Assembly: GCF_000785105.2 (NCBI RefSeq)
Contig: NZ_CP018906.1
Location: forward strand, 558,001 to 622,000
DNA: 64,000 nt
Direction: 5' to 3'
From: Lentilactobacillus curieae
GTDB taxonomy: Bacteria; Bacillota; Bacilli; Lactobacillales; Lactobacillaceae
Shown piece by piece: positions 1 through 64,000 of the stretch (its first letter is position 1; each line of letters begins with the position of its first letter). The notes under the pieces are model-generated. The model had not been told where the DNA came from. It was given only the letters and a program-made list of their open reading frames with translations, and searched no databases. The position numbers and the translations under genes are program-made.

Positions 1-192
1 ATTAGTAACCGTTCTCGATTTTACCGTCACTCCATGGGCTTGCTCAACCTGCAAATCATCCAGCAACTGATCAGACTGCTCCCGTTCACTAATCGTATCC
101 GTTAACTCCATAATTCGGTCTGCCAAAGTCGATTTGCCATGGTCAATATGCGCGATGATTGCAAAGTTACGAATTTGCTTTACGTTTTTCAC
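1..192 (-). CDS. LepA/EF4-like translational GTPase, N-terminal part (runs off the window)
   Basis: The 64 visible codons encode the G domain start of a translation-factor GTPase. The P-loop AHIDHGKST and the following LADRIMEL are typical of LepA (elongation factor 4). The switch I region reads [10 protein letters not shown] where housekeeping LepA usually has ERERGITIK, so this is probably a divergent LepA paralogue rather than the main copy. The start is GTG at 192-190, preceded by AGAGGA. It overlaps the TGA of the TetR gene upstream in a GTGA arrangement, so the two are likely translationally coupled. The rest of the gene lies outside the window. Identity as LepA-family is well supported by the P-loop context; paralogue status is inferred. 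Confidence 0.8.
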
Positions 193-842
193 TTGATGCC
201 ATTCCTCTCTGAAAATCCATTTAGGTAATCTTGAAAGGTCTCAATTGACTCTGCGACCACATTAACGTTAAAGTCCTTAAAATCCCCAATTTGTTCGCTA
301 TTAAAGTCACTCAAACCAGACAAATTCATCAATCCACTAACAATTGAACTTTGGATTACAAATAAATGGCTAGCTGCTGAAACAGAAATTTGTGGTAATT
401 TTTGATGAATCATTTCACCTAACTCTTCGTTGATGACGTACAAACGTTCCCTTTGTGCGAGCGTTTGTTTACGATCAGCTCCGGGTTCCAAGATTGGTCC
501 CCTTAAAGAATTAAGCCGTAGTATAACTGTCTCGTTAGTTACCATGTCTTTAGTCTCAACTAAAAGCCAATTAGCAAACTCGTCCCAGTTGTTTATTTCA
601 GCGGCATTTAATCTATTGATAAAACCCGCAAAATACTGCTGGTATCCGTCTAAAAGTAGATACATAAAAACATTTTCTTTAGTTTTAAAGTAATTAAATA
701 GTGTCCCCTTAGAAACCCCAGCTCGTTTAGCAATAACAGCCATCGTAATTTCGGGATAACTCTGCTCTTTAAAAATTGTTTTAGCTGTATTGGCAATAAG
801 TCTTGCCTTAGCAGCTTTTTCTTCATCAGATAAAAAATTCAT
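189..842 (-). CDS. TetR/AcrR family transcriptional regulator
   Basis: 217 residues. The N-terminal region carries the TetR helix-turn-helix (about residues 30-55, containing [18 protein letters not shown]), followed by an all-helical ligand-binding domain that I cannot assign to a ligand. The ATG at 842 has GAAAGGTG upstream. A consensus promoter and a TGAC-N5-GTCA inverted repeat lie between this gene and its start region, suggesting autoregulation. The MFS exporter gene lies just upstream in the same orientation and is the natural candidate target, although a terminator separates them. The LepA-like gene follows with a 4-base overlap, an unusual partner for a TetR regulator. Confidence 0.9.
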
Positions 843-859
843 ATTGCACCTTTCAAAAC

Positions 860-872
860 TGACTACCGGTCA
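860..872. promoter_or_regulatory. Candidate TetR operator
   Basis: The inverted repeat TGACTACCGGTCA has four-base perfect arms TGAC/GTCA and lies between the -10 element and the ribosome binding site of the TetR gene. A repressor bound here would block its own promoter. The binding protein is inferred from position only. Confidence 0.4.
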
Positions 873-884
873 TTTTTAATCAAT

Positions 885-913
885 ATTATTACCTGTGGAC
901 GTATAAATGTCAA
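885..913 (-). promoter_or_regulatory. Sigma-A-type promoter of the TetR-lepA-like operon
   Basis: On the minus strand a perfect -35 TTGACA (913-908) is followed after 17 nt by AATAAT (890-885), about 45 nt before the TetR start codon. Confidence 0.65.
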
Positions 914-944
914 ATTAAGACGGGCTCAGATCCACTACGTTCCC

Positions 945-976
945 AATAAAAAAAGGCCGCGAATCCTCGCAGCCAT
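945..976 (-). terminator. Rho-independent terminator of the MFS gene
   Basis: On the minus strand a GC-rich hairpin (974-955, GGCTGCGA pairing with TCGCGGCC) is followed by a run of T, directly after the MFS stop codon. Confidence 0.8.
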
Positions 977-979
977 TCC

Positions 980-2185
980 TTATCCCACCTTTGCGTGGGC
1001 AAAACTATCTTTAATCTTATAGGTCAAAATAAATGAAGCGAAAAGGAATACCGTAACTACTATATATGGGTAGTGGTAATTCCAATCAAGCAAAGCACCG
1101 GAAACAATTGGGCCAATGATATTTCCAACACTGGTTAACGACATGTTGATTCCGTTAACAAAACCTTGGTTAGTGGTGCTTGCCTTTGTCAGCAATGTGG
1201 TAATTGCTGGTCTCAATAAATCATACATCGTAAACACAATTAAAGTTGCCACAATAACTTCAATTTTTGAATGGGCCAAGATAATCCAAATCGTTCCAGC
1301 AAATGCTAGGAAGAAACAATATCTAATTAATCGTTTCTCAGTCAACCACGTTACCATCCGGTCGAACAAGACAACTTGGAAAAACAATGACGTAAATCCA
1401 TTAAGCGTCAAAACTAACGCAATGTTTTCTAGAGTGAAATGATGAACTTCGTTAACGTACAAACTATAAATACTCTCAAATCCAACTAGTCCAAATGATG
1501 ATACCAAAATCATCAAGAACAGTAATCCCATCGGACCAAATAAAATTCCTTTAGTTTGAGTCCAACTAGCTCTACCAGCTCGGGGATCTTTGACCTCTCC
1601 CCCAGTTTGATTGGCAAGTACTTTGATATCTTCGTCTTTAGGCAACATCACAATGAAGGAAATCATTGAGAGGACACCCAAAACAGCTGCACTCCAAAAT
1701 GGTGCCTTGTAGTCAATCTTAGCAAGGATACCGCCAAGACCGGGTCCTAAAATCAATCCCCCACTGAATGCCGCTGACAACAATCCAATTACTCTAGCAC
1801 GTTGTTTGGGCGTGGTAATATCCGCAGCCAATGCGTTAGTAGTTGGTACCACCATCGCTGCTGACAGTCCCCCAATTACCCGAGAAATATCAAACATCCA
1901 CAGATAGTTGGTGGCAGCGAACATCACTTCCGAGACAGCATACAAAGCTAGACCAGCTACCAAAATCTTTTTTCTACCCATTCGATCAGAGATCTGACCA
2001 ACAATCGGCGAGGCAATTAGCTGTGCCAACGCAAACAACGAGTTCATAATTCCCATGTCAGTCGCCGATAAATGTAGTTCATTTTTAATAAACGGCATAA
2101 CTGGGAAAATCAAGCTCATCCCAATACATACCAAAAAGTTTCCAAAAATCAAAACAATAATGGCATTTCTTACCTTTTTAGACAT
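980..2185 (-). CDS. MFS multidrug-type efflux transporter
   Basis: About 401 residues with twelve predicted membrane segments. The loop between segments 2 and 3 carries the MFS motif A (GQISDRMGRKK), and the N-terminal half resembles drug:H+ antiporters of the NorA/PmrA kind. The substrate is not determinable. I chose ATG 2185 because AGAGGGG lies 7 nt upstream; an in-frame codon at 2215 would lack such a site. The gene has its own terminator, and a TetR regulator follows in the same orientation, the common layout of a regulated exporter. Confidence 0.85.
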   Translation of the reverse strand: MSKKVRNAIIVLIFGNFLVCIGMSLIFPVMPFIKNELHLSATDMGIMNSLFALAQLIASPIVGQISDRMGRKKILVAGLALYAVSEVMFAATNYLWMFDISRVIGGLSAAMVVPTTNALAADITTPKQRARVIGLLSAAFSGGLILGPGLGGILAKIDYKAPFWSAAVLGVLSMISFIVMLPKDEDIKVLANQTGGEVKDPRAGRASWTQTKGILFGPMGLLFLMILVSSFGLVGFESIYSLYVNEVHHFTLENIALVLTLNGFTSLFFQVVLFDRMVTWLTEKRLIRYCFFLAFAGTIWIILAHSKIEVIVATLIVFTMYDLLRPAITTLLTKASTTNQGFVNGINMSLTSVGNIIGPIVSGALLDWNYHYPYIVVTVFLFASFILTYKIKDSFAHAKVG

Positions 2186-2262
2186 AACTAATCCCCTCTT
2201 TCGAATCAAGTCCAATAGAGTAGATTATACGAGATTTTTTATGTAAAGGTCAACTCACTTGA

Positions 2263-2316
2263 AGAACAAAAATCGGTGGTACAAAAAGCATCTGAGAATA
2301 CTTTCTGTACCACCGA
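2263..2316 (-). terminator. Terminator of the GlsB-like gene
   Basis: A long inverted repeat (2273-2288 with 2301-2316, 15 of 16 positions paired, loop 12) is followed on the minus strand by TTTTTGTTC. It sits after the stop of the 82-residue membrane protein. Confidence 0.75.
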
Positions 2317-2351
2317 CTATAATTTAAAAGTAGTATTAGGCTCAAAAGCAG

Positions 2352-2600
2352 TTAAGCCGTCTTATTCCTCATTCCAAATAGTGCGCTTACTATCAATACC
2401 AACACACAAGCCCCAATAATAGAAGGAATCAATGCCATCCCCGCTAACTGTGGCCCCCATGATCCTAAAAGGTTTTCTCCTAGCCAAGAGCCAATCAAGC
2501 CCGCAATAATGTTTGCAATCCATCCGGATGGACGTTTTGTAATCCAACCTGCAACTGCTCCGATAACTGCACCAATAATTAATGTCCAAATTAATGACAT
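2352..2600 (-). CDS. GlsB/YeaQ/YmgE family stress-associated membrane protein
   Basis: 82 residues with three hydrophobic glycine-rich segments and the pattern GAVIGAVAGWITKR, typical of the transglycosylase-associated family (GlsB/YeaQ/YmgE). In enterococci and lactobacilli members are general-stress proteins; the biochemical function is unknown. A strong AAAGGAGG precedes the ATG. The gene is monocistronic, with a terminator hairpin downstream. Confidence 0.9.
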   Translation of the reverse strand: MSLIWTLIIGAVIGAVAGWITKRPSGWIANIIAGLIGSWLGENLLGSWGPQLAGMALIPSIIGACVLVLIVSALFGMRNKTA

Positions 2601-2805
2601 GGTTAGTACCTCCTTTTTAGTTCCTTACCTACATCTCTACAACCATAATTATAAATAATTTGTTTTTAAATTTCACTTTTAAAGTCTGAAACAGTTATCC
2701 TCAATCCATAATTAGATGATTTTGTGAAAGTTACCGCCAATCCATTATTTATGGGGCATAATTTGTTATCATTAACTCAAATATTGCACCAAAAGGAGTC
2801 GCCAA

Positions 2806-3285
2806 ATGAATCAAGCAATTCAATTACCAGTAAAAATTAAAACAGTTTGGAAATTTTCAGCTTTAATGACATTTTTATCTACTATCGTTATCTTTGGAGT
2901 AGCGTTTACTATCGGACTAGCAACCGAATGGAGATGGTTAGTTTACTTATCATACGTTGCTCTTGGATTAGGACTAATACTTAGTATCGGTGAGTTTGCC
3001 TTGATTTCATACCGATATGCCTTCTTCCGCTACCAACTCACGGAAGATGCTGTCCAGATTCAAAAGGGGTTTATATTTCGCGAACGGGTTTCGGTTCCCA
3101 TCGCTAGAGTTCAGGACGTTAAAATTGAACAGGGACCCATCTTGCGATCGCAAAACCTTCAGTCAGTCACGGTGACAACTGCTTCAACTAATCATGCAAT
3201 CGACGGTCTTGAACCAGAAGTCGCTGAACAACTTCGTGAACAAATCATGGAAAAGGCAATGGAGGCGGTTGAAAATGACGTCTAA
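2806..3285 (+). CDS. PH domain-containing membrane protein, YdbS-like
   Basis: 159 residues: two membrane segments (about residues 17-65), then a bacterial PH domain of the DUF304/bPH2 type (FRYQLTEDAVQIQKG, then RVSVPIARVQDVKIEQG). In Bacillus subtilis, ydbS and ydbT are adjacent and SigW-controlled, and I recall a link to resistance against antimicrobials made by other bacilli. Here the same pair occurs with an 11-nt overlap, so the products probably work together at the membrane. Ribosome binding site AAAAGGAG. Confidence 0.85.
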   Translation: MNQAIQLPVKIKTVWKFSALMTFLSTIVIFGVAFTIGLATEWRWLVYLSYVALGLGLILSIGEFALISYRYAFFRYQLTEDAVQIQKGFIFRERVSVPIARVQDVKIEQGPILRSQNLQSVTVTTASTNHAIDGLEPEVAEQLREQIMEKAMEAVENDV

Positions 3286-4714
3286 GAAACACCTTAGCCC
3301 AGTGGCTCTGCTATATTTCATTTATAAGACCTTAGTTGAATGGTTATGGGTAATCTTCGTATCATTTGCCTCTGTACTCAATATTTTCAAAGATCTCCAC
3401 ATAAGCCTACCTTTGGTGATTGCAGGTTTTGTGGTACTGATTGTCGCAATCTCGGTTATTAGATTCGTTGTATTTACGTACGAAATCACCGACAAAATGG
3501 TCACCATCAACAGAGGGATATTTATTAAGAAGCATATTCATATCCCATACCACCGGATTCAGACTATCACCCAAAGCCAACTCTTCTTCTTGATTCCGTT
3601 TCACTTAGAAACTATCTACATCGAAACCGCTGGGCACGAAGATGGCAAAGCGGAAGCTGTATTACCAATGGTTCCAGATACCGTTAGGTCAGAAATCGAA
3701 ACCTACCGTCAGGGTGCCCAACCAGGAAGCGATTTAGAAGTTCACAACATTTCGCAGAACTTAGAAACTGGCGACGAAAACACATATAGGATCAACAACC
3801 ATGACTTGAATTTATTTTCATTAACATCGTTGGGCATCTTGCCTATCATCGCAATTTTAGGAGCAATATATGGAAAGGTTCAGGAAGCTATTCCTGACAA
3901 ATACATCAATAGTGCATTTAGCAAAATTGGTCATGAATCGCTGCCAATCATTATCGGTGGTGTGGTAATTGTGTTGGTAGTTGGCCTAATTGCATCTTAC
4001 TTAATGAGTGTGTTGAAATACTACAGATTCACCCTCTCAGAAAATAATGGGCAATTACAAACCACTCAAGGGTTAATTACCAAGCGGTCATTTAGCGTTA
4101 AGCAACAACGAATTCAAGCAATCGTGTTTAAGCAAAACGTCATTCGCCAGCTATTCAATCTGACCACAGTTCAAACGATTGTGGCATCAAAAGCTGGTAA
4201 AGAAGAGGACGAAAGCGACATCACAATGGTTCCTGTAATCAAAAACGACGAGGCGGCCACAATGGTTAACGGATTTGTTAGCTGGGTTCCTAACTCAATG
4301 CCTCAGCTAAACCGCCTTGCTCATAGCAGTTACTGGTACTACATTCGTAATGCCATTTTAATTAGTCTAATTGTAATTATTCCAAGTATCGTATTTTTCC
4401 GATTTTGGGGAGCAATTAGTTTAGTGTTGATTCCGCTTGCTGTTTGGGTCGGTTGGTACTCAGCTAAAAATAACGGCTACTACATTGGTAACAAGCAGTT
4501 AATTATCTCTGATGGCCACTTGCTGACAAGATCCATCTATGTTGTTGAAACTAAGAATATTCAGTCATCCGCCGTTCGCCAGTCAGTTTGGATGGCCAAC
4601 AAGGGGCTGGCCCACTTTAAGATTCACGTCCGTTCAAAAAACAATGATAAAGAAATTGAGCTTCGCTACATTTCTAAAAAAGAAGCCGATGAACTTTTTA
4701 CCTGGCTAGCTTAG
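3275..4714 (+). CDS. PH domain-containing membrane protein, YdbT-like
   Basis: 479 residues from the ATG at 3275, which has GGAGG upstream and overlaps ydbS-like by 11 nt; a longer reading frame opens at 3194 but lacks a ribosome binding site. The protein alternates membrane pairs with PH-like DUF304 domains: residues about 70-150 (FTYEITDKMVTINRGIF), about 255-340 (YYRFTLSENNGQLQTTQG) and a C-terminal copy (NGYYIGNKQLIIS). This three-domain build is that of YdbT. Probably a membrane stress or antimicrobial-protection complex with YdbS; this role is inferred from the family. Confidence 0.85.
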   Translation: MTSKKHLSPVALLYFIYKTLVEWLWVIFVSFASVLNIFKDLHISLPLVIAGFVVLIVAISVIRFVVFTYEITDKMVTINRGIFIKKHIHIPYHRIQTITQSQLFFLIPFHLETIYIETAGHEDGKAEAVLPMVPDTVRSEIETYRQGAQPGSDLEVHNISQNLETGDENTYRINNHDLNLFSLTSLGILPIIAILGAIYGKVQEAIPDKYINSAFSKIGHESLPIIIGGVVIVLVVGLIASYLMSVLKYYRFTLSENNGQLQTTQGLITKRSFSVKQQRIQAIVFKQNVIRQLFNLTTVQTIVASKAGKEEDESDITMVPVIKNDEAATMVNGFVSWVPNSMPQLNRLAHSSYWYYIRNAILISLIVIIPSIVFFRFWGAISLVLIPLAVWVGWYSAKNNGYYIGNKQLIISDGHLLTRSIYVVETKNIQSSAVRQSVWMANKGLAHFKIHVRSKNNDKEIELRYISKKEADELFTWLA

Positions 4715-4741
4715 AATTGAAATAAAGGAGGACGATATCAG

Positions 4742-5590
4742 ATGAAGACAATCACAATTGGAGACATTACCGTTCCCGCAATTGGTTTGGGAACTTGGCA
4801 TATGGGTGACCATGCAGAAACCCGCGACGCAGAAATTAGTGCTATTCGAGCTGGCGTTGAAGCCGGTGCTCGGGTCATTGACACTGCAGAAATGTATGGT
4901 TCTGGAAATAGCGAAAGTTTAGTTGGTGAAGCAATCAAAGGACTTGATCGCACCAAACTGTTTATAATTGATAAAGTTCTACCATCAAACGCATCCCTCA
5001 AACAATTACCTAAAAGCTTAGATGCTAGCCTCGCTAAAGTTGGCACAGATTACTTTGATTTATACCTATACCATTGGCGTGGTGGCGTACCGCTGTCTGA
5101 AACTGTTGAGGCCTTGAGAAACGCTCAGGAGGAAGGCAAGATCCGCCAATGGGGCGTTTCCAACTTTGACGTCAGTGATATGGAAGAATTGTTAAAATTA
5201 CCAGGTGGCAAGGGAGTTGCTGCTAACGAAGACTTATATAATCTTGGTAGTCGTGGCACCGAATTTGATCTCCAGCCATGGCAAGAAAAACGTGAAATTC
5301 CGTTCATTGCGTACACTCCGGTCGCTCAAGGGGATAGATTTGGTAAGAATCTAACCAAAAACAAGGTAATCCAAGCAATTGCTGGTAACCATAAGGCCAC
5401 TCCTTATCAAATTCTTTTGGCTTGGGTCATTAGAAATGGCAATGTCTTAGCAATCCCACAATCAGGCGATCCAGTTCACGCCCGAGAAAACGTTGAGGCA
5501 GCGAACATCGAGTTATCAAAGGAAGAACTATTTATGATCGATAGCGAGTTTCCTGCCCCAACCAGCAAACAACCTTTGGATATTTTATGA
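4742..5590 (+). CDS. Aldo/keto reductase
   Basis: 282 residues forming an NADPH-dependent (beta/alpha)8 aldo/keto reductase. The catalytic tetrad is visible: Asp47 and Tyr52 in VIDTAEMYGSG, Lys78 in IIDKVLPS, His111 in YLYHW. The GVSNFD motif and the C-terminal AIPQSG cofactor-binding segment are present. Substrate unknown. AGGAGG precedes the ATG. The stop overlaps the start of the acetyltransferase gene (ATGATGA), so the two are cotranslated. Confidence 0.92.
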   Translation: MKTITIGDITVPAIGLGTWHMGDHAETRDAEISAIRAGVEAGARVIDTAEMYGSGNSESLVGEAIKGLDRTKLFIIDKVLPSNASLKQLPKSLDASLAKVGTDYFDLYLYHWRGGVPLSETVEALRNAQEEGKIRQWGVSNFDVSDMEELLKLPGGKGVAANEDLYNLGSRGTEFDLQPWQEKREIPFIAYTPVAQGDRFGKNLTKNKVIQAIAGNHKATPYQILLAWVIRNGNVLAIPQSGDPVHARENVEAANIELSKEELFMIDSEFPAPTSKQPLDIL

Positions 5591-6048
5591 TGAGCGATAT
5601 CTATAAAGTTACTAAACTTACTAACCCGACACCCGTTCAAATGGACCAAATCATGGATCTCTGGTTACAAGGAAACTTGGATGCCCATTCATTTATTAGT
5701 CGAAACTACTGGCTAGCCAACGTTGCTGAGGTTCGTGGAGCAATTAAACAATCAGAACTTTACGTTGCTACCGAACATGAGGACAAAATCATCGGTTTCA
5801 TTGGGCTGGTAAATGATTATGCGGCCGGCTTGTTCGTTGCTACCAATCATCGAAGTCATGGAATTGGTAGTGAACTACTTAAAGTGGCTATCAGAACTCA
5901 TCCCCACCTCACATTGCATGTTTACGAGAAGAATCCACGTGCCTTTGAGTTGTATAGACGATTAGGATTTAAGGTAATTAGTAAACAAGTTGACGATGAA
6001 ACGGGTGAAATGGGATATTCTATGGAAATACAAAAAGGAACGCCTTAG
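5587..6048 (+). CDS. GNAT family N-acetyltransferase, YjaB-like
   Basis: 153 residues. The acetyl-CoA-binding part FVATNHRSHGIGSELLKVA carries the GNAT R/Q-x-x-G-x-G/A pattern (here RSHGIGSEL), and NPRAFELYRRLGFKV is the usual motif B. Overall similarity is to YjaB-type acetyltransferases. Acceptor unknown. The first two codons are both ATG; either could be used. It overlaps the preceding reductase gene and ends inside its own terminator. Confidence 0.88.
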   Translation: MMSDIYKVTKLTNPTPVQMDQIMDLWLQGNLDAHSFISRNYWLANVAEVRGAIKQSELYVATEHEDKIIGFIGLVNDYAAGLFVATNHRSHGIGSELLKVAIRTHPHLTLHVYEKNPRAFELYRRLGFKVISKQVDDETGEMGYSMEIQKGTP

Positions 6049-6060
6049 GCGTTCCTTTTT
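6032..6060. terminator. Bidirectional terminator
   Basis: AAGGAACGCC pairs with GGCGTTCCTT around a 3-nt loop, flanked by A and T runs. It overlaps the end of the acetyltransferase gene and separates it from the convergent lacM. Confidence 0.85.
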
Positions 6061-6063
6061 GCA

Positions 6064-7020
6064 TTACGGCTCAATTTCAAAAGCAAACTCAATATCTTTC
6101 TCAGCCGAAATGTGATATTCATCTTCAACATCAGCACCCCAACTATCGATTCCGCCAACTCCACGAACAGCTCCCATAATGGTGAGCACCGTGCGTCTTT
6201 CTAGTGGCAATTCTTCGATATGAGTGGCATTCTCCAACTCTTCAGCTGTGTATGGTAAACAACTAAATGCAAATGGTTTATCAGTCTTTTCAATTCGTAA
6301 ACTAAACGGGTTATCATCGTTATCCGCATTATTTTGCGTTGTCCTTCTAGTGACCACAACCTCACTAGATTCCATATGAACCCCACAATCTTGTGGAACC
6401 ATGTAAGGTGCAACGGGCATTCCTTCAACCTCGTAAGTTCCGAGAATCCCGCCATCCTTTCTATCAGGATACGTCTCACCCGATAGTCCAGTATAAGAAA
6501 AACCGTCAGCTGCAGTTGGCATGATCATTCTAAACCCAAAAACAGGAAGCTCTGGTAATCCTTGTTTTCCAGTGAAATGACTGGTAACAGTAATCTTGCC
6601 ATCAGCATCCACTACATATTTTACGGTTACTTCTGTAGCAGGTACCGTAGGCGTTTCAAACGTATAAGTAACCCCCGCTTGACTAGCTACCTCATTGGGG
6701 CCGTATTGATTATTGACCGGAGCGATTGGCATCTCAATTGGTTTACCATCCACTTGAACTTCGGTTCCAACTTGTTTTAAAAACATGTCAGCGCCCAGCC
6801 ACATAGCTGATTTTTCACTAAAGTGGCTACCACGGTCATTATCTGTAGTTGCCCGCCAAAAAGTTGGCTTCGGTGTTCGATACAACCATTCTTTTCCATC
6901 AATTAATAAAGATTCTAGACCACCTTTTTCGTAACTAAAGATGTAGTGGAAATTGTCCCCAGCAACGCCAAGTGTACCATCGCCAAAAACTAGTTTTAGA
7001 CTATTCTTTGTATTTTCCAT
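6064..7020 (-). CDS. lacM: Beta-galactosidase small subunit LacM
   Basis: 318 residues equivalent to the C-terminal beta-sandwich domain (Bgal small chain) of GH2 beta-galactosidases, with [14 protein letters not shown] near the start. It forms the LacLM heterodimer that hydrolyses lactose in the cytoplasm. ATG 7020 is preceded by GGAGGT inside the end of lacL; the genes overlap by 20 nt, as is usual for lacLM in lactobacilli and Leuconostoc. The frame is open further upstream but only as lacL shadow. Confidence 0.95.
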
Positions 7021-8896
7021 AGTAGTACTTAACCTCCTGCATTGCTGGTTTTTCAGTTCTGTCAGCGAACATGATTCCGTCTCCTGAGAACTCGTAATCT
7101 GAATGGCGTTCATCAAAATCGCCACCGTAACGTAATACCTGTTTTCCCGAAACTGCATCGGTTACAAATAACGCTTGATCAATGAAGTCCCAGATAAATC
7201 CGCCTGAGTATCCTTGATGCTTATCATACAGTTTCATATATGAATCCAGGCCACCCATTGAGTTTCCCATGTCATGCATGAATTCACAGCTCAAGAATGG
7301 CTTTTTAGGATTGTTGGTCAAATAGTCATCTACATCCTTTGGTGGGAAGTACATCATACTTTCAACATCCGAAATTTGATCCTCATACTTACGGTTACGG
7401 CAGACCCCTTCGTAGTGAGTAAGTCGGCTTGAGTCCATTTCTTTGTAGTATTTGTCCATAGCCGCAATATCGTCACCTGCATAGGATTCGTTTCCTAATG
7501 ACCAGAATAAAATGCTGGTATGGTTTTTAAACGTTTCGTAGTTATTCTTGGCGCGATCTAGCACAGCTCCCAGCCACTTAGGTGACGAACCAGGAACGTT
7601 GTATGAAGGCTCAACCGCGCCCATTTTTTGCCATGACCCATGAGATTCAAGGTTGTTTTCTGCCATCATATAAATTCCATTTTGGTCACACATGTAGTAC
7701 CAAGGAATTTGGTCTGGATAGTGACAGGTCCGAACAGCATTAATATTGTTGTCCTTAAACGTCTGCATGTCCGCTTGCATATCAGCAAGTGTGATTGCTC
7801 TTCCTGAGTGGGCATCCCATTCATGACGGTTAACCCCATTTAATTTGAGGCGTTTACCATTTAGCAAAATTACCTTATCTTTAATTTCAATTTTTCGGAA
7901 ACCAAAGTCGTAAGGAACAATCTCCATCAATGATCCGTCAGCATCCCTAACTTCAATCGTCAAAGAATACAAATATGGATCAATATTATCCCAAAGATGA
8001 ACACCATCTAGGGCACCTGACTTAAACTCAATTGTTTCACCAGCTGTCTTTTCATCACTGAAAACGACATTGCCTTCAGCATCCACCGCATTCAATTTAA
8101 CAGTGGCACCAGTCAAATCCGCGCCAGTTAACTTAGTGGTTGCTGAGAGTTGGCCAGTCTTAAAATCATCAGATAACGTTGGTTTAATCGTCAAATCCTC
8201 AACATGTGCCTTAGGACGGGCAATCAGGTTAACACTCCTAAAGATTCCAGAAAAACGGAACATATCCTGATCTTCTAGGAAGGAGGCAGTACTGTGCTTA
8301 AACACCTCAACAGCTAAAACATTCTTTCCATCTTCGTTAAGGTATGGTGTCAAATCGTACTCAGAAGGCGCAAAGCTGTCTTCGCAATAACCAATAAAGT
8401 TACCGTTGATCCAGATAAACATAGCGCGTTCGACACCCTCAAACTCTACGCTAACCCGTTGATTCTTAAAGTTATCAGGAAGTTCGAACTCTTTGACGTA
8501 AGAGCCGACAGTATTATCTAGTCCTTTACTAAACATCCCTGCTTGTGGATCAGTCTCATCCGGAACATATGCTGGTCGTCTAAAAAACTTTCCTTCCCAA
8601 GGATACAAAGTGTTGATGTACTGAATTTGACCATACCCGTTCAACTCGATGTGAGACGGAACCTTAATGTCGTCAAAGTCACTGACATCAAAACTCGTTT
8701 GGTAAAAATTTTGTGGTCTGTCCATCGGCGTCTTAGAAAATTTAAATTTCCAGGTACCGTTTAAACTTTTAATTAAACTTGATTGATGTTCCTTTAACTC
8801 ACGATAATTCGCGTAAAATCGGTGGTCACTATGAATTGGAATTTGGCCGACTCGAAAAGTTTCCGGATCGTCTAACCATGTAATGTCTGGTGTCAT
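7001..8896 (-). CDS. lacL: Beta-galactosidase large subunit LacL
   Basis: 631 residues of glycoside hydrolase family 2: sugar-binding jelly roll (to about 230), immunoglobulin-like domain (about 235-335) and TIM barrel. The acid/base Glu470 is in FWSLGNES and the nucleophile Glu538 in [11 protein letters not shown]. With LacM it makes the active enzyme. AGGAG precedes the ATG. The gene follows lacS by 77 bp, a gap that contains a promoter and a cre site, so it can be transcribed separately from lacS under catabolite control. Confidence 0.96.
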
Positions 8897-8933
8897 GGAA
8901 TGCTCCTCTCATTTCTTGTGTTTGTTATCATTA

Positions 8934-8970
8934 TTTATAGTATAGCGAATAAAATGTGCAACCGCTTACT
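8934..8970 (-). promoter_or_regulatory. lacL promoter with overlapping cre site
   Basis: On the minus strand TTGCAC (8961-8956) and TATAAA (8939-8934) are 16 nt apart. The sequence at 8957-8970 matches the cre consensus at 12 of 14 positions and overlaps the -35, consistent with CcpA repression in glucose. Confidence 0.6.
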
Positions 8971-8973
8971 AAA

Positions 8974-10941
8974 TCAACGCTTAAAACTAATTTTTGCAAC
9001 TTGATGGTTAACATCAACTGTTTCTCCTGAACCTACTTCGATGTTTTCCTGATCAATCTTCTTTTGTTCCGTAAATAGAATCAGTACCGTATCTTTATAA
9101 CCACGGGATTTAATCAAGTCACGGTTAAAGTCTAACAGTAAGTCACCCTTCTTTACTTGTTGGCCCTCAACAAAGTGCGTAATAAATCCTTCTCCGCGCA
9201 TATTAACCGTTCCAAGACCAACGTGAATCAGTAACTCGAGTCCTTGATCCGTAACGAACCCAATCGTTTGCTTAGTTGTGAATGATAAAATAATTTTCCC
9301 GTTTGCCGGTGCGTAGATATGGCCGTCTAGCGGACGAACAGCAAAACCATTTCCAGGAACGCCTGTATGGCCGGTTTCATCTTCCACTTCATCCAGCTTC
9401 TGAACAACACCCTCAACTGGTGAAGTCAAAAATTCCGTGACACTTTGGTTGGTTTCGACAGTTTCACTGCTATCTCCCTCAATACCTTCACTAGCCAATT
9501 TTGCTTGTAGTTCTTCGACAATTTCAGCATGCTTCTTTTCAGTAACTTTAACCTTTGTCATATAGATAACTAAAGCCAGAATCAGCAATACTAAACCAGC
9601 GTAAAATGCAACTCCCTTAAATAGATGAATTCCAGCAGGAGTAATTGATGCCGCTGTTGCTGTTCCGGTCATTCCGGTAGCAACGGCAACCCAACCAACA
9701 ATGGCATTTGATAGGGCTCCTGACATTTTGTCGAGCATTGGTCTAATTGCAAGCGTAACAGCTTCGTTCCGGTTACCATTTTTCAACTGACCATATTCGA
9801 TGGTATCGGTCAAAGTTAAAATAATGGTCATAAAAATAAATCCTTGTGGAACATAGTAAAGAACTAAGCCAAAGATGACCATTGGTAAGGAATCAGTTGA
9901 AACAATGAAAATCACGTATGCCAAAATCATGGAAATCATGCTGACACAGTAAATGATTTTTCTTGGCACGTACTTGTTAATAATTGGGAACAGTGGTGAT
10001 GTAAAGAAACCAGCAATCGTTGGAATAATTCCTGAAATCCAGAATGCACCCGGCTGTCCCAAAACATACTTGAACATGTAGAACATTAGCCCAGCGGTGG
10101 CAGCATTACCAAAACCGTAAACTAAGTAAGGTAAAGCTGTCCACAACATTTGATCATTATGAGCAAGACCATAAAACATTTCCTTGAGAGAAGTTTTCTT
10201 CTTAGTTACCTGACGAATTGCGTTGTTCTTTTCGTGTGTTCCTAAAGCAACAACAAACGAACAGATAATCGCAACCACAGCGATCATTGCGGCAAACACA
10301 GTCCACCCTGCCTGACCTTCGTTATGTTTACCAGTAAATACGAAGGTAAAGTATGTAACGACGGGAACAACAATCATTGTGACGATATTTTGACCAAATC
10401 CAGTAAAGTTACCAGCTGCCGTATAAATTGACCGCTCGTGACTATCTTCAGTTAATGCTGGAACCATTCCCCAATAAGAAACATCTCTGAATGAGTAAAA
10501 AACATCAAAGATAATAAAAATCGGGATGAATAAGATTGTAAACCAAAGGGGATTCATTCTAGATAATCCAAACACTCCTGAGAACAGTACAATCAATAGC
10601 AATGCGGAAATTGTTCCACCAATTATCAACCATGGTTTAAATTTTCCCCACTTAGTATTAGTATTATCAACAATATTTCCTAAAATTGGGTCAACAAAAA
10701 TTTCTGCAATCCGAATGATAAATACCAACGACGTGATCATTGCAATTAATTTATTAGCCGTTGCTGCAGGTACTCCAGTAAACATTGCGGTAGTTACATA
10801 AATCATAAAGTAAGTTCCGAATGTCATATATAGAGCAGAACCACCCAAGTTAGCAATCGCAAAAGATACAATTGAACTTAAACTTTTATCTTTCTTTGGA
10901 TGTTGTGCCTTAGTTGCTTGATCTTCAATATGAGTATCCAA
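8974..10941 (-). CDS. lacS: Lactose permease LacS with C-terminal EIIA-like domain
   Basis: 655 residues. Residues about 20-470 are a twelve-segment GPH-family sugar:cation symporter; about 500-655 is a EIIA(Glc)-like domain (PLDGHIYAPANGKI, then LLIHVGLGTVNMRGEGF), whose His in HVG is the residue HPr phosphorylates in homologues to tune transport. The usual HxGxDTV is HVGLGTV here, so the Asp next to the active-site loop is Gly. I chose TTG 10941 because TTTTGGAGG lies just upstream; the ATG at 10962 precedes that site and cannot use it. A cre-like site lies in the divergent promoter region. Confidence 0.93.
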   Translation of the reverse strand: MDTHIEDQATKAQHPKKDKSLSSIVSFAIANLGGSALYMTFGTYFMIYVTTAMFTGVPAATANKLIAMITSLVFIIRIAEIFVDPILGNIVDNTNTKWGKFKPWLIIGGTISALLLIVLFSGVFGLSRMNPLWFTILFIPIFIIFDVFYSFRDVSYWGMVPALTEDSHERSIYTAAGNFTGFGQNIVTMIVVPVVTYFTFVFTGKHNEGQAGWTVFAAMIAVVAIICSFVVALGTHEKNNAIRQVTKKKTSLKEMFYGLAHNDQMLWTALPYLVYGFGNAATAGLMFYMFKYVLGQPGAFWISGIIPTIAGFFTSPLFPIINKYVPRKIIYCVSMISMILAYVIFIVSTDSLPMVIFGLVLYYVPQGFIFMTIILTLTDTIEYGQLKNGNRNEAVTLAIRPMLDKMSGALSNAIVGWVAVATGMTGTATAASITPAGIHLFKGVAFYAGLVLLILALVIYMTKVKVTEKKHAEIVEELQAKLASEGIEGDSSETVETNQSVTEFLTSPVEGVVQKLDEVEDETGHTGVPGNGFAVRPLDGHIYAPANGKIILSFTTKQTIGFVTDQGLELLIHVGLGTVNMRGEGFITHFVEGQQVKKGDLLLDFNRDLIKSRGYKDTVLILFTEQKKIDQENIEVGSGETVDVNHQVAKISFKR

Positions 10942-11069
10942 TTTGATACACCTCCAAAACAAAATAGCGGTATTTAGTTAACTGAAGTAAAATTAAATTA
11001 GAGCAAAAGCAGAGCACTAAACACCTTTAATACAAGGATTTCTGTTACCTTGCATTTATAAGTTTATAT

Positions 11070-11083
11070 TGTAAGGGCTTTCA
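11070..11083. promoter_or_regulatory. cre site between lacS and the AraC-type regulator
   Basis: TGTAAGGGCTTTCA matches the CcpA operator consensus at 13 of 14 positions. It lies in the divergent intergenic region next to a TATAAA hexamer (minus strand) that may be the lacS -10. Confidence 0.65.
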
Positions 11084-11143
11084 TAATGTCATAAATTAAC
11101 TTTAAAGTATCAGATTTTGAACCTATTTTTGGGAGGGATACGA

Positions 11144-11950
11144 ATGCGAATTGCGTTTAATAAACCAACAAATGTCTTACCGCTGTATTGCGACAGCATT
11201 GGATACAACTGGCGAGAACAGGATATGAAGCGTCCAAACGGATACTACACATATCATTGGTTACAAACAGAAGCTGGAAGTGGGACAGTTTCAATAAATG
11301 GCAAATCTTTTGCATTATCCCCTAATCAAGGGTTACTAATGCGATCCCGCTTGCCTCATAGTTATCATCCTAACGAAGGCGACACCTGGATGACGTCATT
11401 TTTAACATTTGATGGCACCCTGGCCGAACCCATCACTTCTTTATTCGGATTAAAAGATTACGTGCTATTACCCAAGTTGGCTCCGGAACTAGCAACATTT
11501 ATTTCTAAATACTTTGATACCTTCGTCAATAAGGACTTAATTTCACTAAATGAACAGTCGGTGAATATCTACCGATTTCTTACATTAATTCACGAAAACG
11601 AACTGTACGCGCGACGGACCACCTTTCATGACCAAGAAATTGTCTCCAAGATCATCCAATACATTAACCAGCACTACCCCGAAAGAATTACTAACGCTAC
11701 GCTTTCAGAAGTTACCCGCTACACAACTGCCTACCAAAACCGAATTTTTAACAAAATCTATAATCAAACTCCACTTGAGTATTTGGATGATTACAGAATG
11801 CAGAAAGCTAAAGAATTTTTGCTTACTAAACCCGACTGGGAAGTTAATAAAGTAGCTTACGAAATTGGTTTTGGAACGTCTTCTCAATTTATTTTTCACT
11901 TTCGAAAGTATTACGGAATCACTCCAGAGCAATTTCGCAAGAACTTTTAG
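11144..11950 (+). CDS. AraC family transcriptional regulator, probable lactose regulator
   Basis: 268 residues: an N-terminal cupin-like sugar-sensing domain (GSGTVSINGKSFALSPNQG) and a C-terminal pair of helix-turn-helix motifs (about 170-268) ending in the family signature VAYEIGFGTSSQFIFHFRKYYGITPEQFR. The ATG 11144 follows GGGAGG; a TTG in frame at 11117 has no such site. It is divergent from lacS-lacL-lacM, which it very likely activates. Other alpha- or beta-galactoside regulators are possible. Confidence 0.88.
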   Translation: MRIAFNKPTNVLPLYCDSIGYNWREQDMKRPNGYYTYHWLQTEAGSGTVSINGKSFALSPNQGLLMRSRLPHSYHPNEGDTWMTSFLTFDGTLAEPITSLFGLKDYVLLPKLAPELATFISKYFDTFVNKDLISLNEQSVNIYRFLTLIHENELYARRTTFHDQEIVSKIIQYINQHYPERITNATLSEVTRYTTAYQNRIFNKIYNQTPLEYLDDYRMQKAKEFLLTKPDWEVNKVAYEIGFGTSSQFIFHFRKYYGITPEQFRKNF

Positions 11951-11951
11951 C

Positions 11952-11992
11952 AAAATAAAAGCCCCCAGAAGTTTTCACTTCTAGGGGCTTTA
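11952..11992. terminator. Bidirectional terminator
   Basis: An inverted repeat with arms AAAGCCCC-x-AGAAGT and ACTTCT-x-GGGGCTTT. T runs occur on both sides, so it ends both the AraC-type gene (plus) and the candidate small RNA arriving on the minus strand. Confidence 0.85.
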
Positions 11993-12135
11993 TTCTCTAC
12001 TTTAATAGTTAAAATGATGTCAGCTAAGTTCACTCAATCGTTGTTTTCACTTGTTCATACATTTTGGGGGAGATGAATAATTATGAAGAGATGAGATCAC
12101 TCATGATGGTCGAGCCATCAACCATTTAACTAAGT
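11953..12135 (-). ncRNA. Candidate CiaR-box-driven small RNA, copy 1
   Basis: Predicted about 183-nt transcript: promoter with a CiaR-like box at 12142-12174, start near 12135, end at the terminator at 11953. The 5' part can form two hairpins (GATGG/CCATC and ATGAG/CTCAT). It then carries CTCTTCAT and, 10 nt on, CTCCCCC (12072-12066), complementary to an ATG context and a Shine-Dalgarno sequence. No convincing ORF is present on this strand. The second candidate at 12315-12499 has the same order, nearly the same length and a shared 5' segment (TTAAAT, then GGTTGA). This architecture parallels the cia-dependent csRNAs of streptococci. Confidence 0.5.
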
Positions 12136-12141
12136 GTCTAT

Positions 12142-12174
12142 ATAGTAACTTGCTTACCTTAAGCCAACCTTAAA
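12142..12174 (-). promoter_or_regulatory. CiaR-like box 1 with -10 element
   Basis: Minus strand: TTTAAG (12174-12169), 5 nt, CTTAAG (12163-12158), 10 nt, then TACTAT (12147-12142). This fits the streptococcal CiaR consensus NTTAAG-N5-WTTAAG and its spacing to the -10, apart from C at the W position of the second half-site. An additional TTAAAC half-site lies one turn upstream. Confidence 0.6.
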
Positions 12175-12255
12175 TTGGTTTAAGTTTTTTTCTGAATTCT
12201 TTTTTGGGGAAACCTAAAAACTAAGCGCATACCTTCTTTCTTTTAGGATGACTAC

Positions 12256-12288
12256 ATAATATATTCTGAAGCTTAAATGAAGGTTAAG
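12256..12288 (-). promoter_or_regulatory. CiaR-like box 2 with -10 element
   Basis: Minus strand: CTTAAC (12288-12283), 5 nt, TTTAAG (12277-12272), 10 nt, then TATTAT (12261-12256). One half-site deviates at the last base. The transcript would start near 12249 and run toward box 1; it contains TTTCCCC but I see no terminator of its own before box 1, so its 3' end is unclear. Confidence 0.5.
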
Positions 12289-12314
12289 TTTGGCAATTAT
12301 ATTTAATCTTTCCC

Positions 12315-12358
12315 AAAAGAAAAACCGATTCCTGCTTCAAGGGAATCGGCTTATTTTT
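12315..12358. terminator. Bidirectional terminator between small RNA units
   Basis: CCGATTCC (12325-12332) pairs with GGAATCGG (12342-12349). TTTTTCTTTT follows on the minus strand and CTTATTTTT on the plus strand. It would end small RNA copy 2. Confidence 0.8.
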
Positions 12359-12499
12359 AAGTTTTAAATTAAATGATGGATCTTGGAGTCAACGGATTGT
12401 ATTTTCTACGATTTAATATATTGGGGGAGTAAATGAAGAGTTTCTACAATTTGTTATTAAGAGGGGGTGTTGGCTCCAATGCTTCAACCATATTTAATT
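12315..12499 (-). ncRNA. Candidate CiaR-box-driven small RNA, copy 2
   Basis: Predicted about 185-nt transcript from the promoter at 12506-12538 to the hairpin at 12315-12358. Like copy 1 it carries a TTAAAT and GGTTGA segment near the 5' end and then CTCTTCAT followed by CTCCCCC (12429-12423), about 70 nt from the predicted start and about 110 nt from the 3' end. An additional C run (ACACCCCCTC) lies just upstream. The repeated anti-Shine-Dalgarno plus anti-start-codon design suggests a translation-blocking RNA. Expression is inferred from promoter and terminator only. Confidence 0.5.
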
Positions 12500-12505
12500 G
12501 TGTTT

Positions 12506-12538
12506 AATTTACATCTTCTAACTTAAAACTAGCTTAAA
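12506..12538 (-). promoter_or_regulatory. CiaR-like box 3 with -10 element (perfect consensus)
   Basis: Minus strand: TTTAAG (12538-12533), 5 nt, TTTAAG (12527-12522), 10 nt, then TAAATT (12511-12506). Both half-sites are identical to the streptococcal CiaR consensus. Confidence 0.65.
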
Positions 12539-12650
12539 AGTTAAAAATATTTTTTAGGCGTTGAAGAACACTGAGTTGTTATCCACATTTGTGGTTAATT
12601 TGTTGTGGTATTGTTTCGAGAGTGTTTTGACCATTTATTTTATTTAGAGG

Positions 12651-12752
12651 TTAATACCGTGCTGATATTTTGTGAATCGAACTTGTGGCAACAGCAACCG
12701 CAGCGATAATTGCGGCTGTGCCTGCAGTGATAATTAGTGTTTTATTTTTCAT
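12651..12752 (-). CDS. Small hydrophobic peptide, 33 residues
   Basis: ATG 12752 to TAA 12651, with AAAGGAAG upstream at proper distance. The sequence starts MKNKTLIIT, continues as an Ala/Ile/Val-rich membrane segment (about residues 5-23) and ends with the basic tail SSIHKISARY. It could be a single-span membrane peptide or a signal-peptide-like export product; I do not recognise a family. It lies about 90 nt downstream of the fourth CiaR-like box and is the only coding sequence I can support in this cluster. No terminator is evident before box 3, so its mRNA may continue into the small RNA region. Confidence 0.55.
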   Translation of the reverse strand: MKNKTLIITAGTAAIIAAVAVATSSIHKISARY

Positions 12753-12841
12753 ATAGTAACTTCCTTTCATTAATCGACTTCAGCGAGTGCTGATGGCTAT
12801 GAACTAAGTTGATTCACTCCTTTCGCTTATTGATTGTTTGT

Positions 12842-12874
12842 AGAATACAGTGGCTAGCTTAAGCCAAGTTTAAA
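12842..12874 (-). promoter_or_regulatory. CiaR-like box 4 with -10 element
   Basis: Minus strand: TTTAAA (12874-12869), 5 nt, CTTAAG (12863-12858), 10 nt, then TATTCT (12847-12842). It is positioned to drive the 33-residue peptide gene. Confidence 0.55.
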
Positions 12875-12913
12875 AATCAAAATTTAGGTGTTAGCTTAAG
12901 AAATCCATAATAA

Positions 12914-12963
12914 AAGGAGATAAGCCAGTCGTCAGATTTCTAGTGACGATTACTTATCTCCTT
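12914..12963. terminator. Long hairpin terminator after the glycosylase gene
   Basis: AAGGAGATAAG pairs with CTTATCTCCTT, with an inner GTCGTCA/TGACGA stem. T-rich sequence follows on the minus strand, and on the plus strand ATTTTTT. It overlaps the stop codon of the glycosylase gene. Confidence 0.75.
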
Positions 12964-13588
12964 ATTTTTTCAATAGTTCCCTCAACTTCCGCGAATCCTC
13001 ATCCACCACCGGTTTCATTGCCTTAAACCTCTTTGAATATGATGGGTGGTACAACGGAAAAATGTCGTACTTATTTTTAGTCCATTCAAACTTGCCGGTC
13101 GCTTCATTGAAATGTTGGACAGACTCATTGAGCAACTGTCCATGGAGCTCGCCGACTTTAGCATCCTTCCCCAAAAGTCGCTGGAGACTAGCGTTGCCCA
13201 TCGTGACCAATAATTTATCTTTAAACTGCACCAGTTCGTAATCAAACATTGGCGCATACGCCTTCACTTCTTTGTTATTAGGGCGACGGTCACTTTTTAA
13301 ACCAGATTTTCCAACCCTAAACGGTCTAGCACTGACTACCCCAAAGATGTAAACATCTTCTCTGGTCAGCCCAAGTGAGTCAAGCCAGCGATCCAGTTCC
13401 TTACCGGAAGGTCCCTGAAATGGATGGCCAAGCTCAATCTCCTTGGCACCAGGTGCTTCACCTAAAAGCAAAATTTTCGGGTTCATACCACCTTCCCCGG
13501 CAACAAAACCCTCTAAATTATCAAACTTTTCGGATTGTTCCTTACCCCATTTTATCCATTCTGGAGTTAGTACTGTTTGAATTGACAA
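12962..13588 (-). CDS. Uracil-DNA glycosylase family protein
   Basis: 208 residues. The sequence GEAPGAKEIELGHPFQGPSGKELDRWL is the water-activating and uracil-pocket region of the family 4/5-like glycosylase superfamily, and LYHPSYSKRF is the His-containing DNA-insertion motif. The four iron-sulfur cysteines of classical family 4 enzymes are absent, so this belongs to the cluster-free branch common in lactobacilli. It removes uracil from DNA in base excision repair. TTG 13588 is preceded by GAGGTG; the in-frame ATG at 13627 lacks a ribosome binding site. Confidence 0.88.
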   Translation of the reverse strand: MSIQTVLTPEWIKWGKEQSEKFDNLEGFVAGEGGMNPKILLLGEAPGAKEIELGHPFQGPSGKELDRWLDSLGLTREDVYIFGVVSARPFRVGKSGLKSDRRPNNKEVKAYAPMFDYELVQFKDKLLVTMGNASLQRLLGKDAKVGELHGQLLNESVQHFNEATGKFEWTKNKYDIFPLYHPSYSKRFKAMKPVVDEDSRKLRELLKK

Positions 13589-14015
13589 GTTGATCACCTC
13601 GTTATTTGAATTTATAGTAACTAACACCCATAAATACCGTCACATCAATATTTAAATCATACCAAAATTCCTCTAGTTTTTATAATTCTTAGCTTTTCAA
13701 CTCATTCTTTACATACTCATAATCGCGCTTAACTGTCGTTCAGCACATTACATAATTACAAATTAGTATTTTTTACATATAGTTTCCAAAAATGAGGTGT
13801 GAACAACTTTTACGGGGCTTTTTAAATATGTTATTTTTTATCAACTTCTAATTAAATCAACTTTATTTTCGTTTTTTTACCAATCCGTGTAACCGAACAT
13901 TTTAAATATAAGGGCAATATATATGTCGTGATTAGGTGTTAGATGCTAATTTTTGCGGGATTTATCATTAACATCAAAATGTGATAAGTTGCAGTTTTTA
14001 TAATCGTTTTATAAT

Positions 14016-14040
14016 GTTCGTTACCCATCTGATAACGAAC
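14016..14040. promoter_or_regulatory. Inverted repeat upstream of the pxp operon promoter
   Basis: GTTCGTTA-N9-TAACGAAC has 8-bp perfect arms and lies 5 bp upstream of the -35 element, the usual position of an activator site. A partial copy (GTAACCGAAC) occurs near 13890. No candidate regulator is encoded next to it. Confidence 0.5.
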
Positions 14041-14045
14041 GTCTA

Positions 14046-14074
14046 TTGACAAGGCCATTTATTGTCTCTAAAAT
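14046..14074 (+). promoter_or_regulatory. Promoter of the pxp-acc operon
   Basis: TTGACA (14046-14051), 17-nt spacer, TAAAAT (14069-14074), about 65 nt before pxpB. The remainder of 13589-14015 is AT-rich with no gene that I can support. Confidence 0.75.
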
Positions 14075-14138
14075 TACATAAAAACTAATTAAATTATTTT
14101 CTTTCTCATTTTCGCTCAAAGACGAAGGAAGGACATCA

Positions 14139-14864
14139 ATGAAAAATTATAACATCATCCCTGTTGGCGACCAGTCAATTTCCATTGAGTTCGCTAACCA
14201 AATCGATCCAACTATCAACAAGACATTACAAATAATTGCCAAAAGTATAGTTTCCAGCAATACGGATGGAATTACTTCAGTTGTCCCTGCCTACCACACC
14301 CTGCTAGTTTCCTTTGACGCATTATTAACAACCCGAGAGAGCTTGATTGAAAAAATCCAGAAACTAATTAAAAATCTTCCTGACGCTTCAAGCGTAAAAA
14401 CTAAAACTTGGATTATTCCTGTCTGCTACGATTCGGAATTTGCTCCTGACTTAACCGATGTAGCAACCTTTGGCGGTCTCACACCAGAGCAAGTCATAAA
14501 AATGCATACTAGTAAAAAATATTTAATCTATTTTCTTGGATTCTTGCCTGGCTTTGCATATATGGCAAGTGTTGATAAAAAGATTGCCATGCCAAGACTA
14601 TCAAAGCCAAGGCTAAAAATTGCCGCAGGAAGTGTGGGAATTGCAGGCAGCCAAACCGGTTTTTATCCAGTTGATTCTCCTGGTGGCTGGCGATTAATTG
14701 GTAAAACCCCAATTAATTTATACGATTCCACTCATCCTGAACCATTCTACCAAGCTGGCGATTTTATTCAGTTCAAGTCAGTTTCTAAGCCTGAATTTTT
14801 AGACATCCAACAAAAAGATCGAGCGGGTGAATTCAAGCCAAAGGTGGTGACTACAAATGGATAA
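14139..14864 (+). CDS. pxpB: 5-oxoprolinase subunit PxpB (KipI family)
   Basis: 241 residues of the AHS1/KipI family. Characteristic segments are PVCYDSEFAPDL, FLGFLPGFAYM and SQTGFYPVDSPGGWRLIGKTP. With PxpA and PxpC it forms an ATP-dependent 5-oxoprolinase turning pyroglutamate into glutamate; its homologous domain also forms half of the carboxyltransferase of urea carboxylase. First gene of a seven-gene operon, with GGAAGGA before the ATG, and it overlaps pxpC by 8 nt. The frame is intact and of normal length. Confidence 0.93.
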   Translation: MKNYNIIPVGDQSISIEFANQIDPTINKTLQIIAKSIVSSNTDGITSVVPAYHTLLVSFDALLTTRESLIEKIQKLIKNLPDASSVKTKTWIIPVCYDSEFAPDLTDVATFGGLTPEQVIKMHTSKKYLIYFLGFLPGFAYMASVDKKIAMPRLSKPRLKIAAGSVGIAGSQTGFYPVDSPGGWRLIGKTPINLYDSTHPEPFYQAGDFIQFKSVSKPEFLDIQQKDRAGEFKPKVVTTNG

Positions 14865-15870
14865 TCTTACATTCTTAGACGCAGGGTTTCAAACCACTGT
14901 TCAAGATAGCGGTCGACTAAACTACCAGATTGAGGGGTTTCCCCAGTCGGGATATATGGATTTCCTTTCTGCCGAAACTAGTAATATTCTTCTCGGAAAT
15001 GAACGAAACACCGCTGTCTTTGAGTTCGCATTTAGTGGACCAACCATCAAATTCAACTGTCCTACTTTTTTTACAATTACCGGTGCAGAGTATCAGCCTA
15101 AACTAAACGGACAGCAAATCAATACCTACCAAGTTTACCAAGCAAACATTAATGACGTACTAACAATTGGTGCCTGCCATCAAGGACGCTTTGGATACTT
15201 AGCAATTTTGGGCGGAATATCAGTGCCAAAACTAATGAATAGCTATTCCACCACAACCAGAATCGGAATTGGCGGATTCCACGGTCGAAAACTTGAATCT
15301 GGTGACAACGTTATGATCCATAGTTCAGAGACGTTGGTTGGCTATTACCACCGAAAGACCGCATCAACATTAAACACAGATGCAGAAAAAACTATCAGAT
15401 TTGTTAAGGGGCCTCAGTGGAATATGTTTTCTGATACCGATAGAAGGGCTCTTCTTTCGACGACGTTTACATTAACAAACCAATCGGACAGAATGGGTTA
15501 CCGCCTTTCAGGCAAAAAGATCGGTTCAAATCTATCAAGCTTGCTTTCAGAGGGGACTGTCAGAGGTGAAATCCAAATTCCCAATGATGGCCAACCAATC
15601 GTCTTAATGGTTGATAGACAAACGACGGGTGGTTACCCAGTCATAGCTGCTGTTTCCAGTGCGGATATTCCTTTGCTAGTTCAGAGCCAACCAGGAACTA
15701 AACTAAGATTCAAAGAAATATCGCTTTCTGAATCTACCGAATTAATCAAAAAGCAGAGCCAACAACTAAATAAATTACAAAACCAAATCACCCAATCGCT
15801 ATTTAAGCCTCCATACGGCATTAATAGAATTGCAAGTCACAGAATATCAGAACTATTTGAGGAGGTTTAA
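14857..15870 (+). CDS. pxpC: 5-oxoprolinase subunit PxpC (KipA family, biotin-dependent carboxyltransferase-like)
   Basis: 337 residues of the AHS2/KipA family: TVQDSGRLNYQIEGFPQSGYMD near the N-terminus, GRFGYLAILGG in the middle, SDRMGYRLSG and QPIVLMVDRQTTGGYP later. It pairs with PxpB. In urea carboxylase the same two folds make the carboxyltransferase domain, which matters here because biotin carboxylase and biotin carrier genes follow immediately. Overlaps pxpB; accB starts 3 nt after its stop. Confidence 0.93.
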   Translation: MDNLTFLDAGFQTTVQDSGRLNYQIEGFPQSGYMDFLSAETSNILLGNERNTAVFEFAFSGPTIKFNCPTFFTITGAEYQPKLNGQQINTYQVYQANINDVLTIGACHQGRFGYLAILGGISVPKLMNSYSTTTRIGIGGFHGRKLESGDNVMIHSSETLVGYYHRKTASTLNTDAEKTIRFVKGPQWNMFSDTDRRALLSTTFTLTNQSDRMGYRLSGKKIGSNLSSLLSEGTVRGEIQIPNDGQPIVLMVDRQTTGGYPVIAAVSSADIPLLVQSQPGTKLRFKEISLSESTELIKKQSQQLNKLQNQITQSLFKPPYGINRIASHRISELFEEV

Positions 15871-15872
15871 TC

Positions 15873-16280
15873 GTGGATACAAGTGATATCGAATCATTAA
15901 TCAAACTTTTAAAAGATAATAACCTATCTGAAATTACATTTGAGGAGGATGACAGAAAAATTGAGGTAAAACAAGAATTGTCGTCCTCTCCCTTAACTGC
16001 AACCCCTGCAGATGCTTCACCAAAGGCTGATACAGTTACCCAAAAATCAAAAACAATCAATGCTCCAATGATTGGAACATTTTATCAGGCTCCTTCTCCT
16101 GATGAACCTGCTTTTGTAAAAGTTGGCGACAAGATTAATGTCGGTGACAAAGTTGGCCTGATTGAAGCAATGAAAATGCTAACCGATATTAAGTCGGATC
16201 AAGCTGGAGAAGTTGCTGAAATTCTCGTTCCAGATGGAGAGGGGGTTGAATATGGTCAACCGCTTATTCGCCTCAAATAA
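15873..16280 (+). CDS. accB: Biotin carboxyl carrier protein
   Basis: 135 residues starting at GTG with GAGGAGG upstream. The C-terminal biotinyl domain contains IEAMKMLTDI, whose Lys is biotinylated. The N-terminal part (SDIESLIKLLKDNNLSEITFEED) is AccB-like, followed by a short Ala/Pro/Ser linker. No accA or accD is nearby, so this carrier is probably dedicated to the PxpB/PxpC enzyme rather than to fatty acid synthesis; that is inference from position. Confidence 0.92.
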   Translation: MDTSDIESLIKLLKDNNLSEITFEEDDRKIEVKQELSSSPLTATPADASPKADTVTQKSKTINAPMIGTFYQAPSPDEPAFVKVGDKINVGDKVGLIEAMKMLTDIKSDQAGEVAEILVPDGEGVEYGQPLIRLK

Positions 16281-17616
16281 TCCCGTTTCAACTTGGCCAT
16301 TCCACAAGATACTAATTGCTAACCGTGGAGAAATTGCCGTCCGTATTATTCAGACATGCCGTTATTTAGGAATTCCCACAGTCGCAGTTTATTCAACTGC
16401 AGACCGTTCAGCAATGCACGTTAAGCTCGCAGGCGAAGCAGTTTGTATTGGCCCCCCATCACCAACTAAAAGTTATTTGAACATCGCCGCTTTAATTACA
16501 GCCGCAAAGCAAACTGGTGCAGATGCAATCCATCCTGGATATGGCTTTCTCTCCGAAAGCTCAGAATTTTCAGAAGCTTGCGCCAAAGAAAAAATAAAGT
16601 TTATCGGTGCCAAAAAAGAAATGATTGATCTTTTAGGAGACAAAGAACGGGCTAGAGCAACCATGAAATCTGCTGGCTTGCCAATTGTAAAGGGTAGTTC
16701 CAAAGCAGTAACTACAGTTGAAGAAGCTTTAATCCAAGCTGATGAGATTGGCTTTCCAATAATGCTAAAAGCAAGTTCAGGTGGCGGCGGTAAAGGTATG
16801 CGCATCATTGAAAGTCGTGAACAGCTCAAAGATAACTTTTCAACTGCTCAAGATGAAGCTATTTCATCATTTAATGATAATCATATGTATCTCGAACAAT
16901 ACTTAGCCACCCCGCGCCACATAGAAGTTCAGATTATTGCTGATCAGTACGGAAATGTAACCGCTCTGGGTGAACGCGATTGTACTATCCAGGCACGTCA
17001 CCAAAAAGTATTAGAAGAAGCCCCAGCAGTCGTATTAAAAGCAAAAACCAGAAAAGAGATTTTTGAGCGTTGCGAAAATGCTGTTGAAATTCTAGGGTAC
17101 GAGGGATTGGGAACGATTGAGTTTCTATACAATCCTGATGGTTCTTATTATTTCATGGAAATGAACACCAGAATTCAAGTCGAACACCCCATCACTGAAC
17201 TAACCACTAGAACTGATTTGGTACAGATGCAGCTTGAAGTCGCTGCAGGTGCCAAACTAAATAAAAGGCGACCCCAAAAGACTGGCTTTGCTCTGGAGTG
17301 TCGAATCAATGCCTTTACACCCGGAAAAATCACTGGGCTTCATCTTCCAACTGGACATGGTGTTAGAGTCGATACTGCCATTTATCAAGGATATTCAGTT
17401 CCAGCAAATTACGATTCAATGATTGCTAAACTAATCGTGTTTGGCAGAGAACGAAAATCTGTTATTCGCAGGATGATTACCGTACTAGATGAAACCGTAA
17501 TTGACGGAATAGAAACTAATTTGGACCAACTTGTACAAATTCTCGAACAACCTGAAGTTCAAAAGCAAACCACTAACGTCAATTGGCTCGACCAAAAGAT
17601 TGATGGGAAGGAGTGA
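16252..17616 (+). CDS. accC: Biotin carboxylase
   Basis: 454 residues from ATG 16252 (GAGAGGGGG upstream, 29-nt overlap with accB; a longer frame from 16213 has no site). It has the ATP-grasp layout of AccC: ILIANRGEIAVRI, ASSGGGGKGM (glycine-rich loop), HIEVQIIADQYGN, and MEMNTRIQVEHPITE. It carboxylates the biotin of AccB using bicarbonate and ATP. The short N-terminal extension (about 15 residues) before HKILIANRG is unusual. Second-copy status is likely but not provable here. Confidence 0.93.
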   Translation: MVNRLFASNNPVSTWPFHKILIANRGEIAVRIIQTCRYLGIPTVAVYSTADRSAMHVKLAGEAVCIGPPSPTKSYLNIAALITAAKQTGADAIHPGYGFLSESSEFSEACAKEKIKFIGAKKEMIDLLGDKERARATMKSAGLPIVKGSSKAVTTVEEALIQADEIGFPIMLKASSGGGGKGMRIIESREQLKDNFSTAQDEAISSFNDNHMYLEQYLATPRHIEVQIIADQYGNVTALGERDCTIQARHQKVLEEAPAVVLKAKTRKEIFERCENAVEILGYEGLGTIEFLYNPDGSYYFMEMNTRIQVEHPITELTTRTDLVQMQLEVAAGAKLNKRRPQKTGFALECRINAFTPGKITGLHLPTGHGVRVDTAIYQGYSVPANYDSMIAKLIVFGRERKSVIRRMITVLDETVIDGIETNLDQLVQILEQPEVQKQTTNVNWLDQKIDGKE

Positions 17617-17621
17617 TTTTA

Positions 17622-18413
17622 ATGACAACCGTAACAGCAAACTTAACACCAGTAGAATTACGAAGAAAAATTAGAAGTGGAGAATTTTCATTACCAACAA
17701 GTGGTTTATGTCCTGGATATACCCAAGCTAATCTTGTGATTCTTCCTAAATCACTTGCATATGATTTTCTGCTATTTACTCAAAGAAATCCTCGTCCTTG
17801 CCCAGTACTAGAAGTAAGTGATGCTGGTAGTCGTTCGCTAAATGTATTTGCAAAGGACGTGGACTTAGCGAATGATTTCCCAAAATACAGAATCTACAAA
17901 AATGGAGAAGTGACGGATGAAGTCACATCGGTTCAGAATTACTGGCAGGAAGATTTCGTAAGCTTCCTAATTGGGTGTAGTTTCTCATTCGAATCCGAAC
18001 TAATTTCTGCTGGAATTGAGGTTAGAAATATAACTGAGAATGTAAACGTCCCAATGTTTAATACCAACATCCCTCTCCAATCAGCTGGAATCTTTCATGG
18101 AAACATGGTTGTAAGTATGCGTCCCATTCCAGAAGCACAGGTCCCAACTGCAGTGCAAGTAACAGCAAGTATGCCAAAAGTACACGGTGCTCCTATTCAA
18201 ATCGGAGATCCACAAGCGATTGGAATCAGTGATGTAAATCAACCTGATTATGGTGACTCTGTAACCATTAAGCCAGGTGAAGTCCCAGTTTTCTGGCCAT
18301 GTGGAGTAACCCCTCAAAACGTTATCATGCAGACCAAACCACCCCTAGTAATCACCCATGCACCTGGTCACATGCTTGTAACTGATGTTATTAATACCAC
18401 TTTGAAGTATTAG
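17622..18413 (+). CDS. Putative hydro-lyase, YcsI/DUF1445 family
   Basis: 263 residues. The N-terminal SGEFSLPTSGLCPGYTQANL and the C-terminal FWPCGVTPQN and ITHAPGHMLVTD are hallmarks of the YcsI family. In Bacillus subtilis ycsI sits with the pxp (ycsF, kipIA) genes, and the mitochondrial D-glutamate cyclase contains a related domain, so a role in making or handling 5-oxoproline is plausible but unproven. ATG 17622 has AAGGAGTGAT upstream; the frame extends to 17613. Confidence 0.85.
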   Translation: MTTVTANLTPVELRRKIRSGEFSLPTSGLCPGYTQANLVILPKSLAYDFLLFTQRNPRPCPVLEVSDAGSRSLNVFAKDVDLANDFPKYRIYKNGEVTDEVTSVQNYWQEDFVSFLIGCSFSFESELISAGIEVRNITENVNVPMFNTNIPLQSAGIFHGNMVVSMRPIPEAQVPTAVQVTASMPKVHGAPIQIGDPQAIGISDVNQPDYGDSVTIKPGEVPVFWPCGVTPQNVIMQTKPPLVITHAPGHMLVTDVINTTLKY

Positions 18414-18424
18414 GAGGCTCTATT

Positions 18425-19174
18425 ATGTTAAAAATTGATTTAAATAGTGATTTAGGGGAAAGCTATGGCCGCTACCATATTGGAAAAGACGACCAGGTCA
18501 TCCCTCTAATCACATCTGCCAACATTGCTTGTGGGTATCATGCTGGCGACCCAGATGTAATTGCAAAAACAGTCGCTACTGCTGAAGAAAATCACGTTGG
18601 TGTTGGAGCTCATCCAGGTTTCCCTGATTTAGATGGTTTTGGACGTCGAAAAATGGATATGAGTCTAGATTCTGTTTCCCACATGGTTACTTATCAGATT
18701 GCAGCCCTTGCTGGATTCACTAGCAACCATAAACTCCATCACGTCAAACCACACGGTGCTCTGTACAATGCAGCTGGGAAGGATCTCAACTTAGCACTTG
18801 CAATTTGCCGAGGAATTAAGGAGTTTGACCCCAATCTCACCGTTTACGCCTTATCAAACGGAAAGTTGGTAGAAGCCGCTAAACAACTTGGACTACCAGT
18901 TGCCCAAGAAGTATTTGCAGATAGAAATTACGAAGCAGACGGTAGCTTAGTTTCCAGAAAGAAGCCTAATGCTGTTCTAACAGATCCCGAGGTAGTGGCC
19001 AAGCGAACAGTCGAAATGATTAAAAATCAAGCCGTCACCGCAATCACAGGTGAAACCGTTCCATTAACTGTTAATTCCATCTGCGTTCATGGCGACAACG
19101 ATGCAGCTTTACAGATAGTTAGTCAGTTACACAAAACTTTGAATAATGAACAAATTGACGTTGCAACTTATTAG
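18425..19174 (+). CDS. pxpA: 5-oxoprolinase subunit PxpA (LamB/YcsF family)
   Basis: 249 residues of the YcsF family: LNSDLGESYGRY at the N-terminus, ANIACGYHAGDP, GAHPGFPDLDGFGRR, HVKPHGALYN and CVHGDN at the end, containing the conserved Asp/His set of this carbohydrate-esterase-like fold. It is the hydrolytic partner of PxpBC in ATP-dependent cleavage of 5-oxoproline. Preceded by AGGAGG, 11 nt after the ycsI stop. Confidence 0.94.
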   Translation: MLKIDLNSDLGESYGRYHIGKDDQVIPLITSANIACGYHAGDPDVIAKTVATAEENHVGVGAHPGFPDLDGFGRRKMDMSLDSVSHMVTYQIAALAGFTSNHKLHHVKPHGALYNAAGKDLNLALAICRGIKEFDPNLTVYALSNGKLVEAAKQLGLPVAQEVFADRNYEADGSLVSRKKPNAVLTDPEVVAKRTVEMIKNQAVTAITGETVPLTVNSICVHGDNDAALQIVSQLHKTLNNEQIDVATY

Positions 19175-19197
19175 GTATCCACGAAAGGAGACCGCTT

Positions 19198-20442
19198 ATG
19201 GCCCAAAAAATTACAGATATTCCCGTAACTATTGAAACCCCAGCAATTAAGGCAAAGAAAAAACGCAGCATCGCAATGGGTGCCGCTTTCCTAATGGCAA
19301 TGGCGGCCGTAGGTCCAGGTTTTCTAACCCAAACTGCTACCTTTACTGGTCAAATGGGCGCAAACTTCGGATTTGCAATTGGAATTTGTATCTTGGTCGA
19401 CATTGTGGTTCAACTTAATATTTGGAGAATCATTATTGTTTCAGGAAAAAGAGCTCAAGTTATCGCGAATGATGTATTTCCCGGATTAGGATATGTTTTA
19501 TCATTTTTAGTTGCCGTTGGTGGTTTCTTTTTCAACATCGGTAACATTGGTGGAGCCGGTCTTGGTCTTAACGTTCTGTTTGGTATTTCTCCTGAAAATG
19601 GTGCAATTATCGCTGCCGCAATTGCCGTTAAAATCTTGATTGTTAAGAATGCACTTAAGGCGATGGACCGAACGGTTATGTTGCTTGCAGTTATTAAAGT
19701 TGGAATTTTAGCTTATATTTTAGCAATAATGAAAGTTCCTTATGCTCCTGCAATTCATCATACATTCATGCCAACTCAAATTAACTTCTACTCAATCGTT
19801 ACAATCGTTGGTGGTACTGTTGGTGGATATATTTCATTCGCTGGTGGTCACCGACTATTAGAAGGTGGTCTTCATGGCAAAGAAAACATTAAATACGTGA
19901 ATGAAGGTGCCCTAACAGGAATTGGTTTAGCCTCAGTAATTCGTATAATGTTGTTCCTTGCGGGTCTTGCTGTCGTCATTACTGGTGCAAAGCTTAACCC
20001 CGCCAACCCAGCCGCATCAATTTTCCAATCAGCAGCTGGAGGGTTTGGATACAAATTCTTTGGCCTCTTAATTTTTGCATCTGGAATGTCATCAATTATT
20101 GGATCAACCTTTACTTCAACTTCATTTTTGGATTATGCTGTTGGTGGCAAGCAAGAAGGTGCCTTCAAACAATACAGAACTGCATTTATTATCGCGTTCA
20201 TTGTTCTATCAACTGCTGTTTTCTACTTTGTTGGTAACCCTGCTCAAGTATTAGTTGTCGTTGGTGCGGCGAACGGATTTGTATTGCCAATCGCACTTAC
20301 GATTTTATTAATTGCATCTAACAGGACAAAAATTATGGGTACTAAATACCGCCATCCATTGTGGTTAACAATCACGGGATGGGTCGTTGTCCTATTCATG
20401 GCTTTCGCTAGTGTTGAAACAGTTATTAACTTGGTTCACTAA
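19198..20442 (+). CDS. NRAMP-family transporter, YcsG-like
   Basis: 414 residues with about eleven membrane segments. It starts with AMAAVGPGFLTQTATFTGQMGA and belongs to the NRAMP-related YcsG group rather than to classical Mn/Fe transporters, as the metal-binding DPGN motif is replaced by VGPGF/TATFTG. Genomic association with pxp genes in bacilli suggests it imports 5-oxoproline or a related amide, not a metal. AAAGGAG precedes the ATG. Last gene of the operon. Confidence 0.85.
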   Translation: MAQKITDIPVTIETPAIKAKKKRSIAMGAAFLMAMAAVGPGFLTQTATFTGQMGANFGFAIGICILVDIVVQLNIWRIIIVSGKRAQVIANDVFPGLGYVLSFLVAVGGFFFNIGNIGGAGLGLNVLFGISPENGAIIAAAIAVKILIVKNALKAMDRTVMLLAVIKVGILAYILAIMKVPYAPAIHHTFMPTQINFYSIVTIVGGTVGGYISFAGGHRLLEGGLHGKENIKYVNEGALTGIGLASVIRIMLFLAGLAVVITGAKLNPANPAASIFQSAAGGFGYKFFGLLIFASGMSSIIGSTFTSTSFLDYAVGGKQEGAFKQYRTAFIIAFIVLSTAVFYFVGNPAQVLVVVGAANGFVLPIALTILLIASNRTKIMGTKYRHPLWLTITGWVVVLFMAFASVETVINLVH

Positions 20443-20463
20443 TATTTCTTTATTAGCAACAAA

Positions 20464-20502
20464 AAGAACACCCCAATTCTATAAATGAATTGGGGTGTTC
20501 TT
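20464..20502. terminator. Bidirectional terminator
   Basis: A 16-bp perfect inverted repeat beginning AAGAACACCCC, with a 7-nt loop and A/T runs on either side, lies between the convergent transporter and hydrolase genes. Confidence 0.9.
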
Positions 20503-20505
20503 CTA

Positions 20506-21228
20506 TTAACCTATACTTTTAACTCGACCCAAAAATTCCTCAAACAACTTATCTTCGACCACATCCCCTTCAAACATGAGTTCCGGATGCCACTGGACTC
20601 CCATTATTGAACCATCCGAATTTTCAACGGCCTCAATTATTCCATCCCCTGATTTGGCAGTCACGTGAAGTTCATCAGCGACCTGCTTAATTGCTTGATG
20701 GTGGTGACTATTTACTAATAGTTTATCTGTATTAACGATACTGGCTAACTTGCTTTCAGACTCAATATCAACATAATGCGCTGTTTCAGATATGTTATTC
20801 TTTTGAGAATGCTGAAATACAGGAGTGGCAATTTGACTCTCAATGTCTTGGTATAGGTTTCCACCCATAGCAACGTTCAAAATTTGCATTCCTCGACACA
20901 ACGCAAAAATCGGCTTTTGGGCATGAATAAATTCTTTAATTAATCTGATTTCACTTTCATCCAACAACGGATCAATATCCCCATTTTGCGGAATCGGCTC
21001 CTCACCATAAAACCGTGGTGCCACATCAGTACCACCAGGTAGTAGGAGTCCATCAACTAATGGCAAGTATTCAGTTACTACATCAGGATTCCGCGTTGGA
21101 ATCAATAATGGCAACCCACCGTGCCTTAAAATGGCTTTCACTTCACCCTCATTGACGTTATTTCTTAATGTTCCGTTAAACGTCCGAATTTCAGCGGGGA
21201 TCCCGATTGTAGGTTTGTTAAGTTTCAT
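20506..21228 (-). CDS. Gamma-glutamyl-gamma-aminobutyrate hydrolase family protein (peptidase C26)
   Basis: 240 residues of the class I glutamine-amidotransferase-like fold. The nucleophile Cys is in FALCRGMQILN and the catalytic His in GVQWHPE; PGGTDVAPRFYGEEP is typical of the PuuD/C26 branch. It hydrolyses gamma-glutamyl amide bonds; its place beside 5-oxoproline genes fits gamma-glutamyl compound salvage. I chose ATG 21228 because AAGGAG lies 6 nt upstream; the longer frame from 21246 does not have this. Confidence 0.9.
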   Translation of the reverse strand: MKLNKPTIGIPAEIRTFNGTLRNNVNEGEVKAILRHGGLPLLIPTRNPDVVTEYLPLVDGLLLPGGTDVAPRFYGEEPIPQNGDIDPLLDESEIRLIKEFIHAQKPIFALCRGMQILNVAMGGNLYQDIESQIATPVFQHSQKNNISETAHYVDIESESKLASIVNTDKLLVNSHHHQAIKQVADELHVTAKSGDGIIEAVENSDGSIMGVQWHPELMFEGDVVEDKLFEEFLGRVKSIG

Positions 21229-21310
21229 CTGTTTCTCCTTAAACAATATGTTTTTTTATTACGCCACTCGATCACTGTCCTCAGTCGTCTTAAACGCCAT
21301 CACAACAAGT

Positions 21311-21853
21311 TCAATGAATGTAATTAGCATTCCTGTTGGGGGGATAAAAATAAATTGCAACTAAGACAATTACGTATACTGCATATGACAACCAACTTTT
21401 CAGATAACGAAAAATCGTCATTGCGGAAATTTTATCGGCAGCCTCTTCATTACCACTTTCTTTGGCTGCTTTCACAATTCCCAACGTCAATCCAAGGTAT
21501 GCGACACTCCAAATAAAAAATACAATTACATAGAAATATTCAGGAACTGGCTTATCGATAAACTTTCCAGCCCAAGCAGTTGCAACTGGGATCAAAGACA
21601 TTGAAAATAGCCAAGCACTATTTAACCAAAAAATTTTCTTCGTTATTTTCGGTGCTAAAGCAAACATATAGTGGTGATTATACCAGGCTACTGAGATAAA
21701 TAAGAAGCTGACGGCAAATGCAAATAGATAAGGCAGTTGCTCCAAAAGTCCGTCCCATTCAAACGTCTCTGGCGTCTTAAATTCCAAAATCATAATTGTC
21801 ATAATTATAGCAACAACTGCATCAGTAAATGCGGCTACCCGACCTTTGTCCAT
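21311..21853 (-). CDS. TMEM175 family potassium channel-like protein, C-terminus frameshifted
   Basis: 180 residues with six hydrophobic segments. The N-terminal RVAAFTDAVVAIIMTIMILEF is the family signature (R-x-x-AFxDAxxAIxxTI), forming the pore helix in bacterial TMEM175 K+ channels. The C-terminus is odd: after IYFYPP the frame runs to an early stop. A run of six G at 21338-21343 (C on the coding strand) lies there; with five, the frame would continue as TGMLITFIELVVMAFK and on to a stop at 21259, a more natural amphipathic C-terminus. So either a recent single-base insertion or a sequence error. The core is intact. Confidence 0.85.
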   Translation of the reverse strand: MDKGRVAAFTDAVVAIIMTIMILEFKTPETFEWDGLLEQLPYLFAFAVSFLFISVAWYNHHYMFALAPKITKKIFWLNSAWLFSMSLIPVATAWAGKFIDKPVPEYFYVIVFFIWSVAYLGLTLGIVKAAKESGNEEAADKISAMTIFRYLKSWLSYAVYVIVLVAIYFYPPNRNANYIH

Positions 21854-21929
21854 GAAGATTTCCCCCTGATTTATTTAACAAAATTGTACAATAAGCCACA
21901 TTCTTTGTAACCTAAAACACATTTATTTA

Positions 21930-21965
21930 TCAAAAAAGGCCTCGCAAAAGCGAAACCTTTATAAA
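21930..21965 (-). terminator. Terminator of the EIIC gene
   Basis: On the minus strand AAAGGTTTCGC pairs (with one mismatch) with GCGAGGCCTTT around TTTT, followed by more T. Confidence 0.7.
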
Positions 21966-21969
21966 ATAA

Positions 21970-23355
21970 CTATTTATTATGATGGACAATGGGAGCAGCT
22001 ACATTCTTTTTTGCAGCAAGACTCTCACCAGTAATTTTACTTCTGTTGTAAATCATTAATGCTAATGTAGCAATTACTAATATGCTTGAACCAATTGCAG
22101 CAAAGTTTGTAGTAAATGTATAAACAATCCATGCTAATGGGCTAGCGGCAAAATCAACACTTGCAACTGAACTAGTACCAGCAGGAATTAAGTTTGCTTG
22201 AACCATCTTAACTGCTGAGGTAAAAATGGTTGCAAGTGCTGTTGCTGAAAGTACACCTGCTATTAAACTAACTAATCCAACAATAAATGATCTTAAAACA
22301 TTTCCATTTGTATATGGAAGAACTAATGGAAATAGGTAAATTAATCCAGAAAGACTAGCAAGCGGTAAGAATTCATTACCAGGAACAACTACTGATAAGA
22401 AAAGAATTGTTGGTACCAAAAGTAATGAACAAACTAAAGTGGTTGGATGACCTATAACAAGTGCAGGTGTCATACCAATATTAAATTTTCGACCCTTAAA
22501 TCTTTTACTAATCAATTCTTGAGAACGCAACGAAATTGGATTCAATCCTTCAATAAACATTCCCGTAATTTTTGGAATCAATACCATTACCGCACTTAAA
22601 ATAATCCCAAGCTGTAATGTTTTGGCAATTGGATAACGTGCTAACAATCCAAGCAATATTCCAATGATGACCCCTAGTAGGATTGGATCGCCAAATAACC
22701 CGAACTTCTTTTCTAGTTTTTTAGCGTCAAAATCAACTTTATTCAAGCCTGGAATCTTATCTATAACCCAATTAATAGCTATTGCAAATGGAATAAATGT
22801 CACACAGAAAGCCTGTGGAATTGAAATTCCTTTCATATCATCACCATAGAAACTTTCCACCTTCTTCTGAGATCTATCCGCTCCAACTAAAGTAACAATA
22901 ATTGTGATTGATGCGGCAAATAATCCCCAGAAAAAGCTCTTAGTTGCTATTGACACAATTGAACCAATAAATGCAAAGTGCCAATAATTCCAAAGGTCAA
23001 TATTTAGAGTTTCAGTTGTCTTAGTTAACAACATCAACACATTAATACCTAAACCTAGTGGAATAATAATCGCTCCAACCTGTGTACCAAACGCAACTGC
23101 AGAAGCAGCAGGCCAACCTATATCAAGAGTGTGTAAGTGAAGTCCATATATCTTAACCATAGAATTAACTGCTGGTCCCAGATTATCAGCAAGTAACTGA
23201 GTAATCACGTTCAGCCCAACAAAACCAACTCCAACAGAAAGCCCTGATTTCAAAGACTTCGATGGCCCCATACCAATTAGCATTCCAAAGACAAAGAAAA
23301 TAATTGGCATCATTACACTTGCCCCCAAAGACATGATGTAATCAATAACGCCCAT
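21970..23355 (-). CDS. PTS galactitol-type EIIC transporter (orphan)
   Basis: 461 residues, ten or more membrane segments, in the GatC/EIIC-Gat family (MGVIDYIMSLGASVMMPIIF at the N-terminus, GIEIPFIS equivalent regions, SLRSQELISKRFKGRKFNIGMTPALVIGHP later). ATG 23355 follows GGAGGGG. No EIIA or EIIB gene is in the neighbourhood, so phosphorylation partners are missing here. The gene faces an IclR regulator and shares operators with the kduD-kdgK-kdgA operon, suggesting import of a hexuronate- or ketodeoxysugar-related compound. Substrate is inferred from context only. Confidence 0.85.
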   Translation of the reverse strand: MGVIDYIMSLGASVMMPIIFFVFGMLIGMGPSKSLKSGLSVGVGFVGLNVITQLLADNLGPAVNSMVKIYGLHLHTLDIGWPAASAVAFGTQVGAIIIPLGLGINVLMLLTKTTETLNIDLWNYWHFAFIGSIVSIATKSFFWGLFAASITIIVTLVGADRSQKKVESFYGDDMKGISIPQAFCVTFIPFAIAINWVIDKIPGLNKVDFDAKKLEKKFGLFGDPILLGVIIGILLGLLARYPIAKTLQLGIILSAVMVLIPKITGMFIEGLNPISLRSQELISKRFKGRKFNIGMTPALVIGHPTTLVCSLLLVPTILFLSVVVPGNEFLPLASLSGLIYLFPLVLPYTNGNVLRSFIVGLVSLIAGVLSATALATIFTSAVKMVQANLIPAGTSSVASVDFAASPLAWIVYTFTTNFAAIGSSILVIATLALMIYNRSKITGESLAAKKNVAAPIVHHNK

Positions 23356-23383
23356 AGTGTACCCCTCCATAACTAAAATGTGT

Positions 23384-23419
23384 TTTCTTATATGGAAATC
23401 GATTATTCTCAAAAGGAAA
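23384..23419. promoter_or_regulatory. IclR-type operators upstream of the EIIC gene
   Basis: TTTCTTATATGGAAA (23384-23398) is the exact reverse complement of the site in front of the iclR gene. A second half-similar site (TTCTCAAAAGGAAA, 23406-23419) adjoins it. Both lie just downstream of the EIIC promoter, a repressor position. Confidence 0.55.
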
Positions 23420-23429
23420 TTACAAACAG

Positions 23430-23458
23430 AGTATAAAATAGCAATTACGAAATTGCAA
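23430..23458 (-). promoter_or_regulatory. EIIC gene promoter
   Basis: Minus strand TTGCAA (23458-23453), 17-nt spacer, TATACT (23435-23430). The same hexamers occur at the kduD promoter. Confidence 0.65.
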
Positions 23459-23609
23459 ATGATTTCACAAAATAATTTACAACTTTTAAATCATTACTAG
23501 GCATCTTTAATTACAGAATACATCGTCATGATTGCGTTTACATAAGTTTTGATAGTTTATAAAATTTTTTTGCAGGTCCAGGGAAAATGATATTTTTTTA
23601 ACAATCAAT

Positions 23610-23654
23610 CTGACAAATCAATTTTTTTGGACTACAATGTTTCCATATAAGAAA
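23610..23654 (+). promoter_or_regulatory. iclR promoter and operator
   Basis: CTGACA (23610-23615), 17 nt, TACAAT (23633-23638), followed immediately by the palindrome-like TTTCCATATAAGAAA (23640-23654), consistent with autorepression. Confidence 0.55.
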
Positions 23655-23672
23655 TTAATGGAGAATTATTTT

Positions 23673-24431
23673 ATGGAAAAGAAAATGTATGGAACCGTCT
23701 TAATTAAGGCCTCAGATATTCTTGATGCCCTTGATGATGGTAAACCCAAATCAATTCAAACGATCTCTCAAGAAACTGGTATCGGTGCTCCAACTGTCTC
23801 AAAAATTTTATCAACACTAGAGTATCTATACTATGTATCTAAAAATAGTAATGACAAAACATATTCACTGGGCTCAAAATTCATGAAGTTCGGGTCGATT
23901 GAAACAACCACAACTGACTTTGTGGAAAAAACCCGTCCTTATTTAGAGGAATTACAAGGAAACATTGACGAAGCAATTCACTTAGCAGTTCCTCAAAACG
24001 ATAAAATGATATATGTAAATAAGTTAGAGCCCAAAAAGCAGTCAATATATATGACTTCAAAAATTGGACTGACAAGAGAGATGTATAGTTCAGGAATTGG
24101 TAAAGCCGTCTTGAGTCAATACTCTCCTAAAATGTTGGATAACTATCTATCAAAAATAAATCTTACTCCGAAAACTCCAAATACCATTACTTCTAAAGAA
24201 GAATTAAAACAAGACTTATTAGAAACTCGCAAGCGAGGATACGCCATAGACAATGAAGAACAGGAAAAAGATGGCTATTGTATTGCCGTTCCAATTTCGA
24301 GATTTGATCAGGTGGTTGGTTCCTTGAGTATTAGCATTCCAAAATTTAGATTAACTGAAGAATATCGTGATCAAATTATCGCCAATATTAAAAAAACTCA
24401 ACATAAAATTGAAAGCGAACTAAATAAATAG
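23673..24431 (+). CDS. IclR family transcriptional regulator (KdgR-like)
   Basis: 252 residues: N-terminal winged helix (KSIQTISQETGIGAPTVSKILSTLE) and C-terminal IclR effector domain (SGIGKAVLSQYSP, RKRGYAIDNEEQEKDGYCIAVPI). ATG 23673 has TGGAGA upstream; other in-frame Met codons at 23637 and 23685 are less likely. It lies between the EIIC gene and kduD-kdgK-kdgA, both of which have its presumed operators directly after their -10 elements. Likely a repressor responding to a ketodeoxygluconate intermediate, as KdgR does elsewhere. Confidence 0.88.
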   Translation: MEKKMYGTVLIKASDILDALDDGKPKSIQTISQETGIGAPTVSKILSTLEYLYYVSKNSNDKTYSLGSKFMKFGSIETTTTDFVEKTRPYLEELQGNIDEAIHLAVPQNDKMIYVNKLEPKKQSIYMTSKIGLTREMYSSGIGKAVLSQYSPKMLDNYLSKINLTPKTPNTITSKEELKQDLLETRKRGYAIDNEEQEKDGYCIAVPISRFDQVVGSLSISIPKFRLTEEYRDQIIANIKKTQHKIESELNK

Positions 24432-24443
24432 TTCGCTTTTTTT
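24414..24443 (+). terminator. Terminator of iclR
   Basis: AGCGAACTA pairs with TAGTTCGCT across the stop codon, followed by TTTTTT. Confidence 0.85.
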
Positions 24444-24497
24444 GTGCATTAAATATGGTTAGATACTCACAAATTTAAAAAAATTAGATAAATTATG

Positions 24498-24565
24498 TTG
24501 CAATTGGATTTTTATAATATATACTTAAGTCACATATAGGAAATGGTTTATTCCAAATAGGAAAT
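24498..24565 (+). promoter_or_regulatory. kduD operon promoter and IclR operators
   Basis: TTGCAA (24498-24503), 16 nt, TATACT (24520-24525). Immediately downstream are CATATAGGAAAT and ATTCCAAATAGGAAAT (to 24565), sharing the AGGAAAT half-site with the EIIC operators. Confidence 0.6.
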
Positions 24566-24596
24566 TACAAATTAAATTTATTTGGAGGAAAACACA

Positions 24597-25412
24597 ATGA
24601 CACAATCAGAAGAAGAGATTAAAGAAATTACGGCTGCACTCAATAAGTTCAAGATGAACTGGTTTGATTTGTCCGGAAAAGTAGCAATCGTGACCGGAGG
24701 TAACACTGGGTTAGGCCAAGGATATGCAGTTGCCTTAGCAGAGGCCGGCGCTGACATCTTCATTGCCACCTTCGGTACCCAAGGCTGGGATAGCACTCGC
24801 GAACTAATTGAATCCAGAGGTCGAACCGTCGAATTTATGCAAACGGATTTGACTGAAGATGGCGCTGCTGACAAAGTAATTTCAGAAGCAATTTCCAAGT
24901 TTGGTCACATCGATATTTTAATCAACAACGCGGGAATGATTAAACGTAATCCAATTCTAGAATCAAAAGATGAAGATTGGGAAAATGTTATTGCAATTAA
25001 CCTTTCAGCTGTTTATCACCTTTCCCTAGCTGCTTCAAAGGAATTTGCTAAGCAAAAATCAGGTAAGATTATAAACATCGGATCAATGCTTTCATTCCAA
25101 GGAGGAAAGTTCATTCCTTCTTACACTGCTGCCAAACATGGTGTTGCAGGATTAACAAAATCATTTGCTAGTGAAATGGCTGCATATAACGTTCAGGTTA
25201 ATGCAATTGCCCCAGGATATATCAAGACTGCAAATACAGCTCCAATTAGAGCTGACAAGCAGCGTAATAATGAGATTCTTTCAAGAATTCCTGCCGGTCA
25301 TTGGGGTGAACCTTATGAATTAATGGGAATTGCCGTATATCTTTCCAGTGATGCCGCAAATTACATTAATGGGGCCGTAATTCCCGTTGATGGTGGATAC
25401 TTAGTAAGATAG
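24597..25412 (+). CDS. kduD: 2-deoxy-D-gluconate 3-dehydrogenase / KduD-type short-chain dehydrogenase
   Basis: 271 residues of the short-chain dehydrogenase family: cofactor loop TGGNTGLGQG, NNAG, catalytic Ser in NIGSML, YTAAK (Tyr-x3-Lys) and the C-terminal NGAVIPVDGGYL. The KduD/gluconate-5-dehydrogenase branch interconverts 2,5-diketo-3-deoxygluconate and 2-keto-3-deoxygluconate. GGAGG precedes ATG 24597. It heads an operon with KDG kinase and KDPG aldolase, supporting the assignment; kduI is absent here. Confidence 0.85.
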   Translation: MTQSEEEIKEITAALNKFKMNWFDLSGKVAIVTGGNTGLGQGYAVALAEAGADIFIATFGTQGWDSTRELIESRGRTVEFMQTDLTEDGAADKVISEAISKFGHIDILINNAGMIKRNPILESKDEDWENVIAINLSAVYHLSLAASKEFAKQKSGKIINIGSMLSFQGGKFIPSYTAAKHGVAGLTKSFASEMAAYNVQVNAIAPGYIKTANTAPIRADKQRNNEILSRIPAGHWGEPYELMGIAVYLSSDAANYINGAVIPVDGGYLVR

Positions 25413-25436
25413 TTCATCTATTTGTAGGAGGTTATT

Positions 25437-26417
25437 ATGAGTGAAATCCTAACAATTGGTGAACCACTGGTTGTATTCAACTCAACACAGACCGATGTTC
25501 CGTTAGAAAACAGCAACCAATTTAACAAGCAGATTGGTGGTGCTGAGCTCAACGTTGCGATTGGAGCAACAAGGCTTGGTCATTCCGTTAATTACATTTC
25601 ACAAGTGGGAACAGATTCGCTTGGTAAGTTCATCATCAATGAAATTAATAGTGCAGGAATAAATACTAGAAATATTTTCTCAAGTACAGAATATTCAACT
25701 GGTCATCAATTCAAATCTAAGGTATCGAGTGGCGACCCTTATGTAGAAAACTACCGAAGGAATTCAGCATGTAGCCACTTGACTCCAGATGTTATTAATC
25801 GAGTTAACTTAGACGGCACAAAAATTGCCCATTTTACAGGAATTTTTCCGGCAATTTCACCATTGGCAATTAACACTATGCAACTACTATTCAATAAACT
25901 AATTGCTAAAAGAATTCCAATTGTTTTTGATACCAATTTACGTCCTTCACTTTGGAAAAGCCAAAATAACATGGTTAAAACTATCAACCACTTTGCATCT
26001 CAAGCAACAATCGTTTTGCCAGGCCTTAAAGAAGGACAATTGCTAACCGGTTTAGAATCTGATAATGAAATAGCAGATTATTACTTAAATAACGAAAAAA
26101 CTAAGGCGGTTATCGTAAAAGATGGGCCAGATGGTGCATTAGTAAAGACATGCAACGGAATTAAAGAGTTTGTTCCTGGTTTTAAGGTTAATCACGTTAT
26201 CGATACAGTTGGTGCTGGTGATGGATTCGCACTGGGTACGATCACTGCCCTACTTGAAAATAAGAGTATTGTGGACGCAGCTTTGCGTGGAAATGCCATC
26301 GGTTCTCTTCAAGTTCAAACACCTGGAGACAATGATGGATATCCTACCAAACAACAACTAAAAAAATATTATGAAAAAACTCAAAAAAACGCTTCGGGGG
26401 TAAAAGAACATGCATAG
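25437..26417 (+). CDS. kdgK: 2-keto-3-deoxygluconate kinase (PfkB family)
   Basis: 326 residues of the ribokinase/PfkB family: GGAELNVAIGATRLG near the N-terminus and DTVGAGDGFALG, the signature with the catalytic Asp, near the C-terminus. It phosphorylates 2-keto-3-deoxygluconate to the 6-phosphate. AGGAGG upstream of the ATG; its end overlaps kdgA by 8 nt. Substrate assignment rests on the operon context. Confidence 0.9.
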   Translation: MSEILTIGEPLVVFNSTQTDVPLENSNQFNKQIGGAELNVAIGATRLGHSVNYISQVGTDSLGKFIINEINSAGINTRNIFSSTEYSTGHQFKSKVSSGDPYVENYRRNSACSHLTPDVINRVNLDGTKIAHFTGIFPAISPLAINTMQLLFNKLIAKRIPIVFDTNLRPSLWKSQNNMVKTINHFASQATIVLPGLKEGQLLTGLESDNEIADYYLNNEKTKAVIVKDGPDGALVKTCNGIKEFVPGFKVNHVIDTVGAGDGFALGTITALLENKSIVDAALRGNAIGSLQVQTPGDNDGYPTKQQLKKYYEKTQKNASGVKEHA

Positions 26418-27060
26418 CAAATCTGAGATACTTACAAATATTCAGAATAATCCTGTTGTTTCAGTAATCAGAGGAGAAAGTGCTCAAGAATCTTACAACA
26501 CAGCTGAAGCATGCATCAACGGGGGAGTCAAAGTCATAGAGTTAGCATTCACAGCACCTCATGCTGATGAAACGATTGCTAGCCTAAGTGAAAAATACAC
26601 AGATACAGATATTGAAATTGGCGCAGGAACTGTTTTAGAGGCAGAAACTGCCAGAATCGCAATTATCTCAGGGGCAACTTTTATAGTTAGCCCATCATTT
26701 TCAGAAGAAGTGGCGAAGATTTGTAATCTTTACACAGTTCCGTATATTCCTGGTTGTCTCACCCCTTCAGATGTTCAATCAGCCCTTACCTATGGTTCAG
26801 AGATAATCAAATTATTCCCTGGATCTGTTGTCGGTCCACAAATGATTTCTGAATTACACGGACCATTCCCACAAGTTAAGGTTATGGTTACAGGTGGAGT
26901 TTCACTTGATAGCCTCCAATCTTGGTTTGATGCAGGGGCAAATATTGTTGGTGTAGGTGGCCAAATGGTTGGGCCTGCAAAAAATGGTGATTACAAAGGT
27001 GTCACTAAGAATGCAGAGAAGTTCATAAAAGGCACAAAAGCCTTACATTTAATCGCATAA
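26410..27060 (+). CDS. kdgA: 2-keto-3-deoxy-6-phosphogluconate aldolase
   Basis: 216 residues, KDPG/KHG class I aldolase: GGVKVIELAFTAPHA (acid/base Glu), IEIGAGTVL, and EIIKLFPGSVVGP, whose Lys forms the Schiff base. Splits KDPG into pyruvate and glyceraldehyde 3-phosphate, finishing the pathway begun by KduD and KdgK. Overlaps kdgK; followed by a terminator. Confidence 0.93.
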   Translation: MHSKSEILTNIQNNPVVSVIRGESAQESYNTAEACINGGVKVIELAFTAPHADETIASLSEKYTDTDIEIGAGTVLEAETARIAIISGATFIVSPSFSEEVAKICNLYTVPYIPGCLTPSDVQSALTYGSEIIKLFPGSVVGPQMISELHGPFPQVKVMVTGGVSLDSLQSWFDAGANIVGVGGQMVGPAKNGDYKGVTKNAEKFIKGTKALHLIA

Positions 27061-27070
27061 AGAATTAAAT

Positions 27071-27103
27071 AAAGTCTATCTTTATTAGAAGATAGACTTT
27101 TTT
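27071..27103 (+). terminator. Terminator of the kdu-kdg operon
   Basis: AAGTCTATCTT pairs with AAGATAGACTT around a 6-nt loop, followed by TTTTT. Confidence 0.85.
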
Positions 27104-27133
27104 GGTCTTATTAAAAATAAAACGTCCAATTAT

Positions 27134-27162
27134 TTTACACCACGGTGCTATCACTATATACT
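27134..27162 (+). promoter_or_regulatory. Promoter of the acetoin reductase gene
   Basis: TTTACA (27134-27139), 17 nt, TATACT (27157-27162). Confidence 0.7.
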
Positions 27163-27204
27163 CAAGATGGTCAAAAGACCAAGTGATTTAAAGGAGGTTT
27201 GATA

Positions 27205-27966
27205 ATGGCAAAGGTTGCAATTGTAACCGGTGGTGGTCAAGGAATTGGTGAAGGTATCGTCCGCCAATTAGCCAAGGATGGGTTCACTGTCGGGGTGGCT
27301 GACTTAAACGAAGAAAACGCTAAGAAAGTCGCCGAAGATGTTGGTAATAACTCACGCGGATATTTTGTTGATGTCGCAGAGAAACAGAGTTTAGTTGATT
27401 TAGTTACTCGAGTAGCCTCAGACTTAGGTGACCTCAATGTTATGATCAATAACGCCGGAATTGCTAAAATTGGCCAAATCACTGAAACTAGTGAAGCCGA
27501 TTTATCACAAATCTTAGACGTTAACATCAAGGGAGCATTTTTTGGTATTCAAGCCGCTGCCGACCAAATGAAGACACAGGGACACGGTGGAAAGATTATC
27601 AATGCTTGTTCCATTGCAGGTCACGAAGGTTTTGAACTTCTCGGTGCATACTCCGCTACAAAATTCGCAGTTCGTGGTTTAACACAAGTTGCGGCAAAAG
27701 AGTTGGCCAAAGACCAAATCACGGTCAATGCTTACTGCCCTGGCATTGTTTTGACCCCAATGTGGGATCAAATCGACGCTGAAATGGCTAAAATCTACAA
27801 TGTTCCGATTGGAGCTAGTCTTCAAAAGAACATTGACTCAATTGCACTTGGTCGCGGTGAAAAGCCTGCAGACGTGGCCAACTTAGTATCTTTCTTATCA
27901 GATGAAAAATCGAATTACATCACCGGACAATCAATAATCGTCGATGGTGGAATCAATTATTCATAA
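27205..27966 (+). CDS. budC: Diacetyl/acetoin reductase ((S,S)- or meso-2,3-butanediol dehydrogenase type)
   Basis: 253 residues, short-chain dehydrogenase: TGGGQGIGEG cofactor loop, NNAG, Ser in ACSIAG, YSATK, and DQIDAEMAKIYNVPIG with GRGEKPADVANLVSFL, which are characteristic of acetoin reductases. It reduces diacetyl and acetoin with NADH, a sink for reducing power in lactic acid bacteria. AAAGGAGG precedes ATG 27205 (frame extends to 27199). Monocistronic with its own promoter. Confidence 0.88.
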   Translation: MAKVAIVTGGGQGIGEGIVRQLAKDGFTVGVADLNEENAKKVAEDVGNNSRGYFVDVAEKQSLVDLVTRVASDLGDLNVMINNAGIAKIGQITETSEADLSQILDVNIKGAFFGIQAAADQMKTQGHGGKIINACSIAGHEGFELLGAYSATKFAVRGLTQVAAKELAKDQITVNAYCPGIVLTPMWDQIDAEMAKIYNVPIGASLQKNIDSIALGRGEKPADVANLVSFLSDEKSNYITGQSIIVDGGINYS

Positions 27967-28010
27967 CCTCTTTATTAATACCCTTAATTCCATTTTTGAT
28001 ATTCTCCCCG

Positions 28011-28050
28011 ATCCCCAAGTTGCCCTCCCACAGTAACTTGGGGATTTATT
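28011..28050 (+). terminator. Terminator of the acetoin reductase gene
   Basis: ATCCCCAAGTT pairs with AACTTGGGGAT, followed by a short T-rich tail. Confidence 0.65.
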
Positions 28051-28056
28051 GTAAAC

Positions 28057-28096
28057 AAAAAGCGTGATCCCCTCTCTCGAGTGGTTCACGCTTTTT
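28057..28096. terminator. Terminator at the end of the fumarate-reduction operon
   Basis: AAAAAGCGTGA pairs with TCACGCTTTTT; T runs on both strands. It follows the last operon gene on the minus strand. Confidence 0.85.
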
Positions 28097-28104
28097 CGCC
28101 TATA

Positions 28105-29556
28105 TTAGCTTTCTGACGCTCCAGTTGACGCATCAACCTCTGGCTTTGCAGCGGCTGGTGTACTTGGCTTTGGTGCAGCCTTTGGAGTCTCAGTTACTTC
28201 TTTTGGTTGAATACCTTCAGTAGCGGTATTGTTACCTGAGTTAAGCAGGTCACCAATTTCGATGCCACCTTCGTCAGCGACTGGCGCTTGTTCAACTGCA
28301 GGTGCGGCTGGAGTTGCGTCACTTTCTGAAGCTCCGGTAGAAGCATCTGCTTGTGGAGCAGCACTTGCTGAGCTTCCGTGTGAAGAAGCCCCAGTAACTG
28401 CATCCAATCCAATAATTGGTGATGTTGGCCGTTTATTTTCATCAACAACTAGCTTTTGACCAGTTGAATCTAAGTAGTACTTAATGATTGGCATGATGTC
28501 AACGACCCACTCGTTAACTCCCCGATAACGACCATTTTCATCGTGCATCCCTTTATAGTAATGCATAATGTGCTTGTCTGGGCCGTTACCCGGAACAGGC
28601 ATTGCCACCAAGTCAGAATCGCCAGTCCGTAAAGCATGAATAACTTGCTTAACGTGCTTTACAGCGCGGTCAGGGTGAACTGATGATAATGGATCACCCG
28701 CTTGACCTGGACGACGTGGTGCCAACATCTTAGCAGTTGGAGTGTTCTTGTTGTAGTAGATGAACTGGTTGTTGTCATCAGCATAAGTCAACTCAACTGG
28801 CATTGTGTTCAAGAAGTAGTTAAGTTGATCAACAGTTAAAATCCCACGATCCAACTTAACGTAAGTACTTCCATCGACAGCATGAACCCGAACAGCGGCC
28901 TTTTCAACCCACTCATCATCGTTCATGTCGACACCTTCGATAGTGGTGTTAACCTTACCTTTAGCTTCAAGGTCCTCGTCATCAGCAGTCATTGTATCTG
29001 GAGCATCAAACAAATCGATAACCTTAACGTACTTCAAGAATTTATGAAGCAGCTTTTCCAAGAAACCAATTGTTCGCGCATCCTTCAAGTTACCTTCTGC
29101 ATCAAAGGCTTCTTTTGCGTTAGAAAGAAGGAACTCATCACCAGGCATAACAACAGCATTGATTCCTGGTGATTCCAAAATTTGTTTTAAATGAAGTTGA
29201 GCTCTAGCTGACCCTTGGCTGTGGTATGATGCACCAACGATCCAGACTGGTTTGCCTTCAAATGGATGCAAATTGTATGACAACCATTCAATCATGTTCT
29301 TCATTGCTGCAGGAACAGTATGGTTGTGTTCTGGAGTTGCCAAAATTACCCCTTGGGCACTAGCAATCTTTTGGTATACTCGTTGAACTTCTGGGCTCTC
29401 ACTTTGATCCTTATCTGGGTTAAATACAGGAAGGTCACTAATATCAACCAATTCGATTTCTGCTAAACCAGCATACTTCTTAGCAATAAACTTCAATAAA
29501 TCGCGATTATATGATTGTTCGCCGATTGAACCAGCGATTCCAACTAATTTCATCAT
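28105..29556 (-). CDS. NAD(P)H:FMN reductase with PAS-like domain and triple flavinylation-motif tail
   Basis: 483 residues. Residues 1-190 are an NADPH-dependent FMN reductase (flavodoxin-like; GSIGEQSYNRDLL, ATPEHNHTVPAAMKNMIEWLS). About 235-375 resembles the PAS domain of DUF438 proteins (LTYADDNNQFIYYNK to NEWVVDIMPIIKYYL). The tail is Ala/Pro-rich with three D-x-x-[ST]-G-A-[ST] motifs: DAVTGAS at 385, DASTGAS at 404 and DASTGAS at 475, just before the end. This is the pattern to which ApbE attaches FMN. The gene overlaps its neighbour's stop by one base and is last in the fumC-frdA operon, so it probably passes electrons from NAD(P)H to the fumarate reductase. No full FMN_bind domain and no apbE are visible here. 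Electron transfer is inference. Confidence 0.82.
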   Translation of the reverse strand: MMKLVGIAGSIGEQSYNRDLLKFIAKKYAGLAEIELVDISDLPVFNPDKDQSESPEVQRVYQKIASAQGVILATPEHNHTVPAAMKNMIEWLSYNLHPFEGKPVWIVGASYHSQGSARAQLHLKQILESPGINAVVMPGDEFLLSNAKEAFDAEGNLKDARTIGFLEKLLHKFLKYVKVIDLFDAPDTMTADDEDLEAKGKVNTTIEGVDMNDDEWVEKAAVRVHAVDGSTYVKLDRGILTVDQLNYFLNTMPVELTYADDNNQFIYYNKNTPTAKMLAPRRPGQAGDPLSSVHPDRAVKHVKQVIHALRTGDSDLVAMPVPGNGPDKHIMHYYKGMHDENGRYRGVNEWVVDIMPIIKYYLDSTGQKLVVDENKRPTSPIIGLDAVTGASSHGSSASAAPQADASTGASESDATPAAPAVEQAPVADEGGIEIGDLLNSGNNTATEGIQPKEVTETPKAAPKPSTPAAAKPEVDASTGASES

Positions 29557-30194
29557 TAATGTTCAGCCTGCCTTTCAGTTCCTTCGACACCGTAGTCAAC
29601 ATGCATTTCGTTTTTCCGGCGTTCATCATCCGCATAGGTATGTTTAAGTTTACCAGTTACATCTGTAAAGGTCATGAAATCTTCGAACAAGGCGTCTAAA
29701 CGTTCATTTTGACTCTCGTCCAACAGGTCTCCATTTTGATCAAATGCGTTAAGTGAATGACCTAATAAGAACTCAGAACTTGGCATAATTCTGGCTTCAA
29801 TTTCTGGTGAATCCAAAATTTGGCGAAGTTGAGCTTGGGCACGAGAAGTTCCCAAGTTACCAAATGAAGCTCCAGTGATCATAACCGGTTTGTCCATTAA
29901 TGGATGGATTCCGTATGATAACCAAGCAAGCGCACTTGAAAGGATTGCTGGGATACTGTGATCCCATTCAGGAGTGGCGATAATTACGCCAGCAGCGGCA
30001 TCGATTTTTGCGGCCATTTCTTTAGCTTGATCTGGAATTACCATTCCGCGGGTCTTTTGGAAAATTGGTAAGCCATCGACCTCCATCAAGTCAATTTCTG
30101 CCTCACCTTTATACCGTTGTTGCATATATTCCAAAAGTTGGCGATTTGTGGACCGATCAGCGTTTGACCCCACAATTGCAACAATTTTTTTCAT
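29556..30194 (-). CDS. NADPH-dependent FMN reductase family protein
   Basis: 212 residues, flavodoxin-like fold: IVAIVGSNADRSTNRQLLEYM (flavin-binding loop), ATPEWDHSIPAILSSALAWLS and GASFGNLGTSRAQAQLRQIL. It resembles residues 1-190 of the downstream 483-residue protein and probably arose by duplication; it ends without the PAS-like domain or flavinylation tail. ATG 30194 follows AGAGGAA; an in-frame codon at 30233 has no site. It lies between the dicarboxylate transporter and the larger reductase, possibly forming a heteromer with the latter. Confidence 0.88.
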   Translation of the reverse strand: MKKIVAIVGSNADRSTNRQLLEYMQQRYKGEAEIDLMEVDGLPIFQKTRGMVIPDQAKEMAAKIDAAAGVIIATPEWDHSIPAILSSALAWLSYGIHPLMDKPVMITGASFGNLGTSRAQAQLRQILDSPEIEARIMPSSEFLLGHSLNAFDQNGDLLDESQNERLDALFEDFMTFTDVTGKLKHTYADDERRKNEMHVDYGVEGTERQAEH

Positions 30195-30237
30195 AATTTT
30201 ATTCCTCTTCCTAACTCTTTTCATCTTAAACAATGGC

Positions 30238-31656
30238 TTACCACATACCGATTAACTTCATCCAGAGTGAACCTACACCAACCCAGACAACTAGGTAGAA
30301 GATTCCCATTAAGGCGTTCATCGACCACCACTTGTTTTGAGTAACGTATCCTGAACCAAACAAGATTGGTGAAGGACCACTACCATAGTGAGTAGTTGAT
30401 GCGAACAAGTTACCGAAGAAACCAAGCATCAATGCAGCAAGCATTGGTGGAACTCCGGCAGATAGAGCAACGGCAAGCAAAGCACTGTACATTGCACTAA
30501 CGTGAGCAGTAGCACTAGCAAACAAGTAGTGACTGTAGAAGTAAGCCAAGATGATGATTACCAAAGCGATAATCCAGTTGAAGCCCTTCATATCATCTGA
30601 AATTGTCTTACTTAACCAAGGAATAAATCCAAGGGTGTTCAATTGAGTTGCCATCATAACAAGAACTGAGAACCAAGTTAAAGTATTCCAAGCACCAGTT
30701 TCGTGAGTAACGTCGCTCCATGATAGAACGCCGAATACCAACAGTAATGACAAAGCAATAAATGCAGTAACAGTTGCGTCAATGTGAATAACACTACCAG
30801 CTACCCAAAGAACCAGCGCTACGATAAATACTGCTGTCATAGCTTTTTCGGGTTTGCTCATTGGACCCATGTCTGACAATTGTCCTTCTGCCCATTCACG
30901 AGCATTAGGTGTTTCTTTAATTTCAGGTGGGTAAATCTTGTAGATAATAAATGGAACTAAAATCAATGAAATCAGTCCAGGAACTAAGGCTGATAAGAAC
31001 CAACCCATCCAGCTAATGTGGACACCTAGTGACTTAGCTAATGATTGTGCCAATGGGTTTCCGGCCATAGCGGTCATAAACATTGCTGAAGTAATAATGT
31101 TTCCTTGGAATTCTGAGTAAAGTAAGAATGATCCGATTTTACGTTGGGTACCATCCTTAGGGCTTGAACCAAATGATTCAGCCAATGAATTAATGATTGG
31201 ATACATGATCCCACCGGCACGGGCAGTGTTACTTGGAGTGGCAGGTGCCAACACCAAATCAACCCCGATCAATGAGTATGCCAATCCTAAAGTCTTACGA
31301 CCAAACATCTTAACAAATTGGAAGGCAATTCGTCTTCCGAGCCCGGTTTTAATAAAACCACGGGAAATAAAGAATGCCATTACGATCAACCAAATACTTC
31401 CGTTACCAAATCCGGTAATGGCGGTATCGATTGGGACTACGCCAGATAATACTGTAATGGTGAAACCAATAATTGCAACCCCACCAATGGGGAGTGGTTG
31501 GGTGATACACCCAATAATTGTTGCCACGAAAATGGCAAACATATGCCAGCCGGCCATTGAAACACTGTCCGGTTTAATTGGTGAAGCAAACCATAAGATC
31601 AGCCCAACCAAAACTGGCGCTATGAATTTTTTATAATCAACTTTTTCTAAGCTCAT
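30238..31656 (-). CDS. DASS family anion transporter (dicarboxylate/citrate type)
   Basis: 472 residues, about twelve membrane segments, divalent anion:Na+ symporter family (CitT/TtdT-like). The motif LAPATPSNTARAGGIMYPI is the first substrate/cation-binding SNT loop, and ASTTHYGSGPSPILFGSGYV the second. Likely exchanges or imports malate, fumarate, tartrate or citrate against succinate, fitting fumC and frdA next door. AGAGGAAAGCTG precedes the ATG; 27 nt separate it from frdA. Confidence 0.9.
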   Translation of the reverse strand: MSLEKVDYKKFIAPVLVGLILWFASPIKPDSVSMAGWHMFAIFVATIIGCITQPLPIGGVAIIGFTITVLSGVVPIDTAITGFGNGSIWLIVMAFFISRGFIKTGLGRRIAFQFVKMFGRKTLGLAYSLIGVDLVLAPATPSNTARAGGIMYPIINSLAESFGSSPKDGTQRKIGSFLLYSEFQGNIITSAMFMTAMAGNPLAQSLAKSLGVHISWMGWFLSALVPGLISLILVPFIIYKIYPPEIKETPNAREWAEGQLSDMGPMSKPEKAMTAVFIVALVLWVAGSVIHIDATVTAFIALSLLLVFGVLSWSDVTHETGAWNTLTWFSVLVMMATQLNTLGFIPWLSKTISDDMKGFNWIIALVIIILAYFYSHYLFASATAHVSAMYSALLAVALSAGVPPMLAALMLGFFGNLFASTTHYGSGPSPILFGSGYVTQNKWWSMNALMGIFYLVVWVGVGSLWMKLIGMW

Positions 31657-31683
31657 CAGCTTTCCTCTTCTCGTATCTCGGTA

Positions 31684-33075
31684 CTAGTTCAAATAATTAA
31701 ATACTTGTTGACCCGCTTGGCGACCAAAAATCACAGTTTCCGCAATCGAGTTCCCACCGATTCGGTTATTACCGTGAAGGCCCCCAACGATTTCTCCACA
31801 GGCATAAAGTCCTGGGATAACTTGGTCATCATCAGTCAATACTTCAGTTTCCTTATTGATACCAACGCCACCCATAGTGTAGTGAACAGCTGGAGCAATG
31901 TGGATAGTGTAGAATGGGCCATCTTCAATCGAGCGGTCCATTCCAGTCGTTCTACCAAACTCAGTATCGTTATGGTCAGCGACTGCCTTGTTCCAAGTAG
32001 CCACTGTTTCAGCCAATGCCTTACCATCAAGACCAGTCTTGTCAGCAACTTCTTCCACGGTGTTACCTGTGTTTACCAACCCGATTGAGTCGTAAAATTC
32101 AACGGCTTTAACTCGGTCACGGATTGCCTTACCAAATACAAGGTAGGCGCCGCCTTCGTTCAAACCATCAATGGCATTAGAAACTGTCTTTCTAGTGTCC
32201 AATTCGTTGATGAATCGCTTGCCAGACTTGTTAACCAAGATGGCACCTTCACCACGAACAGCTTCCCCGATTAGGTAAGCATGAGCGTTGTCTTGTTGAA
32301 CAGTTGGGTGAACTTGGATTTGGTCCATGTCGACCACTTTGGCACCCAATTCTTCTGCCAAACGAATTCCGTCTCCGGTTGCACCAACTTGGTTAGTTGT
32401 CTTGTAGCCCTTCAAGTCAGGACGGTACTTAACTAACATGTCTTGGTTAGCACCGAAACCACCAGTAGCCAAAATAATTGCCTTGGCAGCAATGTGCTTT
32501 GCTTCGCCATTGGCAGTTACCTTCATACCGGCAACCTTGCCATCGCTATCCTTTTCAAGTTCGTTAACCTTAACACCTGCAAATAGAGGAATTTCTAGCT
32601 CTTGAATTTGCTTTAATAATTCAGTTACCAAGAAGGCACCGATTGGAGCCATTGATGCTGGACGATGAGTTCTCATCTTGCTCATCCCACCAGTGATGGT
32701 AATGTCATCCAAACGGATGCCGTGGTCAGCTAACCAATCGATTGAAAGTGCAGCGTGATCAGTGAAGTATCTTAATAGTTCAGTGTTGTTCATCCTGCCA
32801 CCACCGACATAAGTTTCTTCAAAGAAATCTTCATAGCTATCAACCACGTTGTGCTTAAGTTGAACCAAAGTTTCAGCGGCATTCATCCCTGATGATGCTC
32901 GAGTTGAGTTACCACCTAACTTGTCCATCTTCTCCAAGATGATTGGGTTCAATCCCAATTCTTTGGCTTGGATGGCACTGGTCAAACCAGCAGCACCTGA
33001 ACCAATCACAACTAGGTCATAACTATCTTTTAGTTCGCTGACATCAGTCAGTCTGAATTTAAACTTGTCTGCCAT
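31684..33075 (-). CDS. frdA: Fumarate reductase flavoprotein, soluble (flavocytochrome c family)
   Basis: 463 residues. N-terminal FAD-binding YDLVVIGSGAAGLTSAIQA and GGNSTRASSGMNA; the capping region RTHRPASMAPIGAFLV; active-site RGEGAILVNKSGKRFINE; VHYTMGGVGI and the C-terminal GGLHGNNRIGGNSIAE. It reduces fumarate (or a similar enoate) to succinate. Unlike the three-domain cytosolic NADH:fumarate reductases there is no FMN_bind or OYE-like domain, so an electron donor is needed; the FMN reductases at the end of the operon are the obvious candidates. No signal peptide, hence cytoplasmic. Confidence 0.92.
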   Translation of the reverse strand: MADKFKFRLTDVSELKDSYDLVVIGSGAAGLTSAIQAKELGLNPIILEKMDKLGGNSTRASSGMNAAETLVQLKHNVVDSYEDFFEETYVGGGRMNNTELLRYFTDHAALSIDWLADHGIRLDDITITGGMSKMRTHRPASMAPIGAFLVTELLKQIQELEIPLFAGVKVNELEKDSDGKVAGMKVTANGEAKHIAAKAIILATGGFGANQDMLVKYRPDLKGYKTTNQVGATGDGIRLAEELGAKVVDMDQIQVHPTVQQDNAHAYLIGEAVRGEGAILVNKSGKRFINELDTRKTVSNAIDGLNEGGAYLVFGKAIRDRVKAVEFYDSIGLVNTGNTVEEVADKTGLDGKALAETVATWNKAVADHNDTEFGRTTGMDRSIEDGPFYTIHIAPAVHYTMGGVGINKETEVLTDDDQVIPGLYACGEIVGGLHGNNRIGGNSIAETVIFGRQAGQQVFNYLN

Positions 33076-33114
33076 TGTTTTGCTCCTTCGTTTTGGTAAT
33101 TCGCACCAATCGTC

Positions 33115-34497
33115 TTATTTGTCGTAATTAGTCATGTCGATTGGCACAACCCATGCGTCAAATTGTTCTTCAGTAATTTCGCCAGACTTCAATGCTGCTT
33201 CTTTCAATGTAGTACCGTCTTTTTGGGCTTGTTGAGCTATTACAGCACTGTCGTGGTAACCAATGTGTGGTGACAATGCAGTAACGGTCATCAATGAGTT
33301 TTCAACTAACTCTTCCATTCTTTCAGCGTTAACTGTCATGCCGGCAATCATCTTGTCAGCAAAGCCAATTTCAGTACCTGCCAATAATTCAGCTGATTCA
33401 AGGAATGCACTGATTAATACTGGTTTGTAAACGTTCATTTCAAAGTTACCTTGGCTTGATGCAATATCAACAGTTACGTCGTTACCCATAACACGGGCAG
33501 CTGCCATTGTGATTGCTTCTGCTTGGGTTGGGTTAACCTTACCAGGCATGATTGATGAACCAGGTTCGTTAGCTGGTAAGTTTAATTCACCATATCCGGC
33601 ACGAGGACCACTACCTAAGAAACGAACATCGTTAGCAATCTTCATTAAATCACTTGCTAGTGTCTTGAAGGCACCGTGAACAACGTTTAGTCCAGAGTGA
33701 TGTGAAAGGCCATAGAACTTGTTTGATTCTGAAGTGAACTTAATGCCGTAGATTTCAGTCATCTTTTCAGCGATGATTTTTGAGAAATGAGGGGCGGCGT
33801 TCAAACCAGTTCCAACAGCAGTACCACCCATTGCTAATTCGCCAAGGGTTGGTGCTAATTGGTTAAGGTATTCCAAATCATGTTCCAAAGCACTCTTCCA
33901 ACCACTGATTTCTTGACCAAATGTCAATGGCACAGCGTCTTGAAGGTGGGTCCGGCCGATTTTAACAACGTCCCAGTACTTCTTTTGTTTCTTATCTAAT
34001 TCGTCGATCAAGTGTTGAGTTGCCTTCTTTAAGTCTTCAACGGCAACTGCTGCAGTAATGTTCATTGCAGTTGGGAAAATATCGTTTGAACTTTGACCAT
34101 GGTTAACGTCATCGTTTGGCAAGATTTCAATATTAGGATTGATCTTAGCTGCCATGTGAGAAACAACTTCGTTAGTGTTCATGTTAGTTTGAGTACCTGA
34201 ACCAGTTTGGTAGATAACCAATGGGAAGTCTTTACGCAAGTCTTCGTCACTAAGAGCCAACAAACTATCAATAGCTTCGATAATTAAGTCAGCTTTTTCA
34301 GCTGCAATTGCCTTTTCTTCTTTGTTAGCTTGAGCAGCAGCCTTCTTAATTTGAAGCAATGCCTTGATCATTTCCAATGGCATCTTTGAGCCAGTTGGGA
34401 AGTTGTTACGGCTACGTTCAGTTTGTGCGCCCCAAAGTGCGTCAGCGGGAATTTGTACGGGGCCTAGAGTGTCTTCTTCAGTACGATATTCTGTCAT
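33115..34497 (-). CDS. fumC: Fumarate hydratase class II
   Basis: 460 residues with the fumarase/aspartase signature GSSIMPGKVNPTQAE, SGTQTNMNTNEV, and NDDVNHGQSSNDIFPTAM. Interconverts malate and fumarate; here it supplies fumarate for FrdA. ATG 34497 follows AGGAGG; the frame extends to 34533 without a site. First gene of a five-gene operon: fumC, frdA, transporter, two FMN reductases. Confidence 0.96.
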   Translation of the reverse strand: MTEYRTEEDTLGPVQIPADALWGAQTERSRNNFPTGSKMPLEMIKALLQIKKAAAQANKEEKAIAAEKADLIIEAIDSLLALSDEDLRKDFPLVIYQTGSGTQTNMNTNEVVSHMAAKINPNIEILPNDDVNHGQSSNDIFPTAMNITAAVAVEDLKKATQHLIDELDKKQKKYWDVVKIGRTHLQDAVPLTFGQEISGWKSALEHDLEYLNQLAPTLGELAMGGTAVGTGLNAAPHFSKIIAEKMTEIYGIKFTSESNKFYGLSHHSGLNVVHGAFKTLASDLMKIANDVRFLGSGPRAGYGELNLPANEPGSSIMPGKVNPTQAEAITMAAARVMGNDVTVDIASSQGNFEMNVYKPVLISAFLESAELLAGTEIGFADKMIAGMTVNAERMEELVENSLMTVTALSPHIGYHDSAVIAQQAQKDGTTLKEAALKSGEITEEQFDAWVVPIDMTNYDK

Positions 34498-34548
34498 GAT
34501 GTATCCTCCTATTTCTGGACAAACGATTAACATTATTTACAAACAAAT

Positions 34549-34576
34549 GATATATTTCACAAGGTGCTATAGTCAA
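34549..34576 (-). promoter_or_regulatory. fumC promoter
   Basis: Minus strand TTGACT (34576-34571), 16 nt, TATATC (34554-34549). Confidence 0.6.
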
Positions 34577-34834
34577 CCATTTAGCAATCTATAAAGATTA
34601 CTTATAACGCCACAACCCCCTTGAACACGGCATTCTTGTTATTCGCCGTTTATGTACACTAGCGATAGCGACCCAGCCAAAGTCGTTGATACCACTACGA
34701 TTGATCACGATTTCACATCAATATTTAAAAAAATGTGAGCTACTGCCCTCCCATCTAAATTTGCTCAAAAAAATACCCCAAACCGGCAGTTCGACAACTA
34801 ACAGAATGGAGCACGAAAAAAATTCACTTTTTCT

Positions 34835-34863
34835 AGTATAGCTAATGTAGGCGGGTGGGTCTA
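34835..34863 (-). promoter_or_regulatory. Promoter-like element upstream of fumC
   Basis: Minus strand TAGACC, 17 nt, TATACT. A closely similar element lies at 49416-49444. It is about 340 nt from fumC; between it and the fumC promoter (34577-34834) I see no gene, only AT-rich sequence. It may give a long-leader fumC transcript. Confidence 0.35.
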
Positions 34864-34879
34864 GGAGAAAATGGATAAA

Positions 34880-35671
34880 TCAGACATTTTCTTGGCCACC
34901 CTTATATTCCCTAAATTGATACAGCAACAATTCCATAATCACTATCATTGAAACATGTGATGTGATTTCAATTTTCTTGTCGTGAATCTCGTCAGAAAAT
35001 ACGTATAGATTATAATCGCTTAGATTTTGAATACTATTGTTGTTAGCCCCCGTCACTGAAACGAGGGAAGCAAAGTCACACTGGTTTTTGATAACCTGAA
35101 TAATCCGGATCAGCTCTTGGTCATCCCCCGAATAACTCATCACAAACACAAGGTCATCCTTACCAATATTTCGGTAGGCCAACTTCCGTTGCTCAAAATT
35201 TTTAGGAAAGACTACCAGAAATCCTTCTAGGGTATACAAGTATTCAACGTACTCTGCCGCATACTTGCTGAATCCCTTCGCAAAGATAAAGATTTTTGGT
35301 CGGTTCATCATCAGTTCACAGAGGGAGTTCAGTTTGTTATCGTCCAAAACCCTGACGGTTTCCTCAATATTCTTGAGGTATTCTTCGCGGTAATCAGATT
35401 GCTTCATGTCAAAGGTAGCAGTAGCTGCTGGCTTTTCTTGGTCATTTAAAACTGTATATTTGATCACAGTCGTAAATTCACTATAACCAGAAAAACCAAT
35501 TTTACGGACAAACCTTAGGAACGTGGTTGTGGACACAAAACACGCCGCAGCAACTTCCCGAATGTTTTGGTTATGGATCTCGTTCATGTGCTTAATAACG
35601 TAATCCAAAATTTCATATTCATTTTTAGTTAGTTTCTCAATGTTTGGATTAATTATTTCAAAAAAATTCAT
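34880..35671 (-). CDS. RpiR/MurR family transcriptional regulator
   Basis: 263 residues: N-terminal HTH_6 domain (LTKNEYEILDYVIKHM, then REVAAACFVSTTTFLRFVRKIGFSGYSEF) and a C-terminal SIS domain (about 110-240) that usually binds a phosphosugar. It lies 12 nt after aguA2 and is cotranscribed with it. RpiR-type regulators occur with agmatine deiminase operons in lactobacilli, so it likely controls the ptcA operon; a sugar-phosphate ligand would link it to carbon status. Confidence 0.88.
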   Translation of the reverse strand: MNFFEIINPNIEKLTKNEYEILDYVIKHMNEIHNQNIREVAAACFVSTTTFLRFVRKIGFSGYSEFTTVIKYTVLNDQEKPAATATFDMKQSDYREEYLKNIEETVRVLDDNKLNSLCELMMNRPKIFIFAKGFSKYAAEYVEYLYTLEGFLVVFPKNFEQRKLAYRNIGKDDLVFVMSYSGDDQELIRIIQVIKNQCDFASLVSVTGANNNSIQNLSDYNLYVFSDEIHDKKIEITSHVSMIVIMELLLYQFREYKGGQENV

Positions 35672-35682
35672 ACTGGATCCCC

Positions 35683-36771
35683 TTATTTCGGAATGCTAGC
35701 TACGATTGAATGGATATTTCCCCCACCGAGTAACAACTCTCGGCAATAGATAGGGATAATCTTATGGTCTGGGAACAGCTCACTAAACGTTTTAATGGCC
35801 ACAGCATCCTGTTCATCATTAAACGTTGGCAGGATGACCGCCCCATTAACAATGTAAAAGTTAACATAAGAGGCTACCAATCGATCCCCAGGATACCTAG
35901 GCAATAAGCCATTAACCGGATCGACCCCTTCACTTTCACCATCGCTAGCGTACATTGGTGAAGGAATTTGGATTTTATGAATCTTCAACCGGTTACCGTT
36001 TGCGTCAGTAGCAGCCTCTAAAGTCTGCAATGCTGCCCGTGAAATCTGGTACTGTGGATCATTCTCATCATCAGTCCACGTCAACACGACCTCACCTGGT
36101 TTAACAAACCGAACCATGTTGTCAATGTCACCGTTGGTTTCATCCATATAGTAACCCTGTTCAATCCAAATAATCTGTTTTACGTTCAAATAGTCCTTCA
36201 ACAGTTGCTCAACGGCTTCCTTTTGAACCACGCCATTACGCCCTTCTGACATAACTGACTCTTCCGTCAAGATCAGTGTCCCTTGACCATCAGTTACAAA
36301 ACCACAGCCTTCGAGCACAAAGTCATTGTGATAATAGTCAATCCGGTTAAGTTCACACACTTTTTTGGATACCAGATTGTCTTGGTCCCATGGGAAATAG
36401 AGCCCATCAAACAAGCCACCCCAGGCGTTAAACTCCCAGTCGATTGCCCGTATATTCGTGCCATTCTTCAAAAAAGTTGGTCCTAAATCCCGAAAGAAAG
36501 CATCGTTGTAACTCATCTCGACTACCCGAACATTGGTATTCTCAAACACACTGTGAGCGTGTTGATATTGCGATCGGTTAACCAACATTGTTACTGGTTC
36601 GACTTCACTAATGTGTTTAGCAATCTCTGCGTAAACTTTTTGTGCCGGCTTACCCCCTTCACGCCAGTTATCCGGTCTCATTGGCCACAACATATATGAC
36701 TCAGAATGTTGATTCCATTCGGGTGCTAGGTGGTAATTATCCTGTTTTGGAACTGTCCCTTTGATTTCCAT
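35683..36771 (-). CDS. aguA2: Agmatine deiminase homologue AguA2, catalytic residues lost
   Basis: 362 residues, full-length agmatine deiminase/peptidylarginine-deiminase fold, clearly paralogous to AguA1. Two catalytic positions differ: the nucleophile Cys of GGGNIHC is Ser355 (GGGNIHS), and the His of TNGHVDN is Asp215 (TNGDIDN). [10 protein letters not shown] is also altered to LEGCGFVTDG. It is therefore very probably unable to deiminate agmatine. The frame is intact, so it is maintained. It is separated from arcC by a terminator and grouped with the RpiR gene, which suggests a regulatory or scaffolding role; this is inference. Confidence 0.9.
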   Translation of the reverse strand: MEIKGTVPKQDNYHLAPEWNQHSESYMLWPMRPDNWREGGKPAQKVYAEIAKHISEVEPVTMLVNRSQYQHAHSVFENTNVRVVEMSYNDAFFRDLGPTFLKNGTNIRAIDWEFNAWGGLFDGLYFPWDQDNLVSKKVCELNRIDYYHNDFVLEGCGFVTDGQGTLILTEESVMSEGRNGVVQKEAVEQLLKDYLNVKQIIWIEQGYYMDETNGDIDNMVRFVKPGEVVLTWTDDENDPQYQISRAALQTLEAATDANGNRLKIHKIQIPSPMYASDGESEGVDPVNGLLPRYPGDRLVASYVNFYIVNGAVILPTFNDEQDAVAIKTFSELFPDHKIIPIYCRELLLGGGNIHSIVASIPK

Positions 36772-36789
36772 TTCATTTCACCCCGTTGA

Positions 36790-36817
36790 TATTTAAATCA
36801 TACCATTAATTATGCAA
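36790..36817 (-). promoter_or_regulatory. Candidate aguA2-rpiR promoter
   Basis: Minus strand TTGCAT (36817-36812), 16 nt, TAAATA (36795-36790), right behind the arcC terminator. Confidence 0.35.
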
Positions 36818-36849
36818 AAAGAATCGGGCTTTTGGCGACCCGATTCTTT
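36812..36849 (-). terminator. Terminator after arcC, inside the agmatine cluster
   Basis: AAAGAATCGGG pairs with CCCGATTCTTT around 10 nt; the minus strand continues with TTTTTGC. It splits the cluster into ptcA-aguD-aguA1-arcC and aguA2-rpiR. Confidence 0.8.
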
Positions 36850-36857
36850 CTAAAGTT

Positions 36858-37814
36858 CTAGTTTTTAACCGTTTCACTAACTGCGTGAATGATGGTTCCC
36901 TCAGTTCCCTTGATGATGTCTTTAACATCTTCTAGGTCGCCGATTACGGCTGGGTTGCCAGTTGCATTGACAAAGTCAACAGCTGCCTGAACCTTAGGAA
37001 GCATGCTTCCCTTTGCAAACTCATCGTTAGCAATGTGTTCTTCGATTTCACTTACGGCAACGTCGTGAAGTTCAACTTCATCTGGCTTGCCAAAGTTATA
37101 GAAGACTCCGCCAACTGATGTCAGAATGATCAGCTTGTCGGCATCAACTAGCTGAGCAATCTTCGAGGCACTAAAGTCCTTGTCAATTACGGCTTCTTTA
37201 CCAACTAACTTGCCATCTTTGCGAACAACGGGGATTCCGCCACCACCAGAAACGATGGGAACGATTCCTGCGTCAACCACAGTCCGAATTGCTGAGTACT
37301 CATTGATTTCAACTGGTTTTGGTGAAGGAACAACTCTTCGGTAACCACGGCCAGCATCTTCCATCAAATTCCAATCAGGATGTTCTGCCCGAATTTCAGC
37401 TACTTGGTTTTCTTTATAGAAAGGTCCAATGGGCTTTGAAGGGTTAGAAAATGCAGGGTCATCGTCATCAACGATTGTCTGGGTAATGATTGCCATTACG
37501 TCCTTGTTGATTCCGCGTTTTGCCAACGCTTCCTTCATTGCGTTTTGGAACCAGTAGCCAATGCTACCTTGAGTCATTGCCCCACAAGTATCCAATGGCA
37601 TTGCGGGATTTTCAGTTGAATCCGAGTTGATTTGCTGGAGTAACAAGTTCCCAACTTGGGGACCGTTTCCGTGGGTAATGATCAACTGATCACCATTTTC
37701 CACAAAGTTTACTAATTGTTCAACGGTTTCTTCAACCGCTTTTCTTTGTGCTTGTGCAGAAGCATCCTTTGAAAGAATTGCGTTTCCACCCAAAGCGACT
37801 ACGATTTTTGCCAT
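36858..37814 (-). CDS. arcC: Carbamate kinase
   Basis: 318 residues, amino-acid kinase family: VVALGGNAIL at the N-terminus, THGNGPQVGNLLLQQ, and GGGGIPVV. It converts carbamoyl phosphate from putrescine carbamoyltransferase plus ADP into ATP, CO2 and ammonia, the energy-yielding step of agmatine fermentation. GAGGTG precedes the ATG; 14 nt after aguA1. Confidence 0.95.
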   Translation of the reverse strand: MAKIVVALGGNAILSKDASAQAQRKAVEETVEQLVNFVENGDQLIITHGNGPQVGNLLLQQINSDSTENPAMPLDTCGAMTQGSIGYWFQNAMKEALAKRGINKDVMAIITQTIVDDDDPAFSNPSKPIGPFYKENQVAEIRAEHPDWNLMEDAGRGYRRVVPSPKPVEINEYSAIRTVVDAGIVPIVSGGGGIPVVRKDGKLVGKEAVIDKDFSASKIAQLVDADKLIILTSVGGVFYNFGKPDEVELHDVAVSEIEEHIANDEFAKGSMLPKVQAAVDFVNATGNPAVIGDLEDVKDIIKGTEGTIIHAVSETVKN

Positions 37815-37828
37815 ACTTACCTACACCT

Positions 37829-38926
37829 CTATTTGCCCAGCGGAACTTGTTGGGTGATGCAGTGAATGTTTCCACCACCAAGGAGGATTTCACGTGCATA
37901 AACACCAACGATTTCACGGTCTGGATATAGTCTTTGTAACGTTTCTTTAGCTTTTTGGTCCATTGGATCGTTAAATTCAGGATAGATGATTGCGCCGTTT
38001 GCAGTGTAGTAATTTACATAGCTAGCTGCCAATCTGTCGCCTTCTTGGCGAGGAAGGGTTCCGTCGACTGCGTCAACGCCTTCACTTTCTTCCTTAGTGA
38101 TTTTAACTGGGGTTGGTAAGTAAATCTTCTCAACCTGAATCTTACGGCCTTGAGCGTCAGTTGCGTTTGATAAAATATCATAATTTTCTTTTGAAATGGC
38201 GTATTGAGGATCGTTCTCATCGTCAGTCCAAGCAAGGGCAACTACCCCTGGACGGACAAAGTTTGCAATGTTGTCAACGTGACCATTAGTTTCGTCATTG
38301 TAAATCCCGTTCTTCAACCAAATGACCTTATCAAGGTTCAAGTATTCTTTAAGAATGCTTTCGATTTGGTCCTTTGAAAGTTGTGAGTTACGGCCATCTG
38401 AGAGCAAGCACTCTTCAGTGGTAATCAATGTTCCTTCACCATCAACGTGGATTGAACCACCTTCAAGGATGAAGTCATCTAAGCGGTAACGGTCGGCATG
38501 TTCTAATTCGGTGATCTTTTGGGCAACACGGTCATCCTTATCCCATGGGAAGTAAAGGCCATCAACCAGGCCACCCCAAGCATTGAAAGTCCAGTCGACT
38601 CCCCGAATTTCACCATCGTCGTTGGTAACAAACGATGGACCACAGTCTCGAACCCAAGAGTCATCGTTTGAAATTTCTACAACTTCAACATCGTCTGGCA
38701 ACATGTGGCGTGCATTTTCGTATTGTGCATCTGAAACCCCAACAGTTACGTGTTCAAATTTTGAAATTGCCTTAGCCACGTTTACAAATGTATGTTGGGC
38801 TGGCTTGCCTCCATTTCTCCAGTTGTCAGGACGTTCTGGCCAAAGAATGTAGACGCCTTTATGAGGTTCAAACTCGCCGGGCATTCTGAAGCCGTCTTTT
38901 TTAGGAGATGATTGTAAAGTGTTCAT
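37829..38926 (-). CDS. aguA: Agmatine deiminase AguA1
   Basis: 365 residues with the complete active site: Asp in VRDCGPSF, Glu in LEGGSIH, His216 and Asp218 in TNGHVDN, and the nucleophile Cys356 in [11 protein letters not shown]. Hydrolyses agmatine to N-carbamoylputrescine and ammonia, raising internal pH. AGGAG upstream; between aguD and arcC in the operon. This is the functional copy of the two. Confidence 0.96.
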
Positions 38927-38928
38927 AT

Positions 38929-40335
38929 CTAGTTCGCTCCTTTGTCATGCGCTATTTTTGAATCAACTTTTGGTTGTTGAATTTTATCTTGCTTTTCTGA
39001 ATGAGCAATGCAGATTTCGCCAATGATTACCGTGATGATCGTTCCAATCAGAATTGGGCCTTTGTCGTTGATTTCACTTGCTGAGCCGTTTAGAGGGATA
39101 GCTGTAAAAATCAAAGTGATAATCAGTAAGGTAACTGGAATCCAAGTCATAAGGTTAATCATGAACTTGTTGCCAGGAACTCTAAATGGTCTTTCAGTAT
39201 TAGGGTCATCTTTTCTGAGTTTCCAGAATGCTGGGAACATCAAGATGTAAGAGCCTAGCAAGGCCACCACGTTAAGTGAGAAGAAGGCCCAGAACAAGTC
39301 GGGATTTGGAATCAATGGGGCTGCAATTACTAGTACTGCGGCAATCACACCATTCAGTACGGTTGCTCCAGTAGGCATTTCTGTCTTCTTATTAATCTTA
39401 CCAAAGATACTTGGTAAATCATGGTTCTTGGCTGCGTATGAAGCAACATAGTTAACTCCGGCTGACCAGGAGATCAGGTTGGCAGCTAATGTGTACATGA
39501 ATAAGAAGGCGATTAAAACAACGAACCAGTTGTGTTGACCAACTAAGAGAAGAATTGAGTCCATCAATCCACCTGATGCTGATAAACTGCTTGCTGGAAT
39601 TGCGACACCCATTCCAAATGCTGCAAAGACATAGAAGAAGGCAATCAGAATTCCACCCCAGATAATGGCTTGGGGAATTTGTTTCTTAGGGTTTGGCATG
39701 TCACTGGCCATCGTTGTAACGACCTCAAATCCAAGGAAGTTAAATAGGATAACTGAGATGTAGCTCAAACTCTTTAAGTCAAACTTAGGTAACATGGTTG
39801 AAACTGTGAACTTGCTGGCAACCCCTTTAGTGACCGCCACGTAAATTCCCAAAATACCTAAACTCATGATAATTACAATCTTGGCAATCGCAGCTAAGTT
39901 AAGGATCCACTTGCTGTCTGCGATTGGATAGCAACAAATCAACGTGATTACTGCGATAAAGATAAGTTGAATCGCCACGTTTGTCCACGTGCCCATCTTA
40001 ACCTGGAAGGTTTGTTCAATCACTCCAGTGAATAGGACGGCCAAACTCGCCATCCAGATTGGAAAGTTGATCCAGTAGAGCCAGGCAGCACGCCCGCCCC
40101 ACTTTTTACCAAATGCTTTTCTTACCCAGTCATAGATTCCACCATCATCATCATAAGTGGTTCCGAGTTCAGCGGAAATCAATCCGTATGGTAAGAAGAA
40201 AAGAATCAATAACGCTATCCACCAAAAGAATTGTGATGGTCCAATTGCTGCTGCAGGGGCGACCGATTCAACAACCAGTACGACTACGACAGCCATTAAA
40301 ACTGCATCAAACAGTCTAAATTTTTTCTTTTCCAT
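38929..40335 (-). CDS. aguD: APC family amine antiporter, agmatine/putrescine exchanger
   Basis: 468 residues, twelve membrane segments, amino acid-polyamine-organocation family ([16 protein letters not shown] in the first segment; [27 protein letters not shown] in the sixth). Position between ptcA and aguA1 identifies it as the agmatine-putrescine antiporter. ATG 40335 follows AGGGGTG; an in-frame ATG at 40344 is less well placed. Confidence 0.9.
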
Positions 40336-40373
40336 TATTTTCACCCCTAGTTGAGGAATCGAATCGCCTCACA

Positions 40374-41408
40374 TTAGAATGTGGAGTTATCAACTCTTTC
40401 TAATAGCATTTGTTTCAAAGTAGGATCGTTTAATCCGTCTAATTCTGATTCAGTGTAGTTCATTGTTGGTGTCATCAAGTAAACAAGTAATGCTCTCATG
40501 GCAGTCAAACGGTTTTCGGCCTCATCCCAAGCGATTGATGCTGGTGAGTCGATTACGCTATCAGTAACTTCTTCGCCACGGTTAGCTGGCAAGCAGTGCA
40601 TGAACATTGCGTGTGGAGCAGCCTTTGCCATTAATTCGTCGTTTACTTGGTACTTAGGGAAGAAGATCTTCATTCTTTCGTCGTATGAAAGTGGTGCTTC
40701 ATACAAGCCATACCATACGTCGGTGTAAACAAAGTCTGCATCCTTCATTGCTTCGTCAGCATCTTCAGTGATGGTGATTGTTGAGCCTGACTTTTCAGCG
40801 TTCTTCTTGGCGATTGCCAATTGTTTTTCGGGGACTTGGAAGCCTTCTGGGCCAAATTGAACGAAGTCCATACCCATCTTAGAAGCCATGAACATCATTG
40901 ATACACAAACTTGAGTTGCGTCACCAACGAAGACTACTTTACAGTCGCTAAGGCGTTTGCCTGAAGGTAAGTGTTCTGCCATGGTGATGATGTCGCCCAT
41001 TTCTTGGGTTGGATGGTTGTAATCACTCATACCGTTAAGAACTGGAACAGTTGCAGTTTGAGCAAGCTTTTCAACAGTTTCGTGCTTGGCAACCCGAGCC
41101 ATCAAGATGTCTACTAAACGTGAAAGAACAATTGCTGTGTCACCTAATGATTCGCTTTCAGCACTTCCTAAATGAATTTGACCTGGTGCAAGGTATTGAG
41201 CATGACCACCAAGTTGAGTCATTGCAGTTTCGAATGAAACTCGAGTTCTAGTTGATGATTCTTCGAAGATCATTCCTAATGTTCTGTGTGAAAGTAAATC
41301 TGGGTAGTTCCCATCTTTGATATCCTTCTTGATTTGGATACCTAATTTGATCATGTATTGGATTTCTTCTTTGGTGTATTCGTTAGTATCGATAAAGTCG
41401 CGTTTCAT
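40374..41408 (-). CDS. ptcA: Putrescine carbamoyltransferase
   Basis: 344 residues, transcarbamylase fold: carbamoyl phosphate loop [27 protein letters not shown]. The segment [14 protein letters not shown] is typical of putrescine carbamoyltransferases rather than ornithine enzymes. It phosphorolyses carbamoylputrescine to putrescine and carbamoyl phosphate. ATG 41408 has AGGAG upstream. First gene of the agmatine operon; a cre site lies in its leader region. Confidence 0.94.
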
Positions 41409-41487
41409 AATGAGCATCTCCTAAAATTTTTATTTTTTGGTTGTTCAGAAATTCTCGAGTATTTCTTTATGGCTTAAATATAAATTA

Positions 41488-41501
41488 TGTAAGCGCTAAA
41501 A
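41488..41501. promoter_or_regulatory. cre site of the agmatine operon
   Basis: TGTAAGCGCTAAAA matches the CcpA operator consensus at 13 of 14 positions, about 80 bp upstream of ptcA. Carbon catabolite repression of this operon is known in other lactic acid bacteria. Confidence 0.65.
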
Positions 41502-41561
41502 TCTAGTCATATCAACGGCTTTGACGCTTTTTGGTGGGGTTAGGATTTTGTTCCAAATCGC

Positions 41562-41573
41562 GGAACATGTTCC
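41562..41573. promoter_or_regulatory. Palindrome upstream of ptcA
   Basis: GGAACATGTTCC is a perfect 12-bp palindrome, with another GGAACA 7 bp away on the minus strand. Candidate operator for the agmatine operon regulator; not matched to a known box. Confidence 0.35.
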
Positions 41574-41609
41574 ACCTGCCTATTAAGTTGAGCGTTTAAC
41601 TATGATTAA

Positions 41610-41642
41610 ACAAAAAAATCACGACCTGAGAAGGTCGTGATT
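41610..41642 (-). terminator. Terminator of the pentapeptide-repeat gene
   Basis: ATCACGACC pairs with GGTCGTGAT; minus strand continues with TTTTTTTG. Confidence 0.85.
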
Positions 41643-41664
41643 GGGGAGAGGTATGTGAGTTTTG

Positions 41665-42258
41665 TTACATGATTTCCACACCAAACATCGTTATCAACAA
41701 ACTTGCCTGGTACGCATTGATTTTAAGCCCTTTTAACCTAGTTGGATCAACTACCAAATCATTGAACGTGGCTGTACTTAAGTCGACACCCTTCAAGTTA
41801 GTATCTAGAAAATCAATACCGTCAACCACACAGTTATCGAACTTCAGTCCTTTGACCACTTTGACGTCTTGAAATGATGACTCGATTAGGTCACAATCGA
41901 TGAATTTGCTTTGCTCAATCTTGGTTTCACTGAAGTTTGAGTACAGTAACTTGCAGTTTGCGAACTTGGTTTTCAACAACTTGGTTCCTACAGAAAAATC
42001 CGTTCCCGTCATTAAAGATCCCGTAAACTCGCAGTCCACAAAATAGCTACGGTGGAACGTCTTATTGGGTAGCGAGCAATTGATGAACTTGACGTCAGTC
42101 CAATCAACACCGTCAAAGTCGTCCTGTTCAAACGCACAATGGTTGAAAACAACGTCTTGGACCATCGTCTTTTCGTTGGCTGGGCTAAAGGTACAATCTT
42201 GGTACTCGTTATCAGCTTCGATATCATCGAATGAAAGGTGCTCGTTAGTGTACGTCAT
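41665..42258 (-). CDS. Pentapeptide repeat protein (Qnr/McbG-like)
   Basis: 197 residues made mostly of A/C/S-D/N-L/F-x-x repeats, e.g. DCTF, NHCAF, INCSL, VDCEF, ANCKL, IDCDL, DNCVVDG, forming a right-handed beta helix. Some such proteins mimic DNA and protect gyrase from quinolones; the real role here is unknown. It follows the ClC gene in the same direction by 15 nt, so the two are likely an operon. Confidence 0.88.
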   Translation of the reverse strand: MTYTNEHLSFDDIEADNEYQDCTFSPANEKTMVQDVVFNHCAFEQDDFDGVDWTDVKFINCSLPNKTFHRSYFVDCEFTGSLMTGTDFSVGTKLLKTKFANCKLLYSNFSETKIEQSKFIDCDLIESSFQDVKVVKGLKFDNCVVDGIDFLDTNLKGVDLSTATFNDLVVDPTRLKGLKINAYQASLLITMFGVEIM

Positions 42259-42273
42259 GCAGTGAATTCTCCT

Positions 42274-43524
42274 TTAATTTTTCTTCCCTAAAACTACCCT
42301 TGATGTAAATACAGCCAGGCAAACTCCTAGCGCTAAAGGAAGTAGCGCCGAATAGTTTAGGTGACAAACTTCAAATATCATAAACAGTGCCATGAATGGC
42401 GCTTGCTGTGATGCCGCTAAAAACGAAACGGCACCCAGTAGGCCCGTCTCCCAAAGCGGAATTCCAGGGCCAAAGCTGTTTAAAATCAATCCAAACACAA
42501 CTCCGACAACCGCACCAATCGCGATTGACGGTGTCAAAGTTCCGCCTGATGCACCGGCCCGTAGTGACAAGACAGTAACCACCGCCTTCACCGCAGCACC
42601 AATTATCAATACTTCGAGAATAAACTTTGGATTCGTTGATGCAAAAGCGGTTTGTGCTAAAGCACGACCGTTTCCCATTACCTCAGGAAACTTAATTGCT
42701 GTAATCGCGGTAATCAGTGCAACTAATGGCAATTGCCAAAGAATCTTGTTATCCCTAGTCTGGTGAGCATTAGCGTAACTAAATAACTTGCGGAACCCGC
42801 CACCTAACAAGCCACACACTGGCGCAATTAGTAAAACTACTGCCGTACTGATGAGCGAAAAGTTATCATGCCCCACCCCGTAGTATGGCTGAAATCCCTT
42901 TTCAATCGAGCCAACCAACATCGCTTCAATCGACATCGTGACACTGACGAGAATTGCCCGTTGGTCAACCCGTTTTAGTAGCAACTCAAGGCTGAACATC
43001 GTCCCTGTAATCGGGGCAATATAAACTCCAGCAAATCCTGCCCCAGCTGCTGCAGCAATTAACAATCTTCTGTCATCGTCTGACAGTTCAAGATTAGTAA
43101 ACTTTTTCAATAGTCGTTGCCAAGTCTGTGACAACATTGCCCCCAATTCACGAGGAGCCAATTCACGACCAACAGAGCCACCGGCACTAACGAAAAAGAT
43201 TTGCGTCAGCACGTGGACGAAGGTGGTTCCAACTGGCATGTCCTTGCCAGCTATCCCCTGGTTGATTGATACCGTTGACTTCATCTTGGTTCTGACAAGC
43301 CACCAAACAAGCGTCGCAACGATTCCCCCAACTAAAATGGAAATAAATCTTGTGCCAGCACCCGATACCCAAGCAACTGGGGCCCACGTAGTTTCATGGT
43401 AGTGCAGAAATAGTTCTTCTATTAAATTAAAAAATAGGCTCAAAAGCATTGAGCCAAGCCCTACCAAGAAACCAAGAACGATGGTGGAGATGATGAGGGC
43501 GGTGTTTTTTGAGGAGTTAAGCAT
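42274..43524 (-). CDS. ClC family chloride channel/antiporter
   Basis: 416 residues, about ten to twelve membrane helices. The gating region reads GGSVGRELAPRE, where the usual GREGP is altered but the Glu is kept; GAGFAGVYIAPITGTMFSLELL and LRAGASGGTLTPSIAIGA are typical of ClC proteins. Some lactobacillar members act in acid tolerance or fluoride export. Ribosome binding site AAAGGA. Upstream of the pentapeptide-repeat gene. Confidence 0.88.
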   Translation of the reverse strand: MLNSSKNTALIISTIVLGFLVGLGSMLLSLFFNLIEELFLHYHETTWAPVAWVSGAGTRFISILVGGIVATLVWWLVRTKMKSTVSINQGIAGKDMPVGTTFVHVLTQIFFVSAGGSVGRELAPRELGAMLSQTWQRLLKKFTNLELSDDDRRLLIAAAAGAGFAGVYIAPITGTMFSLELLLKRVDQRAILVSVTMSIEAMLVGSIEKGFQPYYGVGHDNFSLISTAVVLLIAPVCGLLGGGFRKLFSYANAHQTRDNKILWQLPLVALITAITAIKFPEVMGNGRALAQTAFASTNPKFILEVLIIGAAVKAVVTVLSLRAGASGGTLTPSIAIGAVVGVVFGLILNSFGPGIPLWETGLLGAVSFLAASQQAPFMALFMIFEVCHLNYSALLPLALGVCLAVFTSRVVLGKKN

Positions 43525-43543
43525 GTGTGGTGTGTCCTTTTAA

Positions 43544-44461
43544 TTAATTTTCTTCAAAGTAATAATCATCTAATGCATAAGTCTTTATTGGGGTAATATG
43601 TAATTCATATTTTTGAACCAAATCAGCTAATGTTTGGCCATCAATTAAAGTAACTGTATTATTTCCTTGTCTAGCCTTTTTAATGGCTTGAGCAGTAAAT
43701 TGACTGGTAGTTACAAAGATACCATATTCGGCATTAAATCCGTCCATGACTCCTTTAAATTTATCAATTTCTGGTTCTGAAACCGAGTTGTCCGTATACC
43801 GCTTGCATTGAATTGCAACCCTACTAGTTCTAAATTCATCAGAAGTGAAGTACCCAAAACCATCAATACCATGATCGCCAGATTTAACAATACCTCGCTC
43901 TTTATCAATTTGAACTCCCATTTTATTGATTAATAATCTAGAGAAACTTTCAAATTTAGCTGGAGAGAATTTCTTCAAACAATCTAGTAGTTCTGACTTC
44001 CATTTAGTTGAACTAACGTCTTCAGCGTCACTACTATCTACAGATTCGGGTTCATCTAAATGAACCGTTTCTTTCTCTGCTGCTTTTCGTTCCTTATTAA
44101 GTTGATGCTTTTTATCCCAGTATTCCGAAACCTTACTTTCAATTTCATGAGTTGGAAAACTAGACATATCAAAATCGCGGCCAACTTTAGTCAAAACCAA
44201 GTCAACTCCCCGTTGAGCACCTTCAATAAATCCTGCTGCTACCAATCCCTGAATTCCAAAGTTAAAATCAAACATAAATGGACTATATTTATTACCACTC
44301 TTTGCAGTTACCTGTCCAAAAACATCTTCTTCAGTAAAATCATCGATACTGTTACTAGCTATCTCTGCTCTAACTTGCTTTCTTGATGCAGAACCACCTA
44401 AGTTTCGCAAAGCTAAAACAATTGCTTTTATGGTGTCTCGACGTTCATACTTGTTAGCCAT
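43544..44461 (-). CDS. Mrr-type restriction endonuclease (type IV-like)
   Basis: 305 residues. N-terminal Mrr_N winged helix (about 1-110), an acidic/charged linker, then the Mrr catalytic domain (about 155-290) with GDHGIDGFGYF and VAIQCKRY, giving the Asp and the Gln-x-Lys of the PD-(D/E)xK core. It would cut modified DNA. The gene lies 19 nt upstream of the ClC gene and marks the start of an AT-rich defence island. Confidence 0.88.
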   Translation of the reverse strand: MANKYERRDTIKAIVLALRNLGGSASRKQVRAEIASNSIDDFTEEDVFGQVTAKSGNKYSPFMFDFNFGIQGLVAAGFIEGAQRGVDLVLTKVGRDFDMSSFPTHEIESKVSEYWDKKHQLNKERKAAEKETVHLDEPESVDSSDAEDVSSTKWKSELLDCLKKFSPAKFESFSRLLINKMGVQIDKERGIVKSGDHGIDGFGYFTSDEFRTSRVAIQCKRYTDNSVSEPEIDKFKGVMDGFNAEYGIFVTTSQFTAQAIKKARQGNNTVTLIDGQTLADLVQKYELHITPIKTYALDDYYFEEN

Positions 44462-44640
44462 TTCTTCACCCCATAATATTGCATTAACAAACTAAATATC
44501 AGAATAATTCTTGTATTTAAAAAAATCCTAACTTATAAGACTATATTATCACGACCACCCAAAAGTCCGATCTCATTAATAAGGTTCTTGAGTAGTCAAA
44601 ACAACTCATGACTGTCCATTTACCTTTTATATTGATTCAT

Positions 44641-44672
44641 AAAAATAGGAGAAGCCATTAAAGGCTCCTCCC
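44641..44672 (-). terminator. Terminator of the DpnII-type operon
   Basis: GGAGGAGCC pairs with GGCTTCTCC on the minus strand, followed by TATTTTT. Confidence 0.75.
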
Positions 44673-44708
44673 CAAAAGTATATTTGATTGATTTAAGAGG
44701 TTAGATAA

Positions 44709-45719
44709 CTAGTAAGTAGTAATTATTACTTCATCAACTTTACCTCTCCCACTGCCTTTAGAATTGATGGCTCGACTAGCTTGAACCCTGTTAATAGTAA
44801 AAATACTATCCGAATACAATTCTTCAATCAGGGGAACATCTGCATTGGAAAGCATAACTTTTACCCCACGATTATGAAGTTCAATTGCAGTATCCCTTAA
44901 TTGTTCTTGCTGCAACAAACCGAAGCCGTTTGAAGTATAACTTGTAAATGAAGATGTTGGACTCACGGGGATATAAGGCGGATCAAAATAGACAAAATCA
45001 TTTGACACTGCCTCAGAAACTGCCGCTCTGTAATCACCGCTAGTTATCTTAACATCATTCTCGTTAAGATAACTACTAACTTTTTCTAATGATGGCGAAA
45101 TTATCTTAGGATTACTATACCTTCCATACGGAACATTGTTTTGACCCTTTGAATTTACACGCCAAAGCCCATTAAACCCAGTTTTATTCATAAAAATAAA
45201 CCTTGCAGCTCTTTCGACAGGAGTCATTTCAGCAATTCTTCCATCCCTATCAGCAGATCTAAGGTTAAGATAATAATCTTTAGAATTGTTTTTTTTATGA
45301 ACTTCTAACAACTTAATTAAATCATTTGGAAAATCTTTTACTACCTTCCAAACATTTACTAATTCTTCGTTCCAGTCATTAATAACAGCGCGTTCAGGCT
45401 GTAATGACAGCAAGAGTGCTCCACCACCAATGAATGGCTCATAGTAGGTTGAATAGTGTGAAGGAGCATATTCCTTCAGAAATCGAACAATTTGACGTTT
45501 CCCACCGACCCACTTAATGAATGGGGTCAAAACCTCACTTTTTGAAAGCTTAACTATATCAGTATCTAAAACATCAGAAAGTTTACTTACATATTCCTGC
45601 TTCCAATTACTAATCTCTTTATCTTTTATCGAAGCTAGCGTGGTATATGGAATGTCAGCGGCATTTGCTAATTCCTTTAGGTTATACCCATACTCCTTGC
45701 CAATTTCTTTAATATTCAT
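44709..45719 (-). CDS. dpnM: DNA adenine methylase, DpnM-like, with N-terminal helix-turn-helix
   Basis: 336 residues. Residues about 1-60 form an XRE-like helix-turn-helix (LKELANAADIPYTTLASIKD); the rest is a D12-class methyltransferase with FIKWVGGKRQIVRFL (AdoMet binding), and FVYFDPPYIPVS (catalytic DPPY). Predicted to methylate A in GATC. The HTH fusion is not part of standard DpnM and may let the enzyme regulate its operon. Third gene after the DpnA-like methylase and the endonuclease, 71 nt from the latter. Confidence 0.92.
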   Translation of the reverse strand: MNIKEIGKEYGYNLKELANAADIPYTTLASIKDKEISNWKQEYVSKLSDVLDTDIVKLSKSEVLTPFIKWVGGKRQIVRFLKEYAPSHYSTYYEPFIGGGALLLSLQPERAVINDWNEELVNVWKVVKDFPNDLIKLLEVHKKNNSKDYYLNLRSADRDGRIAEMTPVERAARFIFMNKTGFNGLWRVNSKGQNNVPYGRYSNPKIISPSLEKVSSYLNENDVKITSGDYRAAVSEAVSNDFVYFDPPYIPVSPTSSFTSYTSNGFGLLQQEQLRDTAIELHNRGVKVMLSNADVPLIEELYSDSIFTINRVQASRAINSKGSGRGKVDEVIITTY

Positions 45720-45790
45720 CGCAGTCTCTTTTCGTATTTAATAACAACATTTTATATCATAATACTAAATACCACAACGTAGATTTATTT

Positions 45791-46699
45791 TTATTTTTCT
45801 ACCAACTCACTAAGATACCCATTTTTTGCCATAGTGACATTGATAATATTTGGAATGATTGCAAAAGCTTCTTCCATAGGATTTTTTGCAGTATCCCACC
45901 CAGGGCCGTCACTAATCCAAACAAAGTTTACGTTTTTTGCATTCTTAAAGTTAACGCTGTAAAGATCACTAAATTCACCAGCCACAGCTTTTAGTTTAGA
46001 ACCACCAGAACCATAAAAGTTAGTTTCAATGATTGTCACTGTCTCAGTTAAATCATTATATATTGCTCCATCATATCGACGACCACCCTTATTTTTTGAT
46101 GGAGTAACCTCTGGTACAAGGATGCCCCATTGATTAAACATTTGTACTTGTGTAGGTTGCAATAGATAATGTAAACTTTCATCTCCACTAACTACCCTCT
46201 CAAGTAATGTCGCAAGGATTCTTTCGTTCTGCTGTCCACTACGATTTTTTCTGCCGTTACTATCTAGGCCTACTTGTACACCCAAAACATAATCTACAAG
46301 TGATTCATTAAGTTCTTTTTCTAAGAAGTTTAATAAACCTGAATCTTTCATAAAGTTTAGATATAAATCAATTTTACTAATGTCGGGATTCAAAAAATCT
46401 ATAAGTGAATGAGACATCTCATTATCAGCATCAACAATTAAAACATCTAAGGTCATATCTCGACTAGCTATTAACAATGGAATGGTTTTTATTAAGTTAG
46501 GTTGCTCTAAAAAGAGTTTTCTAGCCTCTTCCGCTATATTTTCTTTACCAACTAAGTAATTCAGTGTATTTAATGATACTTCGTATGATGCAATATGCTT
46601 ATTAGCATTTTCCCACTTAACCCAATACGAAGGCGTTCTATTTGTGGTCAATCTTGTCTTCATAAAGTACTGAAACTTGTTTACTGGAGACATCCCCAT
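45791..46699 (-). CDS. Type II restriction endonuclease, DpnII family
   Basis: 302 residues aligned by eye with R.DpnII: SLVDYVLGVQVGLDSNGRKNRSG, the catalytic region TIIETNFYGSGGSKL (ExN-type core) and NFVWISDGPGWDTAKNPMEEAF. It cuts unmethylated GATC. The annotated ATG 46699 has a weak ribosome binding site, and homologous-looking sequence (WKDIIDFAEY) continues upstream in frame without a standard start, so the true start may be unusual or coupled to the upstream methylase, 14 nt away. Confidence 0.9.
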   Translation of the reverse strand: MGMSPVNKFQYFMKTRLTTNRTPSYWVKWENANKHIASYEVSLNTLNYLVGKENIAEEARKLFLEQPNLIKTIPLLIASRDMTLDVLIVDADNEMSHSLIDFLNPDISKIDLYLNFMKDSGLLNFLEKELNESLVDYVLGVQVGLDSNGRKNRSGQQNERILATLLERVVSGDESLHYLLQPTQVQMFNQWGILVPEVTPSKNKGGRRYDGAIYNDLTETVTIIETNFYGSGGSKLKAVAGEFSDLYSVNFKNAKNVNFVWISDGPGWDTAKNPMEEAFAIIPNIINVTMAKNGYLSELVEK

Positions 46700-46713
46700 A
46701 TATTCTGCAAAAT

Positions 46714-47487
46714 CTATAATATCTTTCCAACCCTTTCGTTTTCAATATCAATAACTCTATTTTTAGCTATTGATAAATAACTTTCTGATTCATCTACTCC
46801 TATTACCTTCATTCCAAGCATTTTTCCAGCAACTGCTGTTGTTCCAGAGCCGACAAAGGGATCTAAAATAATCATATTTGTGTTTGCACTAGCCTTTAAT
46901 ATCCTCAGCATTAACGACAATGGCTTTTGAGTTGGGTGCTTTCCAAATCTCTTTTCCAACTTACTAATTGTAGACGTCGTCCAAACATCCTTCATTTGTT
47001 TGCCCCCATTGATAGCTCTCATTTCATCGTAGTTAAACAGCTGTTTGCCGCCTTGCTTTTTTGCCCAAAGAATGGTTTCCGTTGAGTGCGTAAACATTCT
47101 ACGACTCAAATTTGGTGCTGGATTAGACTTTTGCCAGGTAACATTATTTAAAATTTTAAATCCTAGCTTAGGTAACAGGTAGCCTATTGTGTATATATTG
47201 TGCATTGTTCCAAAAATCCACAGAGTACCATTATCCTTTAAAACTCTAAATGATTCTTCAAGAAAACTCGAATAAAATTGTTCGGAATCAACCAGGTTTG
47301 GATCATCCCACGATCCCTTATTGACACTAACTTTTTTACCCCCACTATTTGAAAAGCCACCATTACTTAAAAAATAAGGTGGATCAGTTACTATCAAGTC
47401 TATAGATTTATCTGGTAATTTTTTCAAATAATCAAAACTATCTCCCAATATGTATTTAACATTTTGGTCTTTATAAAATTCTTTCAT
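46714..47487 (-). CDS. dpnA: Site-specific DNA methyltransferase, DpnA-like
   Basis: 257 residues, beta-class adenine methyltransferase: DLIVTDPPYFLSNGG near the N-terminus and the AdoMet motif DPFVGSGTTAVAG near the C-terminus. In the DpnII system DpnA methylates GATC also on single-stranded DNA, protecting incoming DNA. GGAGG before the ATG. First of the three genes; a 200-nt leader separates it from the 514-residue ORF and contains AAAGGAGGTGG without a usable ORF. Confidence 0.92.
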   Translation of the reverse strand: MKEFYKDQNVKYILGDSFDYLKKLPDKSIDLIVTDPPYFLSNGGFSNSGGKKVSVNKGSWDDPNLVDSEQFYSSFLEESFRVLKDNGTLWIFGTMHNIYTIGYLLPKLGFKILNNVTWQKSNPAPNLSRRMFTHSTETILWAKKQGGKQLFNYDEMRAINGGKQMKDVWTTSTISKLEKRFGKHPTQKPLSLMLRILKASANTNMIILDPFVGSGTTAVAGKMLGMKVIGVDESESYLSIAKNRVIDIENERVGKIL

Positions 47488-47687
47488 CGTAATCCTCCAA
47501 ATCGCGTTTATACAGTTAATTACGATCTATATCCTAATTACCTAGATTTAATTTATACTTTATTTGAGTGTATTACCATAATTCATAGGATAATGCCTAG
47601 CTTGTGAGCATTGATAATAGAGTTATTACTTTTTATTCTTACCTACCACCTCCTTTAATGAAACAATATGAAAGTAGCAGGTATCCC

Positions 47688-49232
47688 TTAATTAGCATAC
47701 TTTACCTTTATCAACAATTCATCTTCATCCCTTTTAAATCCATAGAAATCATTTAATTGCTTTTCAAACCTTTTTTTAAACTTATCTGTGGTTCTAGTTC
47801 CTATTAATGGCAGAAAATCCTGAACAAGATAATCAAACTTAATTTCATTGGAATTTCTAAACACCCGTACCCATTCATGAACTTTTAACATAAGGTCACT
47901 ATTTGTTTGATCTAGCAATATAAATGGCGAGCCCGAAACTATAAGATGTGAATTTTTTTGTAATAATACCTGTAGTAATTCTTTATCTACTTCGTTAAAT
48001 AAAATAATCGGTCTAGTCTTAATACCCTGGACGATTGTCATTTCTTCGACTCTAAAATTTTCTATCAATTCACTAGTCAGCTTTGCTGAGCTGACTTCTA
48101 CTTTTGGACTATAATTATTACCGGTGAAATTTCTGAATACCCTTTTAAATAAGCTTAGCTTCTTCTCGTCTGTACCATTAGCTTCAATTTTTGTATCTCT
48201 AATTGCTTTCAATCGTTCTTTTATTGAAAACCGATACTCAAAAGTTAATTCTTGCCAAAATTCAATTTGATATAAGGGGGGCAACTTTGAAATTCTTCTT
48301 ACAAACCCGTCATTTAAGTTTAACGAATCAATCATTAATTTCTTTTGGTTTATACTTATTTCATTACCTGGAATATCCACCCTTTGGCGTAAATATTCCG
48401 CAACATTTTTCATCACAAAGTTAATGTCATCATCCATTCCCAAAAATTCTAAATCAGTCCTAAGAACCTCTCCGTTATGAAGATGAATAACATCTAATCC
48501 ACAGCTCTGAAAAGCTTGTCGGATTCTCTTAGAATGTATAATAATTTCTGGAAATACAACCTCAGCTGCTTGCTCATTATTCTTAACTGCGTCTAATAAG
48601 TTGTTAAAAGATAGTTCTTCCTTTTCATCAAAGACACTTTTACCTATCTCAGTGTTTTGTTTATAAGATTTATAATCACGCTTTGGTTCTTCTGGTTTAT
48701 TATGATTTGCTTCCAGCACTTCTTCAACCGTCATTTCTAAAACATCATCATTTAATGGAACTATTCCAATACCTTGTAATTGATTGAATATCCTCGTATC
48801 AGCACTAAAAAATACTCTGAACAGGTTACTGACAATAATTCCATTAAAATAATCGCTGCTCTCAACGCCAGACTTTTCAAGAAAGTATCTAATCTCATTT
48901 GGCAAAACCAGATCTTTAAATGTATTAAAATTTGGTTTAACTGCTTTAAAAATTGTGAAGTAATCATCAAATTGTTCAATGTTTTTATAAAATACATCTG
49001 TTGGTGTGTTAGTTATTACTTCAAATCCCCTTAAAGCAAACTCCATAACCAACCTATGAAAAAATGTATTATCCTTTTGATAAACCTGATTCAATTTTGT
49101 AAGTGGGATTCTTACTTCGCTTTTATAGCACAGCAATTTTAAATTAATGTCATATTCATTGATAAACTTATGTAAATTGGGGCTATTAATTGAATCAACG
49201 TTAGTTGGACACCTAACATAACCTACTATCAT
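47688..49232 (-). CDS. Unrecognised 514-residue protein in the defence island
   Basis: I do not recognise this protein. It starts MIVGYVRCPTNVDSINS, faintly like a serine-recombinase N-terminus (MxxGYxRxST) but lacking the remaining catalytic residues. A charged linker (about 190-235, EEPKRDYKSYKQNTE) separates an N-terminal half from a C-terminal half with SELIENFRVEEMTIVQGIKT and KFKKRFEKQLNDFYG. No Walker, PD-(D/E)xK or methylase motif, no membrane segment. GAGAGGG precedes the ATG. It is codirectional with and directly upstream of the DpnII-type operon, inside an AT-rich island of restriction genes, so a defence role is plausible. Confidence 0.8.
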   Translation of the reverse strand: MIVGYVRCPTNVDSINSPNLHKFINEYDINLKLLCYKSEVRIPLTKLNQVYQKDNTFFHRLVMEFALRGFEVITNTPTDVFYKNIEQFDDYFTIFKAVKPNFNTFKDLVLPNEIRYFLEKSGVESSDYFNGIIVSNLFRVFFSADTRIFNQLQGIGIVPLNDDVLEMTVEEVLEANHNKPEEPKRDYKSYKQNTEIGKSVFDEKEELSFNNLLDAVKNNEQAAEVVFPEIIIHSKRIRQAFQSCGLDVIHLHNGEVLRTDLEFLGMDDDINFVMKNVAEYLRQRVDIPGNEISINQKKLMIDSLNLNDGFVRRISKLPPLYQIEFWQELTFEYRFSIKERLKAIRDTKIEANGTDEKKLSLFKRVFRNFTGNNYSPKVEVSSAKLTSELIENFRVEEMTIVQGIKTRPIILFNEVDKELLQVLLQKNSHLIVSGSPFILLDQTNSDLMLKVHEWVRVFRNSNEIKFDYLVQDFLPLIGTRTTDKFKKRFEKQLNDFYGFKRDEDELLIKVKYAN

Positions 49233-49415
49233 ATTCTTCCCTCTCTAGTTGTAACTCTAAATGTTGTGTAAAATTTCACAGTAATAATTAAGTATACAGG
49301 AATTGTTACCATAATAAAACCGTGCTATAAAAATGTGAAAATACACTTAATCTAGTTACATTTCTATCACGTGCCGTCAATAAACATAAAAAGATAGTGT
49401 TGAGACATAAGTCTA

Positions 49416-49444
49416 TCCATAACTGTTGCAGGCGGATGGGTCAA
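49416..49444 (-). promoter_or_regulatory. Candidate promoter of the 514-residue ORF
   Basis: Minus strand TTGACC, 17 nt, TATGGA, about 180 nt before the start codon. Nearly the same element occurs at 34835-34863. A TATACT hexamer closer to the gene (near 49296) is an alternative. The region 49233-49529 otherwise holds only AT-rich sequence. Confidence 0.4.
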
Positions 49445-49529
49445 AATAAATTTATATTTTTAAATTTATCCCAATTGATTTTTAATATCATATACAATTA
49501 ACCTAACTACAAAACCGGAGGTAATCCCC

Positions 49530-50462
49530 TTGCAAACCATCTACTTTAACCACGACGGTAACGTCGACGACCTTGTTTCATTGCTGCTAATTCTCCAATT
49601 CCCTAACACTAAGATTATTGGTGTTAGTGCGGTTGGTGCAGACTCTTACGTTGAGCCATCTGTTTCCGCATCTCGCAAAATCATTGATCTATTTGGTCAT
49701 CAAGATGATTTAGAAGTCGCAATGTCAAACTCCCGCGCAGTTAACCAATTTCCAAAAGACTGGCGCTTAAGCACATTCTCTTTTGATGATTTTCCAATTC
49801 TTAACGAATCTGGCCAAGTCAAAACACCGCAGGCTAAGCAACCCGCACATTTGGATATGCTTGAAAAAATCAAAGCTAGTGAAGAGAAGGTCACTCTTGT
49901 AATGACTGGTCCGCTAACTGATTTAGCTAGAGCAATCGAAATCGATCCAACGGTCACTGATAACATTGATGAACTTTTCTGGATGGGTGGTTCAATGACC
50001 ACTGACGGAAACGTTTCGGAACCTGGCCATGACGGCTCCGCTGAATGGAACGCATTCTGGGATCCAGAGGCAGTTAAAACCGTCTGGGACTCCAACTTAA
50101 AAATCACGGTTGTTAGTTTAGATAGTACCAACCAAGTACCGTTGACTCCTGAACTTAGAAAACGCTGGGCAAGGAAACGCCAATACCCCGCAATTGATTT
50201 GATTGGAATGGGCTACTCACTAGTTCACTCATTTGAAGCAGATTCCACTTACTACCTTTGGGACGTGTTGACCACGTTGGTAAGCAAGTACCCTGAATTG
50301 GTTGAATCAAAACAAATCAAGTCAGACGTGGTCGTTGACGGACCATCTGCTGGAAAAACCTACATCACCGAATCCGGTCGTGAAGTTACCTTCGTGACGA
50401 GTGTTCATGCGGATGAGTTCTTTGATAAGATGGATGAGTTGGCGAAGAGTGCGACAAAGTAA
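49530..50462 (+). CDS. Inosine-uridine preferring nucleoside hydrolase family protein
   Basis: 310 residues. The N-terminal calcium-site motif reads NHDGNVDDLVSLLL (family DxDxxxDD), followed by VTLVMTGPLTDLARAI and GSAEWNAFWDPEAVKTV. It hydrolyses ribonucleosides to base and ribose. Starts at TTG with CGGAGG upstream. Its base composition and codon use look like the housekeeping part of the window, so it is an ordinary gene sitting between two restriction modules. Confidence 0.9.
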   Translation: MQTIYFNHDGNVDDLVSLLLILQFPNTKIIGVSAVGADSYVEPSVSASRKIIDLFGHQDDLEVAMSNSRAVNQFPKDWRLSTFSFDDFPILNESGQVKTPQAKQPAHLDMLEKIKASEEKVTLVMTGPLTDLARAIEIDPTVTDNIDELFWMGGSMTTDGNVSEPGHDGSAEWNAFWDPEAVKTVWDSNLKITVVSLDSTNQVPLTPELRKRWARKRQYPAIDLIGMGYSLVHSFEADSTYYLWDVLTTLVSKYPELVESKQIKSDVVVDGPSAGKTYITESGREVTFVTSVHADEFFDKMDELAKSATK

Positions 50463-50478
50463 GTAACAGATGTTATAA

Positions 50479-50508
50479 GAAAAACCACTTCAAAATGAAG
50501 TGGTTTTT
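50479..50508. terminator. Bidirectional terminator
   Basis: AAAACCACTTC pairs with GAAGTGGTTTT between the convergent hydrolase and res genes. Confidence 0.85.
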
Positions 50509-50524
50509 ACTTTAAAAAATATAA

Positions 50525-53515
50525 TTATTCGCGAATTTCAGCTTCGTCTTTAACTCGTTTAAACTTAATATCTGTGTCAACAGCTTTGAAATGTTTTTCA
50601 CCGGAAATGATTTTTTCTCGTTCATGTGGCCTTAACTGCTCGTCACTAACATTACCTTTTGTTTCAACAATAAAGTAAAGATGTTGTTCATTATCTTCTT
50701 CATAAAGTAATGCCCAATCTGGATTGTATGGCCCAAGTGGTGTGCGAATCTTAAACCAATCTGGCAGTTTTATGTAAAACTTCACATAGTCATCCATCTC
50801 GGCTTTTTTAGCAAATTCTTTTTCAATCGCCGAGTCGGTCACAATGTAGTCATACACAGTTTTGTGCTTAGTCTCATCAACTTTTACAGAATTACCATTG
50901 TCTCCTAAATATGCACTGAGCGTTTCAGTTGTGAATAATGTTTGCTCATATTCATCATCCGTACGGGTATATTCAATACCATCAACAATTAGCTGATTTT
51001 TAATAGCATTTATAATTTTAGCTGCTTGGTTCATATAGGCTAATGGGTTGTTAATAAAGCTATCCAAATTATTTACAGATTTTAATATCGAAACAAGGGT
51101 TTTTCGCGTTAAATTAGTTTCATTCTGTAAAAATGTTATAATATCTGGCAACTTATATGCACCAGGAGTCTCCGCTTTTACATTACTTTCGCTAGTCTCC
51201 TTTGCTTTCACACCAGCATCACTCATTTGAACCATACCCTTATTATAAAGGTAGGTTCCTCGGCGGGTTTGAATAGAGTTTATTCCTTCTAGCGACTCGT
51301 TTCCATTAATGGCAAAATCTATTAGCTTATTTGAATCAAAGTTAATTTTATATGTCGTCTTGTATTTGATCTTATTCCATAGCTCTAAGAAGTCCTCCGT
51401 TAATGCTTCTTTTACAACTTTGACTTCAACCTTATCCCTAGCATCTTTAATATCAAGACTCTTGACCTTAGACTTAACAACATCCAATATTTTTGAACCA
51501 AGTTCTGAAAACTCTTCGGGAATTTCTAACTCCTGGTCGGCAATCGCTTCCTTCATTTTATCCGTTGCATGACCGGATGAACTTATATAATCCTCATCTT
51601 TAAAGAAATTGAAAAGTTGCTCTGATTTTTTCTTTCCAAAGATTTGCAAATCTTCAGTTACGTTGTCATAAGATTCAATAATGGTAGTAAAGCTATCCTT
51701 ATCAAATACTCCAAAGACAACTCCCTCTTCTTCGTATTCCTTCTGAAGTCCTTCAGCAAATTCTTTATAGCTCTCATTAGCCATAACAGTTAAGGTATTC
51801 ACTTGAAATCCTGGAACCCGCTGGCCTTCTTCATTAACTGCAATACGTAATCCACGACCAATCTTCTGCCGTTTTGTAATCGTATCCTTAGTCTCAATCA
51901 AAGTTGCAATCTGAAATACATTTGGATTATCCCATCCTTCTTTTAGTGCTGAATGAGAGAAAATAAACCTGATTTTATTGGCCTTATCCGTATGATGCTT
52001 CTCTTCATCATAGAAAGTTAACAGTCCTTCTTTATTCTTCATTATCATTTCATAGGTTGATTCATCCGCTTGAGAATCGCCCTTAGTATTTTTTAGCTTC
52101 CCTTTTTTATCAACAGAAAAGTAACCATCATGAACTTCAGAAGCTGGAACGTTAACATCATTTAATACTTTATACTTCGGCAACCGAATTAACTTATTAT
52201 ATTGTTCCTCAAATATTCGTGCATATCTACCAGGAGTCGCATTTCCGTTATCATCATATACACGATAGTTTTCAACCTTATCCAAGAAAAATAGACTCAG
52301 AACCTTAATACGTTGGCCAGATTGTTTAAACTGTAATTCTTTATTCAAATGTTCTTCAATCGTTTTTGAAATTTGATTACGTTTCACCACTTCATCTTCC
52401 AAAGTGGCAGATTCCAGTGTTATTTTGTCCGGCGTGCCAGAAAAATATACTGACTCCAATCCCGGTGTAGCATCAATATCTTGGATGAATCCAACCTCTT
52501 CATATGCTTGAAGCTTGGTCTTAGTGAACATGTCATCCCCTGCTTTGAAACTCAAAATTTTCTTATCAGCATCCTTACTCGTTTTTTTATATACCTCAAT
52601 TCTAGCTGTTATTCCGTTTTTACCCGTCTTAACATCAATCAGCTTCATATGAGCACGATTGCCATCTTCGTCCATTGAAATACTAGCTACTTCAATTTGC
52701 TTAACTAACTGCTTATCATAAGCTTCAACTGCACCGAGTTGATAAACTTTTGGGTAAGAACCATCACGATGAGTAGCTGAATAACGAAATCCCGCCGATG
52801 GATTTAAACTAGTAAGTGCACCTTTTGCCAAGACAGTATTATCTACTGACTGTGGCTCATCAATAATGACAATCGGCCGAGTTTCCGCAATTAAATCAAT
52901 TGGACGTGCTCCCGCGAGTTGATCATTTTCGCGATTCATAACGTTCGTATCCTTATTAAACGCCTGAATCGTTGTAACCATTATGTCGATTGTAGTTGCT
53001 GATGCAAATGACCTAACACGGTCAAGTTTGCTACTATCAAACATAAATAAGTCGTAAGCTACACCATTGTACTGATTCTTAAAGAATTCTTTTGTAATTT
53101 GGAAGGTCTTAAGGACACCTTCCCTAATTGCAACACTTGGTACAACAATAACAAATTTCGTAAACCCATATTTTTTATTCATTTCAAGAATAGTCTTCAA
53201 ATATACAAATGTTTTGCCTGTTCCCGTCTCCATCTCAATATTGAATTGGGGAAAGTTTTTATTGTTTCCAAATAAATTATCACTTGGAACAATACCGTTC
53301 AAAATTTGTACTTTGTTAACATTTTTTAACATTTGCTCTTCGTTAATAATTATACGATTTCCAACCCCGATACCATCACTCGCAAACAACGTTCCTTGAG
53401 GGTCGCTGTTTGTGATAGTAAAATTAGATTCTTTTATTGTCTGGCCTTCAAACACACGTACTGCACTATTCACAGCATCGGTTTGAAAATCAAGAGTATC
53501 AAATTGTATTTTCAA
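50525..53515 (-). CDS. res: Type III restriction enzyme, Res subunit
   Basis: 996 residues. Superfamily 2 helicase with Walker A METGTGKT, DEPQ box (IVIIDEPQS), SATHRDGSYP, and C-terminal motifs HSALKEGWDNPNVF and KRQKIGRGLR; then a C-terminal PD-(D/E)xK nuclease with YNPDWALL and FIVETKGN. It needs the Mod subunit for target recognition. Starts at TTG with GGGAGG upstream, 20 nt after mod. Because mod is frameshifted the complex is probably not functional as sequenced. Confidence 0.94.
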   Translation of the reverse strand: MKIQFDTLDFQTDAVNSAVRVFEGQTIKESNFTITNSDPQGTLFASDGIGVGNRIIINEEQMLKNVNKVQILNGIVPSDNLFGNNKNFPQFNIEMETGTGKTFVYLKTILEMNKKYGFTKFVIVVPSVAIREGVLKTFQITKEFFKNQYNGVAYDLFMFDSSKLDRVRSFASATTIDIMVTTIQAFNKDTNVMNRENDQLAGARPIDLIAETRPIVIIDEPQSVDNTVLAKGALTSLNPSAGFRYSATHRDGSYPKVYQLGAVEAYDKQLVKQIEVASISMDEDGNRAHMKLIDVKTGKNGITARIEVYKKTSKDADKKILSFKAGDDMFTKTKLQAYEEVGFIQDIDATPGLESVYFSGTPDKITLESATLEDEVVKRNQISKTIEEHLNKELQFKQSGQRIKVLSLFFLDKVENYRVYDDNGNATPGRYARIFEEQYNKLIRLPKYKVLNDVNVPASEVHDGYFSVDKKGKLKNTKGDSQADESTYEMIMKNKEGLLTFYDEEKHHTDKANKIRFIFSHSALKEGWDNPNVFQIATLIETKDTITKRQKIGRGLRIAVNEEGQRVPGFQVNTLTVMANESYKEFAEGLQKEYEEEGVVFGVFDKDSFTTIIESYDNVTEDLQIFGKKKSEQLFNFFKDEDYISSSGHATDKMKEAIADQELEIPEEFSELGSKILDVVKSKVKSLDIKDARDKVEVKVVKEALTEDFLELWNKIKYKTTYKINFDSNKLIDFAINGNESLEGINSIQTRRGTYLYNKGMVQMSDAGVKAKETSESNVKAETPGAYKLPDIITFLQNETNLTRKTLVSILKSVNNLDSFINNPLAYMNQAAKIINAIKNQLIVDGIEYTRTDDEYEQTLFTTETLSAYLGDNGNSVKVDETKHKTVYDYIVTDSAIEKEFAKKAEMDDYVKFYIKLPDWFKIRTPLGPYNPDWALLYEEDNEQHLYFIVETKGNVSDEQLRPHEREKIISGEKHFKAVDTDIKFKRVKDEAEIRE

Positions 53516-53535
53516 GTGTATGTACCTCCCTTCCT

Positions 53536-55406
53536 TTAAATACTCAAAATATCATCATACTGAATACCACTTGCGTTTAACCGCTCAATCATATTTAGCT
53601 TTTCACTATCATCAACAAATTTTTCATCTTGCAAAACAACTACTGAATTTTCAGCTTTTTCGTCATCGATTTTCTTAATAATATATCCAGCGATATCACT
53701 CGTAATGTTGTTTCCAAGCACTACAAACATCGAACCAAATGCAATATCATAAATAACTGCATCTCCAACTTTTGTTTCATTGATTGGATAAGTTAAATCA
53801 AGGCCTTGTTTTAACATGATTTCATATACAACATCGAGTGGTTTTGAATCTTCTTCAAAGTTATTAGTGAGTAGTTCAAATTGTTTATTCAAATCTTCTG
53901 GATTTGAATTCCATTTTTTGATATTTGACTTGGAAAGTTCAAATACCTTAAACCCAGTATCAAGCTGTTCTGTTGAAGTAGAACTTTCTTGAATAATTTT
54001 ATTACCAGCAAGCCGAATCCGTTCTTCTGCAATATCTGAAATAGTTTTATACCCATCCTTATAAGCAATATCCTTTTCAGAGAGTTGTTCTGGCAATTGA
54101 ACCATAATAAAGTGACGATCACCACCGTCTTCAGCATTCATCCGCATTACAGCCTCTGCCGTCGTAGCTGAACCACTGAAAAAATCCAGGACAATTGAAT
54201 CTTGATTAGAATACAATTCAACAATTCGTTGAACCAACGGTACTGGTTTAGGATATGAAAAATATGCTTTATCATTAAAAAGATGCTTTAGATATTGGCT
54301 AGCACTTTGGGAATGTCCTACGTCTTCGTATTTCCATATTGTCATTGGAGTAACAGTTTCTTTTACCTCAGACGCAAATCTCTTGTATGAGGGTGCGTTA
54401 TTTCCATCCATTCCAAACCATACACGATTATCAGCACGCAATTCATCATATTTTTCCTTTGAAAATCTCCAAGAATATCCACTTGGCGGCATTACCTTCC
54501 TTCCTGAAGGAGTGACAATTTCATATATATTTTTTTCATTTGCTGGACCAACAGAGAAGTTATCAGCTTTATATGGGCCTCTATAATCATTGTCAGGATT
54601 TTTATACATTTTTGTTTGTTTAGATAATCTAGATATTCCGTTGGACTGCACCAACTCACGATTCTTTGCATAGACCAATATATAATCATGACTTTGAGAA
54701 AAATTTTTCTTCAAGTTGATTGGGGCATACGCCCTTTCCCAAACAACCTGTGCTAAAAAATTTTTCTCTCCAAATATCTCATCACATATTTTCCGTAAGT
54801 TATGATCTTCCGTGTCATCGATACTAATAAAACAACTCCATCTTCGGTCAATAAGTTTCTCGCAAGCTTTAATCTTGGATACATCATATTTAGCCAATCA
54901 GTATGATAACGGCCATTTGTTTCTGAATTAACACTTAACTTATTGCCTTCATTATCAACCTGACCAGTCTGCTCTAGGTAATTTTCTAAGGAATCCGAAA
55001 AGTTGTCGTTATACACAAAATCTTTTCCCGTATTATAAGGTGGATCTACATATATCATTTTTACTTTTTTAGCATATGATTTCTGCAAAGTCTTTAAAAC
55101 TTCTAGGTTATCGCCTTCAATATATATATTTTGGGTTTTATCCCAATCCTTAGACTTTTCCTTGTTCGGCTTTAATGTAGCTACAGTTGGTTGTTGTGCC
55201 AGCTTCATTGCCTGCTTCTTTCCATTCCAAGTAAAACTATAGCGTTCTGGTGCTGTTTCAATCTGATCACCAAGAATCAAACGCAGCTTATCAAAATCAA
55301 TCTTTTTCTCAGTTAGTACTTCAGGAAACAATTCCTTCAGCTTTTCAACATTTTGCTCAGTAATATCAAGTGAATTTGAAGGCACTTGATTATTCTCATC
55401 CATCAT
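53536..55406 (-). pseudogene. mod: Type III modification methyltransferase Mod, frameshifted
   Basis: Two overlapping frames together make one Mod. The first (55406-54753) has DKTQNIYIEGDNLEVLKTL and MIYVDPPYNTGKDFVYN, then runs out of frame. The second (open 54897-53536) picks up at FISIDDTEDHNLRKICDEIFGEKNF and includes the target region and LDFFSGSATTAEAVMRM. The break is at a run of four A (54829-54832, T on the coding strand): one more base would join GVV to FISIDD. Nothing else in the gene looks damaged, so this is a recent indel, an error, or a switch point. As written no full Mod is made. Confidence 0.88.
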
Positions 55407-55434
55407 AAATTAGATTTCCTTTCACACTTTCATC

Positions 55435-56157
55435 CTAATGATTAATTTCACTTGAAAACTCATCCTTCAATTTCTTCAACTTCATTTGCATGTCAATTTT
55501 ACGATTCAGCTGAGGTTCTTTTTTTATATTGCTACGCAAATCTTCCATCTGCTTTTTCAAATCATCAAGTTTATCTTTCTTTTCACTATCGATATGCCCT
55601 ACAGTTTCACCATATTGTACTTTAGCCATAAATGTAGCAATTTCATCACGTATTCCATCATAAAGTACTTTCATGTTTTGATTTGGCAGATTGATAAATG
55701 ATATCCGATGTAAAACCATTTGTAATTCTTCATCTTGATAGACAGGTGACGGATAAATATTTGCTAAGTTCAAGTAACCGGTTGATTTTTTTTCAAATCG
55801 GCCAGTATAAATAGTAAAACTGTCCGGTTCATCAGTGAGAATTACTAATGGATACGGAATCAATAACGACAACATTTTATATATTTTAGTTGAGTCACCT
55901 TTTCCTTTAGTTTTCACATAAAGGAATTGGATTTCTTGATAAAGTTCCTTATCATCTTCATATACATCTATGTTTGTATTATCTTTTCTCAAAGTAGCTA
56001 AAACATATATATTTTGCACAGAATCTTGTAAAAAATGCTTGTCAGTCGCTTCTTTCATATGTGGATAGATTTGAGTTTTTGGCAAATTACGATTAATAAT
56101 CGTACTGTTTGGAAAACCCCACCATTTTATAACGTCTTTTGTTTCCAAATGTATCAC
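55435..56157 (-). CDS. DUF4391 domain-containing protein
   Basis: 240 residues. N-terminal VIKWWGFPNSTIINRNLPKTQIY and QEIQFLYVKTK resemble the DUF4391 family, which I know from restriction loci combining a large SNF2 helicase with type III-like mod/res genes. The C-terminal 40 residues are a lysine-rich coiled coil (KDKLDDLKKQMEDLRSNI). Function unknown. GTG start immediately after the helicase stop, so translation is coupled. Confidence 0.75.
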   Translation of the reverse strand: MIHLETKDVIKWWGFPNSTIINRNLPKTQIYPHMKEATDKHFLQDSVQNIYVLATLRKDNTNIDVYEDDKELYQEIQFLYVKTKGKGDSTKIYKMLSLLIPYPLVILTDEPDSFTIYTGRFEKKSTGYLNLANIYPSPVYQDEELQMVLHRISFINLPNQNMKVLYDGIRDEIATFMAKVQYGETVGHIDSEKKDKLDDLKKQMEDLRSNIKKEPQLNRKIDMQMKLKKLKDEFSSEINH

Positions 56158-59100
56158 CTACTTAATTATTAAAAATGATATTAATTCTACATCATCTAAG
56201 TTATTCAATAATTCTGTCTGCAAATTTGTGCCTCCTGGAGAGAATAACGATCCCATGCCTACTTCGTCTTGTTTACCTTTAATTGCTTCAATAGCTTTAC
56301 TTAATATTTCTGAGTAAACAGACATATCTCTTCCACCGCTTGTTTCCGCATAGAATTTATCCACTAATGGCTGATTAACAGTGCTTTTGCCGACTGTTAA
56401 CTTCTTAAAAAAGTCCAATGCCTGCTTGGCATACATATAATTAACTTTTGTAGTTCCATCCATCCTCATGTAAACCACAATATATGGCAAGATACTATTA
56501 TCTTTGCCAAATTCATCAGTTTGCTGTTTTAAAGTTAAAATAACACCTGGTTCAGCTTCAGAAAATCCACTTGTATCAGTGATTGCATACATTCCTAGTG
56601 GAGCCTCATTCAACAGTTTTTCGTGATCTTTTAGTGCATTTTGTAAATCAGCCTTAAAATCATTAAAGGTCATATCTGTGATTGAAATTGCCCCATGAAC
56701 ATCTTCCAAATCAACTACTTGAGTTTGCAACTGCTGCAACTGTTTCTTACGGTATTTCAAATCATTCATTTCTTTATTGGGCTTAATATTAAGTAAATCA
56801 TCTTCACCCGTCGCTGCAGTATCCAACATCACCATTCTTCCCTTGGCTCGTTGTTCCAGATTAAGATAAGTATCTAAGTCCACGTTTGGCCAAAAATTAA
56901 CTAACTGAATTCGTTTGTTTTTTGAGCCAATACGGTCAATACGACCAAAACGCTGAATTACACGCACAGGATTCCAATGAATATCATAATTGATCAGATA
57001 ATCTGCGTCTTGTAAGTTTTGCCCTTCCGATATTGTATCTGTCGCAATAAGCAATTCAATTTCTTCAGTGGCATTTGGGTTAATTTGAGCGCGACCTTTT
57101 GATATTGGTGAAAAGTTCGTTAAGATATCACTCATCTCATTTGCGTTAACTCCACGCATGGTTGTCTTGTTCGGTGTTGAACCACCTGTAATTAATGCCG
57201 AATTAAATCCAAAATTGTCTTTAACTTTATTTGCTAAATTTTCATATAGATAATTTGCAGTATCAGCAAACGCAGTAAATACAATAATCTTTTTGTTGTT
57301 TCGGTTAATTGGATGCTCATACTTATCCTTAATAATTTTTTCTAAGTCTATGAGCTTAGCATCTTTTTCAGGGGTTACCTTATGTGTAATATTTTGAAGT
57401 TGTTTCAATTCAAGCAAATCTTCTTTAAGTGCTTGTGGCCACTGCAATAGATCCATATCACCAATTAATATTTTTGTCTTCGTACCAACTGATTGTTCAT
57501 CAAACGCATTTTCCAGATCTTCATCATCAAAGTCCGTAATACTTGGCATTTCAACATCATTAGACTGACTGGCTTTGATATTGTCTAGGATTTCTTCAAT
57601 ACCGTTAACCATTCGGTCTATGGTTAATCCAAATGAAAAGATTGAACTTTCAAGTCGCTTGAATAAATTAGCCCGAATCAAGTTACCCAGTTCTTGCTCA
57701 CGGTCTGTTTGCCTAAATGCGGATTTTCCATCTTTCACCTTGGTATCATATAGGTCTTCGTAATACCTACGTTTCACGGGTAGAACATACTTAAGTGGCT
57801 TATACATTGCCATGTTTAAGCGTCCAATGGATTCATACACATTTTTTAAATTAGGAAACTCTCCCGATGCATCGATATCAGGCTTAACAGTTTTTGGTTT
57901 TAACCTCTCTGGAAAGCTACCAAGTGAAGCAGTATCATAATACTTTTCAATATGCTTACGACTACGTGCAATCGTCACCATATCCAATAGCTTAAAGTAA
58001 TCAGGGTTAACTGTATCAAGAAAATTTTGGGTTGTTCGTTCATTTTCATCAAGTTCCATCCACTGATTAAAAGCACGTTGGGCAGATCTCAATGTAGTGT
58101 CAATATCTTCGATTCCATATTCAGCTAGTGCATCAGTTTTTCCTTCGGTAATAAAACCAATTTGATTTTTCAAATCATTCATTTGGTTATTAATTGGCGT
58201 AGCTGAAAGCATAAGCACCTTAGTCCTACGACCTTTTTTTATAATGTCTTCCATTAAGCGTTGATACCGAGTTTTTGTTTCTCGATTTACACTAGTATCA
58301 TTATTACGAAAATTATGAGATTCATCTATTACCACTAAATCAAAATCTGACCATAAAAACGAATCCAGTTTAATTCCATCACTTTCACCTTTATATCTAC
58401 TAAGATCTGTATGATTCAAAACTGTGTAATTAAAGTAATCATCTACTAATACATTACGCACATCTGGTCTAGTATAGAGTGTCCAATTATCTCTCAAACG
58501 TTTTGGAGCAAGAACTAAGACGCGTTTACGTTGCAGTTCATAATACTTTATAACTGCCAATGCAGAAAATGTTTTTCCTAAACCAACAGAATCAGCAAGT
58601 ATTACTCCATTATATTTTTCAAGTTTACGAATAAGACCCATTACACCATCTTTTTGAAATTGATAAAGCTTATTCCAGATGACAGATTCCTTAAATCCAG
58701 AACCATCGGGAGCGACATCCTGTTCATCAAGTTCTTCTAGCTTGTCATGAAAAATATGATATAGAGACACAAAGTAAAGCCATTCGGGTGTGTTTTCCTG
58801 ATAAATAGTTCTTACTTTATCAAGAACTTTGTTAGTCACTTCTTTAGACTTGTCAGAATCATTCCAAATCCTATCAAAATCCGCTTTAAGCCCTTCAAAA
58901 TAATCGGCGTCAACGTCAGCATCTGAACCACCAATTGCCGTCATCGAAGATAAATTATTAGACTCAGTAATTCCTAACCCATCCGAAGTAAACTTGAACA
59001 TTCCTGGTATTGCTAGACTATCTTTGATGTCTTTGTCATTAAGAATCAATAACTGATCGAGTGCACTTTGATCTGGGCTTAACTGTTTAACATTTACTTT

Positions 59101-59427
59101 ATCTTCTATAAGCTGAGCTGTCTCACGAGCAATAAAAGCTGTGTTCATCTTATTTCTCAACTTGATTTCATACTTATTTCCATATACACCGTCACTGTCC
59201 TGTGCTATTTCATACCTTTTTAAAAAACTCGTCTCTTCTTTTTCAAAAAAACTTTTCGTTAAAATAAGTCTTAATTCTTTTGACTGCTTAATTTCCTTTT
59301 GTAGCGCGTGAAAAGCAAAAATAGAAAATGCAGCTGTCTGTATACTTATTTTCGAATGAGTATTAACCTTGTCGCTTATTAAGTTTTTTAAGGTGTTATC
59401 ACCTTTGTTATTTACCAGCTTTGGCAC
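56158..59427 (-). CDS. SNF2-family DEAD/DEAH helicase with N-terminal PLD-like region
   Basis: 1089 residues. Residues about 1-130 resemble the phospholipase-D-like domain that precedes such helicases (LRLILTKSFFEKEE). The motor has ILADSVGLGKTFSALAVI (Walker A), VIDESHNFRN (DESH), LMLSATPINNQ (motif III), and ATDTISEGQNLQDADYLINYD with QRFGRIDRIGS (motifs V/VI). It is the first gene of helicase-DUF4391-mod-res. GTG start with GGGGAGG upstream. A DNA-translocating defence role with the type III genes is likely. Confidence 0.9.
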   Translation of the reverse strand: MPKLVNNKGDNTLKNLISDKVNTHSKISIQTAAFSIFAFHALQKEIKQSKELRLILTKSFFEKEETSFLKRYEIAQDSDGVYGNKYEIKLRNKMNTAFIARETAQLIEDKVNVKQLSPDQSALDQLLILNDKDIKDSLAIPGMFKFTSDGLGITESNNLSSMTAIGGSDADVDADYFEGLKADFDRIWNDSDKSKEVTNKVLDKVRTIYQENTPEWLYFVSLYHIFHDKLEELDEQDVAPDGSGFKESVIWNKLYQFQKDGVMGLIRKLEKYNGVILADSVGLGKTFSALAVIKYYELQRKRVLVLAPKRLRDNWTLYTRPDVRNVLVDDYFNYTVLNHTDLSRYKGESDGIKLDSFLWSDFDLVVIDESHNFRNNDTSVNRETKTRYQRLMEDIIKKGRRTKVLMLSATPINNQMNDLKNQIGFITEGKTDALAEYGIEDIDTTLRSAQRAFNQWMELDENERTTQNFLDTVNPDYFKLLDMVTIARSRKHIEKYYDTASLGSFPERLKPKTVKPDIDASGEFPNLKNVYESIGRLNMAMYKPLKYVLPVKRRYYEDLYDTKVKDGKSAFRQTDREQELGNLIRANLFKRLESSIFSFGLTIDRMVNGIEEILDNIKASQSNDVEMPSITDFDDEDLENAFDEQSVGTKTKILIGDMDLLQWPQALKEDLLELKQLQNITHKVTPEKDAKLIDLEKIIKDKYEHPINRNNKKIIVFTAFADTANYLYENLANKVKDNFGFNSALITGGSTPNKTTMRGVNANEMSDILTNFSPISKGRAQINPNATEEIELLIATDTISEGQNLQDADYLINYDIHWNPVRVIQRFGRIDRIGSKNKRIQLVNFWPNVDLDTYLNLEQRAKGRMVMLDTAATGEDDLLNIKPNKEMNDLKYRKKQLQQLQTQVVDLEDVHGAISITDMTFNDFKADLQNALKDHEKLLNEAPLGMYAITDTSGFSEAEPGVILTLKQQTDEFGKDNSILPYIVVYMRMDGTTKVNYMYAKQALDFFKKLTVGKSTVNQPLVDKFYAETSGGRDMSVYSEILSKAIEAIKGKQDEVGMGSLFSPGGTNLQTELLNNLDDVELISFLIIK

Positions 59428-60270
59428 AACTTACCTCCCCAAAGAATATCAATTTCAACTTCAATTGTTTTGTTATATAACTTTATGCTTTTAAATGATC
59501 TCAAACACAATTAAAAGCTAAGAAATATTCCAATAGTATTATGATTATTCGTATCAGTACGTTAAAAGTAATTATTTTATTCCGAAATTAAATGTAGCAA
59601 AGTTGTACTGATAATGTCAACGGGTAAAAGGCTTAACCAGGGCATATAAACTTGATGAATTCTTATTTGTCGAATTTAATGTAAGTTGACCTTTGATTAT
59701 TAAATAATATGCCTATCTCCAATTGCCTAAATTACTAGTTAAAATATCTGATATTGATTTACCATGCCACTAGTTCACTAACCCAAAGATATATAAATAT
59801 TTCTTTCAAATATAAAAAGGTACCGATAATATTTATCGGTACCACAATGGCTCTGCTAACTGACCAACACCTTTATGCCAATACCCACCAATGTCTCAAT
59901 TCTTACTCGGTAGTTTCAGCAACGCATGAGCAACTTTGTTTCGCTTAAATTATGTGATTTATTCATCATTTTGAAGTTGCTTTTTCTTTCTTAGTCCGTC
60001 AATTTCGCCATTTATTTTACATTGGAATGACCTTATTAAGCACAGGAGTTACTAATGTCAGATCAATGTGTTGCCTTTTTTCTATTACCCCAAAATATGT
60101 AAAAAGCCACCTAAAACACTCAAACACCTATTCCCCCGCCTTTCTTAGTGCTATGCTTATAATGGCGTAGAAGAAAGTAAAGGTGGCGAACTATTTATTC
60201 AGCGGTTATAAATCTAACTATCTATTATTAATACATATTCGCCACTCAAAAAGGGACGGTGAAGACCAAC
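59428..60270. other. AT-rich gene-poor stretch
   Basis: No full gene is supported. On the minus strand near 60045-59965 a short frame (about 24 residues, KINGEIDGLRKKKQLQNDE) looks like the end of a lost gene. A plus-strand extended -10 (TGCTATGCT, 60149-60157) precedes the 35-residue ORF. A strong minus-strand terminator lies at 59811-59843. Confidence 0.5.
59811..59843 (-). terminator. Palindromic terminator, minus strand
   Basis: GGTACCGATAA pairs perfectly with TTATCGGTACC around a 3-nt loop; the minus strand continues with TTTTTATA. No intact minus-strand gene precedes it, so it is probably the terminator of a decayed gene or of a small RNA. Confidence 0.65.
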
Positions 60271-60378
60271 ATGAAGAGTCATTTTGATGGATCAGACATT
60301 GGTGTTGATATCATTATTATTGGAGCAACAATTATATACTGCATTTTTTTTGTAGAGTTTTGTATTGATCTATTTTGA
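60271..60378 (+). CDS. Small membrane peptide, 35 residues
   Basis: ATG 60271 to TGA 60378. The first 12 residues are polar (MKSHFDGSDIGV), the rest one hydrophobic segment rich in Ile/Phe with two Cys. GGTGAAG lies upstream at fair distance and an extended -10 TGCTATGCT is about 115 nt before the start; a terminator follows. No family recognised. It is too short to be certain. Confidence 0.4.
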   Translation: MKSHFDGSDIGVDIIIIGATIIYCIFFVEFCIDLF

Positions 60379-60393
60379 CCAACTCTTTTTTCT

Positions 60394-60429
60394 AAAAAAA
60401 GAGGTCGAGGAAATTACCTCGGCCTCTTT
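60394..60429. terminator. Bidirectional terminator
   Basis: AGAGGCCGAGG pairs with CCTCGACCTCT (one G-U or mismatch), followed by TTTTTT on the minus strand and CTTTCATTT on the plus strand. Confidence 0.8.
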
Positions 60430-60443
60430 CATTTATATTAATC

Positions 60444-61112
60444 CTAAAACTCCAACCTCTCCACACTCCTCAAACTTGCCCAGTACGTTAGTGCCAAAAT
60501 CACAATGGTCACTAACCCTGCTGCAATCATGAAAGGTGTGAAACCGTCATCTATATATAGTTCCATCAATTTATCCCAGGCGTTTTGCCCAAAATCTGTC
60601 TTGGTAAAGATCCAGGATGCTAATCCCAGAATCAAAACAACTGCAGCGCCAATTCCGGACACGAACATCTGGGTTTTGGTTGGACCAAACTTAATCTGGA
60701 GCGGAATCAGTGCAAAGCCCACAACGGTAATTGCCATGCAAACTAAGGCAATCTGATTGATTAATGACTGCTCCTCCACCGACCAATTTAGCAGATTGTG
60801 GAAAATATACATCGCAATGATGGTCAGCACAAATGAATCAATCATTAACGCCAACAATATGCTGAACTTTTCCGTCACGTACTGTTTTCGCGTTATCGGC
60901 GTAGTGAAAAGAAATTTCAGACCATTATTTTCTTGATCACTAGAAATTAAAAACAGGGTTATGAACTCCATGTTTACGCCAATAATTGCCATTGTAATAT
61001 ACAGTCCCGTTGCCCCAAACAACATTGGATCCAACATTGCCAGGAAAGAAATTATAAATGCCATTGCCAACTTTTTGATGGCAATTCCATCACGTACGAA
61101 TAAACTACTCAT
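60444..61112 (-). CDS. ABC-2 type transporter permease
   Basis: About 222 residues with six predicted membrane segments (e.g. MAFIISFLAMLDPMLFG, then LLALMIDSFVLTIIAMYIF) and the intracellular segment TTPITRKQYVTEKF typical of ABC-2 permeases. Forms an exporter with the ATPase upstream, which it overlaps by 8 nt. ATG 61112 has GGAGGG upstream. Confidence 0.85.
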   Translation of the reverse strand: MSSLFVRDGIAIKKLAMAFIISFLAMLDPMLFGATGLYITMAIIGVNMEFITLFLISSDQENNGLKFLFTTPITRKQYVTEKFSILLALMIDSFVLTIIAMYIFHNLLNWSVEEQSLINQIALVCMAITVVGFALIPLQIKFGPTKTQMFVSGIGAAVVLILGLASWIFTKTDFGQNAWDKLMELYIDDGFTPFMIAAGLVTIVILALTYWASLRSVERLEF

Positions 61113-61959
61113 GGTCAATCCCTCCTACAAAAAACAAGATAATGTCATCAATTGACGTTTGTTCAATCACAACTTCAGGATAATTTTCTGCGTAAAAACT
61201 TCTTTGATCGGTCAACGCACTATAACCAAAATCGGTCTTGTTTGCTTTCAACAAGTATTGCTTATCAACATTGTCGTATTGTGCTTCGGTTAATTTTAGC
61301 AGTGCGTACGAATCGACAATCTTATCTGTATCTTCTTTAAAAATCAACTTACCGTCATCAATCAGCATCACCCGATCAGCAAGTGAAGCTAAATCACTGG
61401 AAATGTGCGTGGTGATCAAAATACTTCTAGTTTCATCTGCATCTAGGTAGTCTTGCAGTAATTCGATGATTTGCTGGCGAACAACAACGTCCAGTCCCGC
61501 AGTCGGTTCATCTAAAACTAAAATTTTAGCATTATGCGTCAATGCAATGATCGTCTTCAATTTTGCTTGATTACCTGTTGATAGATCCTTAACTGCTTTG
61601 TCCAACGGAAGCTTGAGTTTAGCTGCTAAATCCATGAACTGCGACTCAGAAAAGTGTTTAAACGTAGACTTTAGAAGTTTGACCGTATCCAATGCTGTGA
61701 ACTTTTCTGGCACTGTACTATCTGGGAATACGTAACCAAACTGCTCTTTGCCATCAGTGGACAGTTTTTTGACATCAGTCCCATCAAAGGAAACCTCGCC
61801 TGCATCCCGCTCAATTAAATTGCCAATTGCCTTTAACACGGTCGATTTACCAGCACCGTTTCTACCAATCAGTCCGACTACAGAACCCTCCGGAACTTGA
61901 AAACTCACGTCAAGTTTAAATCCTGGATAGTTCTTTTTTAAATCCTTCACGTTTAGCAT
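61105..61959 (-). CDS. ABC transporter ATP-binding protein
   Basis: 284 residues: Walker A GRNGAGKST, signature LSTGNQAKLK, Walker B ILVLDEPTAGLD, and the H-loop ITTHISSD. The BcrA/YtrB-like type, often in export of antimicrobials or lipid-targeting compounds. It starts one base after the stop of the GntR gene, so the three form an operon. Confidence 0.93.
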   Translation of the reverse strand: MLNVKDLKKNYPGFKLDVSFQVPEGSVVGLIGRNGAGKSTVLKAIGNLIERDAGEVSFDGTDVKKLSTDGKEQFGYVFPDSTVPEKFTALDTVKLLKSTFKHFSESQFMDLAAKLKLPLDKAVKDLSTGNQAKLKTIIALTHNAKILVLDEPTAGLDVVVRQQIIELLQDYLDADETRSILITTHISSDLASLADRVMLIDDGKLIFKEDTDKIVDSYALLKLTEAQYDNVDKQYLLKANKTDFGYSALTDQRSFYAENYPEVVIEQTSIDDIILFFVGGIDHE

Positions 61960-62334
61960 TTACTTTCCCTCCAATTCATCTGAAAACAGTTCAGTAATCT
62001 GCTTATCAGTTAGTCCTAAGCTCTGGGCCTTGCTGATTGTCTTGCCAAACTCTGTCTTAATTTCTTTACCAATTTCGGTGACTTGTTCATCCGAATTGAT
62101 TTTTGCGATAAAGCTTCCCTTTCCGTGAACCGTGTTAACCAAACCCTCAGTTTCAAGCTGGTCGTACGCTTTTTTTACGGTCAACGCACTGATGTGTTGA
62201 TCCTTGGCTACACTTCTAACCGATGGGAGCGGCGTGCCTTCAAGTAGCTGTCCAGCAACCATCTGCTTCTTAATTTGGTCAACAATCTGTTCATAGATCG
62301 GCACCATTGAATTTTTTGAAATTATCAGATTCAC
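61960..62334 (-). CDS. GntR family regulator, YtrA subfamily
   Basis: 124 residues: N-terminal winged helix with PIYEQIVDQIKKQMVAGQL and PSVRSVAKDQHISALTVKKAYDQLETEGLV, and a short C-terminal dimerisation tail, the YtrA build. YtrA proteins repress their own ABC transporter operon and respond to cell-wall antibiotics. GTG start at 62334. The operator at 62350-62373 lies over the start of transcription. Confidence 0.92.
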   Translation of the reverse strand: MNLIISKNSMVPIYEQIVDQIKKQMVAGQLLEGTPLPSVRSVAKDQHISALTVKKAYDQLETEGLVNTVHGKGSFIAKINSDEQVTEIGKEIKTEFGKTISKAQSLGLTDKQITELFSDELEGK

Positions 62335-62349
62335 TTCATCACTTCCTCA

Positions 62350-62398
62350 ACTGTTTATCCATTCGTAAACAGTATATAACAATATATAACAGTGTCAA
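62350..62398 (-). promoter_or_regulatory. Promoter and YtrA-type operator of the ABC transporter operon
   Basis: Minus strand TTGACA (62398-62393), 16 nt, TATACT (62376-62371). The inverted repeat ACTGTTTA-N8-TAAACAGT (62350-62373) has 8-bp perfect arms and overlaps the -10, consistent with autorepression. Confidence 0.75.
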
Positions 62399-62429
62399 AT
62401 AAAATACTTAAATTCCGTCTTCTTCCCAG

Positions 62430-62438
62430 TGCTATACT
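62430..62438 (+). promoter_or_regulatory. Extended -10 promoter of the TPM-domain gene
   Basis: TGCTATACT fits TGnTATAAT, 28 nt before the start codon; no good -35 is needed or seen. Confidence 0.5.
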
Positions 62439-62466
62439 TAAACCAACATACTTTGGGGGAATCACT

Positions 62467-63249
62467 ATGAAACTAGGTCGTACTATCTACATAACTTTAT
62501 TTACCCTGCTACTTGCATTCTGTTTTACAATACCGGCAAATGCAGAAAAGCTCCAAACAGAACCGGTAATTCAAGACGACATGGGCTTACTGTCGAGTAG
62601 TCAAATAGATGAAATTAATCAAATAAATGATAAGTTAGCAAAGCTAAAGTCGCCCCAACAGATTTGGGTATACACATCGAGATCAGCTCCGGATTATTAC
62701 GATTCCGGATTTGCTGACGACACTGGCAATCATGGGCAAGTCAAAATCTCTGATTCTGTTTCGGAATCGGCTAAGGTTAAAATTGCTGAACAACTTGGGA
62801 TTGACTACAATAACCCAACGACCATGCAGACTGACAAATTGAACAACACAACGATGATCACCGTCATCTTCGTTTCACCATCCATGAAGCAGCCAGTCTC
62901 AGTTGCAATGTCCGATGACATGGACTCCACTATGGGTGGCATTCGCCAGACATTCTTCAATTTTAAAATTGATAATCAGACAATGAGTGGTACGAACATT
63001 GTTAACACTGCCAAGAACTATTCTGCGTTTATGGAGAAACATTTAGACACACATACTATGGACAGTGGACCAGAATGGGATACCACCATTACCTGGACGC
63101 TTATTTTTCTGGGGATATTCTTTCTCATTCGTCACATCGTCAAAGGTAAAACTGGCGGTGGCAGCAGTGGTAGCGGCAACAGTTACGACAGCGGATTCGG
63201 TGACGGCTGGTGGCTGGGACAGAATTCGGGAAATGATGAGAGGTATTGA
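62467..63249 (+). CDS. TPM domain membrane-anchored protein (YgcG-like)
   Basis: 260 residues from ATG 62467 (GGGGGAA upstream; the frame opens earlier at 62392 without a site). A signal peptide (residues about 1-26, ending IPANAE) leads into a TPM domain (about 30-185: VIQDDMGLLSSSQIDEINQIN), then a membrane segment (about 205-225) and a Gly/Ser-rich tail (GGGSSGSGNSYDSGFGDGWW). Such proteins are exported and membrane bound; function unknown, related to the TPM phosphatase fold. Confidence 0.85.
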   Translation: MKLGRTIYITLFTLLLAFCFTIPANAEKLQTEPVIQDDMGLLSSSQIDEINQINDKLAKLKSPQQIWVYTSRSAPDYYDSGFADDTGNHGQVKISDSVSESAKVKIAEQLGIDYNNPTTMQTDKLNNTTMITVIFVSPSMKQPVSVAMSDDMDSTMGGIRQTFFNFKIDNQTMSGTNIVNTAKNYSAFMEKHLDTHTMDSGPEWDTTITWTLIFLGIFFLIRHIVKGKTGGGSSGSGNSYDSGFGDGWWLGQNSGNDERY

Positions 63250-63252
63250 GTG

Positions 63253-63293
63253 AAAAGGATGACAATTCTATTTTAAAAATTGTCATCCTTTTT
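63253..63293 (+). terminator. Terminator of the TPM-domain gene
   Basis: AAAAGGATGACAATT pairs with AATTGTCATCCTTTT, followed by T. Confidence 0.85.
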
Positions 63294-63366
63294 AGCTAAT
63301 TTTCTCCCCACCCCCACCATCCCGCAGTACACTTAAACTATTCAATACATACGGGAGATGATCTGC

Positions 63367-63972
63367 TTGGACGACAAGTCTTCAAGTTCATTTAGTTCCA
63401 TACTTAGCACCTTAGTCACACTGGTAGCATTCGGCTTAATTTTGGTATTCGGATTTTATGCACTTATAGTAGCGATAGTTATAATCGTCTTAACGTTATA
63501 TTGGCTAATTCGCGGAATAATTTTTTTATATCAATATTTCTTTCATTCAAAAACGTTGGATGCAGAGACGTTTAAAGACTACTACTTCGATAACCTTGGA
63601 AAAGAAAAGGAAATTGTGTTTTCTCTAACCCAAGAACAATTTACATACTATGTAGCAGCAATTTATCACCAACTTGGCTATCAAAATGTCCGTGTCATCA
63701 AGTCTGTAATCGGAGATCAATTGCTTGTCAGTGCGGATAATGGCAACCAACGGACCGAAGTTTTATGTTGCTACGATACAGATGATTATCAACATCATTA
63801 CGATATGAATGAAGTCCGTAGTCTATTCGACCGTGACATTGACAACCGAATATTCTTCACAAAAGATTATCTAACTGATGAGGAAGTGGAAACTTTAAAT
63901 AGTTACTTTATTGACGCAATTTATGGACAAGGGTTTACAGAAACCATCAAAAACGTGATTGAAAATAACTAA
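63367..63972 (+). CDS. Membrane-anchored protein with degenerate restriction-endonuclease-like domain
   Basis: 201 residues from TTG 63367, 9 nt after GGGAG; an ATG at 63358 abuts that site and is less likely. Two membrane segments (about 10-60) precede a cytosolic domain. QFTYYVAAIYHQLGYQNVRVI followed by DQLLVSADNG and TEVLCCYDTDD has the layout of the Mrr catalytic domain, but the Asp of GxxGxD and the Q-x-K are missing (LCC), so it should not cleave DNA. Function unknown. A TACACT -10-like hexamer lies upstream at 63328. Confidence 0.6.
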   Translation: MDDKSSSSFSSILSTLVTLVAFGLILVFGFYALIVAIVIIVLTLYWLIRGIIFLYQYFFHSKTLDAETFKDYYFDNLGKEKEIVFSLTQEQFTYYVAAIYHQLGYQNVRVIKSVIGDQLLVSADNGNQRTEVLCCYDTDDYQHHYDMNEVRSLFDRDIDNRIFFTKDYLTDEEVETLNSYFIDAIYGQGFTETIKNVIENN

Positions 63973-64000
63973 CTGATTCGCTATACTTATGCAGGCTAAA

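Follow-up and report, generated by a model that had tools for sequence, protein, structure and literature searches.

A cluster of CiaR-type promoter boxes with predicted anti-Shine-Dalgarno small RNAs in Lentilactobacillus curieae

The stretch of DNA analysed here, hereafter the window, comprises 64,000 nucleotides (C1:558001-622000 of the 2,095,860-bp genome, one contig). Behind a gene for uracil-DNA glycosylase it harbors a compact series of promoter boxes, a small open reading frame (ORF) and two predicted small RNAs, with the following features given in window positions:

12962..13627, minus strand: uracil-DNA glycosylase gene, neighbour of the cluster (family 4 by best match, below the model cut-off)
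12842..12874, minus strand: box 4 and its -10 element, promoter of unit A (TTTAAA-CTTGG-CTTAAG-N10-TATTCT)
12651..12752, minus strand: small ORF of unit A, 33 aa (MKNKTLII...), preceded by AAAGGAAG, from the ORF list
12506..12538, minus strand: box 3 and its -10 element, promoter of small RNA B (TTTAAG-CTAGT-TTTAAG-N10-TAAATT)
12316..12499, minus strand: predicted small RNA B, about 185 nt, its start inferred from the -10 element and its end from the terminator
12421..12429, minus strand: CUCCCCCAA module of B, predicted to pair with the Shine-Dalgarno (SD) sequence and AUG of the mRNA of a CAP-domain protein (C1:1323357)
12325..12349, minus strand: terminator hairpin of B, with CCGATTCC, a 9-nt loop and GGAATCGG, then a T-rich tail
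12256..12288, minus strand: box 2 and its -10 element, promoter C (CTTAAC-CTTCA-TTTAAG-N10-TATTAT)
12142..12174, minus strand: box 1 and its -10 element, promoter of small RNA D (TTTAAG-GTTGG-CTTAAG-N10-TACTAT)
11953..12135, minus strand: predicted small RNA D, about 180 nt, with relatives in L066, L067 and L068
12064..12076, minus strand: UCAUCUCCCCCAA module of D, exact complement of a site covering the SD of a PgdA-like deacetylase gene and the nucleotides just after it (C1:788271-788283)
11958..11991, minus strand: terminator of D, strong in the terminator scan

The initial annotation had described four paired repeats in this region, and they are present where it placed them, as TTAAG-N6-TTAAG on the minus strand within 732 bp, each followed exactly 10 nt past the second half-site by the -10 hexamer that it had named (TACTAT, TATTAT, TAAATT and TATTCT). 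Two of the four match TTAAG-N6-TTAAG-N10-TANNNT perfectly and two have one mismatch, which in boxes 2 and 4 replaces the G of that box's first half-site (TTAAC and TTAAA). As matched by this pattern, box and -10 element together cover 12142-12173, 12256-12287, 12506-12537 and 12842-12873. This G is called "extremely important" for activation in the accessible part of the streptococcal work (PMC3091779), and its absence from two boxes counts against reading the region as the hub of a CiaR-type regulon. Genome-wide, the pattern has 6 matches without mismatch versus 1 for the reversed control pattern, and 19 versus 16 with at most one mismatch, four of these 19 being the boxes described here; a lone one-mismatch box thus means little. 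Chance is excluded for the clustering of the four boxes, the Poisson expectation for four minus-strand sites within 732 bp being about 5e-8. As a side observation, at 12158-12184 the repeats of box 1 combine with a third half-site into a palindrome that has a run of seven T behind it on the plus strand. This scans as a plus-strand terminator, and the site may serve both roles.

The four boxes had been proposed to drive minus-strand units of a small-RNA/peptide cluster, a view that stands with two corrections. B and D do look like small RNAs and A is a peptide ORF, but not every box starts a small RNA of its own: no terminator was found between promoter C and that of D, so that C probably feeds D and box 2 is probably a second, upstream promoter for it. 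C was rejected as an independent small RNA, its fold being no better than those of shuffled sequences and no terminator being found before box 1. Neither A nor C had a convincing terminator of its own in the terminator scans; a stem ending 146 nt into unit A, reported by a looser script, lies inside the small ORF, is absent from the main terminator list and was not counted. The terminator of B ends about 181 nt into the RNA; the main scan, restricted to 8-nt loops, gives the 9-nt-loop hairpin of B for the plus strand alone. The fold of B has a z score of -2.6 versus shuffles and that of D one of -4.6 (0 of 200 shuffles as stable), with both C runs of B and the C runs of D unpaired in the predicted folds. 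The ORF of unit A has a good ribosome-binding site and a hydrophobic middle, from which a membrane peptide is inferred as probable; no NCBIfam match was obtained for its 39-aa form, nor any Pfam match for residues 1-33 of that form. A homologous box precedes an A-like unit in the relatives G013 (L067, 1 mismatch) and G208 (L066, 2 mismatches). An Rfam scan of the whole window at gathering score gave no match.

As far as the accessible text goes, the search that defined the csRNAs of streptococci tolerated a single mismatch in each half-site, though not at the G, and called for a distance of ten to the -10 element and a terminator within 250 nt (PMC3091779). B and D satisfy these rules, with both G intact. 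A fails them through its G mismatch and lack of a convincing terminator, and C through its G mismatch and a terminator 293 nt on. The further csRNA criterion, an unpaired stretch complementary to the SD and start codon, is fulfilled in prediction, by B over SD and AUG and by D over the SD.

The initial annotation had seen no ciaRH pair in the window, and indeed all seven OmpR-type regulators found in the genome lie outside it. The genome search that it suggested revealed a CiaRH-like pair at C1:526223-528234:

C1:526223-526906: CiaR-like response regulator gene, with the kinase gene directly after it

This regulator is 56% identical over 222 aa to a regulator of Streptococcus pseudopneumoniae whose recognition helix is the published CiaR helix, and the kinase encoded next to it is 32% identical over 436 aa to the kinase adjoining that streptococcal gene. 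The recognition helix VIEVYMSNLRKKI shares 8 of 13 residues with the CiaR helix VVEVYVSKVRKKL; it is of the same type and outside the range reported for streptococci, where the available portion of PMC3091779 gives only V/I replacements. The best 80 loci in a scan of named genomes, a sample of the matches, comprised one Companilactobacillus (59%), six Streptococcaceae (53-56%) and a remainder at 44% or less. A tree of 49 rows (L013 was left out as no regulator was parsed, and outside sampling was limited) joined the lactobacillus regulators and streptococcal CiaR in one group with support of 88/93 (100/95 with one clostridial row), the five other regulators of this genome that were included falling outside; within the group, the branching order was unresolved and the lactobacillus rows did not form one clade. 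Judged from sequence, the regulator belongs with streptococcal CiaR, apart from the other OmpR-type regulators, and has a CiaH-type kinase as its partner. No CiaR-named family was present among 25 of the 37 NCBIfam families given for the regulator. The patchy distribution of the regulator in the family Lactobacillaceae weighs against a CiaR-type regulon hub.

The exact pattern was counted in 201 genomes of the family grouped by best regulator identity, and the box was enriched only where a close CiaR relative was present. In the 51 genomes whose regulator reaches 57% identity or more there were 149 matches versus 22 for the control; the counts were 16 versus 4 in 13 genomes at 53-56%, 10 versus 21 in 44 genomes whose best relative was at 48-52%, and 13 versus 35 in 93 genomes without a regulator match at E <= 1e-60. 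The rank test gave p = 5e-19, which is not a true probability since the genomes are related. Similarly, the stricter TTTAAG-N5-WTTAAG was counted 75 times versus 4 for the control in 24 genomes of the genus, being present in 23 of them. In 25 of 30 loci, including that of this genome, the surroundings of the regulator gene (about 1.5 kb on each side) contain a box with no more than one mismatch, where about 0.03 per locus would be expected at the genome control density. In a second set of 20 regulator loci, of which 16 were parsed (L222, L224, L225 and L237 were dropped), a box was found in the 400 nt upstream of 7 of the 10 with a CiaR-type helix and of none of the 6 with a diverged helix.

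Binding of the regulator to NTTAAG-N5-WTTAAG is inferred, being supported only by this co-occurrence and by conserved position, without binding data. Direct repeats with an 11-bp period are general for OmpR-type regulators, and six others are encoded in the genome, so that another of them, such as WalR or PhoP, could read the boxes and the resemblance to CiaR sites be coincidental; given that the 93 genomes lacking a close CiaR relative show no enrichment of the box, any more than do the 44 at 48-52%, and that it sits beside the CiaR-type gene itself, we hold this to be very improbable.

The initial annotation had also proposed looking for further boxes before -10 elements, and these occur by a YkcB-like operon beside ciaR, before secreted proteins and before htrA. 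Outside the cluster, perfect boxes stand before the genes of an acyltransferase and of two small proteins whose starts are signal-like. Boxes with one mismatch, some of which will be due to chance, stand before htrA, before the divergent operon for YkcB-like and family-2 glycosyltransferases beside ciaR, and before the genes of a WxL-domain protein and a further protein that looks secreted. The two glycosyltransferase genes (L015:8817-11039 and 7794-8804) are divergent to ciaR with the box in between, an arrangement also seen in Companilactobacillus nantensis (L139). At C1:522710-522763 (about 7711-7764 of L015) two boxes overlap, so that four half-sites follow one another, upstream of the gene for a 167-aa protein that looks secreted, and small secreted-looking proteins lie downstream of boxes in several genus members. 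At C1:321993-322070 (L016) a perfect box has a strong hairpin close behind it and the next gene on the other strand, perhaps a minimal csRNA-like transcript. According to the part of PMC8317062 available, the CiaR regulon of S. pneumoniae includes htrA, several wall-related genes and five csRNAs. The one-mismatch box upstream of htrA in this genome is kept in G013 and G208; in G208 (L262) htrA matches in two pieces, the second with an in-frame stop. An htrA box with at most one mismatch is nevertheless found in only 6 of 24 genus genomes (G210 does not cover the htrA start), so that a genus-wide htrA link is only partly supported, which also speaks against the hub.

The cluster was also sought in related species, another check put forward at the outset. 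In the three closest genomes, G208, G013 and G215, the uracil-DNA glycosylase gene is immediately followed by a box-driven RNA that carries the same C-rich motif (UUCAUCUCCCC(C)A or AAUCUCCCCCCAA). Tandem boxes are found in further genus members as well, and in G082, G180, G199, G201, G205, G206, G212 and G213 boxes lie about 9-20 kb from this gene on the same contig. Where inspected, the boxes of these further members often drive a secreted-looking protein, followed by transcripts carrying repeated ACCCCUCAA modules and a terminator. Of the 13 genomes that have the CAP-domain gene, 9 show such boxes on the other strand no more than about 4 kb from it; this does not apply to the present genome.

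Behind the boxes of 13 genus loci (L119-L128, L130, L131 and L137), an ORF of about 27-42 aa was noticed whose end is conserved and FKY...VVWSCY-like; it possibly encodes a secreted or sensed peptide. The same pattern found no such ORF in L065, the locus of the window's own cluster. A W(S/R)CY-ending ORF in 13 of the 20 regions fetched from relatives, together with the ribosome-binding site of unit A, lends some credit to the idea that the units are mainly mRNAs of small peptides, the C-rich stretches being leader or terminator features and not antisense modules. This appears unlikely for the present cluster, as the ORF list contains no minus-strand ORF of at least 30 aa inside B or D, both end in terminators, and the pairing with the deacetylase leader co-varies in two relatives, as detailed below.

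Candidate targets were sought in the genome with the complement of the D module. Among 13 places with at most one mismatch, one was D itself and four were at start regions, namely those of a secreted PgdA-like deacetylase (exact match; below the PgdA model cut-off), a secreted CAP-domain protein (weak Pfam match), a gene that we take to be likely that of phosphopentomutase, and an alcohol dehydrogenase. Since the deacetylase and CAP leaders of this genome came from that search, made with the sequence of D itself, their pairings are selected. A genome-wide excess of TTGGGGGAGATGA (66 versus 21 for the control at up to 2 mismatches) was set aside, being due in part to three places inside coding frames and to five identical copies, presumably in 23S rRNA genes.

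Duplex energies of full-length RNAs gave long, meaningless structures, and module-level energies were used instead. D with the deacetylase leader reached -31.0 kcal/mol and B with the CAP leader -30.6 kcal/mol, the latter covering SD and start codon; in both cases none of 500 shuffled leaders was as low, and the best of 49 window genes reached -23.5 kcal/mol. An independent test, the own pairs being selected, is offered by G208 and G013, whose deacetylase leaders differ in letters from that of this genome. The G208 leader reached -29.4 with the G208 RNA (0 of 500 shuffles as low) and -19.0 with the RNAs of this genome; that of G013 reached -31.0 with the G013 RNA (0 of 500) and -22.3 with those of this genome, and it paired better still with the G208 set (-35.1). 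The deacetylase pairing thus co-varies in part, being kept in G208 and G013 though both partners have changed. In G215 it is absent (-16.7, 83 of 500 shuffles as low, own RNA last of 13 sets); the CAP pairing of that genome reaches -24.6 (0 of 500 shuffles as low).

Ranks of the cognate RNA among 13 sets were 1, 1, 2, 13, 1, 1, 11, 4, 10, 9, 13 and 10 for 12 deacetylase leaders (from 12 of 20 genomes; G202, G203, G204, G206, G211, G212, G213 and G214 were dropped) and 1, 4, 6, 1, 3, 1, 1, 1, 9, 11 and 6 for 11 CAP leaders (11 of 13 genes; G202 and G214 were dropped), with ties produced by near-identical RNAs. A cognate preference across distant genus members was not found for several leaders. 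The CAP leaders of nine further genomes beat their shuffles in five cases (0-3 of 200 as low), in one of which the best module sits beyond the terminator, and not in four (61-103 of 200). The pairing might therefore be no more than generic complementarity between C-rich RNAs and SD sequences, with B and D having other targets or binding a protein, as the leaders for which the cognate RNA is not the best partner and the four unremarkable CAP leaders would suggest. We regard this as doubtful, though less so than the other two alternatives: the energies of -29 to -31 in the own pairs, G208 and G013 lie well under the lowest value among the 49 window genes (-23.5), and none of the 500 shuffles came as low.

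The initial inference that a CiaR-type regulator stands behind the cluster proved largely right, with a CiaRH-like pair in the genome, further boxes and conservation in relatives. We estimate at roughly three in four the probability that the region is the hub of a CiaR-type regulon with anti-SD small RNAs, in which binding, activation, signal, transcript ends and repression are all inferred. By homology, the CiaH-like membrane kinase and the CiaR-like regulator (C1:526223-528234) would respond to an envelope signal. Phosphorylated CiaR would then bind the direct repeats, which take the position of a -35 element, 10 nt ahead of the -10 element (the binding is inferred, the architecture observed), and would presumably switch on transcription. 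The expected transcripts are the mRNA of the 33-aa peptide (A), small RNA B, and small RNA D with tandem promoters C and D. Through their exposed C-rich stretches, B is predicted to pair with the SD region of the CAP-domain mRNA and D with that of the mRNA for the PgdA-like peptidoglycan deacetylase, a prediction with comparative support, and the pairing may block translation of these envelope enzymes, a repression that is likewise inferred. The mode of action would be like that of streptococcal csRNAs.

LhrC RNAs are multicopy small RNAs with UCCC-type loops under an envelope-stress two-component system. In Listeria, they are controlled by LisRK (PMC4132741, from the part available); the present RNAs are similarly multicopy, with UCCC-type loops, and by inference under an envelope-stress two-component system, but differ in the regulator and in the absence of an Rfam match in the window. 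Closer likeness exists with streptococcal CiaRH and csRNAs, as far as the accessible parts of PMC3091779, PMC8186281 and PMC8317062 describe them: the same repeat and 10-nt distance to the -10 element, a terminator within 250 nt (B and D), several small RNAs in one genome, stretches complementary to SD sequences, homologues of both CiaR and CiaH, and htrA as a possible target. On the contrary, the present system belongs to Lactobacillaceae, lacks Rfam matches in the window, has its regulator gene adjoining a YkcB-like glycosyltransferase operon, has wall enzymes as predicted targets and, in other genus members, several repeated C-rich modules per RNA.

In the portions available, these three csRNA papers treat CiaRH as streptococcal, and PMC3091779 states that it was not found outside streptococci. 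The names CiaR and CiaH are used for annotated genes in Leuconostoc carnosum genomes (PMC7829361) and Lacticaseibacillus paracasei transcriptomes (PMC12346395), according to what could be consulted of both. No description of CiaR boxes or CiaR-dependent small RNAs in Lactobacillaceae was found in titles and abstract openings, subscription journals being mostly uncovered. We lean towards the broader view, with some reserve, that CiaRH with anti-SD small RNAs is an older or exchanged envelope-stress module of Lactobacillales, which in Lactobacillaceae acquired small RNAs in tandem, with several modules each, that co-evolve with the ribosome-binding sites of a PgdA-like deacetylase and a CAP-domain protein as wall enzymes, and recruited WSCY peptides of about 30 aa. 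A lactobacillus CiaR regulon provides a second lineage for asking what the system senses and why it needs more than one anti-SD RNA, with envelope targets that can be tested. Lactobacillaceae have two regulator groups, one accompanied by the box and one not, whose helices differ accordingly; they form a natural experiment on DNA-binding specificity. The second of these CiaR-related groups (L219, L220, L229, L232, L233 and L238) carries a helix of the VVNIY(L/I)NNLRRKL type and has no box in the 400 nt upstream, which suggests an altered DNA specificity.
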